Positions 1-64,000 of a stretch of DNA of 64,000 nt are shown here, in pieces (positions within the stretch are counted from its first letter, which is position 1; every line of letters begins with the position of its first letter). The DNA is from Robertkochia marina (GTDB lineage: Bacteria > Bacteroidota > Bacteroidia > Flavobacteriales > Flavobacteriaceae). The stretch spans positions 1,302,001 to 1,366,000 of the forward strand of contig NZ_SSMC01000001.1 of NCBI RefSeq assembly GCF_004799345.1, read 5' to 3'. The notes under the pieces were generated by a model. The model had not been told where the DNA came from, did not search any database, and saw only the letters and a program-made list of their open reading frames with translations. A program made the translations under genes and the position numbers.

Positions 1-154
1 GGATGTTCAGGCTTTCAGTGTTGCTGATATCGTTGGAAAAAGTGATTCCGGTCGATGACGCCTCCAGGTAGGTGAAAGCTTTGTGCTCTTGTTGACAGCC
101 CAAGAGCGCCAGGCATATAAGCAGACTGATATGTAGGTTAAGTAGCGTTTTCAT
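1..154 (-). CDS. VCBS/ASPIC-UnbV-type lipoprotein, N-terminal fragment
   Basis: The gene runs off the left edge of the window; only the first 51 residues are present. They begin with a lipoprotein signal peptide (MKTLLN start, hydrophobic core, lipobox LLGC, Cys about residue 20). The following segment reads SSTGITFSNDISNTESLNI. That resembles the conserved start of Bacteroidota CRTAC1/ASPIC-UnbV proteins carrying FG-GAP/VCBS repeats, which are surface lipoproteins often encoded near SusC/D genes. The family call rests on this short stretch only, because the repeats themselves lie outside the window. The gene is divergent from the histidine kinase gene. The signal peptide is clear and the family is an inference. 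Confidence 0.6.
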   Translation of the reverse strand, partial: MKTLLNLHISLLICLALLGCQQEHKAFTYLEASSTGITFSNDISNTESLNI

Positions 155-234
155 TATTGGTTGATCTCCTGATTACCGGTGTTGATTGGTGGCCGGGAGT
201 CGGGGAGTTCAAACATAGCTTTTTAAACAAAAAA

Positions 235-255
235 AAGCTAACGGTGGGTTAGCTT
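235..255. terminator. Terminator-like hairpin between divergent genes
   Basis: There is a perfect 8-bp stem (AAGCTAAC / GTTAGCTT) with a 5-nt loop, flanked by an A run on the left and a T run on the right, so it would work as an intrinsic terminator on either strand. It lies between two divergent start codons, where no coding sequence needs terminating. It may end a short untranslated transcript or act as a leader attenuator. I saw no small gene between positions 155 and 427. Confidence 0.55.
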
Positions 256-427
256 ATTTTTTTGGCAGTTGTTGATGTTGTAACTATTCGAACTCTTTGT
301 AAAAATAATCATTTACAACCCCGGTAAAGATTAATAAAGAGTCAAAAAGATTAATGAAAAATTAATAAGCTAAATGAATGACTAAAATCAACTGATGATG
401 CTGTATATTTTACGAATATTACATGTA

Positions 428-1693
428 ATGAAGACCAGGAATTTTTTTATCGGATTGTTCGTGATGTCGGTTGTCGGACTAATCTATGTTCAATACCAGT
501 TTTTGAGGGTTGGTTTGAACCTGGCTGCTGTGCAGTTTGATAACAAGATGGGGGAGGTGGTTACTGATATAAGAGAGGGCCTGGAATATGAAAATCAATT
601 GAGTTTTCTCTTAGGAAAGGCCATCACGCAGGATGATAGTTACTTCAGGTTAAGTATCGACAGTGTACAGGATGCCTCCCGATTCTACCTGAATGACTTT
701 GTTAAGGGGGTGTTGGTCAAGCATGGCGTAAACAGCGATTTCACCTATCGGCTTAAAAATAAAGATACCTTGGTGTATCTTCATAGTCCTGAGGTTTTAA
801 AATCTGAAGGCAAAGTTTTGAGCTATCCTGTTCATCTGGAAGGCTATTTACCTGCTCTTAAGGATGCTCCGGTGATATTGGAGCTCAGATTCAGTGACCT
901 GAACTCCTATTTTATGCGGCAGCTTAACGGGCTCACGATACCGGGGGCTATTTTTCTCTTGATCATTACTGCGGTTGTGATATGGGTGCTTAAAGGATTT
1001 TTGCAGCAGCGTTCGCTTATCACGGTGACTAATGAATTTATAAATAACCTCACCCACGAGTTGAAAACCCCGGTGTTTTCCATTGGTTTGGCAACCAAAT
1101 TGCTGGCCGAAAGGGAAGATGTGGATAAAAAGGAGGTAGCCGGTATCATCCGTGTTCAATTAGATAAATTAAAAGCCCAGATAGATCGTGTTTTAGAATT
1201 GGCCGGCCTGGAAGAAAAAGGGGAGGTGCTCAAACGGACCCGACTGGATCTCGCAGCTTTGCTTAGGGAGAGTGCTGAAGAGTTTGAAGGCGTGGCCGCT
1301 TTGGAGGCAGTAGATTTCAGCACGCGTATCCCTGAAGGTCAGGTATGGGTGAAGGGAATGAAATCATACCTGAAAAATGTTACAGATACGCTATTGGACA
1401 ATGCGAAGAAGTATTCAGCTGATCCAAAAAGAATAGTTTTGGCCCTGGAGGCCGATGATAAGTACGCCCGGATTTGTGTGGAGGATAATGGGATCGGAAT
1501 CCCTAAAGAAGATCAAAAACGTATTTTTGAAAAGTTTTACCGGGTAAGCTCAGGAGACCTGCATGCTGTAAAAGGTTATGGGCTGGGATTACATTTTGTA
1601 AAACGGATCACAGAACTGCATAAGGGAAAGGTGTTGCTTAGGAGTCAACCTGGAAGCGGGTCTGTGTTTACCATTCAAATCCCTTTGATTTAA
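428..1693 (+). CDS. Sensor histidine kinase
   Basis: Membrane sensor kinase of a two-component system, 421 residues from this start. An N-terminal membrane helix (about residues 4-25) and a second one (about 170-190) enclose a periplasmic sensor region of about 145 residues with no family I recognise. A HisKA domain follows directly, with phospho-acceptor His near 210 in the motif NNLTHELKTP. The ATPase domain carries an N box (DNAKKYS), a G1 box (DNGIGIP) and a G2 box (GYGLGLHFV). No HAMP domain is evident. An in-frame ATG lies 33 bases upstream (395), but the chosen start gives a normal signal-anchor. The response regulator gene begins 3 bases after the stop, so the two are co-transcribed. 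The layout resembles the Bacteroides RprX/RprY pair. The signal is unknown. Confidence 0.92.
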   Translation: MKTRNFFIGLFVMSVVGLIYVQYQFLRVGLNLAAVQFDNKMGEVVTDIREGLEYENQLSFLLGKAITQDDSYFRLSIDSVQDASRFYLNDFVKGVLVKHGVNSDFTYRLKNKDTLVYLHSPEVLKSEGKVLSYPVHLEGYLPALKDAPVILELRFSDLNSYFMRQLNGLTIPGAIFLLIITAVVIWVLKGFLQQRSLITVTNEFINNLTHELKTPVFSIGLATKLLAEREDVDKKEVAGIIRVQLDKLKAQIDRVLELAGLEEKGEVLKRTRLDLAALLRESAEEFEGVAALEAVDFSTRIPEGQVWVKGMKSYLKNVTDTLLDNAKKYSADPKRIVLALEADDKYARICVEDNGIGIPKEDQKRIFEKFYRVSSGDLHAVKGYGLGLHFVKRITELHKGKVLLRSQPGSGSVFTIQIPLI

Positions 1694-1696
1694 GTT

Positions 1697-2401
1697 ATGG
1701 AAAAGAATGCATCATTGTTGCTGGTTGAAGATGACCAGGCCTTAGGATACCTCCTGAAGGAGTACCTTGGTATGAAAGGTTTCGAGGTTACTTGGGAAAA
1801 AAATGGCAAAGATGCCCTGGAAATTCTTAAACATGAGCAATTTGACCTGGCTATCCTTGACGTCATGATGCCCGAAATGGATGGTTTTACCCTGGCCGGA
1901 AAAATGGTGGAGGAATATCCCGGGCTGCCATTTATGTTTCTGACTGCCCGCTCCTTAAAAATAGATGTGCTGAAAGGGTTCTCCCTCGGAGCGGTTGATT
2001 ATTTGAAAAAACCGGTGGATGAAGAAGAGTTGGTGGTACGCATTAATAACCTGTTACGTCTTGTCAAGAACACGCGAAAGAAGGTAGAAACTGCTGGGCC
2101 TTCTGTGATCTCTCTTGGAAAATATTCTTATGATCCCGGAAACCTGTTGCTTACCTGTAATGGTGAGGAGATCCGGTTAACCGGTCGGGAAAATGAATTA
2201 CTGCAATACCTGGCAGAACGAAAAAATAAGGTATGCCGTCATAGGGATATCCTGGTTACCATCTGGGGGAAGAACGATTATTTTAATCGTAAGAGTTTGA
2301 ATGTGTTTATTACCCGATTACGGAAATACCTCGAAAAAGATGATAATGTAAAGCTGGAGAATGTGCATAATGAGGGGTTTGTTTTGAGGGTGATGGAGTG
2401 A
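1697..2401 (+). CDS. OmpR/PhoB-family response regulator
   Basis: DNA-binding partner of the upstream kinase, 234 residues. The receiver domain (about 5-120) has the acidic pocket EDD at 11-13, the phospho-acceptor Asp55 in LAILDVMMPEMDG, Thr83 and Lys105 in the KKP motif. A winged-helix Trans_reg_C domain (about 135-232) follows, with the typical LTGRENELLQYL and RKSLNVFITRLRKYL segments. It is read with the kinase (3-base gap). The target genes cannot be told from the sequence. The convergent SusC/SusD pair is a neighbour but is not proven to be regulated by it. Confidence 0.94.
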   Translation: MEKNASLLLVEDDQALGYLLKEYLGMKGFEVTWEKNGKDALEILKHEQFDLAILDVMMPEMDGFTLAGKMVEEYPGLPFMFLTARSLKIDVLKGFSLGAVDYLKKPVDEEELVVRINNLLRLVKNTRKKVETAGPSVISLGKYSYDPGNLLLTCNGEEIRLTGRENELLQYLAERKNKVCRHRDILVTIWGKNDYFNRKSLNVFITRLRKYLEKDDNVKLENVHNEGFVLRVME

Positions 2402-2440
2402 TGTCTTCCGCTACCTATGCTAATTATGAAATCGTGACAT

Positions 2441-2487
2441 ACTCCCTCCTTTCCAAGGAGGGGTGCCCGCAGGGCGGGGTGGTTAGA
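2441..2487. repeat. GC-rich dispersed palindromic repeat
   Basis: Two adjacent inverted repeats: CTCCTTTCC/AAGGAGG and GCCCGCAGGGC, then GGGGTGG. On the other strand this reads CACCCCGCCCTGCGGGC followed by ACCCCTCCTTGG, a pattern I recall as a common dispersed flavobacterial repeat. A related, longer version lies at about 36193-36254. It sits between the convergent response regulator and SusD genes. Confidence 0.6.
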
Positions 2488-2512
2488 GTAAGTGAAAAAA
2501 TCAACCACAAAA

Positions 2513-2536
2513 AAAGAGGGCCTATCAGCCCTCTTT
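2513..2536 (-). terminator. Intrinsic terminator of the SusC/SusD pair
   Basis: A 9-bp stem (AAAGAGGGC / GCCCTCTTT) with a 6-nt loop is followed by a T run on the minus strand. It lies 26 bases past the stop codon of the downstream SusD gene and ends that transcription unit. Confidence 0.85.
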
Positions 2537-2561
2537 CCAATTTTATACTACTTTCTAAGTC

Positions 2562-4085
2562 CTAGTACCCTGGGTTCTGAACCAGGTTAGGGTTAGAAGA
2601 TAATGCAGTTGAAGGGATCGGATACAATACTTTAGTATCGTCTCCTGAGATCTCCTTGTACGACCATTCATTTGTGAATTGTCCGAAACGAATCAGGTCA
2701 TTTCTTCTCCAGAACTCAGCATAGAACTCACGTCCACGCTCATCAAGAAGTTCCTGAGCACCTACGCTTCCAAGAGCGCTGGCACCTCTGAGAGTTCTCA
2801 GAGCGTTAACATCTGCTGTAATATCAGCTCCCATATACCATTCGGCTTCTGCTCTCATCAGGTGAGCATCTGCGAAACGGAATATAACCTTATGTCCGGC
2901 AAAAGCACCGTTTTCAGGGTGATACTTTATCACTCGGATACCGGTACGCTCGTCATTACCTAATAATCCGGGAAGCTCTTTTGTAAAGATCAAAGGATTA
3001 CCAGGCCTGTCGGTCATAGCATTTCCGTCCTGGTCGTATTGTTGACCGATAAGGAAACCATATCCTATACCCAGGTTAGAACCGTCGGTAGGAACAAATC
3101 CTCTTCGTGGCTCCTGTCCGGATCCCGGAACGTTGATGTTCGGATCTCCTTCGAAAAGATCGTAGAATTCAGCGATGGTAGAGAATCCATTCCATCCACC
3201 TCCTTCGTTGTCAGGAGAATTTTGCTTATAGTGCAGTCCGTTCCACATTTGGTTACCCACACTGGCAGTTACATACCAAATGGTTTCAGTATCCTGAGCG
3301 TCGGTAAATAGTTCAAAGTAGTCACCGTTGTGCAGTGAAAAACCGGCTCCTTCGATCTCGTCAACCAAAGTAACCACACGGTTCATATCAGCATTGTCAG
3401 GCGTACCGCTTCCGTTGTAAACATGACGGTTTAATAACACCTTAGCCAATAAAAATTTAGCAGCTTCTGCTGTGGCTCTGTTGGAACCACCTGCAGGTGC
3501 ATCCGGAAGATCCTGAATGGCCTCTTCCAAATCCTGGATGATAAAATCAGTAGCTTCTGTTCTGCTCAAAATTACAGGCAGTTCAGTGTTATCTGAATTT
3601 ACATCTCTGAAAGGAGCTTGTCCGTAAAGGTCCACTACCCAGAACATAGAATATGCTCTCAGGAATTTGGCTTCAGCCACTTCCTGGGTGGTAGGGTTAC
3701 TTTTCGAATCGATTACCGCAGAAGCGTTAAATACATTGCGGTTCATGTTGTTCCATACGGCACGCACAAATTGGTGGTTGGCATCCCAGGTGTGCGAGTG
3801 CAGCGTACGCCATACCCCGTTGTCTCCCCAGTCTGTACCACGTGTTGGTACCAGGAATTCGTCAGTACTAACCTCCGCCATGGCGTAAAGATCAGCCTGG
3901 TTCTCGAGTTGACCCCGAACATCATTATAGACATTCTCCAATACACCGGCAGCGTCTACTCCGGTAAACTCACCCGATTGGGATCCGAAAATGGAATCGG
4001 TCTCTTCGATCTCCAAATCCGTACAGCTGGCAAAACCAACAGCGAGCAGGGTCAGGAATAAAGGTTTAAAATTCATTTTTCTCAT
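2562..4085 (-). CDS. susD: SusD/RagB-family nutrient-binding lipoprotein (pair 1)
   Basis: Surface glycan-binding lipoprotein that forms the lid of a SusC channel, 507 residues. It has a lipoprotein signal peptide with lipobox FASC (Cys about 20), TPR-like helices with the SusD pattern EAKFLRAYSMFWVVDLYG, and the usual C-terminal end (YPIPSTALSSNPNLVQNPGY). A second ATG three codons in (4076) is equally possible. It follows the SusC gene by 11 bases and ends at a strong terminator. The family is certain. The ligand is not shown; proximity to the alpha-glucan genes suggests a related sugar polymer. Confidence 0.93.
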   Translation of the reverse strand: MRKMNFKPLFLTLLAVGFASCTDLEIEETDSIFGSQSGEFTGVDAAGVLENVYNDVRGQLENQADLYAMAEVSTDEFLVPTRGTDWGDNGVWRTLHSHTWDANHQFVRAVWNNMNRNVFNASAVIDSKSNPTTQEVAEAKFLRAYSMFWVVDLYGQAPFRDVNSDNTELPVILSRTEATDFIIQDLEEAIQDLPDAPAGGSNRATAEAAKFLLAKVLLNRHVYNGSGTPDNADMNRVVTLVDEIEGAGFSLHNGDYFELFTDAQDTETIWYVTASVGNQMWNGLHYKQNSPDNEGGGWNGFSTIAEFYDLFEGDPNINVPGSGQEPRRGFVPTDGSNLGIGYGFLIGQQYDQDGNAMTDRPGNPLIFTKELPGLLGNDERTGIRVIKYHPENGAFAGHKVIFRFADAHLMRAEAEWYMGADITADVNALRTLRGASALGSVGAQELLDERGREFYAEFWRRNDLIRFGQFTNEWSYKEISGDDTKVLYPIPSTALSSNPNLVQNPGY

Positions 4086-4096
4086 TCTTTCAATTT

Positions 4097-7000
4097 TTAA
4101 AAGGTTGCACTTACACCAAACGAAATCGTTCTTGGTCTAGGGAAACTTGAATAATCAATTCCTAAAGACGGAACGTTGTTCAAAGACTTATCTACATTCA
4201 CCTCGGGATCAAGACCGCTATAGTCAGTGATCACGAAAAGATTTTGTCCGGTTAGTGACAGTCTCATACTGTTAAAAGACCCTTCTCCGCTTAGCGGAAC
4301 GTCATAAGCCAGACTCAAGGTTTGCATTCTGAGGAATCCTCCATCTTCCAGGAACCTGGTAGATACATCGGGTGCGTTAGCAGGTGATTCCCCATTGGTT
4401 AGCACATCGGTGGTAACATTCTTACCTCCGTTAATAATACCGGCGGTAAAGAAGGCGTTAGCCGTATTGTTATAAATATATTGACCGTACTGTCCGGTAA
4501 GGAAGGCATCCATACTCCAGTTTCTCCAGGAGAAAGAAGTATTGAAACCAAGGTTTACCTTTGGTAAGGCAGATTTACCTATAAGTTGCTGTACATCACC
4601 GTTTGGATAGATAGAAATACCATTCTCATCAAATCCTCCGAACTCTCTTAAATAATATGAGAATAATGGCTGATCGGTGATAAGTAACTGAGCAAAGGCT
4701 CCGGTAAGTCCGTTACCGTTGATCTCTCCGGTTTGTATCTGTACACCTTCCAGGTTCTTAACTTCGTTTTCGTTATACGAAATGTTGAATCCGGCAGTCC
4801 AGAACAGGTCTTCCTGCTGAATGAAATCATAGTTGATGGCAAATTCCACCCCTTTGTTGATCACATCAGCATCAAGGTTCTGGAAGTTAAAGTCCTGAGG
4901 AGACGGAGCAGCTGTTTCCGTTCTTAACAGAAGGTCAGTAGTGTTCTTGTAATAGAAGTCTAAAGATCCGTTCAGTCTGTTCAGGCCTAATCCGAAGTCA
5001 AGACCGATGTTGTACTGAGCGGTAGATTCCCACTTCAGATCGTCCTCCGGTAAAGATTGGATAGAAAGTCCGGGAACCTGAATGTTACCGTTGTTCTGGA
5101 TACCGATACCGGCATAGCGCTCACGGAAGAGGTAGTTACCATATCCAAGACCATCCTGGTTACCGGTAATACCCCAACCTAATCTCAGTTTCAGATCAGA
5201 AAAGGAATCACCCATAAAATCTTCTTCGTGAAGCTTCCAGGCAAATGCCGCAGATGGGAACCATCCGTATTTGTTGTTTGGTCCGAAACGTGACGAACCA
5301 TCCACTCTTAAAGTACCTGTAAGAAGGTATTTCTCAGCGATGGTATAGTTTACCCTACCAAAGAATGACTGCAGTTCATCAGTGAAATCAAAACGGTCAT
5401 AACCGGCAGAAGCAATTGGAATACTTCCAGGGAGCGGTGCAGAGGTCGCATCGTCAGTAAAGAGACGGTTGATGGCCAGTGCATCCTGGTCCGGAGAGTA
5501 AATGATCTGCTGGTATTCTCCATCAACAGAGCCTAATAAGATATCTTTGGTTCTGTTAAGATCGTTTCTCATATCCTCGTGTTCGCTGCTGCTGTAACCA
5601 AAACCTAGGGTAGTGTTACCATATCTCTGGAAGCTCTGATAAGAATAACCTAATAAGGCCTCAAGAGAAGAGTTTCCGAATTCTTTATTGTAAGAAAGCG
5701 TAGCGTCAAACAGTCGGTTCAATTGGTTTACTTCACTAAGTACTCCACGACCATTACCAACGGTACCGTTGTTGAAACCGATCACGTCACGTGTCAAGGT
5801 CTGGTTACGGTCAGACTGTGAGTAGTCATAACCATAGATCACCTTAGCTTTCAGTCCTTCTACTATCTCATATTCTGCAGAAGCATTGAACAGTACTCTG
5901 TTAGTATTGGTAAGATCTTCGTATTCAACCAAGAGGTTGGCCGGGTTTAATTCGGCACCTCCCGGATCAAAAGTCGGATCATTCGGGTAGGTCGGATTTG
6001 CAAAGTAAGCAGCACCTAAAAGGTCACCCTGAGATCCTGCATTTCTTGTAATAAGCGGAGCTTCATCGTTTACTCTTGAAAGTGTACCGTTGAAATCCAG
6101 TCTTAATTTATCGTTTAATAAACGCTGAGAAAGGTTTAATCTTCCTGTAATTCTTTCCTGTGAAGAATTTTGAACAACACCAAATTGATTTTGGTAACCG
6201 AAAGAAGCACGTACATTCCCTGAGCCATAGTTGTTCGAATAAGCCACATTAGCTACCGGAGATAGCGGCGAACGCAATACCACTTTTTGCCAGTCGGTAT
6301 CGTTGCCGAAATCAAGAGCTGAAGGGTCATTTCCATATTGGGCGATCCCGGCCAGGTATTGCTCACGATCTAACAGATCAAAACTTTTGGCAGGCTCGGC
6401 ATAAGCCATATTCGCGTTCACTTCCCATACACCTCCGGCACCGGCTTTACCACTCTTGGTAGTAATCAATACAACCCCGTTAGCACCTCGTGAACCATAG
6501 ATGGCGGTTGCAGAGGCATCTTTCAGGATGGAAATACTTTCAATATCAGAAGGGTTAAGGAAGTTTAGCGGGTTTCTGGCAGAAGTAGCACCGTTACCCA
6601 CATCACTACCACCACTCTGGGTGTCTTCGGCAGCTAATGGCACTCCGTCTACAACAAATAGCGGGTTGTTGTTAGAACGAACCGAAGCCGTACCCCTGAT
6701 CCGGATGTTAACTCCGGCACCGGGCTCACCACTGGTCTGGGTGATCTGTACCCCTGCAGTTTTACCCTGGATCAATTGTTCAGGGGATGAAATAACCCCC
6801 TTCTGGAAATCGTCAGAGGAAACCACGTCTACCGCACCCGTAGCATCTTCAATAGCCTGGGTACCGTAACCAATAACCACTACTTCGTCAAGTGCCTGGG
6901 CATCTTCCTGAAGCGTTACGTTAATGGTAGATTGACCGTTCACAGGTACTTCCTGTGAAACGAATCCTACGTAACTAAACACCAAAACCCCGTCTGAGGG

Positions 7001-7192
7001 AACATTTTCAAGGGTGTAGTTACCGTCAAAATCGGTTTGAGTCCCTATGCTTGTTCCTTTTACCAGTACATTCGCACCGGGAAGCGGACCAGAAGGGTCG
7101 GAAACCGTACCACTTACAGTTTGGGCCTGGGTTAGGGCAAAACATAGAAATGCCCCTAAAAGCACCATGGCTTTAAGTAAATTGTTTTTCAT
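4097..7192 (-). CDS. susC: SusC/RagA-family TonB-dependent outer-membrane transporter (pair 1)
   Basis: TonB-dependent channel that imports oligosaccharides with its SusD partner, about 1031 residues. In order: a signal peptide (ends near LTQAQ), a CarboxypepD_reg-like domain (GTVSDPSGPLPGANVLVKGT, then DFDGNYTL), a TonB-box-like stretch (LDEVVVIGYG), a plug domain with the SusC motif SIEKDASATAIYG-type (here SISILKDASATAIYGSRGANG), and a beta barrel ending in an aromatic residue (ISFGVSATF). The start at the MKNNLLKAMVLL methionine gives a clean signal peptide; a longer reading from a TTG 21 bases upstream is unlikely. A terminator separates it from the upstream amylase operon, so it probably has its own promoter. 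Confidence 0.93.
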   Translation of the reverse strand: MKNNLLKAMVLLGAFLCFALTQAQTVSGTVSDPSGPLPGANVLVKGTSIGTQTDFDGNYTLENVPSDGVLVFSYVGFVSQEVPVNGQSTINVTLQEDAQALDEVVVIGYGTQAIEDATGAVDVVSSDDFQKGVISSPEQLIQGKTAGVQITQTSGEPGAGVNIRIRGTASVRSNNNPLFVVDGVPLAAEDTQSGGSDVGNGATSARNPLNFLNPSDIESISILKDASATAIYGSRGANGVVLITTKSGKAGAGGVWEVNANMAYAEPAKSFDLLDREQYLAGIAQYGNDPSALDFGNDTDWQKVVLRSPLSPVANVAYSNNYGSGNVRASFGYQNQFGVVQNSSQERITGRLNLSQRLLNDKLRLDFNGTLSRVNDEAPLITRNAGSQGDLLGAAYFANPTYPNDPTFDPGGAELNPANLLVEYEDLTNTNRVLFNASAEYEIVEGLKAKVIYGYDYSQSDRNQTLTRDVIGFNNGTVGNGRGVLSEVNQLNRLFDATLSYNKEFGNSSLEALLGYSYQSFQRYGNTTLGFGYSSSEHEDMRNDLNRTKDILLGSVDGEYQQIIYSPDQDALAINRLFTDDATSAPLPGSIPIASAGYDRFDFTDELQSFFGRVNYTIAEKYLLTGTLRVDGSSRFGPNNKYGWFPSAAFAWKLHEEDFMGDSFSDLKLRLGWGITGNQDGLGYGNYLFRERYAGIGIQNNGNIQVPGLSIQSLPEDDLKWESTAQYNIGLDFGLGLNRLNGSLDFYYKNTTDLLLRTETAAPSPQDFNFQNLDADVINKGVEFAINYDFIQQEDLFWTAGFNISYNENEVKNLEGVQIQTGEINGNGLTGAFAQLLITDQPLFSYYLREFGGFDENGISIYPNGDVQQLIGKSALPKVNLGFNTSFSWRNWSMDAFLTGQYGQYIYNNTANAFFTAGIINGGKNVTTDVLTNGESPANAPDVSTRFLEDGGFLRMQTLSLAYDVPLSGEGSFNSMRLSLTGQNLFVITDYSGLDPEVNVDKSLNNVPSLGIDYSSFPRPRTISFGVSATF

Positions 7193-7344
7193 ACAGTTAA
7201 ATTTAAAGTTCAAATAGTTAGCTTCTACAATAACTGCCCTTGATAATTACATTTTGTTGTAGGTAATTTAGGCATTGCAGAGGTTGTGAATATAATAAAA
7301 ATTAGATAACTATTTTAAGAATATTTGGGCAGACCACCTAAAAA

Positions 7345-7374
7345 ATAAGGGCTTCGGTAATCCGAAGCCCTTAT
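7345..7374 (-). terminator. Intrinsic terminator of the amylase operon
   Basis: A 13-bp stem (ATAAGGGCTTCGG and its complement) with a 4-nt loop and a T run on the minus strand. It lies 70 bases past the stop of the Fn3-like lipoprotein gene. It separates that operon from the second SusC/SusD pair. Confidence 0.88.
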
Positions 7375-7443
7375 TGCAGGTTGTTTGTCGGTATTTTTAG
7401 CATTTCAACTATTCTTATAGCAGTTGAAAGTAATTTCCTAAAA

Positions 7444-8166
7444 CTATTGAGTTTTAAAAATTCTGCCGGGAGATCTCGAAGTATTTCCTTGAGGGTCTGT
7501 GGTTTTGATGCTCCAGTAGTATACGGTACCTGCCTGCAAACCTGTAACTTCATACGTTTGTGCCGTAATTCCGGAAGCCTCCTGCTGCGTTTTGCCATCA
7601 GTTGTATCCAGGTACAGGGCGTACACAAGTTCCTGGCTGTCTACATCGCTGCCCTTCCAGGTAAATGTAACTGCGTTTGCTGCAACGGTACTTCCTGAAG
7701 AAGGTCCGGTGAGTTCAGCTGGGAAGGGTGCGTAATTGCTTATACCTTCGCCGGCCAGGTAAAACCTGCGTGATGCGGAGGTGGCGGAATTCTGCGAACC
7801 TGTAGCTAATGAAGTGACCCACCACAAATAGGGCACACCTCGTTCAAGGCTTACAGCGATCTGCGTGCCGGTTGAAGGATACACAGTTGAGATGTTGGTA
7901 TTCAGGTTGGTGACCTCCAGTTGATAGCGATCGGTATTTTCTGAAGGGTTCCATGAAAAGGTCACCTCGCTCATACTGCTAGAAATGATGTTACCGTCGT
8001 AGCACACCTCGTTGTCTGCCGGAAGACTAAGGGCAGCTGGCAACGGATCGGGTACAGGTTCCGGTTCTGGGGTATCTCCCGATTCACCGCCACAGGAGAG
8101 CAGAAGCCCTCCCATGGCTGCTAACAAGGTGTTTCGGAATATGGATGGTATCATAGATCTTATCAT
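7444..8166 (-). CDS. Fn3-like two-domain surface lipoprotein
   Basis: A 240-residue lipoprotein (signal peptide with lipobox LLSC, then an acidic/proline linker with several PEP/PDP units). Two beta-sandwich domains of fibronectin type III character follow (about 45-130 and 145-240). They show the motifs VTFSWNPSENTDRYQLEV and VTFTWKGSDVDSQELVYALYLD and end in YYWSIKTTDPQGNTSRSP. Its start codon overlaps the stop of the upstream amylase gene by 4 bases, so the two are translationally coupled. It probably sits on the cell surface and helps hold glucan or enzyme; that is inference from context. No exact family is recognised. Confidence 0.75.
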   Translation of the reverse strand: MIRSMIPSIFRNTLLAAMGGLLLSCGGESGDTPEPEPVPDPLPAALSLPADNEVCYDGNIISSSMSEVTFSWNPSENTDRYQLEVTNLNTNISTVYPSTGTQIAVSLERGVPYLWWVTSLATGSQNSATSASRRFYLAGEGISNYAPFPAELTGPSSGSTVAANAVTFTWKGSDVDSQELVYALYLDTTDGKTQQEASGITAQTYEVTGLQAGTVYYWSIKTTDPQGNTSRSPGRIFKTQ

Positions 8167-11100
8167 TGTTTCACGATTTTAAAAGTTTCCTTAAGATCAC
8201 TGCCTTCAATATGAAGGAGGTATAATCCCGGAGTGATGCCAATTAAGGAAACACGATTGTTCATTGTTGAGTAGCTGTTTACCTCACCCTTTTGGATCAG
8301 GTTGCCCAGCAGGTCATAGATAAAATAGGTGGCCGTTGATTCTGACGGCAGGGAAATATTAATATACGACCTGGCAGGGTTAGGGTAGGCCATAGCATTT
8401 TCTCCCACGAAGATGGTTTCCTTGAATTCACCCTGGCAATCAACAGCGGTCTTAACACTCAATTCATTCCAGCCTTCTTTCAAAGGCAGGTCGTAAGTAC
8501 TTTTTGAGGTCTCATAGGTGTACCCGTTCAGGGTAATGATATAGCGTTCGCCACCCTCCATGTCAAGAGAAAGACTTCTTGCCGAGGTATTGACCTTGCT
8601 GGAAACAGCCAGGTCTTCGGGCTGGGTGATCAATACTTCGAAGCACTGTTCGAAGTCAGGCTCTGAAGCAATGGTAAAGCAAATTTCATAGGTGCCTGCT
8701 TCCAACATTTCAAGACTCCATTCGGTACCGTTAAAGGTATCTGAAGTCTGGAGGTTGGTGCCTGTAATATTCACATTGTATTCTAATACCTCTTTTGTCG
8801 TCACTGAAATGCTGCCGTCATCACTGTTTCTGCAGCTTTCTCCGGTGGCCAGCAGGGTGAAGTTGTCTGCAGGTAGGGTGAAGATCTCACAACCTTCAAG
8901 GTTGACTGTTGCGCCCAGAGGAGTATTGTTACAAAGGTCATCTGCATCGGCTACCCCGTCGTGATCGGCATCAGGAATGTTGTTGTCGGGGAATAAGGAA
9001 GAAGGGTTATTGGCAAACAACCTGAATTCACCAGGGGCCAGTTCTATGGTTTGATCAAGACTGGTTACCACGTATTTCTTATTTTCCTCAAGCACCTCAT
9101 ACCAGGCTCCGGTCTCAGCAAAATCGGGGGTCATGGTGATCGGCGTCAATCCGAAGTTGGCGACCACGGTTACAAATTTAATAGCATCGCCGGTGGCGTT
9201 AGGGTCGGTCAGCGTAATTTGCTTGATACCGCTGCTGCTGCCAAGGTCAAGGGTGAACTCGGTGGTTTCGAAGATAGCTTCTCCTGTGCGCAGTTTGATC
9301 AGATCGCTCCAGCTGTCGTAAATGGCCTTTCTTTCAGGATCATCAAAATATTCCCATAGAATAGGTTTGTTGCCTGTTCTGTCAGGCACGTCTATACTAA
9401 TGTCATACCCTAATTCTCCAAACTGCCAAAGCATTTTCGGGCCGGGAATGGTGAAGAACATACCACCTGCAGCCTTCATACGATGGAGAGCTGTGTTCAG
9501 GTTGGTTACGTTATAACTGCCTTCTGAGTTTCCGAATTGCAGGTTTTTAAACATAAGGCGCTCTTCATCGTGGCTTTCCATATAAGAGACCGCAGAAGGT
9601 TGTTTAAAGCCTTTTACTTTCCAGGAAGCTCCCGAAAAATCAGATCCGCTGTTGTATCCCATGGTAGCTTCGTTATAAGGTCCGGTCATCTTGTTCCAGA
9701 GCATAATGCCTTTTCCTTCATCAATACGGTAGTCGGCCCATTGTTCTTCTTCCTGTAGGCCTCCAAGGTGCTCGAAGATCACTAAGAAGTCGTCGTCCAT
9801 TGCCCATTGGGTGTCAGCATACCCTTTCAGTACAGCAACACGGTCTGCCTGGGTAGCATTGGTGCATCCCTCATTAGAACCACTACAATTCTGGGTAAAG
9901 CCTTTGGTAAGGTCCCAGCGAAAGCCATCGATTTTGTATTCTTCGATCCAGTATTCAAGGGTTTGGTTCACATAGTCTCGGGTGCCCTGGTAGGAATGGT
10001 CGAAATCATTGAATACACTGTAGCTGTGGGTGGCGGAGGTGTTAAAGAACGGATTTTCTTCTGTTGGGGCTCCGCTTGTTGTGCCATTAGTGGCATTCCA
10101 TAGGCGCACATAGGGATGCTGCCCGGTGGCGTGGTTATACACCACGTCAACGATCACGGCCATCCCCCTGGCATGACAGGCATCAATGAGTTGTTTAAAG
10201 GCTTCGGGACTTCCGTAGTATTTATCCAGGGCCATGTGGAAAGAGGGGTTGTATCCCCAGCTTTCGTTTCCGTCAAATTCGTTAACCGGCATCAATTCGA
10301 TAGCGTTAACGCCTAATGTTGCCAGGTAATCTAGACGATCTTCTACGGCGGCAAAGCTGTGGCGTTCGTCAAAATCACGGATCAGCAGCTCATAGATCAC
10401 CAGGTCTGTTTTTGATGGAGGAGTAAATCCGGTGGTGGCTGCAGACCAGATGTATTCAGGATCTCCGGTGCGCAATAAGGTTACTGCTTCCGATTGTCCT
10501 TCGGGATAAGCCGGCAGGTTCGGATAAGTTATGTCAGTGATGAATTGATCGTTCCACGGATCAAGAATAGTCGTAGAGTAGGGGTCTGCAATATTGATGC
10601 TGAGGTCTACCAGGTATTGAAAGCTGTAGTTTGTTTGTGGGGTTAGCCCGGTAAGTTCCAGCCAGAATTGTCCGGTGGTTGGATCTTTTTTCATCAGGTA
10701 GTCGTCACTGATCTGCCAGTTGTTAAAACTACCGATCACGTGTGCAAAGCTCTTTCCCGGAGCAAAGAGTACCAGGGTAGCTTTGGTGGGGTCTGCTTCG
10801 TTATAATTGATCCCATTTTTCAAACCTGCAGGCAGGGCTTCCTCAACTACGGTTGGAGGAATGAGATAGGTAAAGCTTTCGCTAAGGGTCTCTGAACCGT
10901 TGGTGGCGGTGAGGGTAAAATTGGTGGTTGCGTTCAGGGGTGCTGTAGTAAAGGTATACTCAGTGATCCCGGTTTGACTGTCTACTTCCACGTCATTGGC
11001 AAGCAGGGTGAATGTAGAGTTATCTGAGGTTACTGCTTCAATGGTTACTGCGGTACCTGCGGCAATTTCAGTTACTTGTTTAGTCGGATTAATTAGGGAA

Positions 11101-11522
11101 AGCTGGTAGCCTCCTACTTCAGCAAAAAGATCCTGTGTTTTTTTGTCGCCGGTTCCATTCTTGGCCTTGGCAAGAAAGCCAATCCGACCGATTCCTGTTC
11201 TGTTGTAAAGGGTAGTAGGGGTAAAGGTGAAGCTGTAACTGCCATCGCCATTGTTGACCATTATCTGGGCTTCGTTGGAACTCTCCCAGGTGCCATTGGT
11301 AGGGGAGTTCTGTTCGTTGGTGTCGTTCTCATCGTAAGACCACATCCACATATAGAGGTCGCTTACGCCCCATTGGGAGGGGTCAACGCCTGTTATGGTG
11401 ATCGTGATCTCTGTATTTTCTCCAAAGGTGGGAGGGTCAATACTGGCCGTAGCGTTTTGCTGTTGGGCTCCCGCAAGCAGGGGGAGGGCCATCGCAAGAA
11501 AAAGGAGTAGAAATTTTTTCAT
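8163..11522 (-). CDS. Secreted multidomain GH13 alpha-amylase with T9SS sorting domain
   Basis: An extracellular alpha-glucan hydrolase of 1119 residues. It has a signal peptide (ends LLAGAQ), two N-terminal beta-sandwich modules and a CBM48-like module (LVLFAPGKSFAHVIGSFNNW). The GH13 catalytic barrel keeps all four motifs: DVVYNH, GFRWDLTKGF (nucleophile Asp), VIFEHLGG (acid/base Glu) and MESHDEER. Then come a calcium-type segment (DADHDGVADADDLC), a beta domain, and a C-terminal type A T9SS sorting domain (AYPNPARSYINI ... FKIVKQ). The T9SS tail means export across the outer membrane and attachment or release at the surface. It is in an operon with the SusC/D/E genes and plays the role SusG has in Bacteroides. 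Exact product specificity is unknown. Confidence 0.92.
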   Translation of the reverse strand: MKKFLLLFLAMALPLLAGAQQQNATASIDPPTFGENTEITITITGVDPSQWGVSDLYMWMWSYDENDTNEQNSPTNGTWESSNEAQIMVNNGDGSYSFTFTPTTLYNRTGIGRIGFLAKAKNGTGDKKTQDLFAEVGGYQLSLINPTKQVTEIAAGTAVTIEAVTSDNSTFTLLANDVEVDSQTGITEYTFTTAPLNATTNFTLTATNGSETLSESFTYLIPPTVVEEALPAGLKNGINYNEADPTKATLVLFAPGKSFAHVIGSFNNWQISDDYLMKKDPTTGQFWLELTGLTPQTNYSFQYLVDLSINIADPYSTTILDPWNDQFITDITYPNLPAYPEGQSEAVTLLRTGDPEYIWSAATTGFTPPSKTDLVIYELLIRDFDERHSFAAVEDRLDYLATLGVNAIELMPVNEFDGNESWGYNPSFHMALDKYYGSPEAFKQLIDACHARGMAVIVDVVYNHATGQHPYVRLWNATNGTTSGAPTEENPFFNTSATHSYSVFNDFDHSYQGTRDYVNQTLEYWIEEYKIDGFRWDLTKGFTQNCSGSNEGCTNATQADRVAVLKGYADTQWAMDDDFLVIFEHLGGLQEEEQWADYRIDEGKGIMLWNKMTGPYNEATMGYNSGSDFSGASWKVKGFKQPSAVSYMESHDEERLMFKNLQFGNSEGSYNVTNLNTALHRMKAAGGMFFTIPGPKMLWQFGELGYDISIDVPDRTGNKPILWEYFDDPERKAIYDSWSDLIKLRTGEAIFETTEFTLDLGSSSGIKQITLTDPNATGDAIKFVTVVANFGLTPITMTPDFAETGAWYEVLEENKKYVVTSLDQTIELAPGEFRLFANNPSSLFPDNNIPDADHDGVADADDLCNNTPLGATVNLEGCEIFTLPADNFTLLATGESCRNSDDGSISVTTKEVLEYNVNITGTNLQTSDTFNGTEWSLEMLEAGTYEICFTIASEPDFEQCFEVLITQPEDLAVSSKVNTSARSLSLDMEGGERYIITLNGYTYETSKSTYDLPLKEGWNELSVKTAVDCQGEFKETIFVGENAMAYPNPARSYINISLPSESTATYFIYDLLGNLIQKGEVNSYSTMNNRVSLIGITPGLYLLHIEGSDLKETFKIVKQ

Positions 11523-11545
11523 AGAAATTTTGGAATTATAATAAG

Positions 11546-11577
11546 AAAGGGTTGATGCGCTATGGCATCAACCCTTT
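11546..11577 (-). terminator. Hairpin between starch-binder and amylase genes
   Basis: A perfect 13-bp stem (AAAGGGTTGATGC and its complement) with a 6-nt loop lies in the 87-base gap between the SusE/F-like gene and the amylase gene. The tail on the minus strand is only partly T-rich (CTTATTATAA). It may be a partial terminator or an mRNA 3'-end stabiliser that makes the Sus binding proteins more abundant than the enzyme. Confidence 0.6.
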
Positions 11578-11609
11578 TCTAAGTCCTTATATACTATTGA
11601 AATAATACA

Positions 11610-13001
11610 TTATTCAAAAGGATACAGGTTGTAAGTTGGATTTCCACTGTCGCTGAAATCAAGCATGATTCGGTTGGTTCCTGCAGTCACCGTAATATCA
11701 GTTCCGTCTTGTTCAAGGACTCCATCCGGCTCATTGTCTCCGTAGTTTAATCCCCAATCTTCATTCACTCGGAATTTGATAGCACCGTCAACCAAAGTGA
11801 TATTATCAGCATAGAAAATACCAGGCTGGATCTCAGTTAAGGTAGCATCAGGTCCGGCGTTACCCCAGTCGTTGTAACCTGAACCAACTACACCATAAGT
11901 GCTGGTTTCTTCGATAGCGATAGTTCCGTTTTCAATATCAAGAGTTACCAGGTAGAAACCTGCAGTAACTACGATGTCATCACCACCTTCTTCAATAGTT
12001 CCGTCTGCACCGGAATCACCGTAGTTCAGTCCCCAATCGTTGTTGAAACGAACTTTCATAGCTCCGTCAAGAAGTTTAACTCCTGCTTTAAAGGTGTTTG
12101 TGGTATAATCGTAGTAGAAAGGTGCGTCAGGCCCAAGGTTACCCCAGTCATTGTAGGCAGATCCTACAATCCCCCAAGAGTAAGCCTCCAGGCTCCAGGT
12201 GTTATTGTTGGTGTCAAGCGTTACTTTGTAACGTCCGGCTGCATCAACAACAATGTCGGCACCATTAGCTTCTACAGTTCCATCTGCTCCGTCATCACCA
12301 AGGTTGTTACCCCAGTCATTGTTTTCACGGAATTTCATAGCACCGCTGTTCAGGTAAGCATAAGCTACAAGAACTCCGCTGCCATCGTCATACATTGGAA
12401 TATCAGGATATGCTCCCCAATTGTTAACAGCAGACCCTACAAGACCCCATGAAGCAATCGTGATACCACTTCCGGCTCCGGCGTCTTCGATCATAGAGAT
12501 GGTCATAGCACTGATGTCTGAAGTTTGGTTTACGCTGTTTGCAGCTCCGGCATCTCCAACGAAAGCCTGCACACGGAAGTAAACTTCTCCTGTGTTGTTA
12601 GGTTGACCATCTTCTCCGTTGGTTGACGGATCAGAATCAAGGCCCATAGCCTCAGCCATTCCCAGCAGGTCTCTAACCATCACTGCCTGGTTAGTAGCAT
12701 CGATAGTACCTGAGGTGTAATCTATCGTTGAGAAGTCAGCATTTACTGATCCTTCAAGGGTGTAGTTTACAGGGGTTGGTACATCGAAATCTGCAGGACT
12801 CCATACGAAACGCTCAGCAACGTTTGAAGAGGTCTTAGAAGAGATCAGGTATTCATTTTCGATGGTATTGGTGAATACAAGAGCTTCTCCCGGCTCAGTA
12901 GCCGTGATCACCAGGTAATCTTCATTGTCGCAGGAGGTGAATCCTACCCCCATGGCAGCGGCCATGGCAAAGTACTTTATGTTTTTGAAAAACTTTTTCA
13001 T
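11610..13001 (-). CDS. SusE/SusF-like outer-membrane starch-binding protein with three tandem modules
   Basis: A surface lipoprotein of 463 residues (lipobox FTSC). A SusE-type N-terminal Ig-like domain (about 25-160; begins EDYLVITATEPG and includes VWSPADFD) is followed by three tandem modules of about 95 residues. Each opens WGLVGSAVNNWG, WGIVGSAYNDWG or YGVVGSGYNDWG and contains a block like AMKFRENNDWGNNLGDDGADGT. The tryptophans are plausible sugar-stacking residues, as in SusE/SusF. The protein binds starch but does not cut it. It is the third gene of the SusC-SusD operon, 19 bases after SusD. Confidence 0.9.
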   Translation of the reverse strand: MKKFFKNIKYFAMAAAMGVGFTSCDNEDYLVITATEPGEALVFTNTIENEYLISSKTSSNVAERFVWSPADFDVPTPVNYTLEGSVNADFSTIDYTSGTIDATNQAVMVRDLLGMAEAMGLDSDPSTNGEDGQPNNTGEVYFRVQAFVGDAGAANSVNQTSDISAMTISMIEDAGAGSGITIASWGLVGSAVNNWGAYPDIPMYDDGSGVLVAYAYLNSGAMKFRENNDWGNNLGDDGADGTVEANGADIVVDAAGRYKVTLDTNNNTWSLEAYSWGIVGSAYNDWGNLGPDAPFYYDYTTNTFKAGVKLLDGAMKVRFNNDWGLNYGDSGADGTIEEGGDDIVVTAGFYLVTLDIENGTIAIEETSTYGVVGSGYNDWGNAGPDATLTEIQPGIFYADNITLVDGAIKFRVNEDWGLNYGDNEPDGVLEQDGTDITVTAGTNRIMLDFSDSGNPTYNLYPFE

Positions 13002-13020
13002 TTTGTAATAGTATTAGTGG

Positions 13021-14631
13021 TTAGTAACCGGGGTTTTGAGTTAAGTTAGGGTTGATCTGAAGAACGTTGTTCGGAAGCGGGAAGATCTTTCTGAAATCTT
13101 CAACAGCTTTTCCGTTCTGTACGCCTCCTTTGAAAGGCCACAGGTAGCTTCCGCTAACGAATTGTCCGTATCTGATCAGGTCAGTTCTTCTGAAGCCTTC
13201 CCACTGCAATTCTCTTGATCTTTCGTCTAATATGAATTGAGCGGTAAGGTCTCCTTGCGCAATAGCATCAGCTCCGGCACGGGCTCTGAGCTCATTAATG
13301 TAGGTAACTGCAGTAGCCACGCTACCTCCACCACCTTTCACAGCAGCCTCAGCGTAGTTCAGGTACATTTCTGCCAAACGGATAAGTGGAATATCACAAT
13401 CGGCGAAATTTCCGGAAGCATCACTTCCCTGGTTTCCGTTTACATCCACGTTTCTGTATTTTACCAGGGCGTATCCATCTTCAAAAGTATTGGCAATGGT
13501 TTGGATCTCGTAATTTTGACCGTCGATATAAAAGTTAGCACGCGCATCAGACCAGGCTACGGGAGCTCCGGCGTCTGAAGCAGTCACAGAACTTTCAAAT
13601 TTCTCCACAAGCCCTTTGGTGGTTCTGTATCCGGCCCATCCACCGTTAACACCAAAGAAAGCAGGATCCATGGTTCCTCCAACGGGGGCATGACACATAA
13701 AGGTTGAACCACCATAAGTCTGGGCATTGATCCCATCGAAGTTCAAGGCGAAAATAAACTCATTCTGAGCCCCGTTGCGGTCATTGTCGGCAAGGAAGAG
13801 CTCGTCATAAGCCGTTCCGTTTCCGTTACCATCGGTGGTGTTCAGGCTGTAAGCGCTGTTGATCACTGTTTCGGCATACTGCAGTGCTTCGGCATATTTG
13901 CTTTCTCCGATAAATACTTCTGCATTCAGGTACATTCTGGAAAGAAGGGCCTGTGCTGCCGCCTGGTCTACCCGACCGTATTCATTAGATAAGGCAGGTT
14001 TAAGATCGCCTTCGATCTCTTTTAATTCTGCTTCAATAAAAGCAAAGATCTCCTGACGGTTGCTCTGTTCCGGAAGATTGGCAGTGATCTCGGTTACCAA
14101 AGGAACATTCGCGTAAAGGTCCATCAGGTTGTAATAAGCATAGGCTCTGATGAATCTTGCCTCTGCAATAAATGAGCGCACTTCAGCATCTTCAGTGCCC
14201 AATTGCCCGGCATTAGAGATGAAGGAGTTAGAGAAAGACACTACCTGGGCCAATCGGTAATACATGGCTTCGGTAAAGTCATTTCCTGCTCCCCAATCCA
14301 TTTCGTGAAGATCCGGCAGACCGGGGTCTCCCCAGCCTACAACTGCATGGTCGGTCGTCAATTCGTTCAGGTTGTACAGCATACGGGTGAATTGGGAGAA
14401 TCCTTCATCGATCCCGGCAATATCTGCCTGTCCGGCAGGTCCCTGTTGCCCGGTAAGGGCCATAGATGCATATACCTTGGCTAAAGCCGATTTAGCTTCA
14501 TCGATATTTGCATATACGTCGATCTCCGTAAAAAGATCCGGATCGATCGGGGTTTGGTCAAGGTCTTGGTGACAAGCCGTAAGCATACTTCCGGCTATGA
14601 GTGTCAGTACTAAATATTTTATCCTTTTCAT
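13021..14631 (-). CDS. susD: SusD-family starch-binding lipoprotein (pair 2)
   Basis: A 536-residue SusD homologue, partner of the SusC gene 9 bases upstream. It has a lipoprotein signal peptide (lipobox LTAC), an N-terminal helix-rich part with EARFIRAYAYYNLMDLYANVP, RagB-type C-terminal segments (ERSRELQWEGFRRTDLIRYGQF) and the standard ending IFPLPNNVLQINPNLTQNPGY. Genes on both sides (SusC, SusE/F-like, amylase) indicate binding of starch or maltodextrin. It shares the family but not close sequence with the SusD at 2562-4085. Confidence 0.95.
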   Translation of the reverse strand: MKRIKYLVLTLIAGSMLTACHQDLDQTPIDPDLFTEIDVYANIDEAKSALAKVYASMALTGQQGPAGQADIAGIDEGFSQFTRMLYNLNELTTDHAVVGWGDPGLPDLHEMDWGAGNDFTEAMYYRLAQVVSFSNSFISNAGQLGTEDAEVRSFIAEARFIRAYAYYNLMDLYANVPLVTEITANLPEQSNRQEIFAFIEAELKEIEGDLKPALSNEYGRVDQAAAQALLSRMYLNAEVFIGESKYAEALQYAETVINSAYSLNTTDGNGNGTAYDELFLADNDRNGAQNEFIFALNFDGINAQTYGGSTFMCHAPVGGTMDPAFFGVNGGWAGYRTTKGLVEKFESSVTASDAGAPVAWSDARANFYIDGQNYEIQTIANTFEDGYALVKYRNVDVNGNQGSDASGNFADCDIPLIRLAEMYLNYAEAAVKGGGGSVATAVTYINELRARAGADAIAQGDLTAQFILDERSRELQWEGFRRTDLIRYGQFVSGSYLWPFKGGVQNGKAVEDFRKIFPLPNNVLQINPNLTQNPGY

Positions 14632-14640
14632 ACCTCTATA

Positions 14641-17601
14641 TTAAAAATTAAGATTCAGACCCAGTACAAATACTCTTGGTCGTGGGTAAAAGTTATTGTC
14701 AATACCTCCCGTGATCTCAGGGTCAAGGCCACTGTAGTTGGAAATTACCAACAGGTTGTTTGCGGCACCGTAGATGCGGAGCGGATTTCCGAAGAAACCT
14801 TCCTGCAGGGTATACCCTAAGGTTACGTTATCAAGTCTGAAGAATGAGGCATTCTCAATATAATAATCACTGATGAGATTTACCTCAGTGAACTGCTGGA
14901 ATTCTGTAGTAAGGATCTCAGAGTGGGTATTGGTCAAAATGTCATTCTGGAATACATTGTTGATGGCAGATGTACTGGCTACGTTGTTGTAAGCATAGTT
15001 GCCAATGTTAGCACGTGATACTGCCTGGAAATCCCAGTTGTTCCAGTTGATACTGGTGCTAAGACCCATGATGATGTCTGCATAAGGATCTTTGTAGAAG
15101 TAACGGTCGTCTGTATTGATCTGTCCGTCACCATTAATATCGGCTACAGCACCCTCGATAGGGTTTCCGTCTTCATCGTAGATCTGCTTGTATACAAAGT
15201 AGCTGAACGGAGAAATGCCCTCCTGGTGGCGCTGGATGGTATTACCAACCCCTCCGGAAATACCTCCTACATCCTGGGTGTCAGGAAGACGGGTAATGGT
15301 ATTGTCGTTAAAGGCTACGTTGTAATTGATGGTCCATGAGAAATTCTCAGTTTCAACAGCAGTAACACCCAATTCAACCTCGACACCTTTGTTCTCCATA
15401 TCCCCGATATTGGCAGGAATAACGTTACCAAAGTTGGTAAAGGGGTCAACAATGGTATTAGCGATAAGGTCGTTGGTTTTCTTCAGGTAGGCATTCACCG
15501 AACCGTTTACACGGCTGTTCAGGATGGCGAAATCAAGACCTGCATTCCAGGTGCTACCTACTTCCCATTTCAGATCCTCGTTAATAGGCTCCGGACGGTA
15601 GGTGTTGTAGAACTGGGTTCCGAATTGGTACTGGGCAGTATTGGTACTTCCAACATATCGGGTAAGGAAGTTATAGTCTCCCAGACCGTTTACGTTACCT
15701 ACTTCCCCGTAACCAAGACGAAGTTTTAACTGATCAAAGAAACCACCACTCATGAATCCTTCATTGTGGATGTTCCAGGCTGCGGCAACAGATGGGAAAT
15801 ATCCCCAACGGTCTTCCGGGTTAAGCTTGGAAGATGCATCTGCACGAAGGGAAGCCTTGATGATGTATTTGTTATTGATGTCGTACTTCACCCTTCCGAA
15901 GTACGAAAGCAGTACGTTTCTCGATTTGTCTATAAACTCCTGGTTGATAGAAGCTTCTTCATTAAGACTTCCGTCTGCATTAAGGATGCGTTCTTCACTT
16001 CTGGAGAAATTATCAAACTCAAATTGCTGGTAGGAATAACCGGCGGTCGCCTCCAGGTTGTTGTTGCCAAAATCATTGTTATAGGTCACATAGGCATCAA
16101 ATAGTTTATTGATTGCCTCCTGGGTATAGTCATTTCTCCTACCGTCAAAACCGATACTTGGAGTAGGGATATTCGGTTGGGTCTGGCTGAAACCTTCACT
16201 GCTGGAATAATCATAACCTGCGTTAACTGTAGCAGTAAGTCCCTCTACCCACGGCAGTGAATAGTCTACTTTGAAGTTTCCTACAAAACGATCTACCGTG
16301 GCCTGATCCTTAACCAGGTCAAGCAGTGCGATCGGGTTGGTAGGAGCCAGGTTCAACTGCTGGGTTCCGGCAGCGTTCAGGTAACTGGTATACCCGAAAT
16401 CGGTACCGTTAGCATCTGTAAAGGCGTAATACGGAGAGTTTACATCGTAAACCGATTGTGTAGGATCAAATGCATTGGCAGAACCGATAGCTTCGCGGTT
16501 TGCAAAGGTGTTGTCGGTTCTCGATACTCTTGCGTTGAATTCCAGTAAAAGATCATCATTTAAAAGACGCGGGCGCAGGTTGAAAGATCCTGTTACACGC
16601 TCCAGCTTATCTCCTCTAAGAATACCTTCCTGGTCAGTGTAACCTGCAGAGGCACGGAAAGGAATATTAAAGATACCTCCCTGGGCGCTCAGCGTATGGT
16701 CACCTCCAAAGGCAGAGTTGTAAATAAGGTCCTGCCAATCGGTAGAAGCTGTACCTAATCGAGCAATATCATCATCATTCCCATAGGTGTTCACTACATT
16801 GCGGAACTCATCGGCAGTAAGCACGTCAACTTTGTTTACTGGCTCGTAAACAGAGGTGATACCACTGTAGTTAAGTTTAAGCTCTCCCGCCTTACCTTTT
16901 TTGGTGGTGATCAGGATCACCCCGTTGGCTGCACGGGAACCGTAGATCGACGTCGCAGAAGCATCCTTCAGGACACTCATCGATTCGATATCGTTAGGGT
17001 TAATAAGGTTAAGTGGGTTTCTGCTTCCCCCAACGCCACCGTCGTTCAACGGTACCCCGTCGACAACAAAAAGTGGATTAGAGTTCAGGCTCAGGGAGCT
17101 GATACCACGAATAAGGACGTTTGATCCTTCTCCTGGAGCACCACTACCGGTGGTGATCGATACCCCTGCTACTTTACCTTGAATAAGTTGCTGTGCAGAA
17201 ACGATGGGCCCCTGGTTAAAGTCTTCAGTACTAACCACGTCAACCGCATCGGTTGCTTCTTCTTTCTTTACGGTACCATAACCGATAACAACCACCTCGT
17301 CAAGAAGACCTGAATCTTCCTCAAGAGCTATATTCATAGGTTGTCCTGTTACCGGTACTTGTTGTGTTTTAAATCCGATATAACTGATCACAAGGGTTTC
17401 TCCCTGTGCAGCCTCAATGGCAAAATTACCGTCAAAATCGGTAGCCGTACCCCGTGTTGTTCCCTGAACAACTACGTTTACCCCGGGCAAGGGTGTTCCG
17501 GTGGCTGCTTCCACCACGACACCACGAACTATTTCCTGTGCCTGGGCCATTAACCCGAACAAGAGCAAGAACATGGTGATGCATCTATGCATTGTCTTCA
17601 T
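14641..17601 (-). CDS. susC: SusC-family TonB-dependent maltodextrin transporter (pair 2)
   Basis: A TonB-dependent outer-membrane transporter of 986 residues and the first gene of the minus arm of the glucan locus. It has a signal peptide (ends LMAQAQ), a CarboxypepD_reg-like domain (TGTPLPGVNVVVQGT, DFDGNFAI), the LDEVVVIGYG segment, and a plug with SMSVLKDASATSIYGSRAANG. The barrel ends in VFVLGLNLNF. A start three codons later (MHRC) is possible. The promoter must lie in the 219-base divergent region holding the LacI-type operators, which implies control by the regulator at 17821. Function as maltooligosaccharide importer is inferred from its operon. Confidence 0.94.
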   Translation of the reverse strand: MKTMHRCITMFLLLFGLMAQAQEIVRGVVVEAATGTPLPGVNVVVQGTTRGTATDFDGNFAIEAAQGETLVISYIGFKTQQVPVTGQPMNIALEEDSGLLDEVVVIGYGTVKKEEATDAVDVVSTEDFNQGPIVSAQQLIQGKVAGVSITTGSGAPGEGSNVLIRGISSLSLNSNPLFVVDGVPLNDGGVGGSRNPLNLINPNDIESMSVLKDASATSIYGSRAANGVILITTKKGKAGELKLNYSGITSVYEPVNKVDVLTADEFRNVVNTYGNDDDIARLGTASTDWQDLIYNSAFGGDHTLSAQGGIFNIPFRASAGYTDQEGILRGDKLERVTGSFNLRPRLLNDDLLLEFNARVSRTDNTFANREAIGSANAFDPTQSVYDVNSPYYAFTDANGTDFGYTSYLNAAGTQQLNLAPTNPIALLDLVKDQATVDRFVGNFKVDYSLPWVEGLTATVNAGYDYSSSEGFSQTQPNIPTPSIGFDGRRNDYTQEAINKLFDAYVTYNNDFGNNNLEATAGYSYQQFEFDNFSRSEERILNADGSLNEEASINQEFIDKSRNVLLSYFGRVKYDINNKYIIKASLRADASSKLNPEDRWGYFPSVAAAWNIHNEGFMSGGFFDQLKLRLGYGEVGNVNGLGDYNFLTRYVGSTNTAQYQFGTQFYNTYRPEPINEDLKWEVGSTWNAGLDFAILNSRVNGSVNAYLKKTNDLIANTIVDPFTNFGNVIPANIGDMENKGVEVELGVTAVETENFSWTINYNVAFNDNTITRLPDTQDVGGISGGVGNTIQRHQEGISPFSYFVYKQIYDEDGNPIEGAVADINGDGQINTDDRYFYKDPYADIIMGLSTSINWNNWDFQAVSRANIGNYAYNNVASTSAINNVFQNDILTNTHSEILTTEFQQFTEVNLISDYYIENASFFRLDNVTLGYTLQEGFFGNPLRIYGAANNLLVISNYSGLDPEITGGIDNNFYPRPRVFVLGLNLNF

Positions 17602-17681
17602 AAGTAGTTAAAATAATTTGTGTTATTGACTAAGTTATGCTAGTACTTCTCGACGTTAAAATTATGTAAAGAGAAGGTTGA

Positions 17682-17693
17682 GAAAACGTTTGC
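17682..17693. promoter_or_regulatory. LacI-type operator, imperfect copy
   Basis: GAAAACGTTTGC is a near-palindrome centred on CG, the hallmark of LacI/GalR-family operators. It lies 29 bp centre to centre from the perfect copy, close to three helical turns, in the divergent region between the SusC gene and the LacI regulator gene. Confidence 0.65.
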
Positions 17694-17709
17694 GTAGTTA
17701 AAACAGAAC

Positions 17710-17723
17710 CGAAAACGTTTTCG
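17710..17723. promoter_or_regulatory. LacI-type operator, perfect palindrome
   Basis: CGAAAACGTTTTCG is a perfect 14-bp palindrome with a central CpG, as expected for the helix-turn-helix plus hinge-helix of LacI proteins. It lies 98 bases upstream of the LacI-family gene and about 110 bases upstream of the SusC start. It probably controls both arms and the regulator itself. Confidence 0.7.
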
Positions 17724-17798
17724 TGTTAAAAACTTTTTTCTTTTTGAGAATTGCCATTTCTGGTCTTATCTTTCTGACGTTATCGTAAAAAAGGCATG

Positions 17799-17806
17799 TA
17801 TTTTTG
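17799..17806 (+). promoter_or_regulatory. Bacteroidota -7 box for the LacI-family gene
   Basis: TATTTTTG matches TAnnTTTG and lies 14 bases before the start codon, so the leader would be very short. No good TTG/TTTG -33 element is seen at the usual distance, so this is tentative. Confidence 0.4.
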
Positions 17807-17820
17807 CCATTTTATATGCT

Positions 17821-18837
17821 ATGAAGAGAAAAGTAACCCTTAAGCAGATCGCAAAAGAACTCGATGTTTCGGTGTCTACAGTGTCTAAGGCGCTGAAAAA
17901 CAGTACAGAGATCAGCCAGGATACCAGAGAGAAGGTGCAGGCCTTTGCGAAACTCTATAATTACCGCCCAAACAATATTGCCATCAGTCTCAAGAACCGG
18001 CAGTCAAAGAATATTGGAGTGATCATACCGGAGATCGTTCACCATTTCTTTACCCAGGTGATCAGCGGTATTGAAAATGTAGCCAATTCCAACGGCTATA
18101 ATGTGATCGTAACCCTTTCTAACGAGAGTTTTGAGCGGGAGGTGGTCAATATGGAAACCCTGGCCAACGGCAGTATTGATGGTTTTATTATGTCATTATC
18201 CAAAGAGACGCAGGAAAAGGGCGATTATCATCATTTGAGAGAGGTGGTCAACCAGGGCATGCCCCTGGTGATGTTTGACCGGATTGCAGAGGAGATCTAC
18301 TGTGATAAGGTGATCATAGATGATGCCCAGGCAGCCTATAATGCTGTAAATCATCTGATCTCTACAGGATGTAAAAAAATCGCAATCATTACTACCGAAG
18401 ATCATGTTAGTGTAGGAAAACTCAGAACGCTAGGGTACCGCAATGCACTTCAGGATGCGCGGATTCCTTTTAACGAAAACCTTGTAGTTAAGGTCGACGG
18501 GGAGGCGGCTTGTGAAAAAGCAGTGAGACATTTACTTAAATACCAGGTGGTTGACGGAATTTTCGCTGTTAATGAACTTTTTGCGATCATTGCCATGCGC
18601 GAAGTGGTCAGGAAAGACCTTAAGATACCTGAGGATGTTTCTGTGATCGGGTTTACCGATGGTATACTTTCTAAGTATTCCAATCCGCCCCTTAGCACAG
18701 TGGTGCAGCATGGGTATGAGATCGGGATGATGGCCGGACAGATGCTGATCGATAAACTGGAAGACCGGGAGCCTGAAGATCATTATCGTACCGAGGTTAT
18801 TAAGACCTCCCTGGAACTGAGGGCAACCACAAAATAG
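17821..18837 (+). CDS. LacI-family transcriptional regulator of the alpha-glucan locus
   Basis: A sugar-responsive DNA-binding protein of 338 residues. The N-terminal helix-turn-helix (TLKQIAKELDVSVSTVSKAL, about 5-24) and hinge helix (PNNIAISLKNRQSKNIGVI) are followed by a periplasmic-binding-protein-like effector domain. That domain has typical segments such as DGFIMSLS, MPLVMFDRI and DVSVIGFTDG. It is the first gene of the plus arm and diverges from SusC, with two operator-like palindromes between. It probably senses maltose or maltooligosaccharides and controls both arms; whether it represses or activates cannot be told from sequence. Confidence 0.93.
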   Translation: MKRKVTLKQIAKELDVSVSTVSKALKNSTEISQDTREKVQAFAKLYNYRPNNIAISLKNRQSKNIGVIIPEIVHHFFTQVISGIENVANSNGYNVIVTLSNESFEREVVNMETLANGSIDGFIMSLSKETQEKGDYHHLREVVNQGMPLVMFDRIAEEIYCDKVIIDDAQAAYNAVNHLISTGCKKIAIITTEDHVSVGKLRTLGYRNALQDARIPFNENLVVKVDGEAACEKAVRHLLKYQVVDGIFAVNELFAIIAMREVVRKDLKIPEDVSVIGFTDGILSKYSNPPLSTVVQHGYEIGMMAGQMLIDKLEDREPEDHYRTEVIKTSLELRATTK

Positions 18838-18888
18838 TTTATGATTTCTTAGGAGGTGATTTCCTTAAAAACCTGTATATTAGCGGCT

Positions 18889-18972
18889 CAAAACTTATGC
18901 TTATACTTCTCACCCTATAAGTTTTGATAAGTCATAGCGCTTATCGTAGTGATAATTAACAACTTACGATAA
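18889..18972 (+). promoter_or_regulatory. Leader with inverted repeats before the sugar transporter gene
   Basis: Three inverted repeats lie between the regulator and transporter genes: AAAACTTAT/ATAAGTTTT (about 18889-18925), GATAAG/CTTATC (about 18925-18945) and TTATCGTA/TACGATAA (18941-18948 and 18965-18972). The last arm directly abuts the start codon. A TTATCGTAA half also occurs at 17780-17788, before the regulator gene. The third repeat could be an operator or a hairpin that masks the start codon. Confidence 0.4.
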
Positions 18973-20499
18973 ATGAAAAAGCGTAAATTAAGTTTCTGGG
19001 AAATTTGGAACATGAGTTTCGGTTTTTTGGGAATTCAAATGGGGTTTGCGTTGCAAAACGCCAACGTCAGCAGAATCTTTCAGACCCTTGGTGCAGATAT
19101 AGAAGATATTCCAATTCTCTGGGTTGCCGCACCTCTTACCGGATTGATCGTACAACCCATCATCGGATATTTTAGCGACAGGACCTGGACGCGTTTAGGA
19201 CGCCGCCGTCCCTATTTTTTGGTGGGTGCCATCCTCGCCTCCATGGCTTTGTTCGTCATGCCAAATTCTCCCGTTCTCTGGTTTGCAGCAGGAATGCTGT
19301 GGATCATGGATGCTTCCATCAACATTTCCATGGAGCCTTTCCGGGCGTTTGTAGGTGATAACCTGCCCAACAGGCAGCGAACCATGGGGTTTGCCATGCA
19401 GAGTTTCTTTATCGGGATCGGGGCCTATGTGGCATCAAAACTCCCGAATATTTTAACGTACATGGGGGTGGCCAATACAGCAGCCGAAGGAGTTATTCCT
19501 GATTCGGTGAAGTATTCCTTTTATATTGGAGGTGCAGCCTTTTTGATCTCCGTTCTATGGACCGTCATTTTTTCTAAGGAGTATTCGCCCGAAGAACTTG
19601 CGGCTTTTGAAAGCGAGGAAGAAAGTTACGAGGAAGAAGAGCGTTCGGAACAATGGTATGTAGATAATGGTAAAAGCCATAGTCGTATCGGGACGATCGC
19701 CCTGGCAATTGGTGTTGCTTTCTCCTACCTGGTGTACTTTTTCGACTTGAAAAAGGATCTCTACGTATTATCGCTCGGACTTATCGGACTTGGTGGTCTT
19801 GCCCTTATTTTTTCGGGAGCCTACCAACAAAGGAAGAAGTATAATAATGGTTTTGTAACCATTATGAATGATTTTCAGTTCATGCCAAAGGTGATGAAAC
19901 AGTTGGCCTGGGTGCAGTTCTTTTCGTGGTTTGCTTTATTCTCCATGTGGATCTACACTACCGGTGCCGTAACTGAGCACATTTACGGAAGTACAGATAC
20001 TACCTCAGAACTATACAACCAAGGAGCTAACCAGGTGGGCGAGATGTTTGCCAATTACAATATCATCGCTGCCGCTGTTGCCTTCTTACTACCATTATTA
20101 GCCAAAAAGACAAGTAGAAAATTTACGCATTTCGTAGCTTTGTGCCTTGGAGGTCTGGGGCTTATCTGGATCTATTTTGTAGATACCCCTACCTTTTTAA
20201 ATCTCGAACTACTACCTATGATCGGGGTTGGTATTGCCTGGGCCAGTATTCTGTCTGTGCCCTATGCTATGCTCTCAGGAGCTTTGCCGGCATCAAAAAT
20301 GGGATACTATATGGGAGTGTTCAACTTCTTTATCGTTATTCCGCAGCTGGTAGCAGCATCTATACTGGGATTCCTTGTAGGAACCTTTTTTGACAGCCAA
20401 CCCGTTTATGCCCTGCTTATTGGTGGATTTTCCATGATACTTGCCGGAATACTTGCGCTTAAGGTCGATGACAACGAAGAATTAGAGATAAAGGGATGA
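18973..20499 (+). CDS. MFS-type maltose/oligosaccharide transporter
   Basis: An inner-membrane sugar importer of 508 residues with about 12 membrane helices. It belongs to the MFS/GPH-like (SLC45-type) group. The conserved segment IIGYFSDRTWTRLGRRRPYFLVG between helices 2 and 3 is the MFS signature loop. WIMDASINISMEPFRAFVGD is typical of bacterial sucrose/maltose members. An acidic central loop (FESEEESYEEEERSEQ, about 215-230) separates the halves. Maltose is the likely substrate because the next genes encode maltose phosphorylase and beta-phosphoglucomutase. It begins 135 bases after the regulator gene and heads the catabolic genes. Confidence 0.9.
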   Translation: MKKRKLSFWEIWNMSFGFLGIQMGFALQNANVSRIFQTLGADIEDIPILWVAAPLTGLIVQPIIGYFSDRTWTRLGRRRPYFLVGAILASMALFVMPNSPVLWFAAGMLWIMDASINISMEPFRAFVGDNLPNRQRTMGFAMQSFFIGIGAYVASKLPNILTYMGVANTAAEGVIPDSVKYSFYIGGAAFLISVLWTVIFSKEYSPEELAAFESEEESYEEEERSEQWYVDNGKSHSRIGTIALAIGVAFSYLVYFFDLKKDLYVLSLGLIGLGGLALIFSGAYQQRKKYNNGFVTIMNDFQFMPKVMKQLAWVQFFSWFALFSMWIYTTGAVTEHIYGSTDTTSELYNQGANQVGEMFANYNIIAAAVAFLLPLLAKKTSRKFTHFVALCLGGLGLIWIYFVDTPTFLNLELLPMIGVGIAWASILSVPYAMLSGALPASKMGYYMGVFNFFIVIPQLVAASILGFLVGTFFDSQPVYALLIGGFSMILAGILALKVDDNEELEIKG

Positions 20500-20527
20500 T
20501 CACCAGCCCTGAGAAAAATTTAATGAT

Positions 20528-21184
20528 ATGAGAGGATTTATTTTTGATCTTGACGGTGTGATCGTTGATACGGCGCACTTTCACTTTTTAGCATGGAAAA
20601 AAACCGCCGAGGAGCTCGGGCTGGAACTTACCATCGAAATGAACGAGCAATTAAAAGGTGTTAGCCGTATTGACTCGTTAAAGAAAATATTGGGATGGGC
20701 CGGGAAAGAGATCGACCAGGCCACCTTTGATAAACTTACCACAGAGAAGAATGCCGATTACCTGGCTTATGTGGAAAAGATGACAGAAAATGATATCCTT
20801 CCGGGGGTGGAACCTTTTATCAGGGAGATCAAGTCGAAAGGCTATCCCGTTGCCTTGGGATCGGCAAGTAAGAATGCCCCCAAGATCCTGGAAAAGATCG
20901 GACTCCTTAGTCTTTTCGATACCATAGTTGATGGTAACAGTGTGAAGAAGGCCAAGCCGGATCCGGAGGTATTTCTGATCGCTTCCAAAAATATTAATAT
21001 TCCACAGGAGGAATGTGTGGTCTTTGAAGACAGTGAAGCGGGGGTTACCGCTGCCAATGCAGCACATATGATCTCTATCGGGATCGGAAGTCCGGATAAC
21101 CTCGGACATGCCGATCATGTTTTTGAGAATTTCACGGAATTCTCTACAGAATTTATTGTTAACCTTGAACCTAAAGTAAAATGA
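20528..21184 (+). CDS. pgmB: Beta-phosphoglucomutase
   Basis: Cytoplasmic HAD-superfamily enzyme that converts beta-glucose 1-phosphate to glucose 6-phosphate, 218 residues. The nucleophile motif FDLDGVIVDT (Asp7, Asp9) is followed by a cap domain with GVSRIDSLKKIL (the substrate-contacting R-x-x-S of beta-PGM). ALGSASKNAP (motif II Ser), KAKPDPEVF (motif III Lys) and VFEDSEAGVTAA (motif IV) complete the set. The stop overlaps the start of the GH65 gene by 4 bases. Pairing with maltose phosphorylase makes the assignment firm. Confidence 0.95.
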   Translation: MRGFIFDLDGVIVDTAHFHFLAWKKTAEELGLELTIEMNEQLKGVSRIDSLKKILGWAGKEIDQATFDKLTTEKNADYLAYVEKMTENDILPGVEPFIREIKSKGYPVALGSASKNAPKILEKIGLLSLFDTIVDGNSVKKAKPDPEVFLIASKNINIPQEECVVFEDSEAGVTAANAAHMISIGIGSPDNLGHADHVFENFTEFSTEFIVNLEPKVK

Positions 21185-23487
21185 ATCAGGATTATATCAA
21201 ACCAAGTGAATGGTCTTTAATTGAAGAAGGCTTTGAACCGGGACGAGTAAAATCATCCGAAAGTTTGTTCAGTATCGGTAACGGTGCCATGGGGCAGCGT
21301 GCTAATTTTGAAGAACAATACAGTGGCCCTACCTTCCAGGGAAGTTATATTGCCGGGGTATACTATCCAGACAAGACCCGGGTAGGATGGTGGAAAAATG
21401 GTTATCCTGAATATTTTGCCAAGGTATTGAACGCGCCCAACTGGATCGGGATCGATGTAGAGATCAACGGGGAGGCCCTTGACCTGCAGCAGTGCACTTC
21501 AGTAAAGGATTACCGTCGTGAATTGAATATGAAAGAAGGATGGTACCAGAGAAGCTTTAAGGCTACCTTAAAGAATGGTGCCGAGGTGTCAGTAACCGCG
21601 ACAAGGTTTTTGAGTATTGATATCGATGAGGTTGGTGCGATTAAGTTTGAAGTAACTCCTCTTAACGGGGAAGCTGAGATCAAGTTTACCCCTTACGTAG
21701 ACGGTGGAATTACCAATGAAGACTCTAACTGGGACGATAAGTTCTGGGATGTCTCTGAAACCGGTACGCAAGGAGATTATGCCTATGTTCGATCTAAGAC
21801 TATGAAGACCGGTTTTGATGTTTGTACCGGGATGCGTGCCGCACTTCTGCTTGATGGGAAGTTGACAGAAGCCACCCCTGCAGCGTCAAAGACCGACTTC
21901 AAAGCTCAATTGAGCTATACCGTCAAAGTTGCAGCCAATAGTACTGCAGCCCTGGTAAAAATGGCGGGATATGTAACCTCTATGAATCACAAGAGCGAGG
22001 ATCTGAGAAAGGCTTCTGAGGCCGTGATCGGAAAGGCTGTTGAGATAGGGTTTGATGAGCTTAAAAATATGCAGGCAAAGAGCTGGGCTGCTATCTGGGA
22101 GATGGCCGATATTACCATTGAAGGAGACGTAAAGGCTCAGCAAGGTATACGTTTCAATATTTTCCAGCTTAACCAGACCTACCTCGGGAAAGACGCCCGT
22201 TTGAACATAGGACCAAAAGGATTTACCGGAGAGAAGTACGGAGGAAGTACCTATTGGGATACCGAGGCTTATTGTTTGCCTTTCTATATGGCAACCAAAG
22301 ATGCCCAGGTAGCAAGAAACTTATTGAAATACCGATACAATCACCTGGAGAAAGCCATAGAGAATGCCGAAAAGCTGGGCTTTACCAACGGAGCGGCACT
22401 TTATCCTATGGTAACCATGAACGGGGAAGAGTGTCATAACGAATGGGAGATCACCTTCGAGGAGATTCACCGTAACGGTGCCATTGCCTTTGCCATCTTC
22501 AACTATGTGCGTTTTACCGGAGATTACAGCTATGTTCCTGAAATGGGACTGGAAGTACTGATCGGTATCGCCAGGTTCTGGCATCAGCGAGCCAATTACT
22601 CTGCTCAAAAGGACAAGTATGTGATCCTTGGAGTTACAGGCCCTAACGAATATGAGAACAACATCAATAATAACTGGTATACCAACTATATTGCTAAGTG
22701 GTGTATTGATTACACGAATAAGCAAATCGAGAAGGTGAAGGCAGAATACGGAGCTGATTATACCCGTATCATGGAAAAGGCGAAGCTCACCGAGGCCGAA
22801 GTTGCTGAATGGATGAAGGTGGCAGACAATATGTATTTCCCTTACTCAGATGAGCATGGAGTATACCTGCAACAAGACGGATTCCTGGATAAGGAAATGA
22901 TCAAGGTGGCAGATCTGGATCCTAAACAACGTCCGATCAACCAGCATTGGTCATGGGACCGCATCCTGAGATCTCCTTACATTAAGCAGGCAGATACCTT
23001 GCAGGGATTCTATTTCTTCGAAGAAGATTTCAGCCGTGAGGAGTTAGAGAAGCACTTCGACTTTTATGAGCCCTTTACCGTTCATGAATCTTCTCTCTCG
23101 CCTTGTGTTCACTCCATTCAAGCTGCTGTGCTTAACCGTATGGACCAGGCATATACCTTCTATTTAAGAACCTCTCGTCTGGATCTGGATGACTACAATA
23201 AGGAGGTGCATGAAGGACTGCATATTACCTCCATGGCCGGAACCTGGATGAGTATCGTTGAAGGTTTCGGAGGTATGAGGGTAAAGAACGATATGTTATC
23301 GCTGGAACCCCGAATCCCGGAACAGTGGAAAGGATATTCCTTTAAGGTGAATTTCCGCGATACGATCCTTAAAGTAGAAGTGAAACAAGATGAGACTGTG
23401 GTGAAGGTTGAAAAAGGGGCAGCAATGACCCTGAATGTTAATGGAAAGGTACTCGAGGTTTCTTCAGAGAAAGCTGTAACTGCCTAA
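21181..23487 (+). CDS. malP: GH65 maltose phosphorylase
   Basis: Cytoplasmic enzyme splitting maltose with phosphate to glucose and beta-glucose 1-phosphate, 768 residues, the usual length. It has an N-terminal beta-sandwich domain, an (alpha/alpha)6 barrel and a small C-terminal beta domain. The general acid Glu lies near residue 490 in VTGPNEYENNINNNWYTN, a form I associate with maltose phosphorylases. YGGSTYWDTEAYCLPFY and HESSLSPCVHSI are further GH65 segments, the last in the phosphate-binding area. Trehalose or kojibiose phosphorylase is less likely given the amylases. It overlaps pgmB by 4 bases, and the product of one enzyme feeds the other. Confidence 0.93.
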   Translation: MNQDYIKPSEWSLIEEGFEPGRVKSSESLFSIGNGAMGQRANFEEQYSGPTFQGSYIAGVYYPDKTRVGWWKNGYPEYFAKVLNAPNWIGIDVEINGEALDLQQCTSVKDYRRELNMKEGWYQRSFKATLKNGAEVSVTATRFLSIDIDEVGAIKFEVTPLNGEAEIKFTPYVDGGITNEDSNWDDKFWDVSETGTQGDYAYVRSKTMKTGFDVCTGMRAALLLDGKLTEATPAASKTDFKAQLSYTVKVAANSTAALVKMAGYVTSMNHKSEDLRKASEAVIGKAVEIGFDELKNMQAKSWAAIWEMADITIEGDVKAQQGIRFNIFQLNQTYLGKDARLNIGPKGFTGEKYGGSTYWDTEAYCLPFYMATKDAQVARNLLKYRYNHLEKAIENAEKLGFTNGAALYPMVTMNGEECHNEWEITFEEIHRNGAIAFAIFNYVRFTGDYSYVPEMGLEVLIGIARFWHQRANYSAQKDKYVILGVTGPNEYENNINNNWYTNYIAKWCIDYTNKQIEKVKAEYGADYTRIMEKAKLTEAEVAEWMKVADNMYFPYSDEHGVYLQQDGFLDKEMIKVADLDPKQRPINQHWSWDRILRSPYIKQADTLQGFYFFEEDFSREELEKHFDFYEPFTVHESSLSPCVHSIQAAVLNRMDQAYTFYLRTSRLDLDDYNKEVHEGLHITSMAGTWMSIVEGFGGMRVKNDMLSLEPRIPEQWKGYSFKVNFRDTILKVEVKQDETVVKVEKGAAMTLNVNGKVLEVSSEKAVTA

Positions 23488-23505
23488 TCTATTTAATACA
23501 ACCTA

Positions 23506-25341
23506 ATGCGACATCTTATCGTAATAACCTTTACGTTGCTGTGGGTGGGATTATCCCACTCTCAGCAATTGAAGGTTGAACCACCTAACTGGTGGTCCGG
23601 AATGAACCGTTCGGTCATTGAGCTGATGATCTACGGAGATGGAGTGGCAAAATATACTCCTGCTTCAGATCAGTTAAACATTACTGCAACAGACCGCACA
23701 GACAACGACAATTACCTCTTTATTACCCTCGAAACCAAAGATCTGCAGCCGGGGGATTACCTGATCACTCTTGAAGAGGATGGGGAAGTAGAACACAAGA
23801 TAGCCTACGAGTTAAAAGCGAGAAGGGAAGGGTCTGCCCAACGTAAGGGTTTTGATTCATCAGACCTCATCTACCTGATCATGCCCGATCGTTTTGCCAA
23901 CGGAGATCCCTCCAATGACAGCGTTGACGATCTTGTAGAAAAGGCTGACCGCTCCAATCCGGGAGGTCGGCATGGAGGGGATATTCAGGGTATCATTGAT
24001 CATCTGGATTATATTAAAGAACTCGGGGCCACAGCCATCTGGAGTACCCCGCTTTGTGAAGATAATGACAGTACTTATTCCTATCATACCTATGCCCAAA
24101 GTGATGTCTACCAAATAGACAAGCGATATGGTACCAATGAAGACTACCGCAGGCTTGCTGAGGAACTCCACAAAAGGGACATGAAACTCATTAAGGATTA
24201 TGTGACCAATCACTGGGGGCTGCAACACTGGATGATACAGGACCTGCCTGATTACGATTGGATACATCAGTTTCCCGGATATGGACAAACCAACTACAGG
24301 ATGACCACTCAGATGGATCCCAATGCCTCTGCCATTGATACCCGTCACAATGAAGATGGGTGGTTCGTGCGGAGTATGCCGGATCTTAACCAGCGACATC
24401 CAAAAGTGCTCAACTACCTGATTCAGAATGCCATCTGGTGGGTAGAATACGCCGATCTTGACGGATTCAGGGTAGATACCTACTCGTACGGAAACAAAGA
24501 GGGCATGACGGCATGGACCAAGGCCATTATGGATGAATACCCGAATTTCAATATTGTTGGAGAGGTATGGATGCACGACCAGGCGCAAAATGCCTATTGG
24601 CAGAAAGACAGTAAACTGGGAGCCATACAAGGGTTTAATTCTCATTTACCTTCAGTAATGGACTTTACCCTTCACAACGCCGTGATGGAGGCTTTCAGAG
24701 AAGAGCCTTCCTGGAACAAAGGGCTTATCAGGATATATGAAAATTTTGTAAACGATTTCCTGTACCCCGATATCAATAACATTCTGGTGTTTACGGAGAA
24801 TCACGATACCATGCGGATCAATGAATTCTATCCGGAGTTCAACGACTACCGACTTGTCATGACACTTTTATCTACCGTTAGGGGCATCCCACAGGTATAC
24901 TATGGTTCTGAAATAGGAATGCGGGGAGATAAAGGCAAGGGCGATGCTGATATCCGAAGAGATTTTCCCGGAGGATGGGAAGATGACGAGCTAATTGCAT
25001 TTAGCGCAGAAGGACGTACCGCTGAACAGGGCCGGTATTTTGATTTCAGTAAGAAGCTGTTTAACTGGCGCAAGCAGGCCGAGGTTATTCATAAAGGGAA
25101 AACCATTCATTTTGTACCCCGGGATGAGGTTTACGTGTATTTCCGTATCCTTGACGATGCCAGGGTAATGGTGGTTTTAAATAATAATGAGAATGAGGTG
25201 AATCTTGATCTTGATCGTTTTTCTGAGGTGCTCAGTACTAATGACAACGGAATGGAGATCCTCAGCGAGTCGGCGGTTGACCTTAATTCAGGTCAACTTA
25301 AAGTAGCCGCAAAAACCCCAATGATCATCGAACTAAAATAA
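23506..25341 (+). CDS. Periplasmic GH13 neopullulanase/cyclomaltodextrinase (SusA-like)
   Basis: An exported alpha-glucan hydrolase of 611 residues. The signal peptide ends GLSHSQ without a lipobox, so the protein is probably soluble in the periplasm. The N-terminal domain (LKVEPPNWWSGM) is the cyclomaltodextrinase-type N domain found in SusA-like enzymes. The GH13 barrel shows DYVTNH, GFRVDTYSY, IVGEVW and FTENHDTMR, with catalytic Asp, Glu and Asp all present. A C-terminal beta domain follows. It probably cuts imported maltooligosaccharides to maltose and glucose for the transporter upstream. It lies 18 bases after the GH65 gene. Confidence 0.92.
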   Translation: MRHLIVITFTLLWVGLSHSQQLKVEPPNWWSGMNRSVIELMIYGDGVAKYTPASDQLNITATDRTDNDNYLFITLETKDLQPGDYLITLEEDGEVEHKIAYELKARREGSAQRKGFDSSDLIYLIMPDRFANGDPSNDSVDDLVEKADRSNPGGRHGGDIQGIIDHLDYIKELGATAIWSTPLCEDNDSTYSYHTYAQSDVYQIDKRYGTNEDYRRLAEELHKRDMKLIKDYVTNHWGLQHWMIQDLPDYDWIHQFPGYGQTNYRMTTQMDPNASAIDTRHNEDGWFVRSMPDLNQRHPKVLNYLIQNAIWWVEYADLDGFRVDTYSYGNKEGMTAWTKAIMDEYPNFNIVGEVWMHDQAQNAYWQKDSKLGAIQGFNSHLPSVMDFTLHNAVMEAFREEPSWNKGLIRIYENFVNDFLYPDINNILVFTENHDTMRINEFYPEFNDYRLVMTLLSTVRGIPQVYYGSEIGMRGDKGKGDADIRRDFPGGWEDDELIAFSAEGRTAEQGRYFDFSKKLFNWRKQAEVIHKGKTIHFVPRDEVYVYFRILDDARVMVVLNNNENEVNLDLDRFSEVLSTNDNGMEILSESAVDLNSGQLKVAAKTPMIIELK

Positions 25342-25348
25342 GCGGACT

Positions 25349-27640
25349 ATGAAAAATATGTTTTTGGCAGCCACTGCCTTATGCTTTGGGGCGCTTCTGA
25401 CCTCATGTAAGCAGGAACAAAGCCAAGAGCCCGGGTCTGTAATAGATCCTTTGGCAAGTCCGGTTTACCTGGCTCCCGATAACAACGGTATTGTTCTTCA
25501 GGATTATTTTCCTGACCCATCAGTAGTTGATTCCATCGGTAAAAGTGCCGGTTTCGAAGTGGTACTGAGTGAGGATGAGCAGGTATTGTCACTAAACCCT
25601 ATGGATGGGATGAAGCCGGTCGAGAATTTAAGGATTTATACTGCCGGAGGGGTCGTTAATGATATTCCTGTTTTTAAGAGTACTGCTGAAGAGGTGAGTT
25701 TTAAGCTCGATGATCAGGAAAAAAAGTACAGGGAGGTAATGCTAAAAGGTGCTTTTAACGGTTGGGTTCCTGAAAGGTCAGTGATGGAGTATCAGGATGG
25801 AGCCTGGCATTATAAGGCGGTATTCTACCCCGGTAATCATCAGTACCTCTTTGTGGTTGACGGTCAGGAAATGACAGATCCGGACAACCCCATAAAACAA
25901 TCTAATGGTTTTGGAGGGTTCAACTCCATTCTTGAGGTGGGAGAATCAGGCAGCAAACCCATGGTAAACATGGAGGCGATCCAGGAAAATAACCTGATCC
26001 TGTCTTCAGATAAGAGCCTGGAGGGGGCATTGGTTTACCTGGATAACCAGTTACTTCCGGCGGACATGGTAAGTGTTAACGGAACCAAGATCGGTGTAAA
26101 ATTACCAGGCCGTGTAACTGAAGGCAGAAGTTTTATAAGGATCTATCCCTTTGATACCAAGGGAAGCGGCAATGATTTGTTGATTCCCCTGGAAAATGGA
26201 GAGGTGGTTACTGATGCCGGGGTACTGAACCGAAACGATATGCATACCCAGGTTATGTACTTTCTAATGGTAGACCGATTCAGAGATGGAGATACCACCA
26301 ACACTAAAAAGGTGGATAACGACACCATTTTACCCATAGCCAATTATTACGGGGGAGACCTTCAGGGGGTTGTAGATAAGATCGACGACGGTTATTTTCA
26401 AAGTCTTGGTATCAACACCATTTGGCTGTCACCGATCACCCAGAATACAGAGGGTGCCTACGGCTTATGGAAAGACCCTTATACCCGATTTTCAGGGTAC
26501 CATGGTTATTGGCCTGTCTCGAATACCAAGATCGATCACCGCTTTGGAGATGAGGCGGTTTTAAAAGCCCTTATCGATAAGGCCCATGATCAGGGAATGA
26601 ATGTTATTCTTGATTATGTTGCCAATCATGTGCATAAAGAACATCCGCTTTACAAGGAACACCCGGAATGGGCTACAGACCTATATCTGCCGGATGGTAC
26701 CATGAACACCGAAAGATGGGATGATCATCGGTTAACTACCTGGTTTGACACCCACCTGCCTACCCTTGACTTTTCACAGCCTGAAGTGGTTGAGAAAATG
26801 ACAGATTCTGCTGCGTACTGGGTAACCAATTTTGAGTTGGATGGTTTCAGACATGATGCCACTAAGCATATTCAGGAAGAATTCTGGAGAACCCTGACCC
26901 GAAAAGTGAGGGAAAGAACAGACCGCCCGATCTATCAGATCGGGGAGACTTACGGAAGTTATGACCTGATAAGAAGTTATATCAATACCGGAATGCTCGA
27001 TGCCCAATTTGATTTTAATCTTTACGATGCATCGGTAGCTGCATTCGCCCAGCCTGAAGCCGGTTTTGGCGGACTTGCACGTGCTGTGGAGCAGGGGATG
27101 GAATATTTTGGAAGTCATCACCTGATGGGTAATATCACCGGGAACCAGGACCGGGCCCGTTTCATTAGTTATGCCTCAGGAGATGTGCGTTTTGATGAAG
27201 ATGCCAAGGCGGCAGGATGGACAAGAGACATTGAGATCTCTGATTCTACAGCCTATAAAAAATTGGAGATGCTCCATGCTTTCAACCTTATGATACCCGG
27301 AGTGCCATGTATTTATTATGCTGATGAATATGGAGTTCCGGGAGGGAATGACCCTGATAACAGACGGCAGATGAAATTTGAAGATCTCAATGAAAAAGAA
27401 GCTGCTTTACGAAATAAGGTAAGCGAACTGGTAAAGATGAGAACCGGAAATATGGCCTTACTTTATGGTACCACCCAGGTGGCATTGCCTGAAGAGAAGG
27501 TGATGGCTATAAAGAGAAGCTACCTTAATGATGAGGTGGTTGCAGTGTTCAATAAAACTCAGGAACCCTTTTCCGGAGAGGTATTTGGAACAACAGTTGA
27601 AGTGCCGGCGGGTGATTATACGGTGATCATAAAGAATTAA
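25349..27640 (+). CDS. GH13 alpha-amylase-family lipoprotein with CBM48-like domain and NHD to NQD change
   Basis: A lipoprotein (lipobox LTSC) of 763 residues with an N-terminal beta domain and a CBM48/E-set-like starch-binding domain (about 125-200, KGAFNGWVPERSVMEYQDGAW). A further beta domain and a GH13 barrel follow. Motifs: DYVANHVHKEHPL, GFRHDATKH (nucleophile Asp), QIGETYG (Glu). The fourth motif reads TGNQDRARF where most GH13 enzymes have N-H-D; the catalytic Asp is kept but the His that contacts subsite -1 is Gln. It may be a variant subfamily with altered specificity. It lies 7 bases after the previous gene. Confidence 0.87.
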   Translation: MKNMFLAATALCFGALLTSCKQEQSQEPGSVIDPLASPVYLAPDNNGIVLQDYFPDPSVVDSIGKSAGFEVVLSEDEQVLSLNPMDGMKPVENLRIYTAGGVVNDIPVFKSTAEEVSFKLDDQEKKYREVMLKGAFNGWVPERSVMEYQDGAWHYKAVFYPGNHQYLFVVDGQEMTDPDNPIKQSNGFGGFNSILEVGESGSKPMVNMEAIQENNLILSSDKSLEGALVYLDNQLLPADMVSVNGTKIGVKLPGRVTEGRSFIRIYPFDTKGSGNDLLIPLENGEVVTDAGVLNRNDMHTQVMYFLMVDRFRDGDTTNTKKVDNDTILPIANYYGGDLQGVVDKIDDGYFQSLGINTIWLSPITQNTEGAYGLWKDPYTRFSGYHGYWPVSNTKIDHRFGDEAVLKALIDKAHDQGMNVILDYVANHVHKEHPLYKEHPEWATDLYLPDGTMNTERWDDHRLTTWFDTHLPTLDFSQPEVVEKMTDSAAYWVTNFELDGFRHDATKHIQEEFWRTLTRKVRERTDRPIYQIGETYGSYDLIRSYINTGMLDAQFDFNLYDASVAAFAQPEAGFGGLARAVEQGMEYFGSHHLMGNITGNQDRARFISYASGDVRFDEDAKAAGWTRDIEISDSTAYKKLEMLHAFNLMIPGVPCIYYADEYGVPGGNDPDNRRQMKFEDLNEKEAALRNKVSELVKMRTGNMALLYGTTQVALPEEKVMAIKRSYLNDEVVAVFNKTQEPFSGEVFGTTVEVPAGDYTVIIKN

Positions 27641-27645
27641 GTACA

Positions 27646-29529
27646 ATGAAAAAGATGATTTATACCCTCATGGCGGGGGCTGCGGTAAGCCTTGCAGGAT
27701 GTAAGGAGGCAGCACCGGCTGAAGAGGTAAAACAGGAAGAAGCTATGAAGCCCGAAAAACAAAAAGAGGTAGTATACCAGGTATTTACCCGTTTGTTCGG
27801 TAATACCAATACCACTAACAAACCATGGGGAACCCCGGAGGAGAATGGGGTTGGTAAATTTGACGATTTTACCGATAAGGCTCTTCAGGAGATCAAGGAT
27901 CTTGGAGTAACTTATATTTGGTATACAGGGGTGCCCCATCATGCCCTGATCACCGATTATACCCAATACGGAATCTCAAATGATGACCCCGATGTGGTGA
28001 AAGGGAGAGCGGGATCACCCTATGCGGTAAAGGATTATTACAATGTAAATCCTGATCTGGCCAAAGACCCCGCGAGAAGACTGGAAGAATTTCAGGCGCT
28101 TATAGAGCGAACACATAAGAATGGTTTAAAGCTTATCATAGATATCGTCCCTAATCACGTGGCCCGTAATTATGAAGGAAAGACCAATCCTGAAGGGGTG
28201 GAAGACTTCGGTGCCAATGACGATACCTCGGTAGCTTATGCTAAGAATAATAATTTCTACTATATTCCGGGAGAAGCCTTTAAGGTGCCGGAGTGGGAAA
28301 ATGGTTATCAGCCATTGGGAGGTGAAGCCCACCCACTGGCCGATGGTGCCTTTGATGAAAATCCTGCAAAATGGACAGGGAACGGATCACGACTGGCCCA
28401 ACCCGGCATGAATGACTGGTATGAAACCGTTAAGATCAATTATGGAGTGAGTCCCGACGGACAAAAGGATTTTGATACCCTTCCCGAAGGTTTTGACAGC
28501 AAGGATCACAAAGCTCATTACGAGTTTTGGCAAGGTAAGGAGGTGCCGGATTCATGGAAGAAGTTTCGTGATATAGCGCTATACTGGACCGAGATGGGGG
28601 TTGATGGTTTTCGTTTCGATATGGCAGAGATGGTGCCGGTAGAGTTTTGGAGTTACCTGAATTCTCATATCAAAAATGCAAATGCCGATGCCTTTTTATT
28701 GGCGGAGGTTTACCAGCCCCATTTGTATAGGGAGTATATTCACAAGGGTAAAATGGATTATCTCTATGATAAGGTTGAATTATACGACACCCTTAAAAAC
28801 ATCCTGCAGGACCGTGGCCTTACAAAACATATACCGCCTATCCAGGAAGGGCTGAAGGATATTGAACATCATATGCTTCATTTCCTTGAAAATCACGACG
28901 AGCAGCGTATTGCAAGTCCTGATTTTGCTGGAGACGCTCAAAAAGGACGTCCTGCTATGGTGGTTTCAGCCCTGATCAGTACGGCCCCTACCATGATCTA
29001 TTTTGGGCAGGAGGTAGGAGAACCCGGAGCAGAAGATGCAGGTTTCGGAGATCCGACACGTACCTCAATTTTCGATTATATCGGAGTGCCGCATCACCAG
29101 CGGTGGATGAATGAGGGTGCCTTTGACGGAGGACAGCTTTCTGAAGAGGAGAAGGAACTAAGGGACTTTTATAAAACTCTGCTCAACCTGAGTATTGATC
29201 ATAAGGCGTTCACAGGAGCCTATGATGACCTTCACCTGTTCAACCTGGAAAAACAAGACGAGGGTTATGATGACGGCTTATACGCTTTCTCCCGTTCTAC
29301 TGATGAAAAAGCGGTAGTGGTAGTTTCTAATTTTGATGCCGGTAATCAAAAAGATTTCCGTCTGAGAATCCCTGCAGAGCTAATTTCGAAATGGAGTTTG
29401 AATTCGGGAAATGATACAGTAAAAGACCTGCTGAACGATCGTGCATTTACCCTGGAGGTAGATGAGAATTCGGGAAGCGTGAATGTTAGTTTAGCGCCCC
29501 TTCAATCGGCGGTGATCGAATTGAAGTAA
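27646..29529 (+). CDS. GH13 alpha-amylase-family lipoprotein
   Basis: A lipoprotein (lipobox LAGC) of 627 residues and the last gene of the plus arm. After a short acidic linker the GH13 barrel begins at once (KEVVYQVFTRLFG), with no separate carbohydrate-binding module. Motifs are IDIVPNHVARN, GFRFDMAEM, LLAEVYQP and FLENHDEQR, so the triad is complete. A C-terminal beta domain follows (AVVVVSNFDAG ... PLQSAVIELK). It starts 5 bases after the preceding GH13 gene and ends at a strong bidirectional terminator. It may act on branched or short maltooligosaccharides in the periplasm or at the surface. Confidence 0.9.
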   Translation: MKKMIYTLMAGAAVSLAGCKEAAPAEEVKQEEAMKPEKQKEVVYQVFTRLFGNTNTTNKPWGTPEENGVGKFDDFTDKALQEIKDLGVTYIWYTGVPHHALITDYTQYGISNDDPDVVKGRAGSPYAVKDYYNVNPDLAKDPARRLEEFQALIERTHKNGLKLIIDIVPNHVARNYEGKTNPEGVEDFGANDDTSVAYAKNNNFYYIPGEAFKVPEWENGYQPLGGEAHPLADGAFDENPAKWTGNGSRLAQPGMNDWYETVKINYGVSPDGQKDFDTLPEGFDSKDHKAHYEFWQGKEVPDSWKKFRDIALYWTEMGVDGFRFDMAEMVPVEFWSYLNSHIKNANADAFLLAEVYQPHLYREYIHKGKMDYLYDKVELYDTLKNILQDRGLTKHIPPIQEGLKDIEHHMLHFLENHDEQRIASPDFAGDAQKGRPAMVVSALISTAPTMIYFGQEVGEPGAEDAGFGDPTRTSIFDYIGVPHHQRWMNEGAFDGGQLSEEEKELRDFYKTLLNLSIDHKAFTGAYDDLHLFNLEKQDEGYDDGLYAFSRSTDEKAVVVVSNFDAGNQKDFRLRIPAELISKWSLNSGNDTVKDLLNDRAFTLEVDENSGSVNVSLAPLQSAVIELK

Positions 29530-29545
29530 AATAAACAACTGAATT

Positions 29546-29582
29546 AAAAAAAGGCATGAAGAAGTTCTTCATGCCTTTTTTT
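29546..29582. terminator. Bidirectional terminator after the plus arm
   Basis: A long inverted repeat (AAAAAAAGGCATGA / TCATGCCTTTTTTT, with a further paired GAA/TTC inside) has A and T tracts on both sides. It lies 16 bases past the last GH13 gene and 4 bases from the end of the convergent membrane-protein gene, so it serves both. Confidence 0.9.
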
Positions 29583-29586
29583 GTGT

Positions 29587-30015
29587 TTAGTTTAAGGCCA
29601 GGGCAGGCTTGGTTGCCTTTTGGTATACGAAGCCTACAACGGCTCCAATAACCGCATAAAACAGGATGTCAAGCCCTGCTTCTGCAATATGCCCGGTAAG
29701 GGTCATCATATTGGCAGAACCGAACCAGAGGAGCCCCATGCCTACGCCTACAAAGAGGCCTACCATGGCTCCGAACTTAAACCCGGAGGCCGCAGAATAA
29801 TTGCCGTCTGCCCACTTGCCGTATAAACTGCTGATCACAAAGGTCATTACCAGGTTGCCGGCAAAGATGTACATAATGTTGGGTTCCTTTGTGAGATCTG
29901 CAAGGCTGTGTTGGGTGAAAAATTCTACAGTAAGCATTCCCCAGATCAGGTAGCCCAGGAAAAACATGACGATGGTACCGACCAAAGTGGCCAGCAGGTT
30001 TGCTTTATTGATCAT
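29587..30015 (-). CDS. Small four-helix membrane protein of unknown function
   Basis: A 142-residue membrane protein with four predicted helices (about 7-27, 49-66, 82-102 and 112-132). Small residues are plentiful (GFKFGAMVGLFVGVGMGLLWFG) and the C-terminus is short and basic. It looks like a common flavobacterial hypothetical protein. I recognise no named domain. It stands alone, with its 3' end sharing the terminator of the amylase operon. Confidence 0.75.
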   Translation of the reverse strand: MINKANLLATLVGTIVMFFLGYLIWGMLTVEFFTQHSLADLTKEPNIMYIFAGNLVMTFVISSLYGKWADGNYSAASGFKFGAMVGLFVGVGMGLLWFGSANMMTLTGHIAEAGLDILFYAVIGAVVGFVYQKATKPALALN

Positions 30016-30164
30016 AATAGTTGGTTTTAAATCTATTGAATGTAATGAAAATATGTGATTTATACCCTAAAAATTGCTGTTTTAACCTGCACATCAATAC
30101 ATTATGTAGTATTTTTATTTCATTGGTGCTAATAATGATTGACGTAACAAAAATTTAATAGTGT

Positions 30165-30920
30165 ATGCTCATAAGGGTAATGCAAATCTGTATTTTCTTT
30201 CTTAGTTTTGCGGCCTTAAACGTTGATACTGAAAAGCCTATGGTGATTGGACATAGGGGCGCTAAGGGGCACGTTGCTGAAAATACAATGGCATCGATAG
30301 CTAAAGCCCTTGAGCTCGGAGTGGATGGTATTGAGATCGATGTATTTCGTATCAGAAGCGGAGAGGTAGTAGTTTTTCATGATGATTACCTGGGTCGTTT
30401 AACCGACCAAACCGGAAAAATTGAAGATCTGACTTTGGAAGAACTCCAAAAGGTCAGGGTAAAAGGCAATTACCGTATACCAACCCTGGAAGAGGTGCTG
30501 CATTACCTAGACGGGAGAGTCTTATTAAATATAGAACTTAAAGGCTCAGGAACTGCTGCGCCGGTATATCATACCCTGGAGCGTTACCTGGGTAAGTCAG
30601 GCTGGACTCATGATAATTTGCTGATCTCAAGTTTTAAGTGGGAAGAATTAGAGTCTTACCGAACGCTGGATAAGAAAATGCCGATAGGGGTGCTTACCGA
30701 GAAGGAGATCAGCCCTGCCATAGCCATGGCTAAAAGCCTGAATGCGGTGGCTGTTAATGCCGATCATCATTTGTTGACAGAAGAAACCGCCGGGGAAATA
30801 AGAAAGGCAGGCTTGCAGATCTGGTGCTGGACAGTAAACCGCATGCCTGATCTTGAGCGTATGTTCGAGCTCAAGGTAGAAGCTGTTATAACCGATTATC
30901 CTGACCGAGTAAACGACTAA
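30165..30920 (+). CDS. Glycerophosphodiester phosphodiesterase
   Basis: Hydrolyses glycerophosphodiesters to glycerol 3-phosphate and an alcohol, 251 residues. GDPD motifs are complete: GHRGAKGHVAENT (catalytic His), GVDGIEIDVFRIRSGEVVVFHDD (metal Glu/Asp and second His), LNIELKG and the C-terminal WTVNRMPDLERMF / VITDYPD. The first 20 residues are hydrophobic and could be a signal peptide, so the enzyme may be periplasmic. The next gene starts 4 bases after its stop, which suggests co-transcription. Confidence 0.9.
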   Translation: MLIRVMQICIFFLSFAALNVDTEKPMVIGHRGAKGHVAENTMASIAKALELGVDGIEIDVFRIRSGEVVVFHDDYLGRLTDQTGKIEDLTLEELQKVRVKGNYRIPTLEEVLHYLDGRVLLNIELKGSGTAAPVYHTLERYLGKSGWTHDNLLISSFKWEELESYRTLDKKMPIGVLTEKEISPAIAMAKSLNAVAVNADHHLLTEETAGEIRKAGLQIWCWTVNRMPDLERMFELKVEAVITDYPDRVND

Positions 30921-30924
30921 GCCT

Positions 30925-32139
30925 ATGACCTATGATGTGATCATAACAGGAGGAGGCGCTGCAGGTTTTTTTGCCGCGATCCAGATCGCTCAACAAGATC
31001 CGTCATTGCATTTGGTGATCCTGGAAAAAGGGAAGGATGTCTTGAATAAAGTCAGGATCTCAGGAGGTGGACGCTGTAACGTAACCCATGCTGAATTTAT
31101 TCCTAATGAACTTGCCAGGAATTATCCTCGCGGAGAAAAGGAATTGCGGGGACCCTTTCATACCTTCTGTAGTGGAGACACCGTAGATTTCTTCGAAAAA
31201 AGGGGAGTGCCCTTGAAAGTTGAAGATGATGGCAGAATGTTTCCTGTAACCGATTCTTCAGAAACAATCATTGACTGCTTTAGAGAAGAGTGTAAACGAC
31301 TTGGAGTTGAGGTGTTAACTAATCACGGGGTAAAGCAGCTGTTGCGACTCGAAAAATACTGGGAATTGGATACCACCGGAGGCACCTTTAGAACCAGGAA
31401 GTTGTTAATGGCTACCGGGAGTAGTCCGAAGGTATGGCGAATGCTCAGTAATATGGGCATACAGATCGTTGAACCCGTACCTTCTTTGTTCACTTTTAAT
31501 ATCAAGGATGATCGCATTAAAGGCCTGCAGGGATTAAGCTGTGATGCCCAGGTGCAAATACCTGAAGCCGGTCTTGAAGCCGAGGGCCCCGTTCTTATTA
31601 CCCATTGGGGTTTAAGTGGTCCGGCGGTTTTACGTTTATCGGCATGGGGTGCAAGAGATCTTCACAGGGCCAATTATCAGTTTCCCGTGGTGGTGAACTG
31701 GATGTACCCGGAAACGGTTGATACCTGTATGGAGCTGCTCCTGGAAGCGGTGGAGATGCATCCGAAACGTTCACCAATGGCCAGCAAAGATTTTGATGTA
31801 CCGAAGCGTTTATGGCAGTCATTGCTGGAAGCCGCCGGAGTTACACAGCAAGAGAACTGGGCTGATCTGAGCAGAAGTAAGCTCAGGGAAATAGCTATTC
31901 AGCTTACGCAATGCCAACTACTTGTGAACGGAAAAAGCACCTTTAAGGAAGAGTTTGTTACAGCCGGAGGCGTAGATCTTAAGGAAGTCAACTTTAAAAC
32001 CTTTGAGTGTAAAAAATATCCCGGACTTTTCTTTGCGGGAGAAATATTGAATATCGATGCAATAACCGGAGGTTTTAATTTTCAGAATGCCTGGACCGGA
32101 GCTTATATAGCCGCAAAAGCTATAGTTGAAGGCACCTAA
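30925..32139 (+). CDS. HI0933-family NAD(P)/FAD-dependent oxidoreductase
   Basis: A flavoprotein of 404 residues. The FAD-binding Rossmann motif DVIITGGGAAGFFAAIQIA is at the N-terminus, the family signature ISGGGRCNVTHA near residue 50, and the C-terminal signature GEILNIDAITGGFNFQNAWTGAYIA. These define the HI0933/YhiN group. The physiological substrate is not known in most bacteria. The last 4 bases overlap the 3' end of the convergent TspO gene. Confidence 0.92.
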   Translation: MTYDVIITGGGAAGFFAAIQIAQQDPSLHLVILEKGKDVLNKVRISGGGRCNVTHAEFIPNELARNYPRGEKELRGPFHTFCSGDTVDFFEKRGVPLKVEDDGRMFPVTDSSETIIDCFREECKRLGVEVLTNHGVKQLLRLEKYWELDTTGGTFRTRKLLMATGSSPKVWRMLSNMGIQIVEPVPSLFTFNIKDDRIKGLQGLSCDAQVQIPEAGLEAEGPVLITHWGLSGPAVLRLSAWGARDLHRANYQFPVVVNWMYPETVDTCMELLLEAVEMHPKRSPMASKDFDVPKRLWQSLLEAAGVTQQENWADLSRSKLREIAIQLTQCQLLVNGKSTFKEEFVTAGGVDLKEVNFKTFECKKYPGLFFAGEILNIDAITGGFNFQNAWTGAYIAAKAIVEGT

Positions 32140-32609
32140 TTAAGCCACCAGATACTAAAGTTCAGCACTGTGGCAAAACTTACCCATAACAGGTAGGGTA
32201 CCATAAGCCAGGCGGCAGGTTTGCTTACCACCCTGAACCACTTAATGGTGAGAATGATCAGGATCAGGAGGGTGAGAATAACCATTAAGGCCCAGAAGGG
32301 TTTTTGGAAGCCGAAGAATACCACACTCCAAAGGGCGTTAAACATAAGCTGAAAGCCAAAGTGATACAAGGCTGTTTGCACCCACTTATGATAAAATCCT
32401 CTTGCCCAAACCAAGCCGGCAGCTACTCCCATAGCAATATACAGCAGTGTCCAAACCGGCGCAAAAACCCAGTTAGGCGGATTGAAATCCGGCTTATTTA
32501 AGGTAACATACCAGGTGTCGATAGAGCTTTGGGTAGCAAAGCTCGAAAGGAAGCCTACCAAAAGGCAGATCACTACTGCGATACTAATACGGGTAATCGT
32601 TTTTGACAT
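32136..32609 (-). CDS. tspO: TspO/MBR family protein
   Basis: A five-helix membrane protein of 157 residues, normal for the family. Conserved segments are WYVTLNKPDFNPPNWVFAPVW (the W-x-P-P-x-x-F/V-x-P-V-W loop), ALWSVVFFG in helix 3, and PYLLWVSFATVLNFSIWWLN in helix 5. TspO proteins bind tetrapyrroles or carotenoid-related ligands and modulate stress and light responses. It converges on the flavoprotein gene with a 4-base overlap. Confidence 0.93.
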   Translation of the reverse strand: MSKTITRISIAVVICLLVGFLSSFATQSSIDTWYVTLNKPDFNPPNWVFAPVWTLLYIAMGVAAGLVWARGFYHKWVQTALYHFGFQLMFNALWSVVFFGFQKPFWALMVILTLLILIILTIKWFRVVSKPAAWLMVPYLLWVSFATVLNFSIWWLN

Positions 32610-32651
32610 AGCGGGTTGGTGTATTCACGAAAATAAACATTTTTTTGTGAA

Positions 32652-32764
32652 GTTATACCGTTATACAGTTATGCGGTTATACAGTGCCTGTTAGCTGAAA
32701 TCATCCTTAAATGATTGTATAACTGTTTAACGGCATAACCGCATAACCGCATAACTGCATAACC
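32652..32764. repeat. Two inverted period-8 arrays upstream of mvaD
   Basis: Four tandem copies of GTTATACN/GTTATGCN (32652-32684) face a second array in inverted orientation (32719-32764, units GCATAACC/GCATAACT). The two can pair to form a long stem around a 34-base spacer. They sit between the divergent tspO and mvaD starts, next to the mvaD -7 box. Confidence 0.75.
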
Positions 32765-32774
32765 CATTTTCCTC

Positions 32775-32782
32775 TATATTTG
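32775..32782 (+). promoter_or_regulatory. -7 promoter box of mvaD
   Basis: TATATTTG matches TAnnTTTG exactly and lies 21 bases before the chosen ATG. It overlaps an alternative TTG start at 32780, which argues against that longer reading. Confidence 0.6.
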
Positions 32783-32803
32783 CACAAAGATCAATCATCA
32801 AAA

Positions 32804-33877
32804 ATGGTCAAAGAATTTATTGCCCAAAGCCCTGAGATCCTTCCGGATACATTTGAAAGTACATGGAGTTCACCCAGTAATATAGCCCTGGTAAAATACT
32901 GGGGGAAGAAGGAAGGTCAGATCCCTGCCAATCCTTCCATAAGTTTTACCCTGGATCATTGCGCTACCACTACCCGGGTGAAGTTTACCAGAAAAGAGAC
33001 TCCGGGAATCTCCTTCGACCTGCTTTTTGAAGGAGAGCCAAAACCATCTTTCAAGCCGAAGATCCAACAATTTATAGACCGTATTCTGCCCTATATGGAA
33101 TTCCTGGAAGGCTATCATCTCGAGATCGATACCTCCAACAGTTTTCCACATTCCAGCGGAATCGCCTCTTCTGCCAGTGGTATGAGTGCGTTGGCACTTT
33201 GCCTGATGAGTCTGGAGGCTGCCTTGTCGGGAGCTGAAGAGGATGCCAACTTTTATAAAAAGGCGTCTTTCCTGGCCCGTCTTGGTTCGGGAAGTGCCTG
33301 CAGAAGCCTTGAAGGTCCTTTGGTAAGCTGGGGGCAACATGAGCATATCTCCGGAAGTTCAGACCTGTATGGTACGCCGTACAGAGGTCAATTGCATAAG
33401 ACTTTTCTTGACTATCGCGATACCATCCTTTTGGTGGATAAAGGACAAAAGCAGGTAAGCAGTACCGTAGGACATGGATTGATGCATGGACACCCTTACG
33501 CTGAGGCCCGTTTTGAGCAGGCACATCGTAATTTGGCAGAATTGCTGGAAGTGCTTCAGAATGGAGATAGCCGGGCCTTTATCAGGATCGTTGAAAGTGA
33601 AGCCCTCACCCTTCATGCCATGATGATGAGTTCTAATCCGTATTTTATCCTGATGAAGCCAAATACACTGGAGATCATCAATAAGGTGTGGGACTTTAGA
33701 GAGAAGACCGGTTCTGCACTTTGTTTTACCCTCGATGCGGGAGCAAATGTTCATCTTTTATATCCCGGTTCGGAGGCTGATGAAGTGATGAAATTTATTG
33801 AGGACGAGTTAGTTGATTATTGTGAACAAGGGCAGTATATTTGCGACCGAATTGGTGAAGGCGCAAAAAGACGATAG
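32804..33877 (+). CDS. mvaD: Diphosphomevalonate decarboxylase
   Basis: Converts mevalonate 5-diphosphate to isopentenyl diphosphate with ATP, 357 residues from the first good ATG. GHMP-kinase fold with the signature NIALVKYWGKK near the N-terminus, the phosphate loop FPHSSGIASSASGMSALALC, and the C-terminal CFTLDAGANVHLLYP containing the catalytic Asp. A TTG 24 bases upstream would add 8 residues but lies on the promoter box. It begins an isoprenoid group with mevalonate kinase and a UbiA prenyltransferase downstream, and shows that this organism uses the mevalonate route. Confidence 0.95.
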   Translation: MVKEFIAQSPEILPDTFESTWSSPSNIALVKYWGKKEGQIPANPSISFTLDHCATTTRVKFTRKETPGISFDLLFEGEPKPSFKPKIQQFIDRILPYMEFLEGYHLEIDTSNSFPHSSGIASSASGMSALALCLMSLEAALSGAEEDANFYKKASFLARLGSGSACRSLEGPLVSWGQHEHISGSSDLYGTPYRGQLHKTFLDYRDTILLVDKGQKQVSSTVGHGLMHGHPYAEARFEQAHRNLAELLEVLQNGDSRAFIRIVESEALTLHAMMMSSNPYFILMKPNTLEIINKVWDFREKTGSALCFTLDAGANVHLLYPGSEADEVMKFIEDELVDYCEQGQYICDRIGEGAKRR

Positions 33878-34008
33878 TCGACAAAAGCCTAAATTAATCA
33901 TAAATACAAGGCCATTTGCCTGCTGTTTTTTGAATTGAGCAGGGATATTGCTTATATTTAATTGTTAAAACATGCCCGGAAAAGGAATTTGTTAAGGGCA
34001 ATAATGCT

Positions 34009-34947
34009 ATGAAAGGTCCATTATTCTATTCTAAGATTCTCTTGTTTGGTGAGTACGGTATCATTAAAGATTCTAAAGGACTCTCCATTCCGTATAATTT
34101 TTACAACGGTGCCTTAAAGGTGGAAAAGGAGCTGAGCGAAGAAGCCTCAAGATCAAATCAGGGCCTCAAGCGTTTTGCCGATTACCTGGAGAAGTTGGAG
34201 CAGGAGCAGCCTGAACTCGTTACCTTCGATTTGAAGCGTATGCGGGAGGATGTGGCCCAAGGCATGTATTTTGACAGCAGTATTCCTCAGGGGTATGGCG
34301 TAGGCAGCAGTGGTGCCCTGGTAGCAGCCATTTACGATAAGTATGCCCAGGACAAGATCACCGTGCTTGAAAACCTTACCCGCGATAAACTGATCAGTCT
34401 TAAAAATATTTTCGGAGCCATGGAAAGTTTTTTCCATGGGAAATCATCCGGACTGGACCCTTTAAACAGTTATCTGAGTCTGCCTATTTTGATCAACAGC
34501 AAGGATAATATAGAGCCAACCGGGATACCTTCGCAAACGGAGAACGGAAAAGGCGCAGTTTTTCTTTTAGATAGTGGAATTGTAGGGGAAACCGCTCCGA
34601 TGGTCCAGATCTTCATGGAGAATATGAAGCAGGAAGGATTCCGTAAAATGATCAAAGACCAATTCATAAAGCACACCGATGCCTGTGTTGACGATTTCCT
34701 TAATGGCGACGTTTCTTCCCTCTTCAGCAATATTAAAAAGCTGTCTCACGTTGTTCTTGATCACTTTAAACCGATGATCCCGGCACAGTTTCACAAGCTT
34801 TGGGAACAGGGTATCAAGACTAACGACTATTACCTGAAACTTTGCGGTTCAGGAGGTGGTGGATATATCCTCGGGTTTACCGAAGATATTGACAAAGCAA
34901 GGGAAGCCCTCAAAGACTACAAACTTGAGGTGGTATATCACTTTTAA
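34009..34947 (+). CDS. mvk: Mevalonate kinase (GHMP kinase)
   Basis: ATP-dependent kinase of the mevalonate pathway, 312 residues. Motif 1 is FYSKILLFGEYGII (GEY matches the GEH/GEY of mevalonate kinases). The ATP loop is PQGYGVGSSGALVAAIY and motif 3 LCGSGGGGYILGF. Phosphomevalonate kinase is an alternative, but GEYG plus the gene order favours mevalonate kinase. It lies 131 bases after mvaD and 19 bases before the prenyltransferase gene, so it probably has a promoter of its own or reads through. Confidence 0.88.
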   Translation: MKGPLFYSKILLFGEYGIIKDSKGLSIPYNFYNGALKVEKELSEEASRSNQGLKRFADYLEKLEQEQPELVTFDLKRMREDVAQGMYFDSSIPQGYGVGSSGALVAAIYDKYAQDKITVLENLTRDKLISLKNIFGAMESFFHGKSSGLDPLNSYLSLPILINSKDNIEPTGIPSQTENGKGAVFLLDSGIVGETAPMVQIFMENMKQEGFRKMIKDQFIKHTDACVDDFLNGDVSSLFSNIKKLSHVVLDHFKPMIPAQFHKLWEQGIKTNDYYLKLCGSGGGGYILGFTEDIDKAREALKDYKLEVVYHF

Positions 34948-34966
34948 TATTTTTTGATTTCCCTGA

Positions 34967-35872
34967 ATGCTAACCCGAAAACAACGTGTGATCCTACTTA
35001 AAATCCTGAGTTTGTTTTCAGTGGTAAGAGGCTATAATGTGCTGGTGATCGTCATTGCACAATACCTGGCCTCCATTTATATCATGGCTCCTGACATTCC
35101 TGTCAGAGAAGTGCTTTTTGATCCTAACCTGTTTGCCCTGGTGGCAGCTTCGGCCCTGGCTATTGCCTCGGGGTACATTATCAATAATTTTTACGATGCA
35201 GAAAAAGACCTGATCAACAGACCCCGCAAGTCGATTCTCGACAGGCAGGTAAGTCAGCGTTTTAAACTGTCAACCTATTTCATTCTGAATTTTATTTCGG
35301 TGGTATTTGCCAGCTATGTTTCCTTTAAAGCCGTGCTTTTCTTCGCTGCCTATATCTTCGGAATCTGGTTCTATTCGCATAAACTGAAACGTCGTGCTTT
35401 TATAGGGAATATCATTTCGGCCCTGCTGGCCATTACACCATTTTTTGCGGTGTTTATTTACTACAAAAACTTTGACCTTGTTATTTTTATCCATGCCATT
35501 TTCCTGTTCTTATTGATCCTGAACCGTGAAATGATCAAAGACCTTGAAAATATGAAGGGCGATTTGGTATATGACTACAAGACGGTTCCCGTGATCTACG
35601 GAGAAAGGGCTTCGAAAAGTATGATCACCGGGTTAAGTCTTTTAACCATTGCCGCAGCATGGCTGCTGATCAGGCAGTTTGAGATCGGGCATATGTATTA
35701 TTACTTCTATGCCGCTATTATTATCCTGCTTCTTTTTCTCATCGTGCTTTGGCGTTCCGTATCCAAAGTTGATTACCTCCTGCTTCACAATATTCTCAAG
35801 TTTGTTATTGTAACAGGAGTGTTCAGTATTCTTCTTATTGATATTGATTTGGTGCTCAACCGGTTTTTTTAG
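34967..35872 (+). CDS. UbiA-family prenyltransferase
   Basis: A membrane prenyltransferase of 301 residues with about eight helices. The two Asp-rich motifs are NNFYDAEKDLINRP (first diphosphate/Mg site) and DLENMKGDLVYDYKTVP (second). Flavobacterial homologues with this neighbourhood are usually named geranylgeranylglycerol-phosphate geranylgeranyltransferase; the real acceptor is not shown by the sequence. Location directly after two mevalonate genes fits use of isoprenoid products. The stop codon merges into a period-7 repeat array. Confidence 0.87.
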   Translation: MLTRKQRVILLKILSLFSVVRGYNVLVIVIAQYLASIYIMAPDIPVREVLFDPNLFALVAASALAIASGYIINNFYDAEKDLINRPRKSILDRQVSQRFKLSTYFILNFISVVFASYVSFKAVLFFAAYIFGIWFYSHKLKRRAFIGNIISALLAITPFFAVFIYYKNFDLVIFIHAIFLFLLILNREMIKDLENMKGDLVYDYKTVPVIYGERASKSMITGLSLLTIAAAWLLIRQFEIGHMYYYFYAAIIILLLFLIVLWRSVSKVDYLLLHNILKFVIVTGVFSILLIDIDLVLNRFF

Positions 35873-36301
35873 CAGTTTGCAGTTTGCAGTTAGCGGTAGC
35901 ACGTCTTCGCAGGGCCTTTTAAATTTGAGTTTTTGTGGAGGATAATGGTGGTCCATGCAAAGGAGCGAAATAGCTAAGAAGCAAAGGGTTCATATTTAGC
36001 ACAACTGTAAATTATAGATGGTTCGTCTTCGCGAGACCGCTGAAATTTGATTTCTTGTGGAGGATGATGACTGATTGAAAATTAAAACAACAACGGGCTC
36101 CTTCCCCTGGTTAGGGGAAGGTGGCGCTGGCTCTCGATAACCATCGAAGAGTCGGGGTCGGAAGGGGTTGTATGATATTTCAACCTAAATCAACCCGCCC
36201 CGTCTCAGGGTTGCACCCTGAGCCACCCCTCCCTGTCCAAGGTGGGGAGCCACATTTTATAAACTATTTCAATAGAGATTTTAAATCCGTCAGTGGTAAG
36301 G

Positions 36302-36386
36302 GCCGAGCGTAAAAAAATGGTTCAGTGAACTATTTTAGTGAAGGCGCCAGCAGGCGCGTTGGCCAGAGCAGGTTGTGGCGATCTCC
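36302..36386 (+). repeat. Dispersed CGAGCGT element, copy 1
   Basis: It begins GCCGAGCGT and has the hairpin AATGGTTCA/TGAACTATT, then TTAGTGAAGGCGCCAGCAGGCGCG. It ends GTGGCGATCTCC. Both ends and the middle match the copies at 49981, 50118 and 58241 (the last inverted). Confidence 0.75.
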
Positions 36387-36541
36387 TAATCACATCACTG
36401 CAGCCTTAAAGAAGAAAAATTCTAATAGGAACCAAAGTAACATCATAGGTTTCTTCGCCTTTTAAGGCAGTGCTCAGGACTTTATTTTACATAGATGCAG
36501 TCCTGGTATAATAGTTATAAATAGGCTAATGTACCTGATTT

Positions 36542-36582
36542 GAGAGATTGCCACGCTTTATTTCATAAAGCTCGCAAAGACG
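36542..36582 (+). repeat. Short GAGATTGCCACG...CTCGCAAAGACGA element
   Basis: Conserved ends GAGATTGCCACG and CTCGCAAAGACGA enclose a variable hairpin (CTTTAT/ATAAAG). The same ends with a different hairpin occur at 50765-50808. The ends match a widely dispersed bacterial repeat I recall, usually read as GAGATTGC...CGCAATGACG. Confidence 0.7.
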
Positions 36583-36658
36583 ATTGTAATTTAACTCGTC
36601 CCTCGAACTCTGATCCGAATTCCCTGAAAGAAAAAATGGCCTTTGCAGGTGTTTAATA

Positions 36659-36666
36659 TATCTTTG
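36659..36666 (+). promoter_or_regulatory. -7 promoter box of the pseudouridine synthase gene
   Basis: TATCTTTG matches TAnnTTTG exactly and lies 17 bases before the start codon. A TTTG at 36642 is closer than the usual -33 spacing, so only the -7 element is supported. Confidence 0.5.
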
Positions 36667-36683
36667 CAATAAATACAAAGAAC

Positions 36684-37559
36684 ATGAGCAGACAGCAAAG
36701 GGGAAAAAGCGGAAAATCATCTGGACGTCAGGGTGGAGAAAAAGGACGCTATTCAGGAAGACAGGGTGGTAAATTCAGTAAGGCCAGTCATTCGAGAGGA
36801 AATTCTCCTTTGAAAAATCAGCCGCAAAACAAATCACAGCAACTCGCGGCCAACGAGATGCGGTTAAATAAATATATTTCTAACAGTGGTGTGTGTTCTC
36901 GCCGTGAGGCCGATATTTATATCCAATCGGGTAATGTGCAGGTAAATGGAGAAGTGATCACCGAAATGGGGTATAAGGTTAACCCGGAACGTGACGAGGT
37001 AAAGTTTGATGGTCGACTCATCAAGGCCGAGAAAAAGGAATACATACTACTTAATAAACCAAAAGCCTTCTCAGTAGCTCCTTCAGATAAGGGAAAGGCC
37101 ACTGTTTATGACCTGGTCAGAAAAGCAACCTCTGCGAAGATTGAAGCCGTAGGTCGCCTGGGGCGGGCAGCTACCGGCCTTTTATTATTCACCAACGATA
37201 GTGATCTTATCAAAAGGTTGAATAATAGCAAGACCCCTCTTCGTCAGATCTACCATGTGGGACTTAATAAGCCTTTGAAAGACCAGGACCTGAAAAAGAT
37301 CGCCAAGGGTATCCGCCTGGAAGAAGGAGTGGTTGAAGTAGAAGAGGTAACCTATACAGAAGGTGGCAATAAAAAAGAAATTGGCATCAAGATCTTCGGT
37401 AATAAAGATGGAGTGGTTAAACGAATCTTTGAATCGCTCGGATATGAGATCGTTATGCTTGACAGGGTGGTGTTTGGCGGACTTACCAAAAAAGACATTC
37501 CAAGAGGCTCCTGGAGAAAACTGGGCAAGCAGGAAGTTATCAACCTCAAAATGCTCTGA
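36684..37559 (+). CDS. RluB-type pseudouridine synthase with substituted catalytic motif
   Basis: A 291-residue protein with an N-terminal, basic, Gly/Ser/Lys-rich low-complexity tail (1-55) and an S4 RNA-binding domain (about 57-110; MRLNKYISNSGVCSRREAD). A RsuA/RluB-type synthase domain follows. The catalytic motif reads VGRLGRAATGLLLFTND: the position normally held by the catalytic Asp (GRLD) is Gly, encoded GGG. Other RluB segments remain (YHVGLNKPL, LDRVVFGGL, PRGSWRKLG). It may be an inactive or repurposed RNA-binding paralogue. The 3' end overlaps the convergent glycosyltransferase gene by 14 bases. Confidence 0.85.
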   Translation: MSRQQRGKSGKSSGRQGGEKGRYSGRQGGKFSKASHSRGNSPLKNQPQNKSQQLAANEMRLNKYISNSGVCSRREADIYIQSGNVQVNGEVITEMGYKVNPERDEVKFDGRLIKAEKKEYILLNKPKAFSVAPSDKGKATVYDLVRKATSAKIEAVGRLGRAATGLLLFTNDSDLIKRLNNSKTPLRQIYHVGLNKPLKDQDLKKIAKGIRLEEGVVEVEEVTYTEGGNKKEIGIKIFGNKDGVVKRIFESLGYEIVMLDRVVFGGLTKKDIPRGSWRKLGKQEVINLKML

Positions 37560-38910
37560 TCGTCTCACCCAAGACCATTTCCTTAATAAATAAAAAGTAG
37601 ATAATGCCGTACTGTAAGAATAGCAGTAGGGCAGACTCTGCATAGGGTTCGCTGGAATAGGTGTAATAGCTCAGCATGATGAGGCCGGTCCAGATAAGCA
37701 CGAATTGTTTTCCTGCCAGGATAGAAAGCAACAGGGGAGTAATCAGGTACCAGGGATGCACTGTTGTTGATATTAAGAGGTAGATCACGATGGCCCATAA
37801 CATTGATGTTATGAGTCCCTCCGGGGTTTTAATGCTCTTTCTGAAGGCAAGAATCAAAACGGTGGCTATGGTGATATACGGAATCCAGGGTGCCACGCTG
37901 CCAATAATATTATACCCCTTGACCAGGTAACCTGCCTCCCGGATCAGGTAATAGATACCGGCATTGAATTCAAAGGTGGAGAACCATAAATTCACAGAGG
38001 CTCTGAAGTGCTCTAAGTTTCCTAGAGAGAAAAATGGGGTGAAGCTCAGGGAAAAGAGCATCAGTACACAGCAGGAATAAATGACGGCAGTGATAAATTT
38101 TCGTGACCTCAGGTTGATCTCTCTTTCGCAAATGAACATAAAGATCAAGGGTAGAAACATTAAAGGGATCAGTTTTATGCTTATCGAGGCCGCTATAAAT
38201 AGTGCCGACCACAGCCATTTTTTGTTAAAAAGAAACCACAAGCCACCCAGGAAGAAAAACATCATCATACCTTCAAAATGAAGGTTATGTCCTAATTCAA
38301 TGATCACGAAAGGGTTTAAGAGGTATAGTAAAATGAGATGCTTGGGTAGTTGCAGGAATCCCAGCAGTTTTCGGCCATAGAACAGGATACCGACATCGGC
38401 AACCAGCAGCATTAATTTTAATGCTAATATCTTACCCGAAAGTGATGCTCCGCCTAGCAAGGCTGCCAGGGTAAAGAATAGCTGATTTAATGGCGGGTAA
38501 TTGCTGTAGTGGGAGGCGCTGAGCTCTCCCATGCCGGAAAGCAGGACTTCGGCATTCGGTAAGACTTCCCGTAAGCCTTTATAGAGTGCTTCAGGATTTT
38601 CAAAATAGGGGTCATACCCTAACAGGATCAGCTCTCCGTCCCAGATAAACCGGTAAAAATCCTGTGATAAATTAGGAGGTTCCCAAAGCGTAAGGATCCT
38701 GAACAGAAACGCTGCGACCGCCAATGGCCAAAACAGTTGTTTACCGTTTCTGTACATCATCCAAAAGAATAGGAACAGCGCTGTATACAGTGCTATTAGT
38801 TTTGGAAAGTCAGTACGGTCTAAATGCTGGGTGAACTCAAAATAGCCAAGAAAGCTTAAAAGAACAGCTAATATCAGTGGTAAATAACTACGTAGGTTGG
38901 CCGGGTTCAT
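37546..38910 (-). CDS. Multi-spanning mannosyltransferase-like glycosyltransferase (GT87/GT-C type)
   Basis: A membrane protein of 454 residues with about 11-12 helices and GT-C character. The first extracytoplasmic loop holds acidic residues (PPNLSQDFYRFIWDGELILLGYDPY), like the Asp-containing loop of polyprenol-phosphate-sugar-using transferases. TVHPWYLITPLLLSIL near the end is typical of DUF2029/GT87 proteins. It is the last gene of a five-gene operon and overlaps the preceding GT2 gene by 4 bases. It probably uses a polyprenyl-phosphate sugar made by the GT2 enzyme at 40388. The acceptor is unknown. Confidence 0.8.
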   Translation of the reverse strand: MNPANLRSYLPLILAVLLSFLGYFEFTQHLDRTDFPKLIALYTALFLFFWMMYRNGKQLFWPLAVAAFLFRILTLWEPPNLSQDFYRFIWDGELILLGYDPYFENPEALYKGLREVLPNAEVLLSGMGELSASHYSNYPPLNQLFFTLAALLGGASLSGKILALKLMLLVADVGILFYGRKLLGFLQLPKHLILLYLLNPFVIIELGHNLHFEGMMMFFFLGGLWFLFNKKWLWSALFIAASISIKLIPLMFLPLIFMFICEREINLRSRKFITAVIYSCCVLMLFSLSFTPFFSLGNLEHFRASVNLWFSTFEFNAGIYYLIREAGYLVKGYNIIGSVAPWIPYITIATVLILAFRKSIKTPEGLITSMLWAIVIYLLISTTVHPWYLITPLLLSILAGKQFVLIWTGLIMLSYYTYSSEPYAESALLLFLQYGIIYFLFIKEMVLGETIRAF

Positions 38911-40391
38911 GAATTTGAGGTAATGGAGTTATAGCTCACATAGCCGAATCCGAAGGCCAGCATCCCCATAAACATTAAAAAAGCATAGTCGCGAAGCTGC
39001 CAGGCAAGGATCAATCCGGCAATAAAGTATAGTGTTAACAAGACTTCCAGAACCGTATTGCGAGACAGTTTTTTGTTGAGGTATTTGTTAGAGATCCTGA
39101 CTCCGGTAAATTCATTGATATTGAATTTCGGAGTTCTGATAAATTCACTCTTCTTACCGAGATGGCCTTCGATCACTGCAAAACTATTGTGGAGAGAAAA
39201 GCCAAGAGCTACGGCAAAAAAGGTAAAGAACATAGGCACGAACGACAGAAAACCATCAATGCCCCCTTTCTGCAGATTTTTATAGGTGAACCAGTAACAG
39301 ATAAAAAGAATGACCGTACTTACCATGAAAATACCACTGAAGTCAAACCAAAAGCCCAATTCAGGTACGTAGTGTTTGACCATCATGACCGGCAAACTGA
39401 ATACTGCGGCAATAAAGGCAAAGAGAAACATCGAGCTGTTAAGCAGGTGAATAATGCCATGTAATTTCGTAGATAAAGATAAACCCCGGGTATTGATGAC
39501 CCGTTGTACTGATTTCCTGAAATTCTCTGCCCCTCCTTTATTCCATCGAAACTGTTGGGAACGCGCCGCCGAAATGATAATGGGTAACTCAGCAGGGGTT
39601 TCCACATGTTCAAGGTATTTGAACTTCCAGTTCTTTAACTGGGCCCGGTAACTCAGGTCAAGATCTTCGGTAAGGGTGTCACCTTCCCAGTTTCCGGCAT
39701 CCAGGATACAGCTTTTTCGCCAGATACCCGCCGTACCATTAAAGTTGATAAAATGTCCTCTGGCATTTCTGCCTCCCTGTTCAATGGTAAAATGCGCATC
39801 CAGGGCAAAAGCCTGTATTTTGGTAAGAATGGAGTAGTTACGGTTCAGATGCCCCCAACGGGTCTGTACGACTCCTGTTTCAGAGTCTCTGAAATAGGGT
39901 ACCGTTTGTTTTAGCCAGTCTTTTTCCGGCAGGAAATCAGCATCAAAGATGGCGATCAACTCCCCTTTGGCGGTGGCAAGCCCTTCTTTCAGTGCCCCGG
40001 CCTTAAAACCGGTACGGTCGGTACGGTGAAGGTGTTTTATGTCAATACCTGCTTCCTGTAATTCCCGAACCTTTTTACTGATCAGGCTAACGGTTTCATC
40101 GGTTGAGTCGTCAAGTACCTGGATCTCCAGTTTGTTTTTAGGGTATTCCAGTTGAGCAATATTGTCCAGTAACCGCTCTACGACATATAATTCGTTATAG
40201 ATGGGTAATTGAACGGTTACCATAGGTGCCCCGGAAGTGTCAAAGGAATTAAAACGGGGCCGGTTGGCCTGTTCTTTGCGGTACTTCAGGTAATTAAAAA
40301 GAAGATTCAGCTGTGCCAGGCTGTAAAAAAATATCAACAGCAACGCCAGGCTGTAGATCCCAATTGCTATATGTGCAAATACCTCTGTCAT
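38907..40391 (-). CDS. Membrane GT2 glycosyltransferase, cellulose-synthase-like
   Basis: A processive-type family 2 glycosyltransferase of 494 residues. An N-terminal helix (about 8-30), a cytoplasmic GT-A domain (about 50-310) and about four C-terminal helices. Catalytic landmarks are TVQLPIYNEL, DDSTDE, IFDADFLPEKD, TLTEDLDLSYRA and QQFRWNKGGAEN (the Q-x-x-R-W motif). It resembles bacterial glucosyl/mannosyltransferases of the CESA-like group. It overlaps both neighbouring glycosyltransferase genes by 4 bases, so the three are tightly coupled. Confidence 0.88.
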   Translation of the reverse strand: MTEVFAHIAIGIYSLALLLIFFYSLAQLNLLFNYLKYRKEQANRPRFNSFDTSGAPMVTVQLPIYNELYVVERLLDNIAQLEYPKNKLEIQVLDDSTDETVSLISKKVRELQEAGIDIKHLHRTDRTGFKAGALKEGLATAKGELIAIFDADFLPEKDWLKQTVPYFRDSETGVVQTRWGHLNRNYSILTKIQAFALDAHFTIEQGGRNARGHFINFNGTAGIWRKSCILDAGNWEGDTLTEDLDLSYRAQLKNWKFKYLEHVETPAELPIIISAARSQQFRWNKGGAENFRKSVQRVINTRGLSLSTKLHGIIHLLNSSMFLFAFIAAVFSLPVMMVKHYVPELGFWFDFSGIFMVSTVILFICYWFTYKNLQKGGIDGFLSFVPMFFTFFAVALGFSLHNSFAVIEGHLGKKSEFIRTPKFNINEFTGVRISNKYLNKKLSRNTVLEVLLTLYFIAGLILAWQLRDYAFLMFMGMLAFGFGYVSYNSITSNS

Positions 40392-41083
40392 TTTCTCATT
40401 CCGTATTTAAAGATCCATCCCAGTATTTTATAGCCGGCCATGAAGGTGCCTTTTACCGTTCCTGACACCTTAGAGACCCCTATGCGATTCCTGTATTTTA
40501 CGGGAACCTCGGTGTAGCTAAGGTTGCTTTTTAAAGCCTTTAACTGCATTTCCACCGTCCAGCCATAGGTCTTATCCTCCATATTCAATGCCATCAGTAT
40601 ATCATACTTTATGGCTCGGAAGGGTCCCAGGTCGGTATATCGGGCCCCATAAAACCATTTCATCAGGGTGCATGCCAGGGCATTACCGAAAATTTGTTGC
40701 GGAGTCATTGCTCCCGCTTCTCTTTTTTCTTTAACTCTGGCGCCTATCACCAAATCCATACCCTCTTTTTGGATGGGTTGTATAACCTTGACCAATTCTT
40801 CAGGGTAGTCTGAATAATCTCCGTCCAGAAAGACCACAATGTCTGCCTTCTCCTCGGATTTTGTTATATGTTCAATGCCTTTAAGGCAGGCATAGCCGTA
40901 ACCTTTTCTTTGCTCGCTCAGAACGGTTGCTCCGGCTTTTTTAGCCTGTTCTGCCGTCTTATCGGTAGAGCCATTGTCAACCACGATGACCTCGTTCACT
41001 AATTCGGGGATATCCTTTATCACGGAGGATATTGATCGTTCTTCATTGTAGGCAGGGATGATCACCTTGATCACATTCATCAA
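40388..41083 (-). CDS. GT2 polyprenol-phosphate glycosyltransferase (DPM1-like)
   Basis: A soluble or peripheral GT2 enzyme of 231 residues. Motifs are VIIPAYNEE, VVDNGSTDKT and VFLDGDYSDYPEEL (metal-binding Asp), then DLGPFRAIKYDILMAL. YGWTVEMQLKA and VKYRNRIGVSKVSG complete a pattern typical of dolichol/polyprenol-phosphate mannose or glucose synthases. There is no C-terminal membrane domain. It is likely to supply the lipid-linked sugar to the GT-C protein two genes downstream; that is inference. It lies 10 bases after the polyferredoxin gene. Confidence 0.88.
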   Translation of the reverse strand: MMNVIKVIIPAYNEERSISSVIKDIPELVNEVIVVDNGSTDKTAEQAKKAGATVLSEQRKGYGYACLKGIEHITKSEEKADIVVFLDGDYSDYPEELVKVIQPIQKEGMDLVIGARVKEKREAGAMTPQQIFGNALACTLMKWFYGARYTDLGPFRAIKYDILMALNMEDKTYGWTVEMQLKALKSNLSYTEVPVKYRNRIGVSKVSGTVKGTFMAGYKILGWIFKYGMRK

Positions 41084-41093
41084 TTCCGGGGCT

Positions 41094-42692
41094 TTATTCT
41101 GAGGTCTTTTCTTCCTTTATCAAATCAAGCAGGTCCAGGTCATTTCCGGTTAAAACAGCATCACTGTTAATGCGACCCTCCAACGGGCCATTTTCCAGCT
41201 TTAGTACTCCTCGCGGGCAAACAGCACTGCAAATACCGCAACCCACGCAGGAAGCTCTTACAATGTTCTCTCCTTTCTGGGCATAAGCTCTAACATCGAT
41301 GCCCATTTCACAATAGGTAGAGCAGTTACCACAACTAATACACTGTCCGCCGTTGGTGGTAATTCTGAACCGGGAGAACAGTCGCTGCTGTAAACCGAGA
41401 ATGGCCGCCATTGGGCATCCAAACCTGCACCATACGCGGTTGCCAAAGATAGGGTAAAATCCGGTGCCGATCACCCCCGAAAACACCGCTCCGATCAGGA
41501 AAGCATACCAGCTTCTCAGGCTTTCTGCCTGGAATAGAAAAACATTGCTTCCCGTTAAATAATGCAGCACAATTAGTCCTGAAATAATAGAGAAATAGCC
41601 AATAGCTCCGTAGCGGGCATCCTTTTTTAATTCCTGTTTTTTAAAGATCCATACAAGGGCAAACACCAGGGTTAATAATCCGGCTACCAGGAGGAGGAAC
41701 ACGTCTTTATTCAGCCAATATTTTTCAGCATCATATCCCAGGTAGGAATGGATGACCGCCGTGGTCATCAACACAGAAAATACGAGGACACTGTGCACTA
41801 CCCACCGTTCAACCTTCCAGGCAAAAAGGCTGTTGTCTGACAGCTGGCGGAAAGGGTCTCCGGCCGTTTCGGCTAGTCCTCCGCAACCACACACCCAACT
41901 GCAATACCATCTTTTACCGTAGTAATAGGTTAATATGGGGGTGATAACGAGAATAGAAATAATGCCGAACACTAAAAGTGCGATCCCGATATCGCCCGCA
42001 CTGATAAAGCTGTCTACCCTGTATTGCTCAAAGTTGTAATAATTAAGTGGCCAGATATTTTTCAGGTCGTAGTAGGGGAGTGAAAAGCTGTCTGAGTTAA
42101 GACGTGCCATAAGTTCCGGGATCAGAAAAGCAAACCCGGTCTGGAAAAACATCACACTGAAAGTTCTGATCCTTTCATAGGGGTTGTGCCTGTATTTCCA
42201 TAGAAATTTTATACCAAAAGCCAGGATAGCTATTGTATACAGGGTGCCGTAAACAAACCATTGACTGGCCGGATTACCGCTCAGGATTTGACTTAAGGGA
42301 TCAAAGAATCCTATGATCCCGGTGTTCTCTCCTTCATTGTTCAGACCTAAAAATTGAGGATAAAAATACAGAATAATATAAAAAAATGTGATCCCGATTC
42401 CCAGTAACCACCCCCACAGTCCTCTGTTGGTAAGGCTTTTTTGCCAGACTTGATTGTTCTTGATACCCGGAGGATGATGACGATACGCTTCGTAGCTGTA
42501 TAGGATAATACTCAGGGTCAGCGTAATGAGACTACCCGTGAACCACCAGGTTTTATTGGGGAAATCGACATTAAAGGCCGCCAGCAAAAGTATACCTAAA
42601 GCTGCAACACCAAATATAGCCCATACGCGCTGTAATACGGTTGCGTTTGATGGTGGTGCCGACGCTATAGACATGGATGGGTTTGTTTTCAT
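41094..42692 (-). CDS. Membrane polyferredoxin (NapH/RdxA-like 4Fe-4S protein)
   Basis: A membrane electron carrier of about 532 residues with about ten helices. The cytoplasmic-side Cys motifs CSWVCGCGG and WCRFGCP are of the NapH type. The C-terminal dicluster ferredoxin has CISCGNCSTYCEMG and CVGCGICSAVCPRGVL, enough for two 4Fe-4S clusters. The ATG at 42692 lies 4 bases after the stop of the FAD oxidoreductase gene and is preferred over an upstream TTG (42704). It probably accepts electrons from that flavoprotein or passes them through the membrane. Its partnership with glycosyltransferases is unusual. Confidence 0.87.
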   Translation of the reverse strand: MKTNPSMSIASAPPSNATVLQRVWAIFGVAALGILLLAAFNVDFPNKTWWFTGSLITLTLSIILYSYEAYRHHPPGIKNNQVWQKSLTNRGLWGWLLGIGITFFYIILYFYPQFLGLNNEGENTGIIGFFDPLSQILSGNPASQWFVYGTLYTIAILAFGIKFLWKYRHNPYERIRTFSVMFFQTGFAFLIPELMARLNSDSFSLPYYDLKNIWPLNYYNFEQYRVDSFISAGDIGIALLVFGIISILVITPILTYYYGKRWYCSWVCGCGGLAETAGDPFRQLSDNSLFAWKVERWVVHSVLVFSVLMTTAVIHSYLGYDAEKYWLNKDVFLLLVAGLLTLVFALVWIFKKQELKKDARYGAIGYFSIISGLIVLHYLTGSNVFLFQAESLRSWYAFLIGAVFSGVIGTGFYPIFGNRVWCRFGCPMAAILGLQQRLFSRFRITTNGGQCISCGNCSTYCEMGIDVRAYAQKGENIVRASCVGCGICSAVCPRGVLKLENGPLEGRINSDAVLTGNDLDLLDLIKEEKTSE

Positions 42693-42696
42693 AGGG

Positions 42697-43992
42697 CTAT
42701 GCAATGCTTATTTGTTGGTTGATGGATTCTTTAATATCCTGAAAATAATTGCGATAAAACTCAGGGTCAAAATTGGCCTTTTCGAGGTGCTCGATCACGG
42801 TTTCAACAGGGATTTCTGAGCGCAGACATTGATCAAAATATTCGTGTTTTAACCGTATCCCAAGGGTGTTAATGCCTAGGAATTTACCCGTTACAGGGTC
42901 GTAGGCTATATTGATCGCTTTATTATCGTTCCGGTTTTCCCAGTACAGATGTCGTTCTCTTTCAGAAGGAGTATTAGATACATTACCATAGGTCTGGTAT
43001 TCAATATCCATGAATTTGGCCGAATTGAACCAAGGCCCGGGTCGGTATTTCCTGGGCTTCTCACACAAATGCCAGGCCAGGGTTTCTCCCATCATTCTCC
43101 CGGCATACCAAACAGCTTCAATGGCTTTCCTGCCTTGTGTTGGCGTTCGCAACTGGGCACAGTCTCCGATGGCATAAACATTTTCAATGTTGGTTTGCAG
43201 GTATTCATCGACCAGAATTCCGCGGTCTGTTTCAATATCTGAACCCTCAAGGTAGGAAATGTTGGGGGAGACTCCAGGGGTGAGACCACAAAGGTCACAG
43301 GGTATCTCAACATTATCTTCAGTTACCACACCACGCACGCGTCCCTGGTTGTTACTCAAAATCTCTTTCAGGTTGGTGTTAAGGCGAAGGTCGATACCGT
43401 GTTCTTTTATGTGCCGGGTGATCATCGCCGATTCTCCTTCGGGGAGTACATTACTCCAAAAACTTTTCTCCCTGACCAGAAAGGTAACGGGGATGTTTCT
43501 GCTTTGCAGCATTTCGGCCAATTCGATACCGATCAATCCTCCACCAACGATCACAGCCTGTCTGCATTCCTTGTTGTTTGGGGCATATTGTTCCAGCAGG
43601 TCCAGGTCTTGTTTTGAATACAAGCCCTGTACACCGCGCAGGTCCTGTCCGGGCCATCCGAATTTATTGGATACCGAACCGCTGGCTATGATCAGGATAT
43701 CAAAGGAGTGATGTTGTCCGGAGCGTAGTTGGATGGTTTTGTTTTGTCCGTTTACCTTGACCACATGATCTTCAACAAGATCGATATTGTTCTTCTCCCA
43801 GAACCAATTTTCATAAGGTTGGGTATGCTCAAATTTCATATGCCCCATATAGACATACATCAGGGCTGTTCGCGAAAAAAAATACCTGGTTTCTGAAGAA
43901 ATTACCGTAATTCGATGCTGACTTAGTTTTCTGATATGACGGGCAGCAGTAATACCCGCGATACCGTTTCCTATGATCACAATATTTTTCAT
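42697..43992 (-). CDS. FAD/NAD(P)-dependent pyridine nucleotide-disulphide-type oxidoreductase
   Basis: A flavoprotein of 431 residues when started at the MKNIVIIGNGIAG methionine, which directly precedes the Rossmann motif. A longer in-frame start (44043) adds an unlikely leader. FAD motif GNGIAGITAARHIRK, NAD(P) motif VIVGGGLIGIELAEML, and VYAIGDCAQL near 290 place it with nitrite-reductase/rubredoxin-reductase-like enzymes. No CxxxxC disulphide motif is seen. It is the first gene of the five-gene operon and probably reduces the polyferredoxin encoded next. Confidence 0.88.
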   Translation of the reverse strand: MKNIVIIGNGIAGITAARHIRKLSQHRITVISSETRYFFSRTALMYVYMGHMKFEHTQPYENWFWEKNNIDLVEDHVVKVNGQNKTIQLRSGQHHSFDILIIASGSVSNKFGWPGQDLRGVQGLYSKQDLDLLEQYAPNNKECRQAVIVGGGLIGIELAEMLQSRNIPVTFLVREKSFWSNVLPEGESAMITRHIKEHGIDLRLNTNLKEILSNNQGRVRGVVTEDNVEIPCDLCGLTPGVSPNISYLEGSDIETDRGILVDEYLQTNIENVYAIGDCAQLRTPTQGRKAIEAVWYAGRMMGETLAWHLCEKPRKYRPGPWFNSAKFMDIEYQTYGNVSNTPSERERHLYWENRNDNKAINIAYDPVTGKFLGINTLGIRLKHEYFDQCLRSEIPVETVIEHLEKANFDPEFYRNYFQDIKESINQQISIA

Positions 43993-44110
43993 GCAATGAA
44001 GTTGGTGGTTAGGTAGTCGTAAGGCAAGATAAGAACTTATCATTTAAAATGTTTTTTCGCCATTTTAAATGGGTTGAATTTGTAATTTACAGGTGAAAAT
44101 CCTTCAAGAA

Positions 44111-45121
44111 ATGGGAAAATTTTGGATCCTCCTGCTATGCGTTATGTTTGCTTCCTGTGCAACCGATCTTGACGTAAGAAAAAAGATCAGGGGGGTTAGC
44201 TATGTTGCGGTAAGAGATACCATTGGCCCGGAAGAGGTGAAGCCGCTTCAGGCCTTGAATGCCGACCACGCTTCGGTAATGCCCTATGGTTTCCTGAGGG
44301 ATTCCGGAAGTTCGGAGGTGATTTACAATACTCCCAGGCAATGGTTTGGAGAGCGGGAAGAGGGGGTAAGACAATACATTAGGGAACTTCATAAAATGAA
44401 TATCAGGGTTATGGTGAAGCCTCATTTATGGATAGGAAGAGGTTTTTTTACCGGCGATCTCACCATGGAGAATGAACAGGATTGGAAACACCTACAAGAC
44501 TCTTACAGATCTTATATACTTTTTTATGCAAAACTGGCAGAAGAAGAAGGTGCGGAGCTTTTTTGTATTGGGACTGAACTTCACAGTTTTGCCATAGAGC
44601 GACCGGAGTTTTTTCGGGATCTCATTAGGGAAGTGAGGAAGGTGTTCTCAGGGGAGCTGACCTATGCAGAGAATTGGGACCAATACCAAAATATCTCTTT
44701 CTGGGGTGAGCTTGATCTGATCGGAGTCGACGCCTATTTTCCCTTAACCGCGAGCAAAACGCCCGAAGTAGATGAGCTTTTGGAGGAGTGGGAACGGCAT
44801 AAAGATGCTCTTGAGGCTTGTGCCTTAAAATATGAAAAGCCCATTCTTTTTGCAGAGTATGGTTATAGAAGTACAGACTATAATACCAAAGCTCCCTGGG
44901 ACAGTTCCCGAAAGGAGGTTTCAGTGAACCTTCAGGCCCAGGTCAATGCCTTGCGGGCCATGGCAGAAGTGATCTGGGAAGAAGATTGGTTTGCCGGCGG
45001 ATTTCTTTGGAAATGGTTTCCTTTTCATCAAAAAGCGGGAGGGAAGGATGATAATCGTTTTACCATTCAAAATAAACCTGCCGAAGCCCTTATACGGGAG
45101 GTGTATAAAATACAAAAGTGA
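44111..45121 (+). CDS. GH113-like glycoside hydrolase lipoprotein
   Basis: An exported lipoprotein (lipobox FASC) of 336 residues with a (beta/alpha)8 hydrolase fold of GH-A type. Candidate acid/base Glu lies in CIGTELHSF and candidate nucleophile Glu in ILFAEYGYRS. WIGRGFFTGD and FLWKWFPFHQ resemble active-site segments of GH113 beta-mannanase-like proteins. The ATG at 44111 gives a compact signal peptide; a GTG 18 bases upstream is the alternative. It diverges from the glycosyltransferase operon, so it may trim the glycan that operon makes. The 3' end is built into a terminator stem. Confidence 0.82.
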   Translation: MGKFWILLLCVMFASCATDLDVRKKIRGVSYVAVRDTIGPEEVKPLQALNADHASVMPYGFLRDSGSSEVIYNTPRQWFGEREEGVRQYIRELHKMNIRVMVKPHLWIGRGFFTGDLTMENEQDWKHLQDSYRSYILFYAKLAEEEGAELFCIGTELHSFAIERPEFFRDLIREVRKVFSGELTYAENWDQYQNISFWGELDLIGVDAYFPLTASKTPEVDELLEEWERHKDALEACALKYEKPILFAEYGYRSTDYNTKAPWDSSRKEVSVNLQAQVNALRAMAEVIWEEDWFAGGFLWKWFPFHQKAGGKDDNRFTIQNKPAEALIREVYKIQK

Positions 45122-45144
45122 ACCGAAGCTCACTTTTGTATTTT
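45107..45144. terminator. Bidirectional terminator containing a stop codon
   Basis: A perfect 15-bp inverted repeat (AAAATACAAAAGTGA and its complement) has an 8-nt loop. The left arm contains the last codons and TGA stop of the GH113-like gene, and the structure ends 22 bases from the stop of the convergent clpP gene. Confidence 0.8.
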
Positions 45145-45166
45145 CTTTTAATAAGGAAACGAGATC

Positions 45167-45709
45167 TTATTCCATGATTCCGTCAACGATACCGTATTCA
45201 AGAGATTCTTCTGCATTCATCCAGTAATCACGGTTAAAATCTTTCATGATCTTTTCTACAGACTGTCCGCAGTTCTCGGCCAGGATCTTGGCGCCGATCT
45301 CTTTGGTCTTGATGATCTCTCTGGCCTGGATCTCAATATTTGAAGCCTGACCTTGAGCCCCTCCACTGGGCTGATGGATCATTACCCTGGCATAAGGGTA
45401 CACAAAACGTCTTCCCTTTTCTCCTGCAGATAGCAAGATAGACCCCATAGAAGCAGCCAGTCCGGTACAAATGGTAGATACGGGGCTTTTAATAGCCTTC
45501 ATGGTATCGTGTATAGCCATTCCTGAGGTTACATACCCTCCGGGACTGTTGATGATGAGTTGGATCTCATCGTTGCTCAGAGAATCCAGGTACATCAGTC
45601 GATCGATCACATGTTTTGCAGATTTGTCATCCACCTGTCCCCATAAAAATACCTTGCGTTGGTCAAGCAAGGCAGCGTCTATTTTATCTTGAATTTTCTT
45701 TTCTGCCAT
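45167..45709 (-). CDS. clpP: ClpP-family serine protease
   Basis: Proteolytic subunit of a Clp protease, 180 residues. The triad is visible: Ser87 in GLAASMGS, His112 in MIHQPSGG and Asp161 in NRDYWM. INSPGGYVTSGMAIHDTM is the oxyanion region. It is somewhat shorter than E. coli ClpP at the N-terminus and is not next to clpX. That suggests a second ClpP paralogue, as many flavobacteria have, or a ClpP expressed alone. It has its own -7 box upstream. Confidence 0.93.
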   Translation of the reverse strand: MAEKKIQDKIDAALLDQRKVFLWGQVDDKSAKHVIDRLMYLDSLSNDEIQLIINSPGGYVTSGMAIHDTMKAIKSPVSTICTGLAASMGSILLSAGEKGRRFVYPYARVMIHQPSGGAQGQASNIEIQAREIIKTKEIGAKILAENCGQSVEKIMKDFNRDYWMNAEESLEYGIVDGIME

Positions 45710-45729
45710 TGTTTCATTTTTTGTCTACT

Positions 45730-45737
45730 CAAATATA
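45730..45737 (-). promoter_or_regulatory. -7 promoter box of clpP
   Basis: On the minus strand this reads TATATTTG, an exact TAnnTTTG match, 20 bases before the clpP start. A convincing -33 element is not seen. Confidence 0.5.
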
Positions 45738-45902
45738 AAACTTTTGAGAGAAGAGCGCAGGTTTATTCTTCTAACTATTTTCATCAATACCAAGAGATGT
45801 TGTCGAGGGCAAAAATCAATGAAGAAACATGGGAAAACGGTGGAATTTCCATACTTTTCTTTAATAAGGATAATGGAAAACTAAAAAGCCTGGTGGATAC
45901 CT

Positions 45903-46535
45903 ATGAAATACATCGAAAGAACAGATAGTTTTGACTTTGATCATGCTCAGATCCGGAAATTTATTGATCCACTTAAAGATCTGGATACTGATCAGGAAAA
46001 GATCCGACAGGTTTATCTTATGGTTAGAGACGGATGGAGGTACAACCCCTACCATATAAGTTTTCAAAGGGAAGACTTCAGAGCAAGTACGATTGCTGAA
46101 CGGCAGGATGGGCACTGTATTGATAAGGCGATCTTAATGGTGGCCATGCTAAGGGGGGTGGGCATTCCGTCAAGGCTTCACCTGGCCAAGGTAACCAACC
46201 ATATGGCAGTGGATCGTCTTATCGAAAAACTTGGATCTGATGAGCTGGCCCCTCACGGAATGGTAGATGTATACCATAAAGGTGCCTGGTTGAAGGCTTC
46301 GCCCACTTTTAACAAGGAGCTTTGCGATAAGTTTGGGGTAGATCCCGTAGATTTTGACGGCAGTGCCGATGCATTATTACAACCTTATGACGCCAGGGGA
46401 GAGGTCTTCATGGAATACCTGGAAGATTACGGGCATTTCGAGGACGTCCCCTATGAATTTATATTGAACACCTTTAAAGAGAATTACCCTGAGATGTATG
46501 CTGCTTATAAAGATCAGGGCAGGGTTCGCTTTTAA
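45903..46535 (+). CDS. Transglutaminase-like superfamily protein
   Basis: A cytoplasmic protein of 210 residues with a transglutaminase-like cysteine protease fold. The catalytic Cys is in QDGHCIDKAILMVAMLRGVGIPSR, the His in APHGMVDVY, and an acidic residue follows the HKGAWLKASP strand. Bacterial members are often peptidases or amidases of unknown substrate. The upstream 190 bases between it and clpP hold the divergent promoters. Confidence 0.82.
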   Translation: MKYIERTDSFDFDHAQIRKFIDPLKDLDTDQEKIRQVYLMVRDGWRYNPYHISFQREDFRASTIAERQDGHCIDKAILMVAMLRGVGIPSRLHLAKVTNHMAVDRLIEKLGSDELAPHGMVDVYHKGAWLKASPTFNKELCDKFGVDPVDFDGSADALLQPYDARGEVFMEYLEDYGHFEDVPYEFILNTFKENYPEMYAAYKDQGRVRF

Positions 46536-46564
46536 ACCTTTAGCGTATAGTCAGTCTTACAATT

Positions 46565-46608
46565 GGGGAGTAGCTCATTGGTAAAGGTGGTCATTGACTC
46601 CCGGTTTC
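46565..46608 (+). other. tRNA-like fragment (possible tRNA remnant)
   Basis: GGGGAGTAGCTCATTGGTAAAG resembles the acceptor start and D-arm of a bacterial tRNA. It is followed by GTGGTCATTGACTCCCGGTTTC. The D-stem is not properly paired and there is no T-arm or 3' acceptor half, so it is not a working tRNA. It may be a relic of a tRNA or an attachment site, or chance. Confidence 0.3.
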
Positions 46609-46626
46609 TTATAAAAATTTTTAAAG

Positions 46627-47568
46627 ATGAAATATAATAAGTTCATAACAGGAGTTCCTGCTGTATCTGAGATCGGGCTGGGTGCCTGGCAGTTGGGAGT
46701 AAACTCCGGCTGGAAAGGTATGTCGGAAAAGGAAGCTATAGATATGGTTGCCTATGCCTTAGATTCGGGAGTTAATTTTTTCGACACCGCTCCTAATTAT
46801 GGTCATGGAAGCAGCGAGCTGCGATTGGGAAAGGCCTTAAAGGGAGCAGATCGGGATAAGATCGTAGTGAATACGAAATTCGGTCATACCGATACCGGAA
46901 CTACCAATTATGACGCCTCCTATATTAGGACATCACTGGAGGGAAGCTTGCAAAGGTTGCAAATGGATTATGTGGACTCCCTGATCATTCACAACCCTCC
47001 AATGAGTCATCTGGACGGACGAACGAACGACCATTATGCTATTCTCGAAGACCTGAAGGCAGAAGGCAAGATCAAAGCCTATGGAGCTTCCTTGGATACT
47101 TTTGAGGAAATGAAACTTCTGATGGAGACTACCGGAGCCGGGGTTATTGAGGCCTTTTTTAACATCTTTCACCAGGATGCGGCCAGAGCTTTTCCTATGG
47201 CTTTGGAGAAAGAGGTGGGAATCATCGTAAAAATCCCCCTGGATTCCGGGTGGCTTACCGGAAAATACACGGAAGAAAGCACTTTTACGGATATTCGGGA
47301 GCGGTGGAGTAAGGAAGATATCATCACCAGGGGCAGGCTGGTGGAACGTGTGAGAGCGATCATCGGTCCCGGGCGGGATATGGCCAAAACTGCCATAGCT
47401 TTTTGCCTGGCTCATGAGGCCGTAAGCACGGTGATTCCCGGAAATATTTCCCGGGATCAGTTAAGAGGAAACCTGGAGAGTGCTGAACAACAACTTCCGC
47501 AAACCATGGTGGAAGCGCTCGAATCATTTTATAAGGAAGAAGTCGAAGCTTTGAAGTTACCCTGGTAA
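46627..47568 (+). CDS. Aldo/keto reductase
   Basis: An NADPH-dependent oxidoreductase of 313 residues with the TIM-barrel AKR motifs. FDTAPNYGHGSSELRLGKAL holds catalytic Asp and Tyr, VVNTKFGH the Lys and SLIIHNPP the His. A C-terminal coenzyme segment (STVIPGNISRDQLRGNLE) is also present. It resembles the L-galactose dehydrogenase/AKR5-like group of general oxidoreductases. The substrate is not shown. It converges on the transporter gene with 71 bases between the stops and no clear terminator. Confidence 0.92.
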   Translation: MKYNKFITGVPAVSEIGLGAWQLGVNSGWKGMSEKEAIDMVAYALDSGVNFFDTAPNYGHGSSELRLGKALKGADRDKIVVNTKFGHTDTGTTNYDASYIRTSLEGSLQRLQMDYVDSLIIHNPPMSHLDGRTNDHYAILEDLKAEGKIKAYGASLDTFEEMKLLMETTGAGVIEAFFNIFHQDAARAFPMALEKEVGIIVKIPLDSGWLTGKYTEESTFTDIRERWSKEDIITRGRLVERVRAIIGPGRDMAKTAIAFCLAHEAVSTVIPGNISRDQLRGNLESAEQQLPQTMVEALESFYKEEVEALKLPW

Positions 47569-47639
47569 GACAAGAGAATGTTGATTTTAAGGAAAAAACA
47601 ATTTTGAAATCACAGTCCGCAGAAGGTGGGGTGCCAGGA

Positions 47640-49826
47640 TCAGAATTGTGCGTTCTCCCTGCCTGAATCGGCTGTGAAAAGAAAGGAAGAACGATGGTTT
47701 TGTACCACCACCAGGAGATCGGTTAGAGGAGAATCGGCATCAAAAGATGCAATACTGAGATCTGCCGGAGGCACCTTGTTCCAGAGTTCAGGAGTGTCTT
47801 TTCTTACCAAATGGAATCCTACGTTCTTAGGTAGCCTTGCACTTTCTTTTAACCGTTTTAAGAATATTTGGCCCTCACCGGTAGTTTGCTCCGGGTTGAG
47901 CTCTAGGATGATATTAAGGCGTGCATCCCAGTTTTCTTCAAGAAGAAGCCCCATCAGTATGGCCAGATCGTTATTTCCTAATTCTCTTTTGGTTTCCCAA
48001 TTTTCAGGAATATCTGCCAACCAGAGATTGATGCTCTTTTCCAATCCCAGTCCTACCTGGGCAAAGGGAATGTAGAGCAGTACGCCTCTATTGGCATTAA
48101 TTTGCTTACGGATCAACAATTCATAGGAATCAAAGCCACGGGTTCTGGAATCGATCCTGAGAAAAACAGAGTTCGGTTTAAAATAGGCGGCGTCCAGAGC
48201 CTGTATACCCACCTGAACGCTTTGATCAAAGTACTCACTTTCAATAAAAGAATAGGTAATGGAATCTCCCGAGCGTTTCATTTTGGAAACAAGCAGAGGT
48301 ATTTCTTTTTTGAGCAGTTCCAGGGCATCCCCTGTTCCAATACCAAGTACTTTAAGAGAGCCTTTGGGATGAACAATAGCATAGATCAACCGAAAGGAAG
48401 ATCGCAGATCACGGGGTTGCTCTACAGCAACCAGCAGGTCGGGCTGCCATGACCTGGGCTCATTGTGCTGTGAGAGGGAGGCTGAACGCTCTGTAGCCCA
48501 TTTGGCCAGGGCAGTGAATAAACCACTTCGGGCATAACCACCGGTATAGTTTAGGTGTTTGCGCATGAGGTAGGCATAAACAAAAAATACCGTAATAATA
48601 GAAACCAGGGAGAATAACGGACTGACCACGAACATGGCCAGAAGACAGAGCAGGGTTCCTGCCAGGGGTATAAAAATAGGAATGCTGAAGGTGGGTCGAA
48701 AACTGGGTAATGACAGGCTTTGTTCTATGAGTACCACCAGGTTGATCATGACGTAGGTGATAAGAAAGAAAAGCGTGATCAGGGGTGCTATGAGATTAAG
48801 CTCTCGAAGTAAAAGAGCAGCAAGAACAATGATCCCTGTAAACAAAATAGCTCCGGCAGGTTCACCTCTATTATTACGTTTGCTTAGCTTGTCAGAGAAG
48901 GGAAGAATGTTATTCCTGGCAATGGCTTCAAGCACCCTTGGGGCTCCTATAAAGGAGGTGAGGGCAGAGGAAAAAGTTGCTCCGGCCAGTCCGGCTAATA
49001 CCAGGGCAGGCATATAGGCATGATCTATAAAGAAGGTGTAATTGTCAACCAGCTCTTTCACCTCGCCCATATAGGCCGCAATAATAGCCAGGGCAATATA
49101 AATAAGGGTGGTAATGGCAACAGCGAGCAGGGTACCTTTGGGGATGCTTTTCCTCGGATTCTTAAGATCTCCCGACATGTTCAACCCGGCCATGATGCCG
49201 GTAACTGCAGGAAAAAATACCGCGAAAACCAACCAGAAATTTGCGCCTATAAGTTCTCCTTCACTGGCCTGTACAAAATCGCCTATGATCTTTGGCTGCT
49301 CAAAGTTTTCCAACTGTAAAAATCCAAGAACAATGGAGGTAATGGCAACGATGATCAAAGCCAGGATAACATATTGGATCTTAAAGGCCAGCTTGGTACT
49401 GGTATAGGCAATGCCGAATACCAATAAGAACACAGTAAGGTCTACCAGCAAGGGATAATGGTCGGGAAAGATCCATAACCAGCCTTCCCTGAAACCAAAA
49501 ATATACATGGCCACCGCTATGGCCTGTGAGAGGTATAGAGGAATTCCTATACTGCCTCCGATCTCTAAACCGAGCGATCTTGATATAATAGCAAAAGCTC
49601 CTCCAAATCCGATACGTATATTGGTGATCACCGACGAAAGCGACAGGCTGGTGAGCAGGGTGATGGAAACGGAAATAAGAATGATAAGTATGGCTCCGCC
49701 CACCCCGGCATTACCAACTACCCAGGGTAACCTTAAAAACAGGATGATCCCAAGAATGGTAAGTAAGGTGGGTACAAATACCCCCTGAACAGTATTGAAT
49801 TGGTTATGATTGGAATTCGTTGCCAC
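47640..49826 (-). CDS. APC-superfamily transporter, SLC12 (cation-chloride cotransporter)-like
   Basis: A membrane transporter of 728 residues. About 12 helices fill residues 15-430 and a C-terminal cytoplasmic region of about 290 residues follows. The first helices (VFVPTLLTILGIILFLRLPWVVGNAG) and the segment FFPAVTGIMAGLNMSGDLKNPRKSIPKGT match the SLC12/KCC-NKCC pattern. The C-terminal region resembles the SLC12 regulatory domain. It may move K+/Na+ with chloride or amino acids; I cannot tell from sequence. Confidence 0.88.
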   Translation of the reverse strand: MATNSNHNQFNTVQGVFVPTLLTILGIILFLRLPWVVGNAGVGGAILIILISVSITLLTSLSLSSVITNIRIGFGGAFAIISRSLGLEIGGSIGIPLYLSQAIAVAMYIFGFREGWLWIFPDHYPLLVDLTVFLLVFGIAYTSTKLAFKIQYVILALIIVAITSIVLGFLQLENFEQPKIIGDFVQASEGELIGANFWLVFAVFFPAVTGIMAGLNMSGDLKNPRKSIPKGTLLAVAITTLIYIALAIIAAYMGEVKELVDNYTFFIDHAYMPALVLAGLAGATFSSALTSFIGAPRVLEAIARNNILPFSDKLSKRNNRGEPAGAILFTGIIVLAALLLRELNLIAPLITLFFLITYVMINLVVLIEQSLSLPSFRPTFSIPIFIPLAGTLLCLLAMFVVSPLFSLVSIITVFFVYAYLMRKHLNYTGGYARSGLFTALAKWATERSASLSQHNEPRSWQPDLLVAVEQPRDLRSSFRLIYAIVHPKGSLKVLGIGTGDALELLKKEIPLLVSKMKRSGDSITYSFIESEYFDQSVQVGIQALDAAYFKPNSVFLRIDSRTRGFDSYELLIRKQINANRGVLLYIPFAQVGLGLEKSINLWLADIPENWETKRELGNNDLAILMGLLLEENWDARLNIILELNPEQTTGEGQIFLKRLKESARLPKNVGFHLVRKDTPELWNKVPPADLSIASFDADSPLTDLLVVVQNHRSSFLFTADSGRENAQF

Positions 49827-49980
49827 AGACTACCTTGAATGCTCTATACAAGTTAGCTAAATTTTAGTCAGATGGTGTTGAATATCAGGGGATAAATCAA
49901 GTTTTCAAATTCCCAAAGGGCGAAGAGGCAAAGAAGCGAACCTGCCTGCCGAAGGCAGGGGGGCGAAGAAGCAAAGGAGG

Positions 49981-50040
49981 ACCGAGCGTATAAAAATGTC
50001 TGGTGGACATTTTTAGTGAAGAGGCCAGGTTGCGCGGTGA
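49981..50040 (+). repeat. Dispersed CGAGCGT element, copy 2
   Basis: It begins ACCGAGCGT with the hairpin AAAAATGTC/GACATTTTT, then TTAGTGAAGAGGCCAGGTTGCGCGG. The stem differs from copy 1 on both sides, so pairing is kept. The far end (GTGGCGATCTCC) is missing. Confidence 0.75.
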
Positions 50041-50117
50041 CAAGCAAAGAAGCAAAGAAGTGAAGGAGTAAATCGGCAAATGGGCAAATAGGTGAATAGG
50101 CTAAGGAGCGAAGGAGG

Positions 50118-50180
50118 ACCGAGCGTTGAAAAAATGTCCGGTGGACATTTTTAGCGATGGGGCCAGCAGGGGCGGTGGCT
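50118..50180 (+). repeat. Dispersed CGAGCGT element, copy 3
   Basis: It begins ACCGAGCGT with the hairpin AAAATGTCC/GGACATTTT, then TTAGCGATGGGGCCAGCAGGGGCG. A second inverted repeat (GCCAGC/GCTGGC) follows. It is directly preceded by a period-8 array. Confidence 0.75.
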
Positions 50181-50216
50181 GGCAGTCTCAAACTCAAACT
50201 CGTTCCTCAAACTAAC

Positions 50217-50558
50217 TCACGCTTTACGCACAAACTCCGATTTCAAGCCCATGGCCCCGAAACCATCGATCTTGCAGCTGATATTATGATCGCCTTCCAC
50301 CAGGCGGATATTCTTCACCTTGGTTCCTGCTTTCACAGGGCCTTTAGCACCTTTTACAGGGAGGTCTTTGATAACGATCACCGAATCGCCTTCTTCCAGG
50401 CGGTTGCCATTGGAGTCAACTACCACCATTTCATCCTCATCTGGAATATTGGCGGGGTCCCATTCATGTCCGCACTCCGGGCAGGCATAAAGGCTTTGTG
50501 TTTTTAAATACCCGTAGGGTGACTCGCATTGGGGGCAGGGTTTCATTTCATCAGACAT
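50217..50558 (-). CDS. yjdM: YjdM/PhnA-family zinc-ribbon protein
   Basis: A small cytoplasmic protein of 113 residues. The N-terminal zinc ribbon has two Cys pairs (CPQC near 8-11 and CPEC near 28-31). The C-terminal SH3-like domain has [23 protein letters not shown], the family signature. Earlier named PhnA; the name does not imply phosphonate breakdown. The function is still unclear. It is flanked on both sides by repeat mosaics. Confidence 0.92.
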
Positions 50559-50639
50559 GGCCGGTTGTTTTTTTATTGAATGTAACAGAGTTGCTTTAAG
50601 AGGGAGGGTTCTTTAAACGTTGCAAAGGTATTAAAATAA

Positions 50640-50892
50640 GCTGGGGTAGAGGGGTAAGCGGGTAAGCAGGTAAGCAGGTATGCGGGTAGGCTCGCACCTC
50701 AAACTCGTACCTCAAACCTTGCCTGCGGCAGGCAGGCTCACCTTTCAAGCTCCTTCCAGATTTTGGGAGATCGCCACGTTGGCCCAAAGGGCCGCCTCGC
50801 GAAGACGAACTTTTTCTAATCTTATCAGGACTGTAACACTCAAATCTCAAACTCGTACCTCAAACCTCGCCTGCAGCAGGCAGGCTTATCCC
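50640..50892. repeat. Intergenic repeat mosaic
   Basis: A gap of 334 bases (50559-50892) without a gene. It holds a period-8 array of GGTAAGCN units (50643-50691) and a CTCGTACCTCAAAC tract interrupted by the palindrome GCCTGCGGCAGGCAGGC (50721-50737). A short GAGATCGCCACG element follows (50765), then a second tract with GCCTGCAGCAGGCAGGC (50869-50885). It ends at the stop codon of the Kelch gene. Confidence 0.85.
50765..50808 (+). repeat. Short GAGATCGCCACG...CTCGCGAAGACGA element
   Basis: The same ends as the element at 36542-36582, with a different central hairpin (GGCCC/GGGCC). The conserved ends and variable paired middle support one family. Confidence 0.7.
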
Positions 50893-51915
50893 TCAATCTC
50901 CCACCGTAAAACTCTCCAGAATATTGGAAGTCTCATTGCCTCCGGCCTTCTTTGCTCCGGCAATAGCATAGATCGTATTTCCCATGGAAGCTCCGGCCAA
51001 GCCGTGCCTGGGGGTACGCATATCAGGGCCTTTGGTCCACTCGTCTTTATTTGGGTCATAAACCCAGCATTCCGGGTATACTCCACCGCCATTGTTAAAG
51101 TATTCACCTCCGAAAGCATAAAGTTTACCATTAACCGAAGCTGCTGCCAGGCCTCCTTGTGCTTGTGGCATGGGGGAAGCGGTGCGCCATTGATCCTCTT
51201 TAGGGTCATAAACTTCAAGGGAGTTCACATTGCCTCCCGAAACCGTTCGTCCGCCGGTTATATATAATTCCCCGTTAATGACAGCTCCTGCGGCACTGTT
51301 CCTGGAGGTAGGTGCCGGAGCCCCTTCTTCCCAACGGTCTTCTGCAGGCAAATAGATCAGATGATGGTTGGTGTCGGTATGGTCGTTCCAGGTAGCGTTG
51401 GAGCTGCCTTGCGGCTTTCGGCCGCCCACGATGTGGATGCGATCTCCCAGGGTTGCCGCCACCGTTTCTCCGTGCAGCGCAGGGGCGTTTGACCCTTCAG
51501 TCCATTTTCCGGTGGCCGGATCCCAGATCCAGGTTTGATCCTGCATTTGCCAGGTTGCATCTGCACTGCCGGCCAGGAAACCTCCCATACCGTATAATTT
51601 ATTTCCATGAACGGCAAGCTGGAGGTGATGCCTGGGTTGAGGCAGCGTACTGAGTTGCGTCCAGGTATCCTTGACCGGATCATAGACCAAGTGTTGGTCT
51701 GATACTGCAGTTGTACCCGGTGAGAAAACAAATCCGCCTGCCATATGAATCTTATTATTTAAGACAGCACAATAGATCTCCTGAACGTTGATAGGTAAGG
51801 AAGCCCTGGGGGTCCAATCATCAGACAACTCATGAAAAGCGAAAAGGCTATCACAGGCGGTAAGGAATACCCCGGTGAGGGCAGTGTTTTTTATAAAGGT
51901 TCGACGATCTGTCAT
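50893..51915 (-). CDS. Exported Kelch-repeat lipoprotein
   Basis: A 340-residue beta-propeller protein. The N-terminus TDRRTFIKN has a twin Arg before a hydrophobic stretch that ends in lipobox LTAC, so export by Tat followed by lipidation is likely. Five to six Kelch units follow, each with a Gly-Gly pair and a spaced Tyr/Trp, for example KLYGMGGFL, IHIVGGRK, ELYITGGR and KLYAFGGEYF. It may bind sugar or protein, or act as an N-acetylneuraminate-epimerase-like propeller; there is no evidence for an enzyme. It lies 11 bases after the DUF6090 gene and may be co-transcribed. Confidence 0.87.
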   Translation of the reverse strand: MTDRRTFIKNTALTGVFLTACDSLFAFHELSDDWTPRASLPINVQEIYCAVLNNKIHMAGGFVFSPGTTAVSDQHLVYDPVKDTWTQLSTLPQPRHHLQLAVHGNKLYGMGGFLAGSADATWQMQDQTWIWDPATGKWTEGSNAPALHGETVAATLGDRIHIVGGRKPQGSSNATWNDHTDTNHHLIYLPAEDRWEEGAPAPTSRNSAAGAVINGELYITGGRTVSGGNVNSLEVYDPKEDQWRTASPMPQAQGGLAAASVNGKLYAFGGEYFNNGGGVYPECWVYDPNKDEWTKGPDMRTPRHGLAGASMGNTIYAIAGAKKAGGNETSNILESFTVGD

Positions 51916-51926
51916 ATTGGTGTTTT

Positions 51927-52706
51927 TTAAGTTTGCAGCGCACTGAGGTTTAGACTGATCAATTCGAGTATGGTATCGAGGTCAGCAATGAGAGGCAGGT
52001 AGTGATTCGTTTCTGTAGATCGGGCGCTGAGAATGAACATCAGGAGATTGTTTTCAAAACTTCGGTCATCGAGGAGAGGAAGATTGCTGTAATTTTCTTC
52101 TAAAGCGTCTAACCCTATAATGCTTTGGGTAACTCCGGTTTGGTCGGTAATGGTGCGGACACTCGCCTTGTCAGTTTCGAATAATTTCATGACTTCCTGC
52201 CGGCGTATTTCCTGGTCTCTTTCCTGTCCTGCAATATCCTCCAGGGTAGCCAGCCAGTTCGTGAGCTGAATACGGAGTTCATTATCCGAAAGGTCCTTAA
52301 GACTCCCCGAGCTTATCATTTCCTGGATCAGGGAAGTGTTTGGATTAAAAGAAATGTCTCTTGAAAAGGCATCATTTAAAAGATTGGAAAAGGTAATTTC
52401 GTCCAGGGAATTAACCGTATCAGAAGCATGTTTCAGGATCAAGGTGGCTTTTTCGTAATTAGACCTATTGACCCTGACTAATTCTTCAAGTTTGATCTTG
52501 CTTATTTCAAATTCGTTTTGCAGCCCCAGAAGATAAACCTCTTCCTTCTGCATTAAGATCTGTTCCTCCCGTGAATTATTGATAGCAAGGGCGATAAGGA
52601 TTCCTGCTACCACCAGGACCAGCTCGCCCAAAGCGTAAAGCAGGTAGTTTTTTAATTTATTCTGTGACAGGAGTTGTTTTCTTAGGTTTTTAAAAAATAG
52701 CAGCAT
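51927..52706 (-). CDS. DUF6090-family membrane-anchored protein
   Basis: A 259-residue protein of a family common in flavobacteria. The signature start has a basic stretch (NLRKQLLSQNKLKNYLLYALGE), then a single helix (LVLVVAGILIALAINN, about 27-44). A long helical, charged region that is probably periplasmic follows (about 45-255). There is no known activity. It lies directly upstream of the Kelch lipoprotein gene, so the two products may work together in the envelope. Confidence 0.82.
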   Translation of the reverse strand: MLLFFKNLRKQLLSQNKLKNYLLYALGELVLVVAGILIALAINNSREEQILMQKEEVYLLGLQNEFEISKIKLEELVRVNRSNYEKATLILKHASDTVNSLDEITFSNLLNDAFSRDISFNPNTSLIQEMISSGSLKDLSDNELRIQLTNWLATLEDIAGQERDQEIRRQEVMKLFETDKASVRTITDQTGVTQSIIGLDALEENYSNLPLLDDRSFENNLLMFILSARSTETNHYLPLIADLDTILELISLNLSALQT

Positions 52707-52784
52707 GGCAGTAATTTCAGGTAGATATGCTCTCTTTAAGGAAGGCGTTTCATAAATATTTTCATTAATAACGAAGGCCGCGAT

Positions 52785-52902
52785 CGTCCCTCAAACCTAC
52801 CTCTGCCGTACGGCAGATAAATGCGGCAGGATTTCCTCCCGAATTTATCTGACGCAGGCAGAGGGATGGCAGGCAGGCTCAAACTCAAACTCATACTCAT
52901 AC
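52785..52902. repeat. Nested palindromic repeat between two minus-strand genes
   Basis: It starts with GTCCCTCAAACCTACC, then the palindrome TCTGCCGTACGGCAGA (52802-52817). AGATAAAT/ATTTATCT arms surround GCGGCAGGATTTCC, then come GCAGAGGGATGGCAGGCAGGC and a CAAACTCATACTCATACTC array. The array ends at the stop codon of the DUF4287/DUF5655 gene. Confidence 0.7.
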
Positions 52903-53445
52903 TCATACCGACTCCTCATAAGCTTCTTTGATCCATCCTTTTAATTCTTTGTCTACATCATTCACCTCGCTCAGGCGTACCCGGTGGGTGCACATGGTGC
53001 CAAAAGGTCCGGAATCTTCCAGGCGTTCCCCTATAGGATGATCCTTGAGTTTAAACCCCAGGTCGATCCGTGTTTTAGTAGCCGGTTTGATCAGAATGAA
53101 CTGTCGTTTTCTGATGACACTTACCCCGGTTTTCTTTACTGAAATGGTCACGTCGTCACCCAGACCTTTTACATATTCAACGATCTTTTCATAGATAGGG
53201 TATAAGGACTCCCGTCCCTTGTATTGATTGGCCAGGAGCTCCAGATCTGAAGTGACTTCCTGTTTGCAGAGGGTTACAATGGTATTGGCAAAACCATGGG
53301 TAACCCCGTGCTCCTGTTTGAGGAATTTCACTGCAGCAGCGTGCTTGTCAAATTTCATCTCGTGAAGCAATTGCTTCCACTCTTCCAAAGAACGGCCTGT
53401 TTTTTCAGGCATATTGGCTATCATAGTTTGAAGTGCTTTGTCCAT
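52903..53445 (-). CDS. DUF4287/DUF5655 domain protein
   Basis: A cytoplasmic protein of 180 residues. The N-terminal helical DUF4287 part is about residues 1-65 (MPEKTGRSLEEWKQLL, HGVTHGFANTIV). The C-terminal DUF5655 part is about 75-178 (DVTISVKKTGVSVIRKRQFILIKPATKTRIDLGFKL and VRLSEVNDVDKELKGWI). No catalytic residues are evident. DUF5655 is distantly related to nuclease or transporter-associated domains, but the function is unknown. Confidence 0.87.
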   Translation of the reverse strand: MDKALQTMIANMPEKTGRSLEEWKQLLHEMKFDKHAAAVKFLKQEHGVTHGFANTIVTLCKQEVTSDLELLANQYKGRESLYPIYEKIVEYVKGLGDDVTISVKKTGVSVIRKRQFILIKPATKTRIDLGFKLKDHPIGERLEDSGPFGTMCTHRVRLSEVNDVDKELKGWIKEAYEESV

Positions 53446-53520
53446 AAGGGGATATGTTTTTTATTTTCTGAACAAAAGGAATCTTTCTTAAAGATAATCA
53501 ATTCAGTGATAGTCAAAATT

Positions 53521-54267
53521 TTATTCCCTGGTAGTGAACTCGAATAATTGAATGGTGTAATCCAGTAGCTCCTTTCCACCTTCCTTTCCATGTCCCGGTA
53601 TAACGATTTGAACTTCGGGGTACAAGCGTATGATCTCTTCAACGGTTACAGGCCATTGCTCCAGATTGGCATCATTTAGGTTTCCTTTGTCGGCCTTTAA
53701 AGCTTTTATCAGACAACCTCCAAAGAGGGCATTTACTTTAGGAAGGTAGCTGACCACATTGTCGGAGGTGTGTCCTTCACCGATAAAGGATGTAACGACC
53801 TCGGTATTTCCCACTTCAAGATCAAATGATCCTGAAAATCCATTTTGGGGTACAGGATTCCCATGTTCTCTGGCAAGGATTATTGTATGCTTATTCGCAT
53901 AAGACGGGATATTCCTGGAATGGAAGACATTCAAGCCTCCAAGACAATCATCGTGATAATGATTAACAATTACTCCTCTGATCTGATGTTCCTGTAGGTC
54001 CTGGATCCAATTGATAAGTTCGATGGAAGCCTTGTCACCTACCGAGGTGTCAAGGATTACAGCCTCCCCTTCGGAAAAGTAGATCACCCCATTACACGGA
54101 AATTTACCTGAACCGGGAATCTCAATGGTTGAAATGTGTTTATAAAGATTTTGTGCAATTTGTTCGATAACCAATTCATCAGAGCTGTAAATTATATTCG
54201 AATTAGGTTGTGCCCAAATGCGTAAGGTGCATAAAATCGTTATCGAAAGTGCTGAGATAATGTTCAT
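53521..54267 (-). CDS. Subclass B1 metallo-beta-lactamase
   Basis: A periplasmic zinc hydrolase of 248 residues, the usual B1 length, with a signal peptide (ends RIWAQ). All B1 metal ligands are present: His103, His105 and Asp107 in NHYHDDCLGG, His166 in GEGHTSDNVV, Cys185 in FGGCLIKA and His226 in PGHG. The Lys after the Cys (GGCLIK) and the GNLNDANLEQWP block are substrate-binding and structural hallmarks of B1 carbapenemases such as those of other flavobacteria. It is chromosomal and not flanked by mobile elements, so it is likely an intrinsic beta-lactamase. It diverges from the penicillin-acylase-family gene, 142 bases apart. Confidence 0.9.
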   Translation of the reverse strand: MNIISALSITILCTLRIWAQPNSNIIYSSDELVIEQIAQNLYKHISTIEIPGSGKFPCNGVIYFSEGEAVILDTSVGDKASIELINWIQDLQEHQIRGVIVNHYHDDCLGGLNVFHSRNIPSYANKHTIILAREHGNPVPQNGFSGSFDLEVGNTEVVTSFIGEGHTSDNVVSYLPKVNALFGGCLIKALKADKGNLNDANLEQWPVTVEEIIRLYPEVQIVIPGHGKEGGKELLDYTIQLFEFTTRE

Positions 54268-54409
54268 AGATCTATCTGTTCAATAGGGGAAACCACGGTT
54301 CCTGTTATTTGGATTTATATGGGAGGGTTAACCCATTCGAAAATACATATTTCAAGGGCAACGTTAATTTATTTTTTATATTTCCGGCAATTTTTCCTTA
54401 GCACTTGTC

Positions 54410-56569
54410 ATGAGAAAACTTCGCTACCCTTTTTTGTTCATACTGATCGTATTTTTGATCATTTATTTCACTGCCCTAATAACTCAACCATCCAGGCCGG
54501 ATCTTTCGTCTTATGTTAATAAGGCTTCTGCGTACGAGGTGGAGATCCTTAGAGACAGCTTGGGGGTGCCTCACATTTATGGGGTAAAGGATGCCGATGT
54601 GGCCTTCGGATTGGGATATGCCCAAAGTGAAGATGATTTTCAAACCCTGCAGGATGTGCTTCTTGCCACCAGGGGACTTATTGCTTCCAAATATGGGTAT
54701 ACAGCAGCTAAAACTGATTTCGTAGTTAACTTTATGGGCGTTTGGGATGCCGTCGATAAGAAGTATGAGGTAGAGGTGCCTGATTCGGTGAAGGTGATCG
54801 CAGAGGCCTATGCCGATGGGGTAAATTTATATGCGTCTCAACATCCCGGAGAATGGTCACGCTATTTATTTCCTGTGACCGGAAAGGATATTGTGGCGGG
54901 CTTCACCTTTAAAACGCCCATGTTTTACGGCTTTGACAAAGCCCTGGGTAAGATGCTGGAACCCCGGGAGCCGGAGAGTATGGAAACGACGGGGGAGACC
55001 GCACTATTATGGAATAACACCCCTAAAGTGCCTTTGGGGAGCCAGGGGATAGCCATAGCCCCTCATCGTTCGGAAGATGGTATGACCAGACTGCTGGTTA
55101 ATTCACATCAACCCCTGGAAGGTCCGGTGGCTTGGTATGAGGCCCGGTTGCATTCGGAGGAAGGTTGGAATATGGCCGGGGGTACCTTTCCCGGTTCGCC
55201 CCTGATCATTCACGGTCATAACGATAAGCTGGGATGGGCCAATACGGTCAATAAGCCCGACCTGGTAGACTTTTACAAACTCAAAGTGAATCCTGAGAAC
55301 GAAATGCAATATGAGCTGGATGGGAGATGGGTGGATTTTAAGGAAAAAACAGCAAAAATCCTCGTGAGTTTTCTCGGCCCTGTGCGGTGGACCTTTGACA
55401 AGCGAATTCTGATCTCTGAACATGGGCCGGTGCTGGAAACCGATCACGGATGGTTTGCGACCAAATGGGCAGGTATGGGCGAAGTAAGAACCCTGGAATT
55501 CCTCTTTCGTTTGAACAAGGCCGGCAATAAGGAAGATTTTGAAAGTGCACTTCAAATGAATGCCATGCCAAGCATCAATTACATCTATGCCGATACCGAA
55601 GGGAATATTGGTCATTACTACAATGCCATGTTCCCGAAACGCCTGGATGGAGTTGCATGGAAGGAGGAAGTACCCGGTACAGATGCTACCCTGATCTGGA
55701 GCAAATACCTTCCTTTTGAGATGATGCCGAAAACCGTGAATCCGAAAAGCGGACTGGTATACAATGCCAACAACACCCCATTCTCTGCTACCGATGGAGA
55801 TGATGATGCACAAAAGAACGAGTACCCGGAATTTATGGGACTGGAACAGCAGGAAACCAACCGATCTATGAGAATTGAAGCCATGGCAAAAGGTGACAGT
55901 TTAATTAGCGGGGAAGCCTTGTATACTATCAAATACGATCTTAAATACCATATTGATTATCCTCCTGTTAAACGATTGTATCAATGGCTGGCCCAGGGGG
56001 ACCTTGATGTCATGATGAAGCCTGAATACCGGGAGGCCCGACAGCAACTCAGGGAATGGAACTTAAGCACCGGAAGAGACAATGAAACGGCCCTTTTAGG
56101 AATCCTTACTTTAGATCCGATCATTAAAGAGCCTGACATGTCAGCCGCTGGTTTAAATGATGTCTTTACCTCAGCCGTCGATGCTTTGATTAAAAGGTAT
56201 GGTACAACAAGGATCAAGCTGGGCGAGGTTCAAAGACTAAAAAGGGGAGAGCGGTCCCTGCCCATTTCAGGAGGACCGGATATTCTGAGAGCTGTATATA
56301 CTGATGGGCTGAACGAAAATGGGAACATGCTGGCAAAGGCGGGAGATGGCTTTACCATGTTCGTAGCCTGGGATAGTACCGGGTTAAAAAGCTCTAAGGC
56401 CATTCACCAATACGGATCGGCCAGCAGTATTGAAAACTCTGAACACTACAATGACCAAATGGAGAAATTCGTAAAACATGAATTACGAGATGTTCCATTT
56501 ACCAGGGCAGCCCTTGAAAAGCAGGCAGAGCGGAAGTATCATCCGTTGGATAGGGATGTGGGAATGTAG
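54410..56569 (+). CDS. Penicillin-acylase-family Ntn hydrolase
   Basis: An exported amidase precursor of 719 residues with a hydrophobic N-terminal helix (about 7-25) that is either signal peptide or anchor. The alpha-chain region (about 30-190) contains VPHIYGVKDADVAFGLGYAQSEDDF. A spacer and the self-cleavage site GSQGIAIAP follow; the new N-terminal nucleophile would be Ser211, followed by Gln rather than the usual Asn. The beta chain has PGSPLIIHGHNDKLGWANTVN and YIYADTEGNIGHYY. Family members open amide bonds of penicillins or acyl-homoserine lactones. The natural substrate is unknown. It diverges from a B1 beta-lactamase gene. Confidence 0.88.
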   Translation: MRKLRYPFLFILIVFLIIYFTALITQPSRPDLSSYVNKASAYEVEILRDSLGVPHIYGVKDADVAFGLGYAQSEDDFQTLQDVLLATRGLIASKYGYTAAKTDFVVNFMGVWDAVDKKYEVEVPDSVKVIAEAYADGVNLYASQHPGEWSRYLFPVTGKDIVAGFTFKTPMFYGFDKALGKMLEPREPESMETTGETALLWNNTPKVPLGSQGIAIAPHRSEDGMTRLLVNSHQPLEGPVAWYEARLHSEEGWNMAGGTFPGSPLIIHGHNDKLGWANTVNKPDLVDFYKLKVNPENEMQYELDGRWVDFKEKTAKILVSFLGPVRWTFDKRILISEHGPVLETDHGWFATKWAGMGEVRTLEFLFRLNKAGNKEDFESALQMNAMPSINYIYADTEGNIGHYYNAMFPKRLDGVAWKEEVPGTDATLIWSKYLPFEMMPKTVNPKSGLVYNANNTPFSATDGDDDAQKNEYPEFMGLEQQETNRSMRIEAMAKGDSLISGEALYTIKYDLKYHIDYPPVKRLYQWLAQGDLDVMMKPEYREARQQLREWNLSTGRDNETALLGILTLDPIIKEPDMSAAGLNDVFTSAVDALIKRYGTTRIKLGEVQRLKRGERSLPISGGPDILRAVYTDGLNENGNMLAKAGDGFTMFVAWDSTGLKSSKAIHQYGSASSIENSEHYNDQMEKFVKHELRDVPFTRAALEKQAERKYHPLDRDVGM

Positions 56570-56757
56570 GGATATAGCGATGTAGTAGTATCGGTAAACG
56601 GGTAGATCGGTAAACAGGTAGGCAGGTAGAAGGGGAGATGGAATAATGTTCAAATTCCGAATTCCAAACTAGTCACTCCGTACTTTGTCAAACCTGTCTA
56701 CTGGCAACCAAACTCGTCCCTGAAACCTGCCTGCGGAAGGCAGGCTCGTCCCTCAAA
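56570..56757. repeat. Intergenic repeat mosaic
   Basis: It begins at the stop of the acylase gene with a degenerate period-8 array (units CGGTAAAC, GGGTAGAT, AGGTAGGC; 56591-56636). A CTCGTCCCTGAAAC tract follows, interrupted by the palindrome CCTGCCTGCGGAAGGCAGGC (56726-56745) and resuming as CTCGTCCCTCAAAC. The stop codon of the Cys-rich gene lies inside this last unit. Confidence 0.8.
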
Positions 56758-56901
56758 CTAAAAATCGCTCCTCGTATAGGCTACATCCCGGCAACATTCG
56801 CATTTATTGCATTCGCAAACGTCGCAAGGGCATTCATATTTACTGCAATCTCTGCAGTTACACTTTTTGCAGTCGCAATCTGTACAGACACAATTTCCCA
56901 T
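56758..56901 (-). CDS. Cysteine-rich metallothionein-like small protein
   Basis: A 47-residue protein with 14 cysteines (30 percent). Cysteines stand at 4, 6, 9, 11, 14, 16, 19 and at 24, 26, 29, 31, 34, 36, 37. This makes two seven-Cys halves of the pattern CxCxxCxCxxCxC, split by KYE. Between them lie mostly Asp, Lys, Asn and Glu, and the C-terminus is cysteine-free (RDVAYTRSDF). There is no signal peptide, so it is cytosolic. It is unlike SmtA/BmtA bacterial metallothioneins, which have fewer Cys plus His. It probably binds Zn, Cu(I) or Cd in clusters; that is inference. The reading frame is intact from ATG to TAG. It stands alone among repeats between two plus-strand genes. Confidence 0.8.
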   Translation of the reverse strand: MGNCVCTDCDCKKCNCRDCSKYECPCDVCECNKCECCRDVAYTRSDF

Positions 56902-56999
56902 AACTGTTAGATTTTAGAGCCTAAACAGGTTGGTTGTCAGGAGATTCGGAGTTAAAGTAAAGATAAGAATATTTCAAGTGTGTAACACAAGGGGTGATG

Positions 57000-57250
57000 T
57001 TGAGTCTTTATGATACAGTTTGCGGTTTGCAGATTGCAGTTAGCAGTTAGCAGTTAGCGGTTTGCGGTATACAGTTTATAGTTCGAGGTACGAGCCTGCC
57101 TTCCGCAGGCAGGTTTGAGTTCGCAGGGAGTTATGATTCATGATTCAAACATATAGTTTTTTGTTTTGAGCTCAACCTATCATTCCCTATCTCGTGTTAC
57201 CTGTTACCTGCCTGCCAAGCCGCAGGCATGGTTACCTGTTACTTTTCACT
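57000..57250. repeat. Intergenic repeat mosaic with period-7 arrays
   Basis: A long period-7 array (CAGTTTG, CGGTTTG, CAGATTG, CAGTTAG three times, CGGTTTG; 57014-57086) is followed by the palindrome GCCTGCCTTCCGCAGGCAGG (57094-57113). A second period-7 array (CTGTTAC units, about 57195-57247) is interrupted by CCTGCCTGCCAAGCCGCAGG (57208-57227). No gene is present between 56902 and 57261. Confidence 0.82.
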
Positions 57251-57261
57251 AAAATTATAAT

Positions 57262-58170
57262 ATGAAAACATACTTTTTTGTACTCCTGGTTACTATGTTG
57301 CCTTTACTGTCAACAGCTCAATCTGTAAAGGTTTTTAACGAAATAGCCATCAATGATCCCCTTGAAGCATGTATGGGAAAACTGGAATCTATGGCAGGGT
57401 CAGTAGAATTAATAGCCATAGACAAGCCTGTCTTTCCCCTGGCGGAGAATAAGGAAGACCATCTGATCTGTAAGGAAGTGAAAACGCCAAGAGGAACCAT
57501 AGACAGAATGGTTTTCACTTTTGGCGATAACCAATTGAAATATGTGGTGGCCCGGGGCAATGTGTGGCGGGTATTCACCGAAGGACGCACCGATACTGCA
57601 GAGGCCTATATGGACTATTCGGTTTACTTTGACGATGGATTATTCCTAAACAGAAAGAAAGATATCGCCTGGATCCTGTCGCCCGGAGCTATTCACGCCA
57701 ACCTGTTTACCTGGGAGAATCCCTTGCTGGATGACTCGAAGGATCAAGAAAGTATTTCTGAGGCTACAACCATTCCGGAATTCCTGGCTATGGGAGCCAG
57801 ACTGGAATCCATGGCAGGCCCCATGGAAGAAAACAGCCTTTTTACTTATAAGGAGGAACTGGACGGATCAGACCCTAATGCACAGGTGCAGGTAAATTGT
57901 TTCGGGGTGGATTATCTCGGATTTCCCAGGAAGGTAGAAGCCCGCTTTGGAGATAATAAGCTCAATGTGGTTTGGATCCTTACCGGAAAAGAAGAGGAGG
58001 AACGCATTCGTGAAGCCTTGCTGGCGCAATTCGGAGAACCTGTTTTTGTAAATAACGACTGGGAGATCTATAATAATTGGCAGGTAGGGTTGCGAAAAGA
58101 TAAACCTGAGGTATTACTCATGGAGCAGGAGGTAGGGCTGCAGTATAAGGAGAGTTATTTTAAGCAGTAG
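57262..58170 (+). CDS. Exported protein of unknown function with internal duplication
   Basis: A 302-residue secreted or periplasmic protein; the signal peptide ends LLSTAQ with no lipobox. Two copies of one domain are visible. LEACMGKLESMAGSVE (about 32-47) matches FLAMGARLESMAGPMEEN (about 173-190). MVFTFGDNQLKYVVARG (about 83-99) matches VEARFGDNKLNVVWILTG (about 226-243). I recognise no family. Repeat mosaics flank it on both sides, and a period-8 array starts at its stop codon. Confidence 0.75.
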   Translation: MKTYFFVLLVTMLPLLSTAQSVKVFNEIAINDPLEACMGKLESMAGSVELIAIDKPVFPLAENKEDHLICKEVKTPRGTIDRMVFTFGDNQLKYVVARGNVWRVFTEGRTDTAEAYMDYSVYFDDGLFLNRKKDIAWILSPGAIHANLFTWENPLLDDSKDQESISEATTIPEFLAMGARLESMAGPMEENSLFTYKEELDGSDPNAQVQVNCFGVDYLGFPRKVEARFGDNKLNVVWILTGKEEEERIREALLAQFGEPVFVNNDWEIYNNWQVGLRKDKPEVLLMEQEVGLQYKESYFKQ

Positions 58171-58378
58171 TTGGGTAGACGGGTAGATAGGTAAGCTGGT
58201 AGACAGGTAGGCTGGTAGGTGGGCTCTTCTCTATATTCGGGAGATTGCCACAGCCTGTTTTATCCCGCGCGCCAGCTGGCTCCATCGCTAAAATGGTTCG
58301 CTGAACCATTTCCGAACGCTCGGCCCTGCAAAGACGATTAATTTCAAACTCAAACTCGTTCCTGAAACTCGTCCCTGT
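58168..58378. repeat. Intergenic repeat mosaic
   Basis: A period-8 array (GGGTAGAC, GGGTAGAT, AGGTAAGC, TGGTAGAC, AGGTAGGC, TGGTAGGT) begins at the stop codon of the plus-strand gene. The inverted dispersed element (58239-58337) follows, then a CAAACTCGTTCCTGAAAC tract that ends at the stop codon of the convergent amidohydrolase gene. Confidence 0.85.
58239..58337 (-). repeat. Dispersed element, copy 4, full-length and inverted
   Basis: Plus-strand ends are GGGAGATTGCCACAG and CTGCAAAGACGA, the same ends as the short elements at 36542 and 50765. Its interior, read on the minus strand, is GCCGAGCGTTCGG, the hairpin AATGGTTC/GAACCATT and TTAGCGATGGAGCCAGCTGGCGCGC. It joins the CGAGCGT type and the GAGATTGCCAC type into one family. 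Confidence 0.75.
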
Positions 58379-59797
58379 TTAGTTCAACCCCACCTTGCCC
58401 TTTACAGACTCAAACAGCTTTGCAGAATCAAAGCCGGTGCCTTTTTTGAATACGATCTCAGTTTTGCGGATATTGCGAATATCGTCTTCCAGGTCGCCAT
58501 CAATGAGGATCATATCGGCCCATTTTCCCTTCTCCAGGCTGCCGGTATTCTCCTCCATACCGAGGTAGATGGCCCCGTTCAGGCTGCATATTTTTATGGC
58601 TTCTCCCAAACTAAACCCGTTTTCTACCAGGATCTCAAGGGTGCGTTGGTTGGCATAACCGGCTACCGTTCTTCCTGCCCCGGTAGGGTCGGTCCCTGCC
58701 ATCAGGTGTCCGCCCTTATCGTGAAATTGCTTTAGCCATTTAAGGTCTTTTTTGAACTGGACATGCACGGAAGAATCTCTTCCCTGCATACGGTCGTATT
58801 GACTTTTGATCCTTTCCAATACCTGGGTGGCCAGTGCTTCCTCGCCACCTCCGGGAATCATTTCGTGGTCAGTATAGGGCTCAAAAACTACCGGAGTGGT
58901 GGTAATGGCCGTTTGATTTTTTATGAGCAGATCGATCAGGGATTTCATTTCAGGACTGTCTTCTTCCAGGGCGCGAATAGCTTCCCGGGAGCGAAAAGGG
59001 TCGCAAAAATCGACCTGCTTATCTTCGAGAAAATCACTGGATACCATAAAGCCATGCTCCAGGTTGTCTATCCCGATTTCTGAGGCCTCCTGATAGGTAA
59101 CAGAGCAGAGGTGACCGGTAACTTTGAGCCCGAGTTTATGAGCTTCTTCTACGCATACCTTCAGGTCTTCGCGGGTTATATGATTGTACACCTTGAAGGA
59201 GGTTACGCCCCGATCGGCCCAGAACTGAACCATCTTGCGCACTTCTTCCGGACTGCTTACAAAGCCTAACTCTGCTATATCGTACCCTTCCCGCTCAATA
59301 AAAGGACTGGTGACATCCATCCGTGGTCCGGTCATTTTTCCCGCCTCGATCCATTTTTTCAGGTTCAGATCGGTTTCGGGTTCAATACTCCCTGCTGTTC
59401 TCATGGAGGTTACTCCCCCTGCAAGATAAAGTCTGGGAAAGGTGAAACTCATTTGCCCTACGCTGAACCAGTTTTCAAAGGGCATGGAATAAAATATATG
59501 CTCATGCATCATCACAAATCCCGGTATCAGGGTTTTTCCTGTACCATCAATAATCAGGGTTTCTTCCGGTATTTTAATGTTTTCTCCAATTTCGGTGATC
59601 ACACCCTCAGAAAATAACACGGTTTGACCGGAGAGGGGAGCATTCCCCGTACCGTCAATGATCTTAACGTCGGTGATGGCCACCGAGTTGGTATCAACAG
59701 CGATGAAGCGCTTTACCTGTTCGGTATAAGATTGTGCATGGAGGGTCAGGATCCAGAATAAAGCAAAAGAAACAGTGATTAAGTATTTAAAGCTCAT
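58379..59797 (-). CDS. Exported amidohydrolase-family protein
   Basis: A metal-dependent hydrolase of 472 residues with a signal peptide (ends LTLHAQ), so periplasmic or secreted. Metal-binding motifs are VMMHEHIF (HxH), SFKVYNHI (candidate bridging Lys), KVTGHLCSV (His), NLEHGF (His) and LMAGTDPTGAG (catalytic Asp). It resembles the imidazolonepropionase/prolidase-like group of the superfamily, whose exported members often cut dipeptides or cyclic amides. The exact substrate is unknown. Confidence 0.88.
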   Translation of the reverse strand: MSFKYLITVSFALFWILTLHAQSYTEQVKRFIAVDTNSVAITDVKIIDGTGNAPLSGQTVLFSEGVITEIGENIKIPEETLIIDGTGKTLIPGFVMMHEHIFYSMPFENWFSVGQMSFTFPRLYLAGGVTSMRTAGSIEPETDLNLKKWIEAGKMTGPRMDVTSPFIEREGYDIAELGFVSSPEEVRKMVQFWADRGVTSFKVYNHITREDLKVCVEEAHKLGLKVTGHLCSVTYQEASEIGIDNLEHGFMVSSDFLEDKQVDFCDPFRSREAIRALEEDSPEMKSLIDLLIKNQTAITTTPVVFEPYTDHEMIPGGGEEALATQVLERIKSQYDRMQGRDSSVHVQFKKDLKWLKQFHDKGGHLMAGTDPTGAGRTVAGYANQRTLEILVENGFSLGEAIKICSLNGAIYLGMEENTGSLEKGKWADMILIDGDLEDDIRNIRKTEIVFKKGTGFDSAKLFESVKGKVGLN

Positions 59798-59941
59798 AGA
59801 AGTATGTGATTATGTCTTCAATATACTACAATTGCCTCTAAGTGTGTTTGTTACTTTTTAGATTTGAGTCAGGGTAAGTAGTAAGGCCAGTTTTGGAGCC
59901 CGGGCAAAAGAGTATTAACCGAGGCAAGAGTTGAGTGAGCA

Positions 59942-61051
59942 TTAATTCATCATGTTCAGCTCCTGGAACCTGAATTGGTTGTATAGCTCGTGCTGATAAG
60001 GGTAATCCCAGCAGCCCATACGGTGAAAGAGATCGCCTCCGAATCCTTTCTTGTAGATATGCACCCCGTGAAGCGGATGATTGGGATTCAGGTTGGGTGC
60101 AGAACCGAACATGTCGTATTCGGTGCATCCCCATTGTTTGGCCACTCGAATCGATTCCCATTGCAGGGCATAGCTGGCCACCATATTACCGCGCCCGCTG
60201 GACGATGCTCCGTAGAGATAAGTGGCTCTTTGGCCTGAAAGTACGAGAAACATGGAAGCTAAGATCTCTCCATCTTTCTCAGCCATCAACATTTTGATAG
60301 TGACCCCTCTTTTATGGTTGTCCTGATTTTTCAGGATGGAAGAAAAATAACTTTCATCCTGCAAAGGCATGCCATGGCGCAGTGCCGTATCACGGTACAG
60401 GGTGTACCATGAACCAATCTGCTCCAGGCCGTATTCCCTTACCTGTATACCGTTCTTTAAGGCTTTGCGAACATTGTACCGGGTATTGTAACGCATATTG
60501 CTCATTAAATCCTCTTCGCTACGGGTGAGATCGAGGAAAAAGGTGTTCTTAGGCAGGATATCACTACTACTTTTTTTTAGGTTCCAGTTATAGGTTTTGT
60601 AGTTTACCCGAAACTCCTGGGTGTTGCTTTGTGGTGGTCCTATCCAATTGCCATTTTGATCAAAATATTCTTTTTCTGCTGACCATTGATTTTGCCAGAT
60701 CAGATCGTATCGTATAAAGATGCAATTGGTAGGGAGGTGGGGTTTTATGGTTTCAGAGATCTGCTCCAGGAACAAGCCCTGGTTCTCGAAATCAGGCTCG
60801 AGTTTCGGACCGTAGGGCACATAGGCGTAGCAGGTATCGTGGTTGATGTACCTGATAAGGACAAGCAGGTCTTCTCCTTCTTTTGATAACGATTCAGCAT
60901 CTCCCTGCAACAGATTCCGGGAAACGGTAAGTTCAAATGCCGTAGGAATGAATCCCTGATCTTTTTTGATCCTGCCCCAGAAAGGGGTTTGGGGAAGGAT
61001 GTTTGTTGCATTTAACTCTTCAATACCTTTTGGCTTCAGTTTACAGATCAT
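59942..61051 (-). CDS. FemAB/GNAT-like aminoacyl- or acyltransferase
   Basis: A cytoplasmic protein of 369 residues with two tandem GNAT-like halves as in FemX/FemAB. Landmarks are NILPQTPFWGRIKKDQGF, DLTRSEEDLMSNMRYNTRYNVRKALKNGIQVR and QRATYLYGASSSGRGNMVASYALQW. WGCTEYDMFGSAPNLNPNHPLHGVHIYKKGFGG near the end is a FemAB signature. Such enzymes add amino acids to peptidoglycan precursors; flavobacterial members may act on other acceptors. Confidence 0.85.
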   Translation of the reverse strand: MICKLKPKGIEELNATNILPQTPFWGRIKKDQGFIPTAFELTVSRNLLQGDAESLSKEGEDLLVLIRYINHDTCYAYVPYGPKLEPDFENQGLFLEQISETIKPHLPTNCIFIRYDLIWQNQWSAEKEYFDQNGNWIGPPQSNTQEFRVNYKTYNWNLKKSSSDILPKNTFFLDLTRSEEDLMSNMRYNTRYNVRKALKNGIQVREYGLEQIGSWYTLYRDTALRHGMPLQDESYFSSILKNQDNHKRGVTIKMLMAEKDGEILASMFLVLSGQRATYLYGASSSGRGNMVASYALQWESIRVAKQWGCTEYDMFGSAPNLNPNHPLHGVHIYKKGFGGDLFHRMGCWDYPYQHELYNQFRFQELNMMN

Positions 61052-61327
61052 ACGCTTTACCTGATTTTGGCCTGCAAAATTAAAAAGACCAAACAGGAAT
61101 AAAGCTGGATTTTGTGGTTTTTGAAAATCAGAATGTTATGTTTAAAATGCCCTCTTAACTCTTGAAAAATATTCAAAGATCGGTGGGTTTTGTTTAAAAA
61201 ATATGAAATCGGAATTCATCTCAGGGCGCCCCACCTGGAGTTACCTACGGCTTCATTTCGGGACTTGCTATGAAACCATCTGTTATCCATCATTCATAAT
61301 TCAAACTCGTGTCTCGAACTTCCACTC
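61052..61327. other. Intergenic region with a short repeat tract
   Basis: No gene is seen. The last part (about 61280-61327) carries the CATTCATAATTCAAACTCGTGTCTCGAAC type of tract. It runs up to the stop codon of the cupin gene, as at other minus-strand gene ends. The rest is A/T-rich and should hold the promoter of the FemAB-like gene. Confidence 0.55.
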
Positions 61328-61762
61328 CTAAACAAACTTCACTCCGTACTTTCCGCAGATCCCGGCTACTTTCTCCAGGTCGGGAGGTCCGGGGGGAAGA
61401 GCGCTTAATTCCTCGAACATATTTTCGAGACCGGCGGGATAGATATCCAGGTGCATTACTGCATTGGTATCACCTACCACGGTCCATCCATGGGGAATAC
61501 CCCTGGGAAGAAAAATGGAATCTCCGGCCTTTAATACCTGTGATTTTCCATCAGCGGTGAACTCTACTTCTCCTTTTATGACCTTAAAAAATTCGTCTTC
61601 ATTTTCATGAACATGCATGGGCAGTTGCATTCCGGGTTCATTGTCCTCGATCAGCGAGGTAAGTTGCCCGTTGGTATCTTTTCCGGTTAGCAGGATGAGC
61701 TGGTTATCCCCAAGAACGTTGAGTCTTTTGCCTTTAGAGGCCTTTAGGATCTTTACTTTCAT
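61328..61762 (-). CDS. Cupin-domain protein
   Basis: A small beta-barrel protein of 144 residues with a single cupin domain (about 30-110). Metal-ligand pattern LPMHVHENEDEFFKVIKGEVEF (two His and a Glu), with FLPRGIPHGW and VMHLDIYP in the second motif. It may be a dioxygenase-like, isomerase or sensor cupin. No substrate can be inferred. Confidence 0.88.
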   Translation of the reverse strand: MKVKILKASKGKRLNVLGDNQLILLTGKDTNGQLTSLIEDNEPGMQLPMHVHENEDEFFKVIKGEVEFTADGKSQVLKAGDSIFLPRGIPHGWTVVGDTNAVMHLDIYPAGLENMFEELSALPPGPPDLEKVAGICGKYGVKFV

Positions 61763-61804
61763 TTGTGTATAAATTTAATGGTATCTGCACAGCAGGAGTT
61801 GTGA

Positions 61805-62089
61805 TCAGGACCCCGCGATCGGGCTGTTGAATACGCCAATTGCCAATTCTGCCCAAAGAAGTAAGAAAAGGAGAATAGCCAACAGCGTTAACAGGACACG
61901 CTTTTGGCCCCCGGAGGTTTTTACCCGGATGACTTCAATAGTCAGGCCGCAGCCGGTAAGTAATATGGCCATGATCATAAAATCAAAGCCCGACCAGTTT
62001 ACCTCAGCGGTAAATTGCATGGCAATAAAAGGAATGAGTAACAGAACAGTGGTTATTAACAGGATGGGGAAAATTCTAATGGATCTCAT
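61805..62089 (-). CDS. Small three-helix membrane protein
   Basis: A 94-residue membrane protein with three helices (about 6-26, 34-53, 66-88). FIAMQFTAEVNW and DFMIMAILLTGCGLTIEVI are segments I recall from a conserved flavobacterial hypothetical family. There is no known function. It lies 42 bases upstream of the cupin gene on the same strand, so co-transcription is likely. Confidence 0.75.
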   Translation of the reverse strand: MRSIRIFPILLITTVLLLIPFIAMQFTAEVNWSGFDFMIMAILLTGCGLTIEVIRVKTSGGQKRVLLTLLAILLFLLLWAELAIGVFNSPIAGS

Positions 62090-62473
62090 TGGAAGGGTAT
62101 TTGAAAGGTTCGTCCTATATAAAGATAACTTAATTTATTTGCACATAGAAAATAGAAGCCTGATTATTAGTGGATAACGCCATCATTCAAATGAATGTCA
62201 AAGTGCTTTTAAGTACCTGATAATAGTGGTATTTCTTAGGATCAACTTTAAGTAATGAACAGGTTTAGGTGCTTGCAAAAGGATGAATTTCCTGTTGGTT
62301 TTTAAATCGGGGGTTCGGGTGTAGGATATTATATGTTAATTATCGAAGGATTTCAATTTGATCATCAGAAAAAGGTATCTTAAATAATTCATTTTATGTG
62401 ATTTATCGAGGGAGATGAATGGCCTGAGCTTTAATGAAACTCCTGGTAAAGTATTAAGTAAGCTTCAATAATT
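62090..62473. other. Intergenic region between divergent genes
   Basis: About 380 A/T-rich bases with no reading frame, repeat array or clear hairpin. It must hold the promoters of the membrane-protein gene and the acyl-CoA dehydrogenase gene, but no exact TAnnTTTG box was found. Confidence 0.5.
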
Positions 62474-64000
62474 ATGAGTACATACACCGATATTAAAACC
62501 CTGCAATTTATCCTTTTTGAAGTACTTGGATTCAAGGAAGTGTTGGAACTGGATCGCTATGCCGATCACGATAAAGAATCGGCCCTGATGCTGATCAATT
62601 CTGTAAAGGATCTTTCTGATAAGGAGCTATATCCGTTTTTCAGGGAGATGGATGAAGCCCCTGCACATTACCGGGACGGGGAGATCATTGTACATCCTCA
62701 GGTGAAGGAATACATCGCTAAAAGCGGTGAACTGGGTTTGATAGCAGCTCCGTTCGGATATGAAGAAGGAGGGATGCAATTGCCCCAGGTGTTGGTGAGT
62801 GCCGTGGCATGGATACAGGAGTGTGCCAACAATCATTTACCGAATTATTCCGGACTCACCCAGGCAGCAGCCAACCTGATCGATCATTTTGGAAATGATC
62901 ATTTAAAGAATACCTATTTTCCAAGAATGCTTACCGGAGAGTGGACGGGCACCATGTGTCTTACGGAACCCCAGGCAGGAAGCTCTCTTTCTGATATCGT
63001 ATCAACGGCCACTCCTTCGGGAGATCATTACCTGATCAAAGGTCAGAAGATCTTTATTTCAGGAGGCGATTTTAAGGGATCTGAAAATATAGTTCATCTT
63101 CTCCTGGCCAGGATCGAGGGAGCCCCGGCCGGAACCCGGGGTATCTCACTATTTGTGGTGCCCAAATACCGCCCTGAAGAAGGGGGTGACGCTACCTTTA
63201 ATGATGTCAATGTTATCGGCGATTACCAGAAAATGGGACAGCGGGGGTATTGTACCACCCACCTTTCATTTGGCGATCAGAATGATTGCCGCGGGTGGCT
63301 GGTAGGAGAGCCTCATCAGGGGTTGAAATATATGTTCATGATGATGAATGAGGCGCGGATCGCCGTGGGCAGGGGAGCAGCCGGCATTGCGATGGCAGCA
63401 AGTAAAGCATCGCTTCAATACGCCAAAGAGCGGCCGCAGGGCCGGCCTGTAGAAGATGGCGGTAATAAGGATGTGCAGAAAGAACAGACCCTGATCATCA
63501 ATCATCCGGATGTAAAAAGAATGCTGCAATATCAAAAAGCCATCTCCGAGGGATCGCTCTACCTGGTCTTATTATCGTCAAAATATTACGACCTCTCCAT
63601 GTATCATTCGGATCCGGAAGAAAGGCAAAAGTATAGTTCACTCCTGGGCTTGTTAACCCCGATCACGAAAACCTATCCTGCCGAAAAAGGAATGACTTCA
63701 GTGAGTAACGGGCTGCAGGTTTTTGGAGGCTACGGGTATTGCCAGGATTTTATCTTGCAGCAGTATTTCAGAGATATCAGGATCTACTCTATCTATGAAG
63801 GTACTACCGGGATACAGTCGCTGGACCTGTTAGGCAGAAAGATCACCATGAAAAATGGAGAAGCCGCTTGTGCCTTGTATGGTCAGATAAATGCTACGCT
63901 TGCAAGGGCAGAAAAGCATGCTGAATTGGAACCTTATGCTCAACAATTAAAAGGAGCACTCGATCTGAATACAGAGATCACCACCTACCTGACAGGGTTT
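62474..64000 (+). CDS. Acyl-CoA dehydrogenase, C-terminally truncated by the window edge
   Basis: FAD-dependent oxidation of an acyl-CoA to the trans-2-enoyl-CoA. 509 residues are present without a stop. The N-terminal helical domain is followed by the FAD/substrate motif TGTMCLTEPQAGSSLSDI (about 153-170), FISGGDFKGSENIVHLLLARI, and the C-terminal helical domain with MMNEARIAVGRGAAGIA. FGGYGYCQDFILQQYFRDIRIYSIYEGTTGIQ is the classical signature, with the catalytic Glu in IYEGTTGIQ. The length, with extra residues after this motif, points to the large AcdA/FadE-like group with an added C-terminal domain. Confidence 0.93.
   Translation, partial: MSTYTDIKTLQFILFEVLGFKEVLELDRYADHDKESALMLINSVKDLSDKELYPFFREMDEAPAHYRDGEIIVHPQVKEYIAKSGELGLIAAPFGYEEGGMQLPQVLVSAVAWIQECANNHLPNYSGLTQAAANLIDHFGNDHLKNTYFPRMLTGEWTGTMCLTEPQAGSSLSDIVSTATPSGDHYLIKGQKIFISGGDFKGSENIVHLLLARIEGAPAGTRGISLFVVPKYRPEEGGDATFNDVNVIGDYQKMGQRGYCTTHLSFGDQNDCRGWLVGEPHQGLKYMFMMMNEARIAVGRGAAGIAMAASKASLQYAKERPQGRPVEDGGNKDVQKEQTLIINHPDVKRMLQYQKAISEGSLYLVLLSSKYYDLSMYHSDPEERQKYSSLLGLLTPITKTYPAEKGMTSVSNGLQVFGGYGYCQDFILQQYFRDIRIYSIYEGTTGIQSLDLLGRKITMKNGEAACALYGQINATLARAEKHAELEPYAQQLKGALDLNTEITTYLTGF

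Follow-up and report, generated by a model that had tools for sequence, protein, structure and literature searches.

Several bacterial metallothioneins are made on demand, such as SmtA regulated by SmtB, NmtA regulated by AzuR and MymT regulated by RicR, and in each case a small cysteine-rich metal buffer is produced under a metal sensor. SmtB is the SmtB/ArsR-type regulator of SmtA. AzuR and RicR are described, in the literature excerpts available, as metallothionein sensors of the SmtB/ArsR or CsoR type. The locus reported here would be similar in this arrangement; however, SmtA, NmtA and MymT had no sequence match to its peptide, and their regulators are not activating sigma factors, as the regulator of our peptide would be. 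The peptide is similar to bacterial metallothioneins in its small size, its CxC and CxxC motifs and its share of cysteine (14 of 37 core residues), but the window peptide has no histidine, while histidine ligands are common in bacterial metallothioneins according to an excerpt of PMC10612145. An excerpt of a 2024 paper (PMC11599972) says that only three bacterial metallothioneins have been investigated so far.

On the side of the regulator, CorE of Myxococcus carries CxC in its linker and responds to copper through a C-terminal extension rich in Cys, according to the available parts of two papers (PMC3107203, PMC8999054). CorE and CorE2 of Myxococcus xanthus, once classed as ECF44 and at present as ECF238, are described there as having linker cysteines, a Cys-bearing C-terminal extension and no linked anti-sigma gene, which is the same in the sigma factor usually accompanying our peptide. 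By contrast, the linker motif of CorE is CxC and its invariant residues are Cys181, 184, 192 and 194, whereas the partner sigma factor has CC in the linker and CC-x15-CxxC at the C-terminus. The targets of CorE given in these excerpts are an oxidase and a copper ATPase, while the apparent target of the partner sigma factor is a metallothionein-like peptide. In the part available of a 2011 survey (PMC3107203), the 21 CRD factors included none from Bacteroidetes. The nearest named family of the partner sigma factor was SigZ (TIGR02959 / PRK09637), matched along almost its entire length with 145-149 bits, which is under both curated SigZ cut-offs (168.65 and 212); the sigma factor of locus L074 scored 145.1 bits on TIGR02959. 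The one Bacillota SigZ locus examined (Priestia, L115) had no Cys-rich ORF nearby.

The third comparison is with the polycysteine leader ORFs of mycobacteria, reportedly described by Canestrari in 2020 (cited in PMC13236596). They are also short Cys-rich ORFs in front of another gene; unlike them, our peptide is also present in genomes that have no such downstream gene, and its spacing is fixed over 14 Cys. Among the literature matches listed, no title or beginning of an abstract mentioned a Bacteroidota metallothionein or any metallothionein controlled by an ECF sigma factor, and the combination of this peptide family with a sigma factor, a promoter and a hairpin had no match in the literature searched.

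The fourteen-cysteine peptide and its family

The window, that is the whole stretch of 64,000 nucleotides analysed here, belongs to a Robertkochia genome (G000). On its minus strand, at 56758..56901, lies a gene for a metallothionein-like peptide of 47 residues plus stop codon (sequence MGNCVCTDCDCKKCNCRDCSKYECPCDVCECNKCECCRDVAYTRSDF), and the claim of an intact frame with 14 Cys at this place was borne out. The cysteines are arranged in two halves of seven each, C.C..C.C..C.C..C and C.C..C.C..C.CC. The initial annotation had read them as CxCxxCxCxxCxC twice, which is right to within one Cys, but the second half terminates in CC. Residues 1-37 represent the conserved core of the family, M..C.C..C.C..C.C..C....C.C..C.C..C.CC (56791..56901, minus strand, model positions 1-37 by alignment), and residues 38-47 are an extension. 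Among 55 distinct peptides, this ten-residue C-terminal extension was present in the three Robertkochia copies only; the other extensions had 0-4 residues.

Genes of 37 codons are easily overlooked. When ATG-started ORFs of at most 90 residues with at least seven Cys and at least 20% Cys were collected, the window peptide was the sole one within the window, and no further ORF of that size and Cys content was found in the 42 named loci, which add up to 946 kb when both strands are counted. The window peptide matched no family of Pfam and NCBIfam at E up to 10. Its sequence matches in PDB included no metallothionein, and the single match (E 7.9) was irrelevant; a further comparison with PDB gave no match at all.

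With an E limit of 1, a single-sequence search of 99 genomes gave matches in nine. Five of these were clear (E below 1e-6, the window's own included); the loci L006-L010 from this search (E 0.005-0.43) had no peptide of the 14-Cys kind. With a profile, the peptide was found in 25 of 397 genomes of the family and in 8 of 395 genomes of the phylum. A scan of named genomes confirmed 42 loci from 119 pattern matches. They belonged to Aequorivita, Arenibacter, Maribacter, Mesonia, Psychroflexus, Salegentibacter, Zeaxanthinibacter, Polaribacter, Gillisia and others, and also to Echinicola, Algoriphagus, Roseivirga and Portibacter, which we take to be genera outside the family of the window genome.

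The 55 distinct peptides came from the first 76 loci, and all of them had 14 Cys. For the named loci this invariance is partly due to selection, because the 42 loci were found via two peptide patterns containing Cys; profile searches without that limit agree, except for L095. The spacing C.C..C.C..C.C..C....C.C..C.C..C.CC was identical in 53 of the 55, and L032 and L034 differ by a one-residue indel. The initial annotation had named frameshifts or lost Cys in homologues as refuting it, and with these counts that test came out in its favour; of three distant homologues in the phylum, L093 and L094 also have 14 Cys and L095 has 12. Length was 37 residues in 40 of the 55 peptides. Among the 53 with identical spacing, residues other than Cys were also conserved (T7 in 51, N15 in 49, K13 in 46). 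Histidine occurred in two of the 55, once in the core (L065) and once in the extension (R. marina), and the distant L094 also has one.

Among the three Robertkochia copies of the gene, pS was 0.76-0.92 versus pN of 0.11-0.19; no dN/dS ratio is given for them because the synonymous sites are saturated. The Cys codons of 53 distinct peptides (742 in total) were 462 TGT and 280 TGC, showing free drift between both. Conservation, TGT/TGC drift and pS much higher than pN are in agreement with the earlier claim that the even cysteine spacing over the frame is hard to explain by chance in noncoding DNA, and the comparison of synonymous with nonsynonymous change, which had been suggested as a check, also supported the gene. 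A chance noncoding ORF at 56758-56901 is ruled out by conservation together with synonymous drift. Judging from these patterns, the 14-Cys ORF is a real and strongly conserved coding gene, and by their sequences the 14-Cys peptides are a Bacteroidota family which has no Pfam or NCBIfam model. The earlier proposal of a candidate new metallothionein is plausible and was right in that the gene is intact, conserved, Cys-dense and without such a model; it had overlooked the usual sigma-factor partner, the promoter and the hairpin.

Partner sigma factor, promoter and hairpin

A SigZ-like ECF sigma gene (about 175 residues) was located directly downstream of the peptide gene, on the same strand, in 40 of the 42 named loci; the two loci without it are those of Robertkochia. 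In the profile search, the sigma gene was next to the peptide in 22 of 25 family genomes (21 by pattern, L032 by eye), with G000 (the window), G003 and G402 as the genomes without it, and the pair was present in 6 of 8 phylum genomes. The one sigma factor scanned for domains, that of L074, had sigma2 (PF04542) and sigma4 (PF08281). The linker between sigma2 and sigma4 carried CC in 39 of 40 sigma factors and the C-terminus carried CC...CxxC in 39 of 40, both being present in 38; L073 has CF in place of the linker CC, and L066 is without the last Cys. All six Cys were invariant in an alignment of 24 of the 40 sigma factors, with L066 and L073 outside it. An AlphaFold model of the sigma factor had a pLDDT of 77.6 and a pTM of 0.45, with only 66 and 51 for the C-terminal blocks, a confidence too low to place the metal site. 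The partner sigma factor probably senses metal and switches the peptide gene on.

No other neighbour than the sigma gene was conserved beside the peptide in the named loci. The 61 nearest neighbours matched 79 Pfam families, and among the 25 of these listed no metal-related family was recurrent; one possible metal link was SBF, with two neighbours. The SBF family includes arsenite exporters. In five Arenibacter loci (L045:6752-7498, L063, L064, L075 and L076), a glyoxalase-like protein family was found behind the peptide-sigma pair.

The motif GTATC-N17-[GA]TCT[ACT]C was present in 54 of the 55 distinct upstream regions linked to a sigma gene, in the stretch that begins 44 to 55 bases ahead of the start codon of the peptide. 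The 55th region (L030) had a one-base variant, GTCACC, with a good profile score, and the distant pairs L093 and L095 had GAATC-N17-ATCTAC, with GAATC replacing GTATC. The motif was found in none of the four sigma-less upstream regions of L001, L002, L003 and L025, and also not in a fifth, L094. This joint absence of sigma gene and motif in the orphans argues that the motif is the promoter of the sigma factor. A vestigial ECF promoter in the orphans was rejected, since the profile scores of L001, L002, L003 and L025 were equalled by 153, 235, 105 and 47 of 300 shuffles, respectively.

In the 946 kb of named loci the motif had 37 matches, every one at the peptide. A stricter motif gave 13 matches in 16 whole genomes, ten at the peptide operon and three elsewhere, and the reversed-pattern control gave 4. 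It was found at the peptide in 10 of 12 sigma-bearing genomes and had no match in the four sigma-less genomes; the slightly deviating promoters of G415 and G057 were not picked up at the peptide. These counts argue for a near-dedicated promoter of the partner sigma factor, with almost one target. A wider regulon was considered and rejected, because the three extra strict matches do not exceed the reversed control and two of them are inside coding sequences; the third (L121) is about 180 bases before a lipoprotein-like ORF.

Between the two genes, behind the stop codon of the peptide, a terminator-like hairpin was recognized by eye in 41 of 52 distinct regions; its stem has some ten pairs and is in many cases followed by a T-rich stretch. 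The family hairpin was not seen in the other 11 (L019, L022, L027, L034, L041, L056, L057, L067, L068, L069 and L071). A strict test for a perfect stem plus T-run was positive in 19 of 52 regions versus 1 of 1240 shuffled ones. Covariation was examined in an alignment of 36 of the 52 regions, chosen for a visible hairpin, with the hairpin-bearing L018, L024, L055, L062 and L064 omitted. In these 36, 98.0% of cells were paired and eight of ten pairs had compensatory change, and none of 500 shuffles was as high. Cells changed on both sides numbered 41 versus 7.4 in shuffles; sliding abolished the signal, and RNAalifold agreed. On the simplest reading, the hairpin would be a leaky terminator which gives much peptide mRNA and little sigma mRNA.

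Orphan peptides and other SigZ-like loci

Five genomes with the peptide (G000, G001, G003, G402 and G509) had a best sigma match of 67.8-69.9 bits, which is what unrelated ECF factors score; in four genomes with the pair the match was 272-291 bits. The best matches in two genomes that yielded no peptide, G002 and G004, were 72.3 and 71.3 bits. The peptides without sigma occur in three genera, and the promoter of the sigma factor is also missing in all five such genomes examined. With an E limit of 0.01, tblastn found no sigma remnant in the 64-kb window, L035, L036 and L094. A weak sigma-like match (45 residues, E 0.002) was obtained at L025:146-280; it lies on the other strand, with about 1.2 kb between it and the orphan peptide gene. 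The sigma gene was probably lost in G509, because G564 and G615 of the same genus have the pair, and we infer loss for the orphans in general.

In the window, the sequence TATCTTTA at 56958..56965 (minus strand) is a candidate housekeeping -7 element. The consensus of this element in Bacteroidota is TAnnTTTG. TATCTTT[AG] is common to four of five orphans, in whose upstream regions it stands 54 to 66 bases before the start; none was found in the fifth, L094 (G509). Neither the sigma gene nor its promoter was found in the window species, and a housekeeping promoter probably drives the peptide gene there. Directly past its stop codon is the palindrome GCCTGCCTTCCGCAGGC (56729..56745, minus strand), which may be a substitute 3' hairpin of the mRNA for the usual hairpin of the family.

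The flanking genes, a penicillin amidase family gene (54410..56569, plus strand, PF01804 E 8.5e-104) and a gene for 302 residues without Pfam match at E up to 1 (57262..58170, plus strand), are outside the system. The nearest named peptide loci to the window are those of R. marina (L035, 77% identity) and R. sediminum (L036, 75%). By eye, the R. marina gene is at the same place, with like penicillin amidase and 302-residue genes, and the R. sediminum gene is elsewhere, adjoining an apparent toxin-antitoxin-like pair.

Repeats are found around the window gene. An inverted repeat of 45 nt, 91% complementary (56720-56764 / 57075-57119), surrounds the gene and its upstream region, and its core palindrome GCCTGCCNNCCGCAGGC has six copies in G000 and two in G001. 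Short tandem arrays with units of 7, 8 and 16 bases (CAGTTTG; GGTAGACA-like) lie near the peptide and gene ends at 57016-57077, 56585-56628 and 58174-58218. In R. sediminum an array with copies 14 bases apart is upstream of the peptide gene. A mobile cassette bounded by the inverted repeats was rejected in view of these palindrome copies and the R. marina and R. sediminum genes without flanking arms. The location among repeats, which had been offered as one reason why the gene would be missed, looks incidental.

Sigma factors of this type (E up to 1e-35) were present in 18 of 296 phylum genomes, and 13 of the 18 loci were beside a Cys-rich ORF (6 + 3 + 4, by eye). Six are the 14-Cys pair. Three (L102, L103 and L110) have upstream a different peptide of 33 or 34 residues, C.C.C..C..G.C..CTCENC[TS]C..CNC, and four (L106, L107, L108 and L112) have yet other Cys-rich peptides downstream of the sigma gene. 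In the remaining five (L104, L105, L109, L111 and L113) no Cys-rich ORF was visible by eye near the sigma gene. The sigma factors of L104, L105, L109 and L111 have C-terminal Cys runs (CCCC in L104 and L109). A second set of eight SigZ-like loci had the upstream 33-residue kind at L078 and L081, the 14-Cys pair at L083, doubtful small ORFs at L077 and L080, and none at L079, L082 and L084.

Sister promoters (GYRTC...GTCT) were recognized on genes of the other Cys-rich peptides and of SigZ-like sigma factors. In the four loci with the peptide downstream, the sister promoter is on both genes with the same spacer within a locus (16 in three, 17 in the fourth, by eye). Sister promoters at both genes in loci of differing layout tie sigma factor, promoter and Cys-rich product together. 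It is conceivable, though we consider it doubtful, that metal-sensing SigZ-type sigma factors form a general class in Bacteroidota, each with a regulon of essentially one tiny metallothionein. Such a class would comprise at least three kinds of Cys-rich peptide, placed upstream or downstream under sister promoters, and the peptide would strip metal from the sigma cysteines, being product and off-switch at once.

Tiny CC-rich ORFs (NNCCDSGCCGGSGCC; DDCCDGTCCGGNTSGCC) were also noticed at L080:1249-1344 and L114:5106, about 2 kb or less from SigZ-like sigma genes, and the one of them on a Hymenobacter plasmid adjoins arsC and an ACR3 arsenite exporter gene. They may represent a further kind of peptide that binds metals or metalloids.

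Proposed mechanism and its alternatives

We consider it probable that the peptide buffers metal in the cytoplasm through its thiolates, like a metallothionein, and that it is usually the main product of a dedicated metal-sensing ECF sigma factor and an orphan in the window species. This reading builds on conservation, linkage of the two genes, promoter co-occurrence and joint absence, hairpin covariation and near-invariant Cys in both partners, from which we infer metal binding by the peptide, the kind of metal, activation of the sigma factor by metal, and termination with read-through. An excess soft metal ion (copper, zinc or cadmium) would be bound by the six sigma cysteines, CC in the linker and CC plus CxxC at the C-terminus. 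The metal-bound sigma factor would be active, and RNA polymerase would start at the single GTATC-N17-GTCT promoter. Most transcripts would stop at the hairpin past the 37-codon gene, giving much peptide, and read-through would give a little sigma factor. The peptide would then chelate the metal and the response would subside. Fourteen thiolates in CxC and CxxC motifs, with no His in the window peptide, would be appropriate for clustering either four to five divalent ions or eight to ten Cu(I).

A different explanation of the same layout is that the ORF is a cis-acting polycysteine leader. Ribosomes stalling at Cys codons on scarce charged Cys-tRNA would refold the hairpin and let transcription or translation go into the sigma gene (attenuation), and the peptide itself would be functionless. 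The ORF precedes a regulator gene, with the hairpin past its stop codon in 41 of 52 regions, and polycysteine leader ORFs are reported in mycobacteria. But the five orphan genomes have the 14-Cys peptide without such a sigma factor above the unrelated-ECF level, and four other SigZ-like loci have the peptide gene downstream of the sigma gene with its own promoter copy. The fixed spacing and T7, N15 and K13 are kept although codon counting does not need them, and 11 of 52 gaps have no hairpin. We regard a leader as unlikely.

The peptide could instead be a regulator of its sigma factor, namely a metal- or redox-dependent anti-sigma factor or a metal donor, without a buffering role. ECF factors are often co-transcribed with an anti-sigma factor, both partners are Cys-rich and no other neighbour is conserved. 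Against this, orphan peptides exist in three genera without the sigma factor, those of Robertkochia are under purifying selection, and CorE-type factors are without a linked anti-sigma gene in the available part of PMC3107203. We find it quite improbable. Orphans in three genera, from which the sigma promoter is gone as well, argue that the peptide works in trans and is neither leader nor anti-sigma factor.

Least likely is a role of the peptide in thiol redox or iron-sulphur chemistry (as an oxidant or electrophile scavenger, or a store of sulphur or clusters) under a sigma factor answering Cys oxidation and not metal: cysteine pairs can sense oxidation and the Arenibacter glyoxalase-like family would fit, but CxC and CxxC at fixed distances along the whole peptide are suited to metal-thiolate clusters, there is otherwise little conservation of neighbours, and studied sigma factors of similar layout sense Cu, Cd or Zn in the excerpts available.

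Our interpretation, in which an activating sigma factor with cysteines controls a buffer similar to metallothioneins, is plausible from the sequences. If it is true, a large phylum would gain a metal-buffering system, and an activating sigma factor would join the known regulators of bacterial metallothioneins. There would also be a sigma regulon of almost a single gene, with its promoter already defined, which could be used as a metal reporter.
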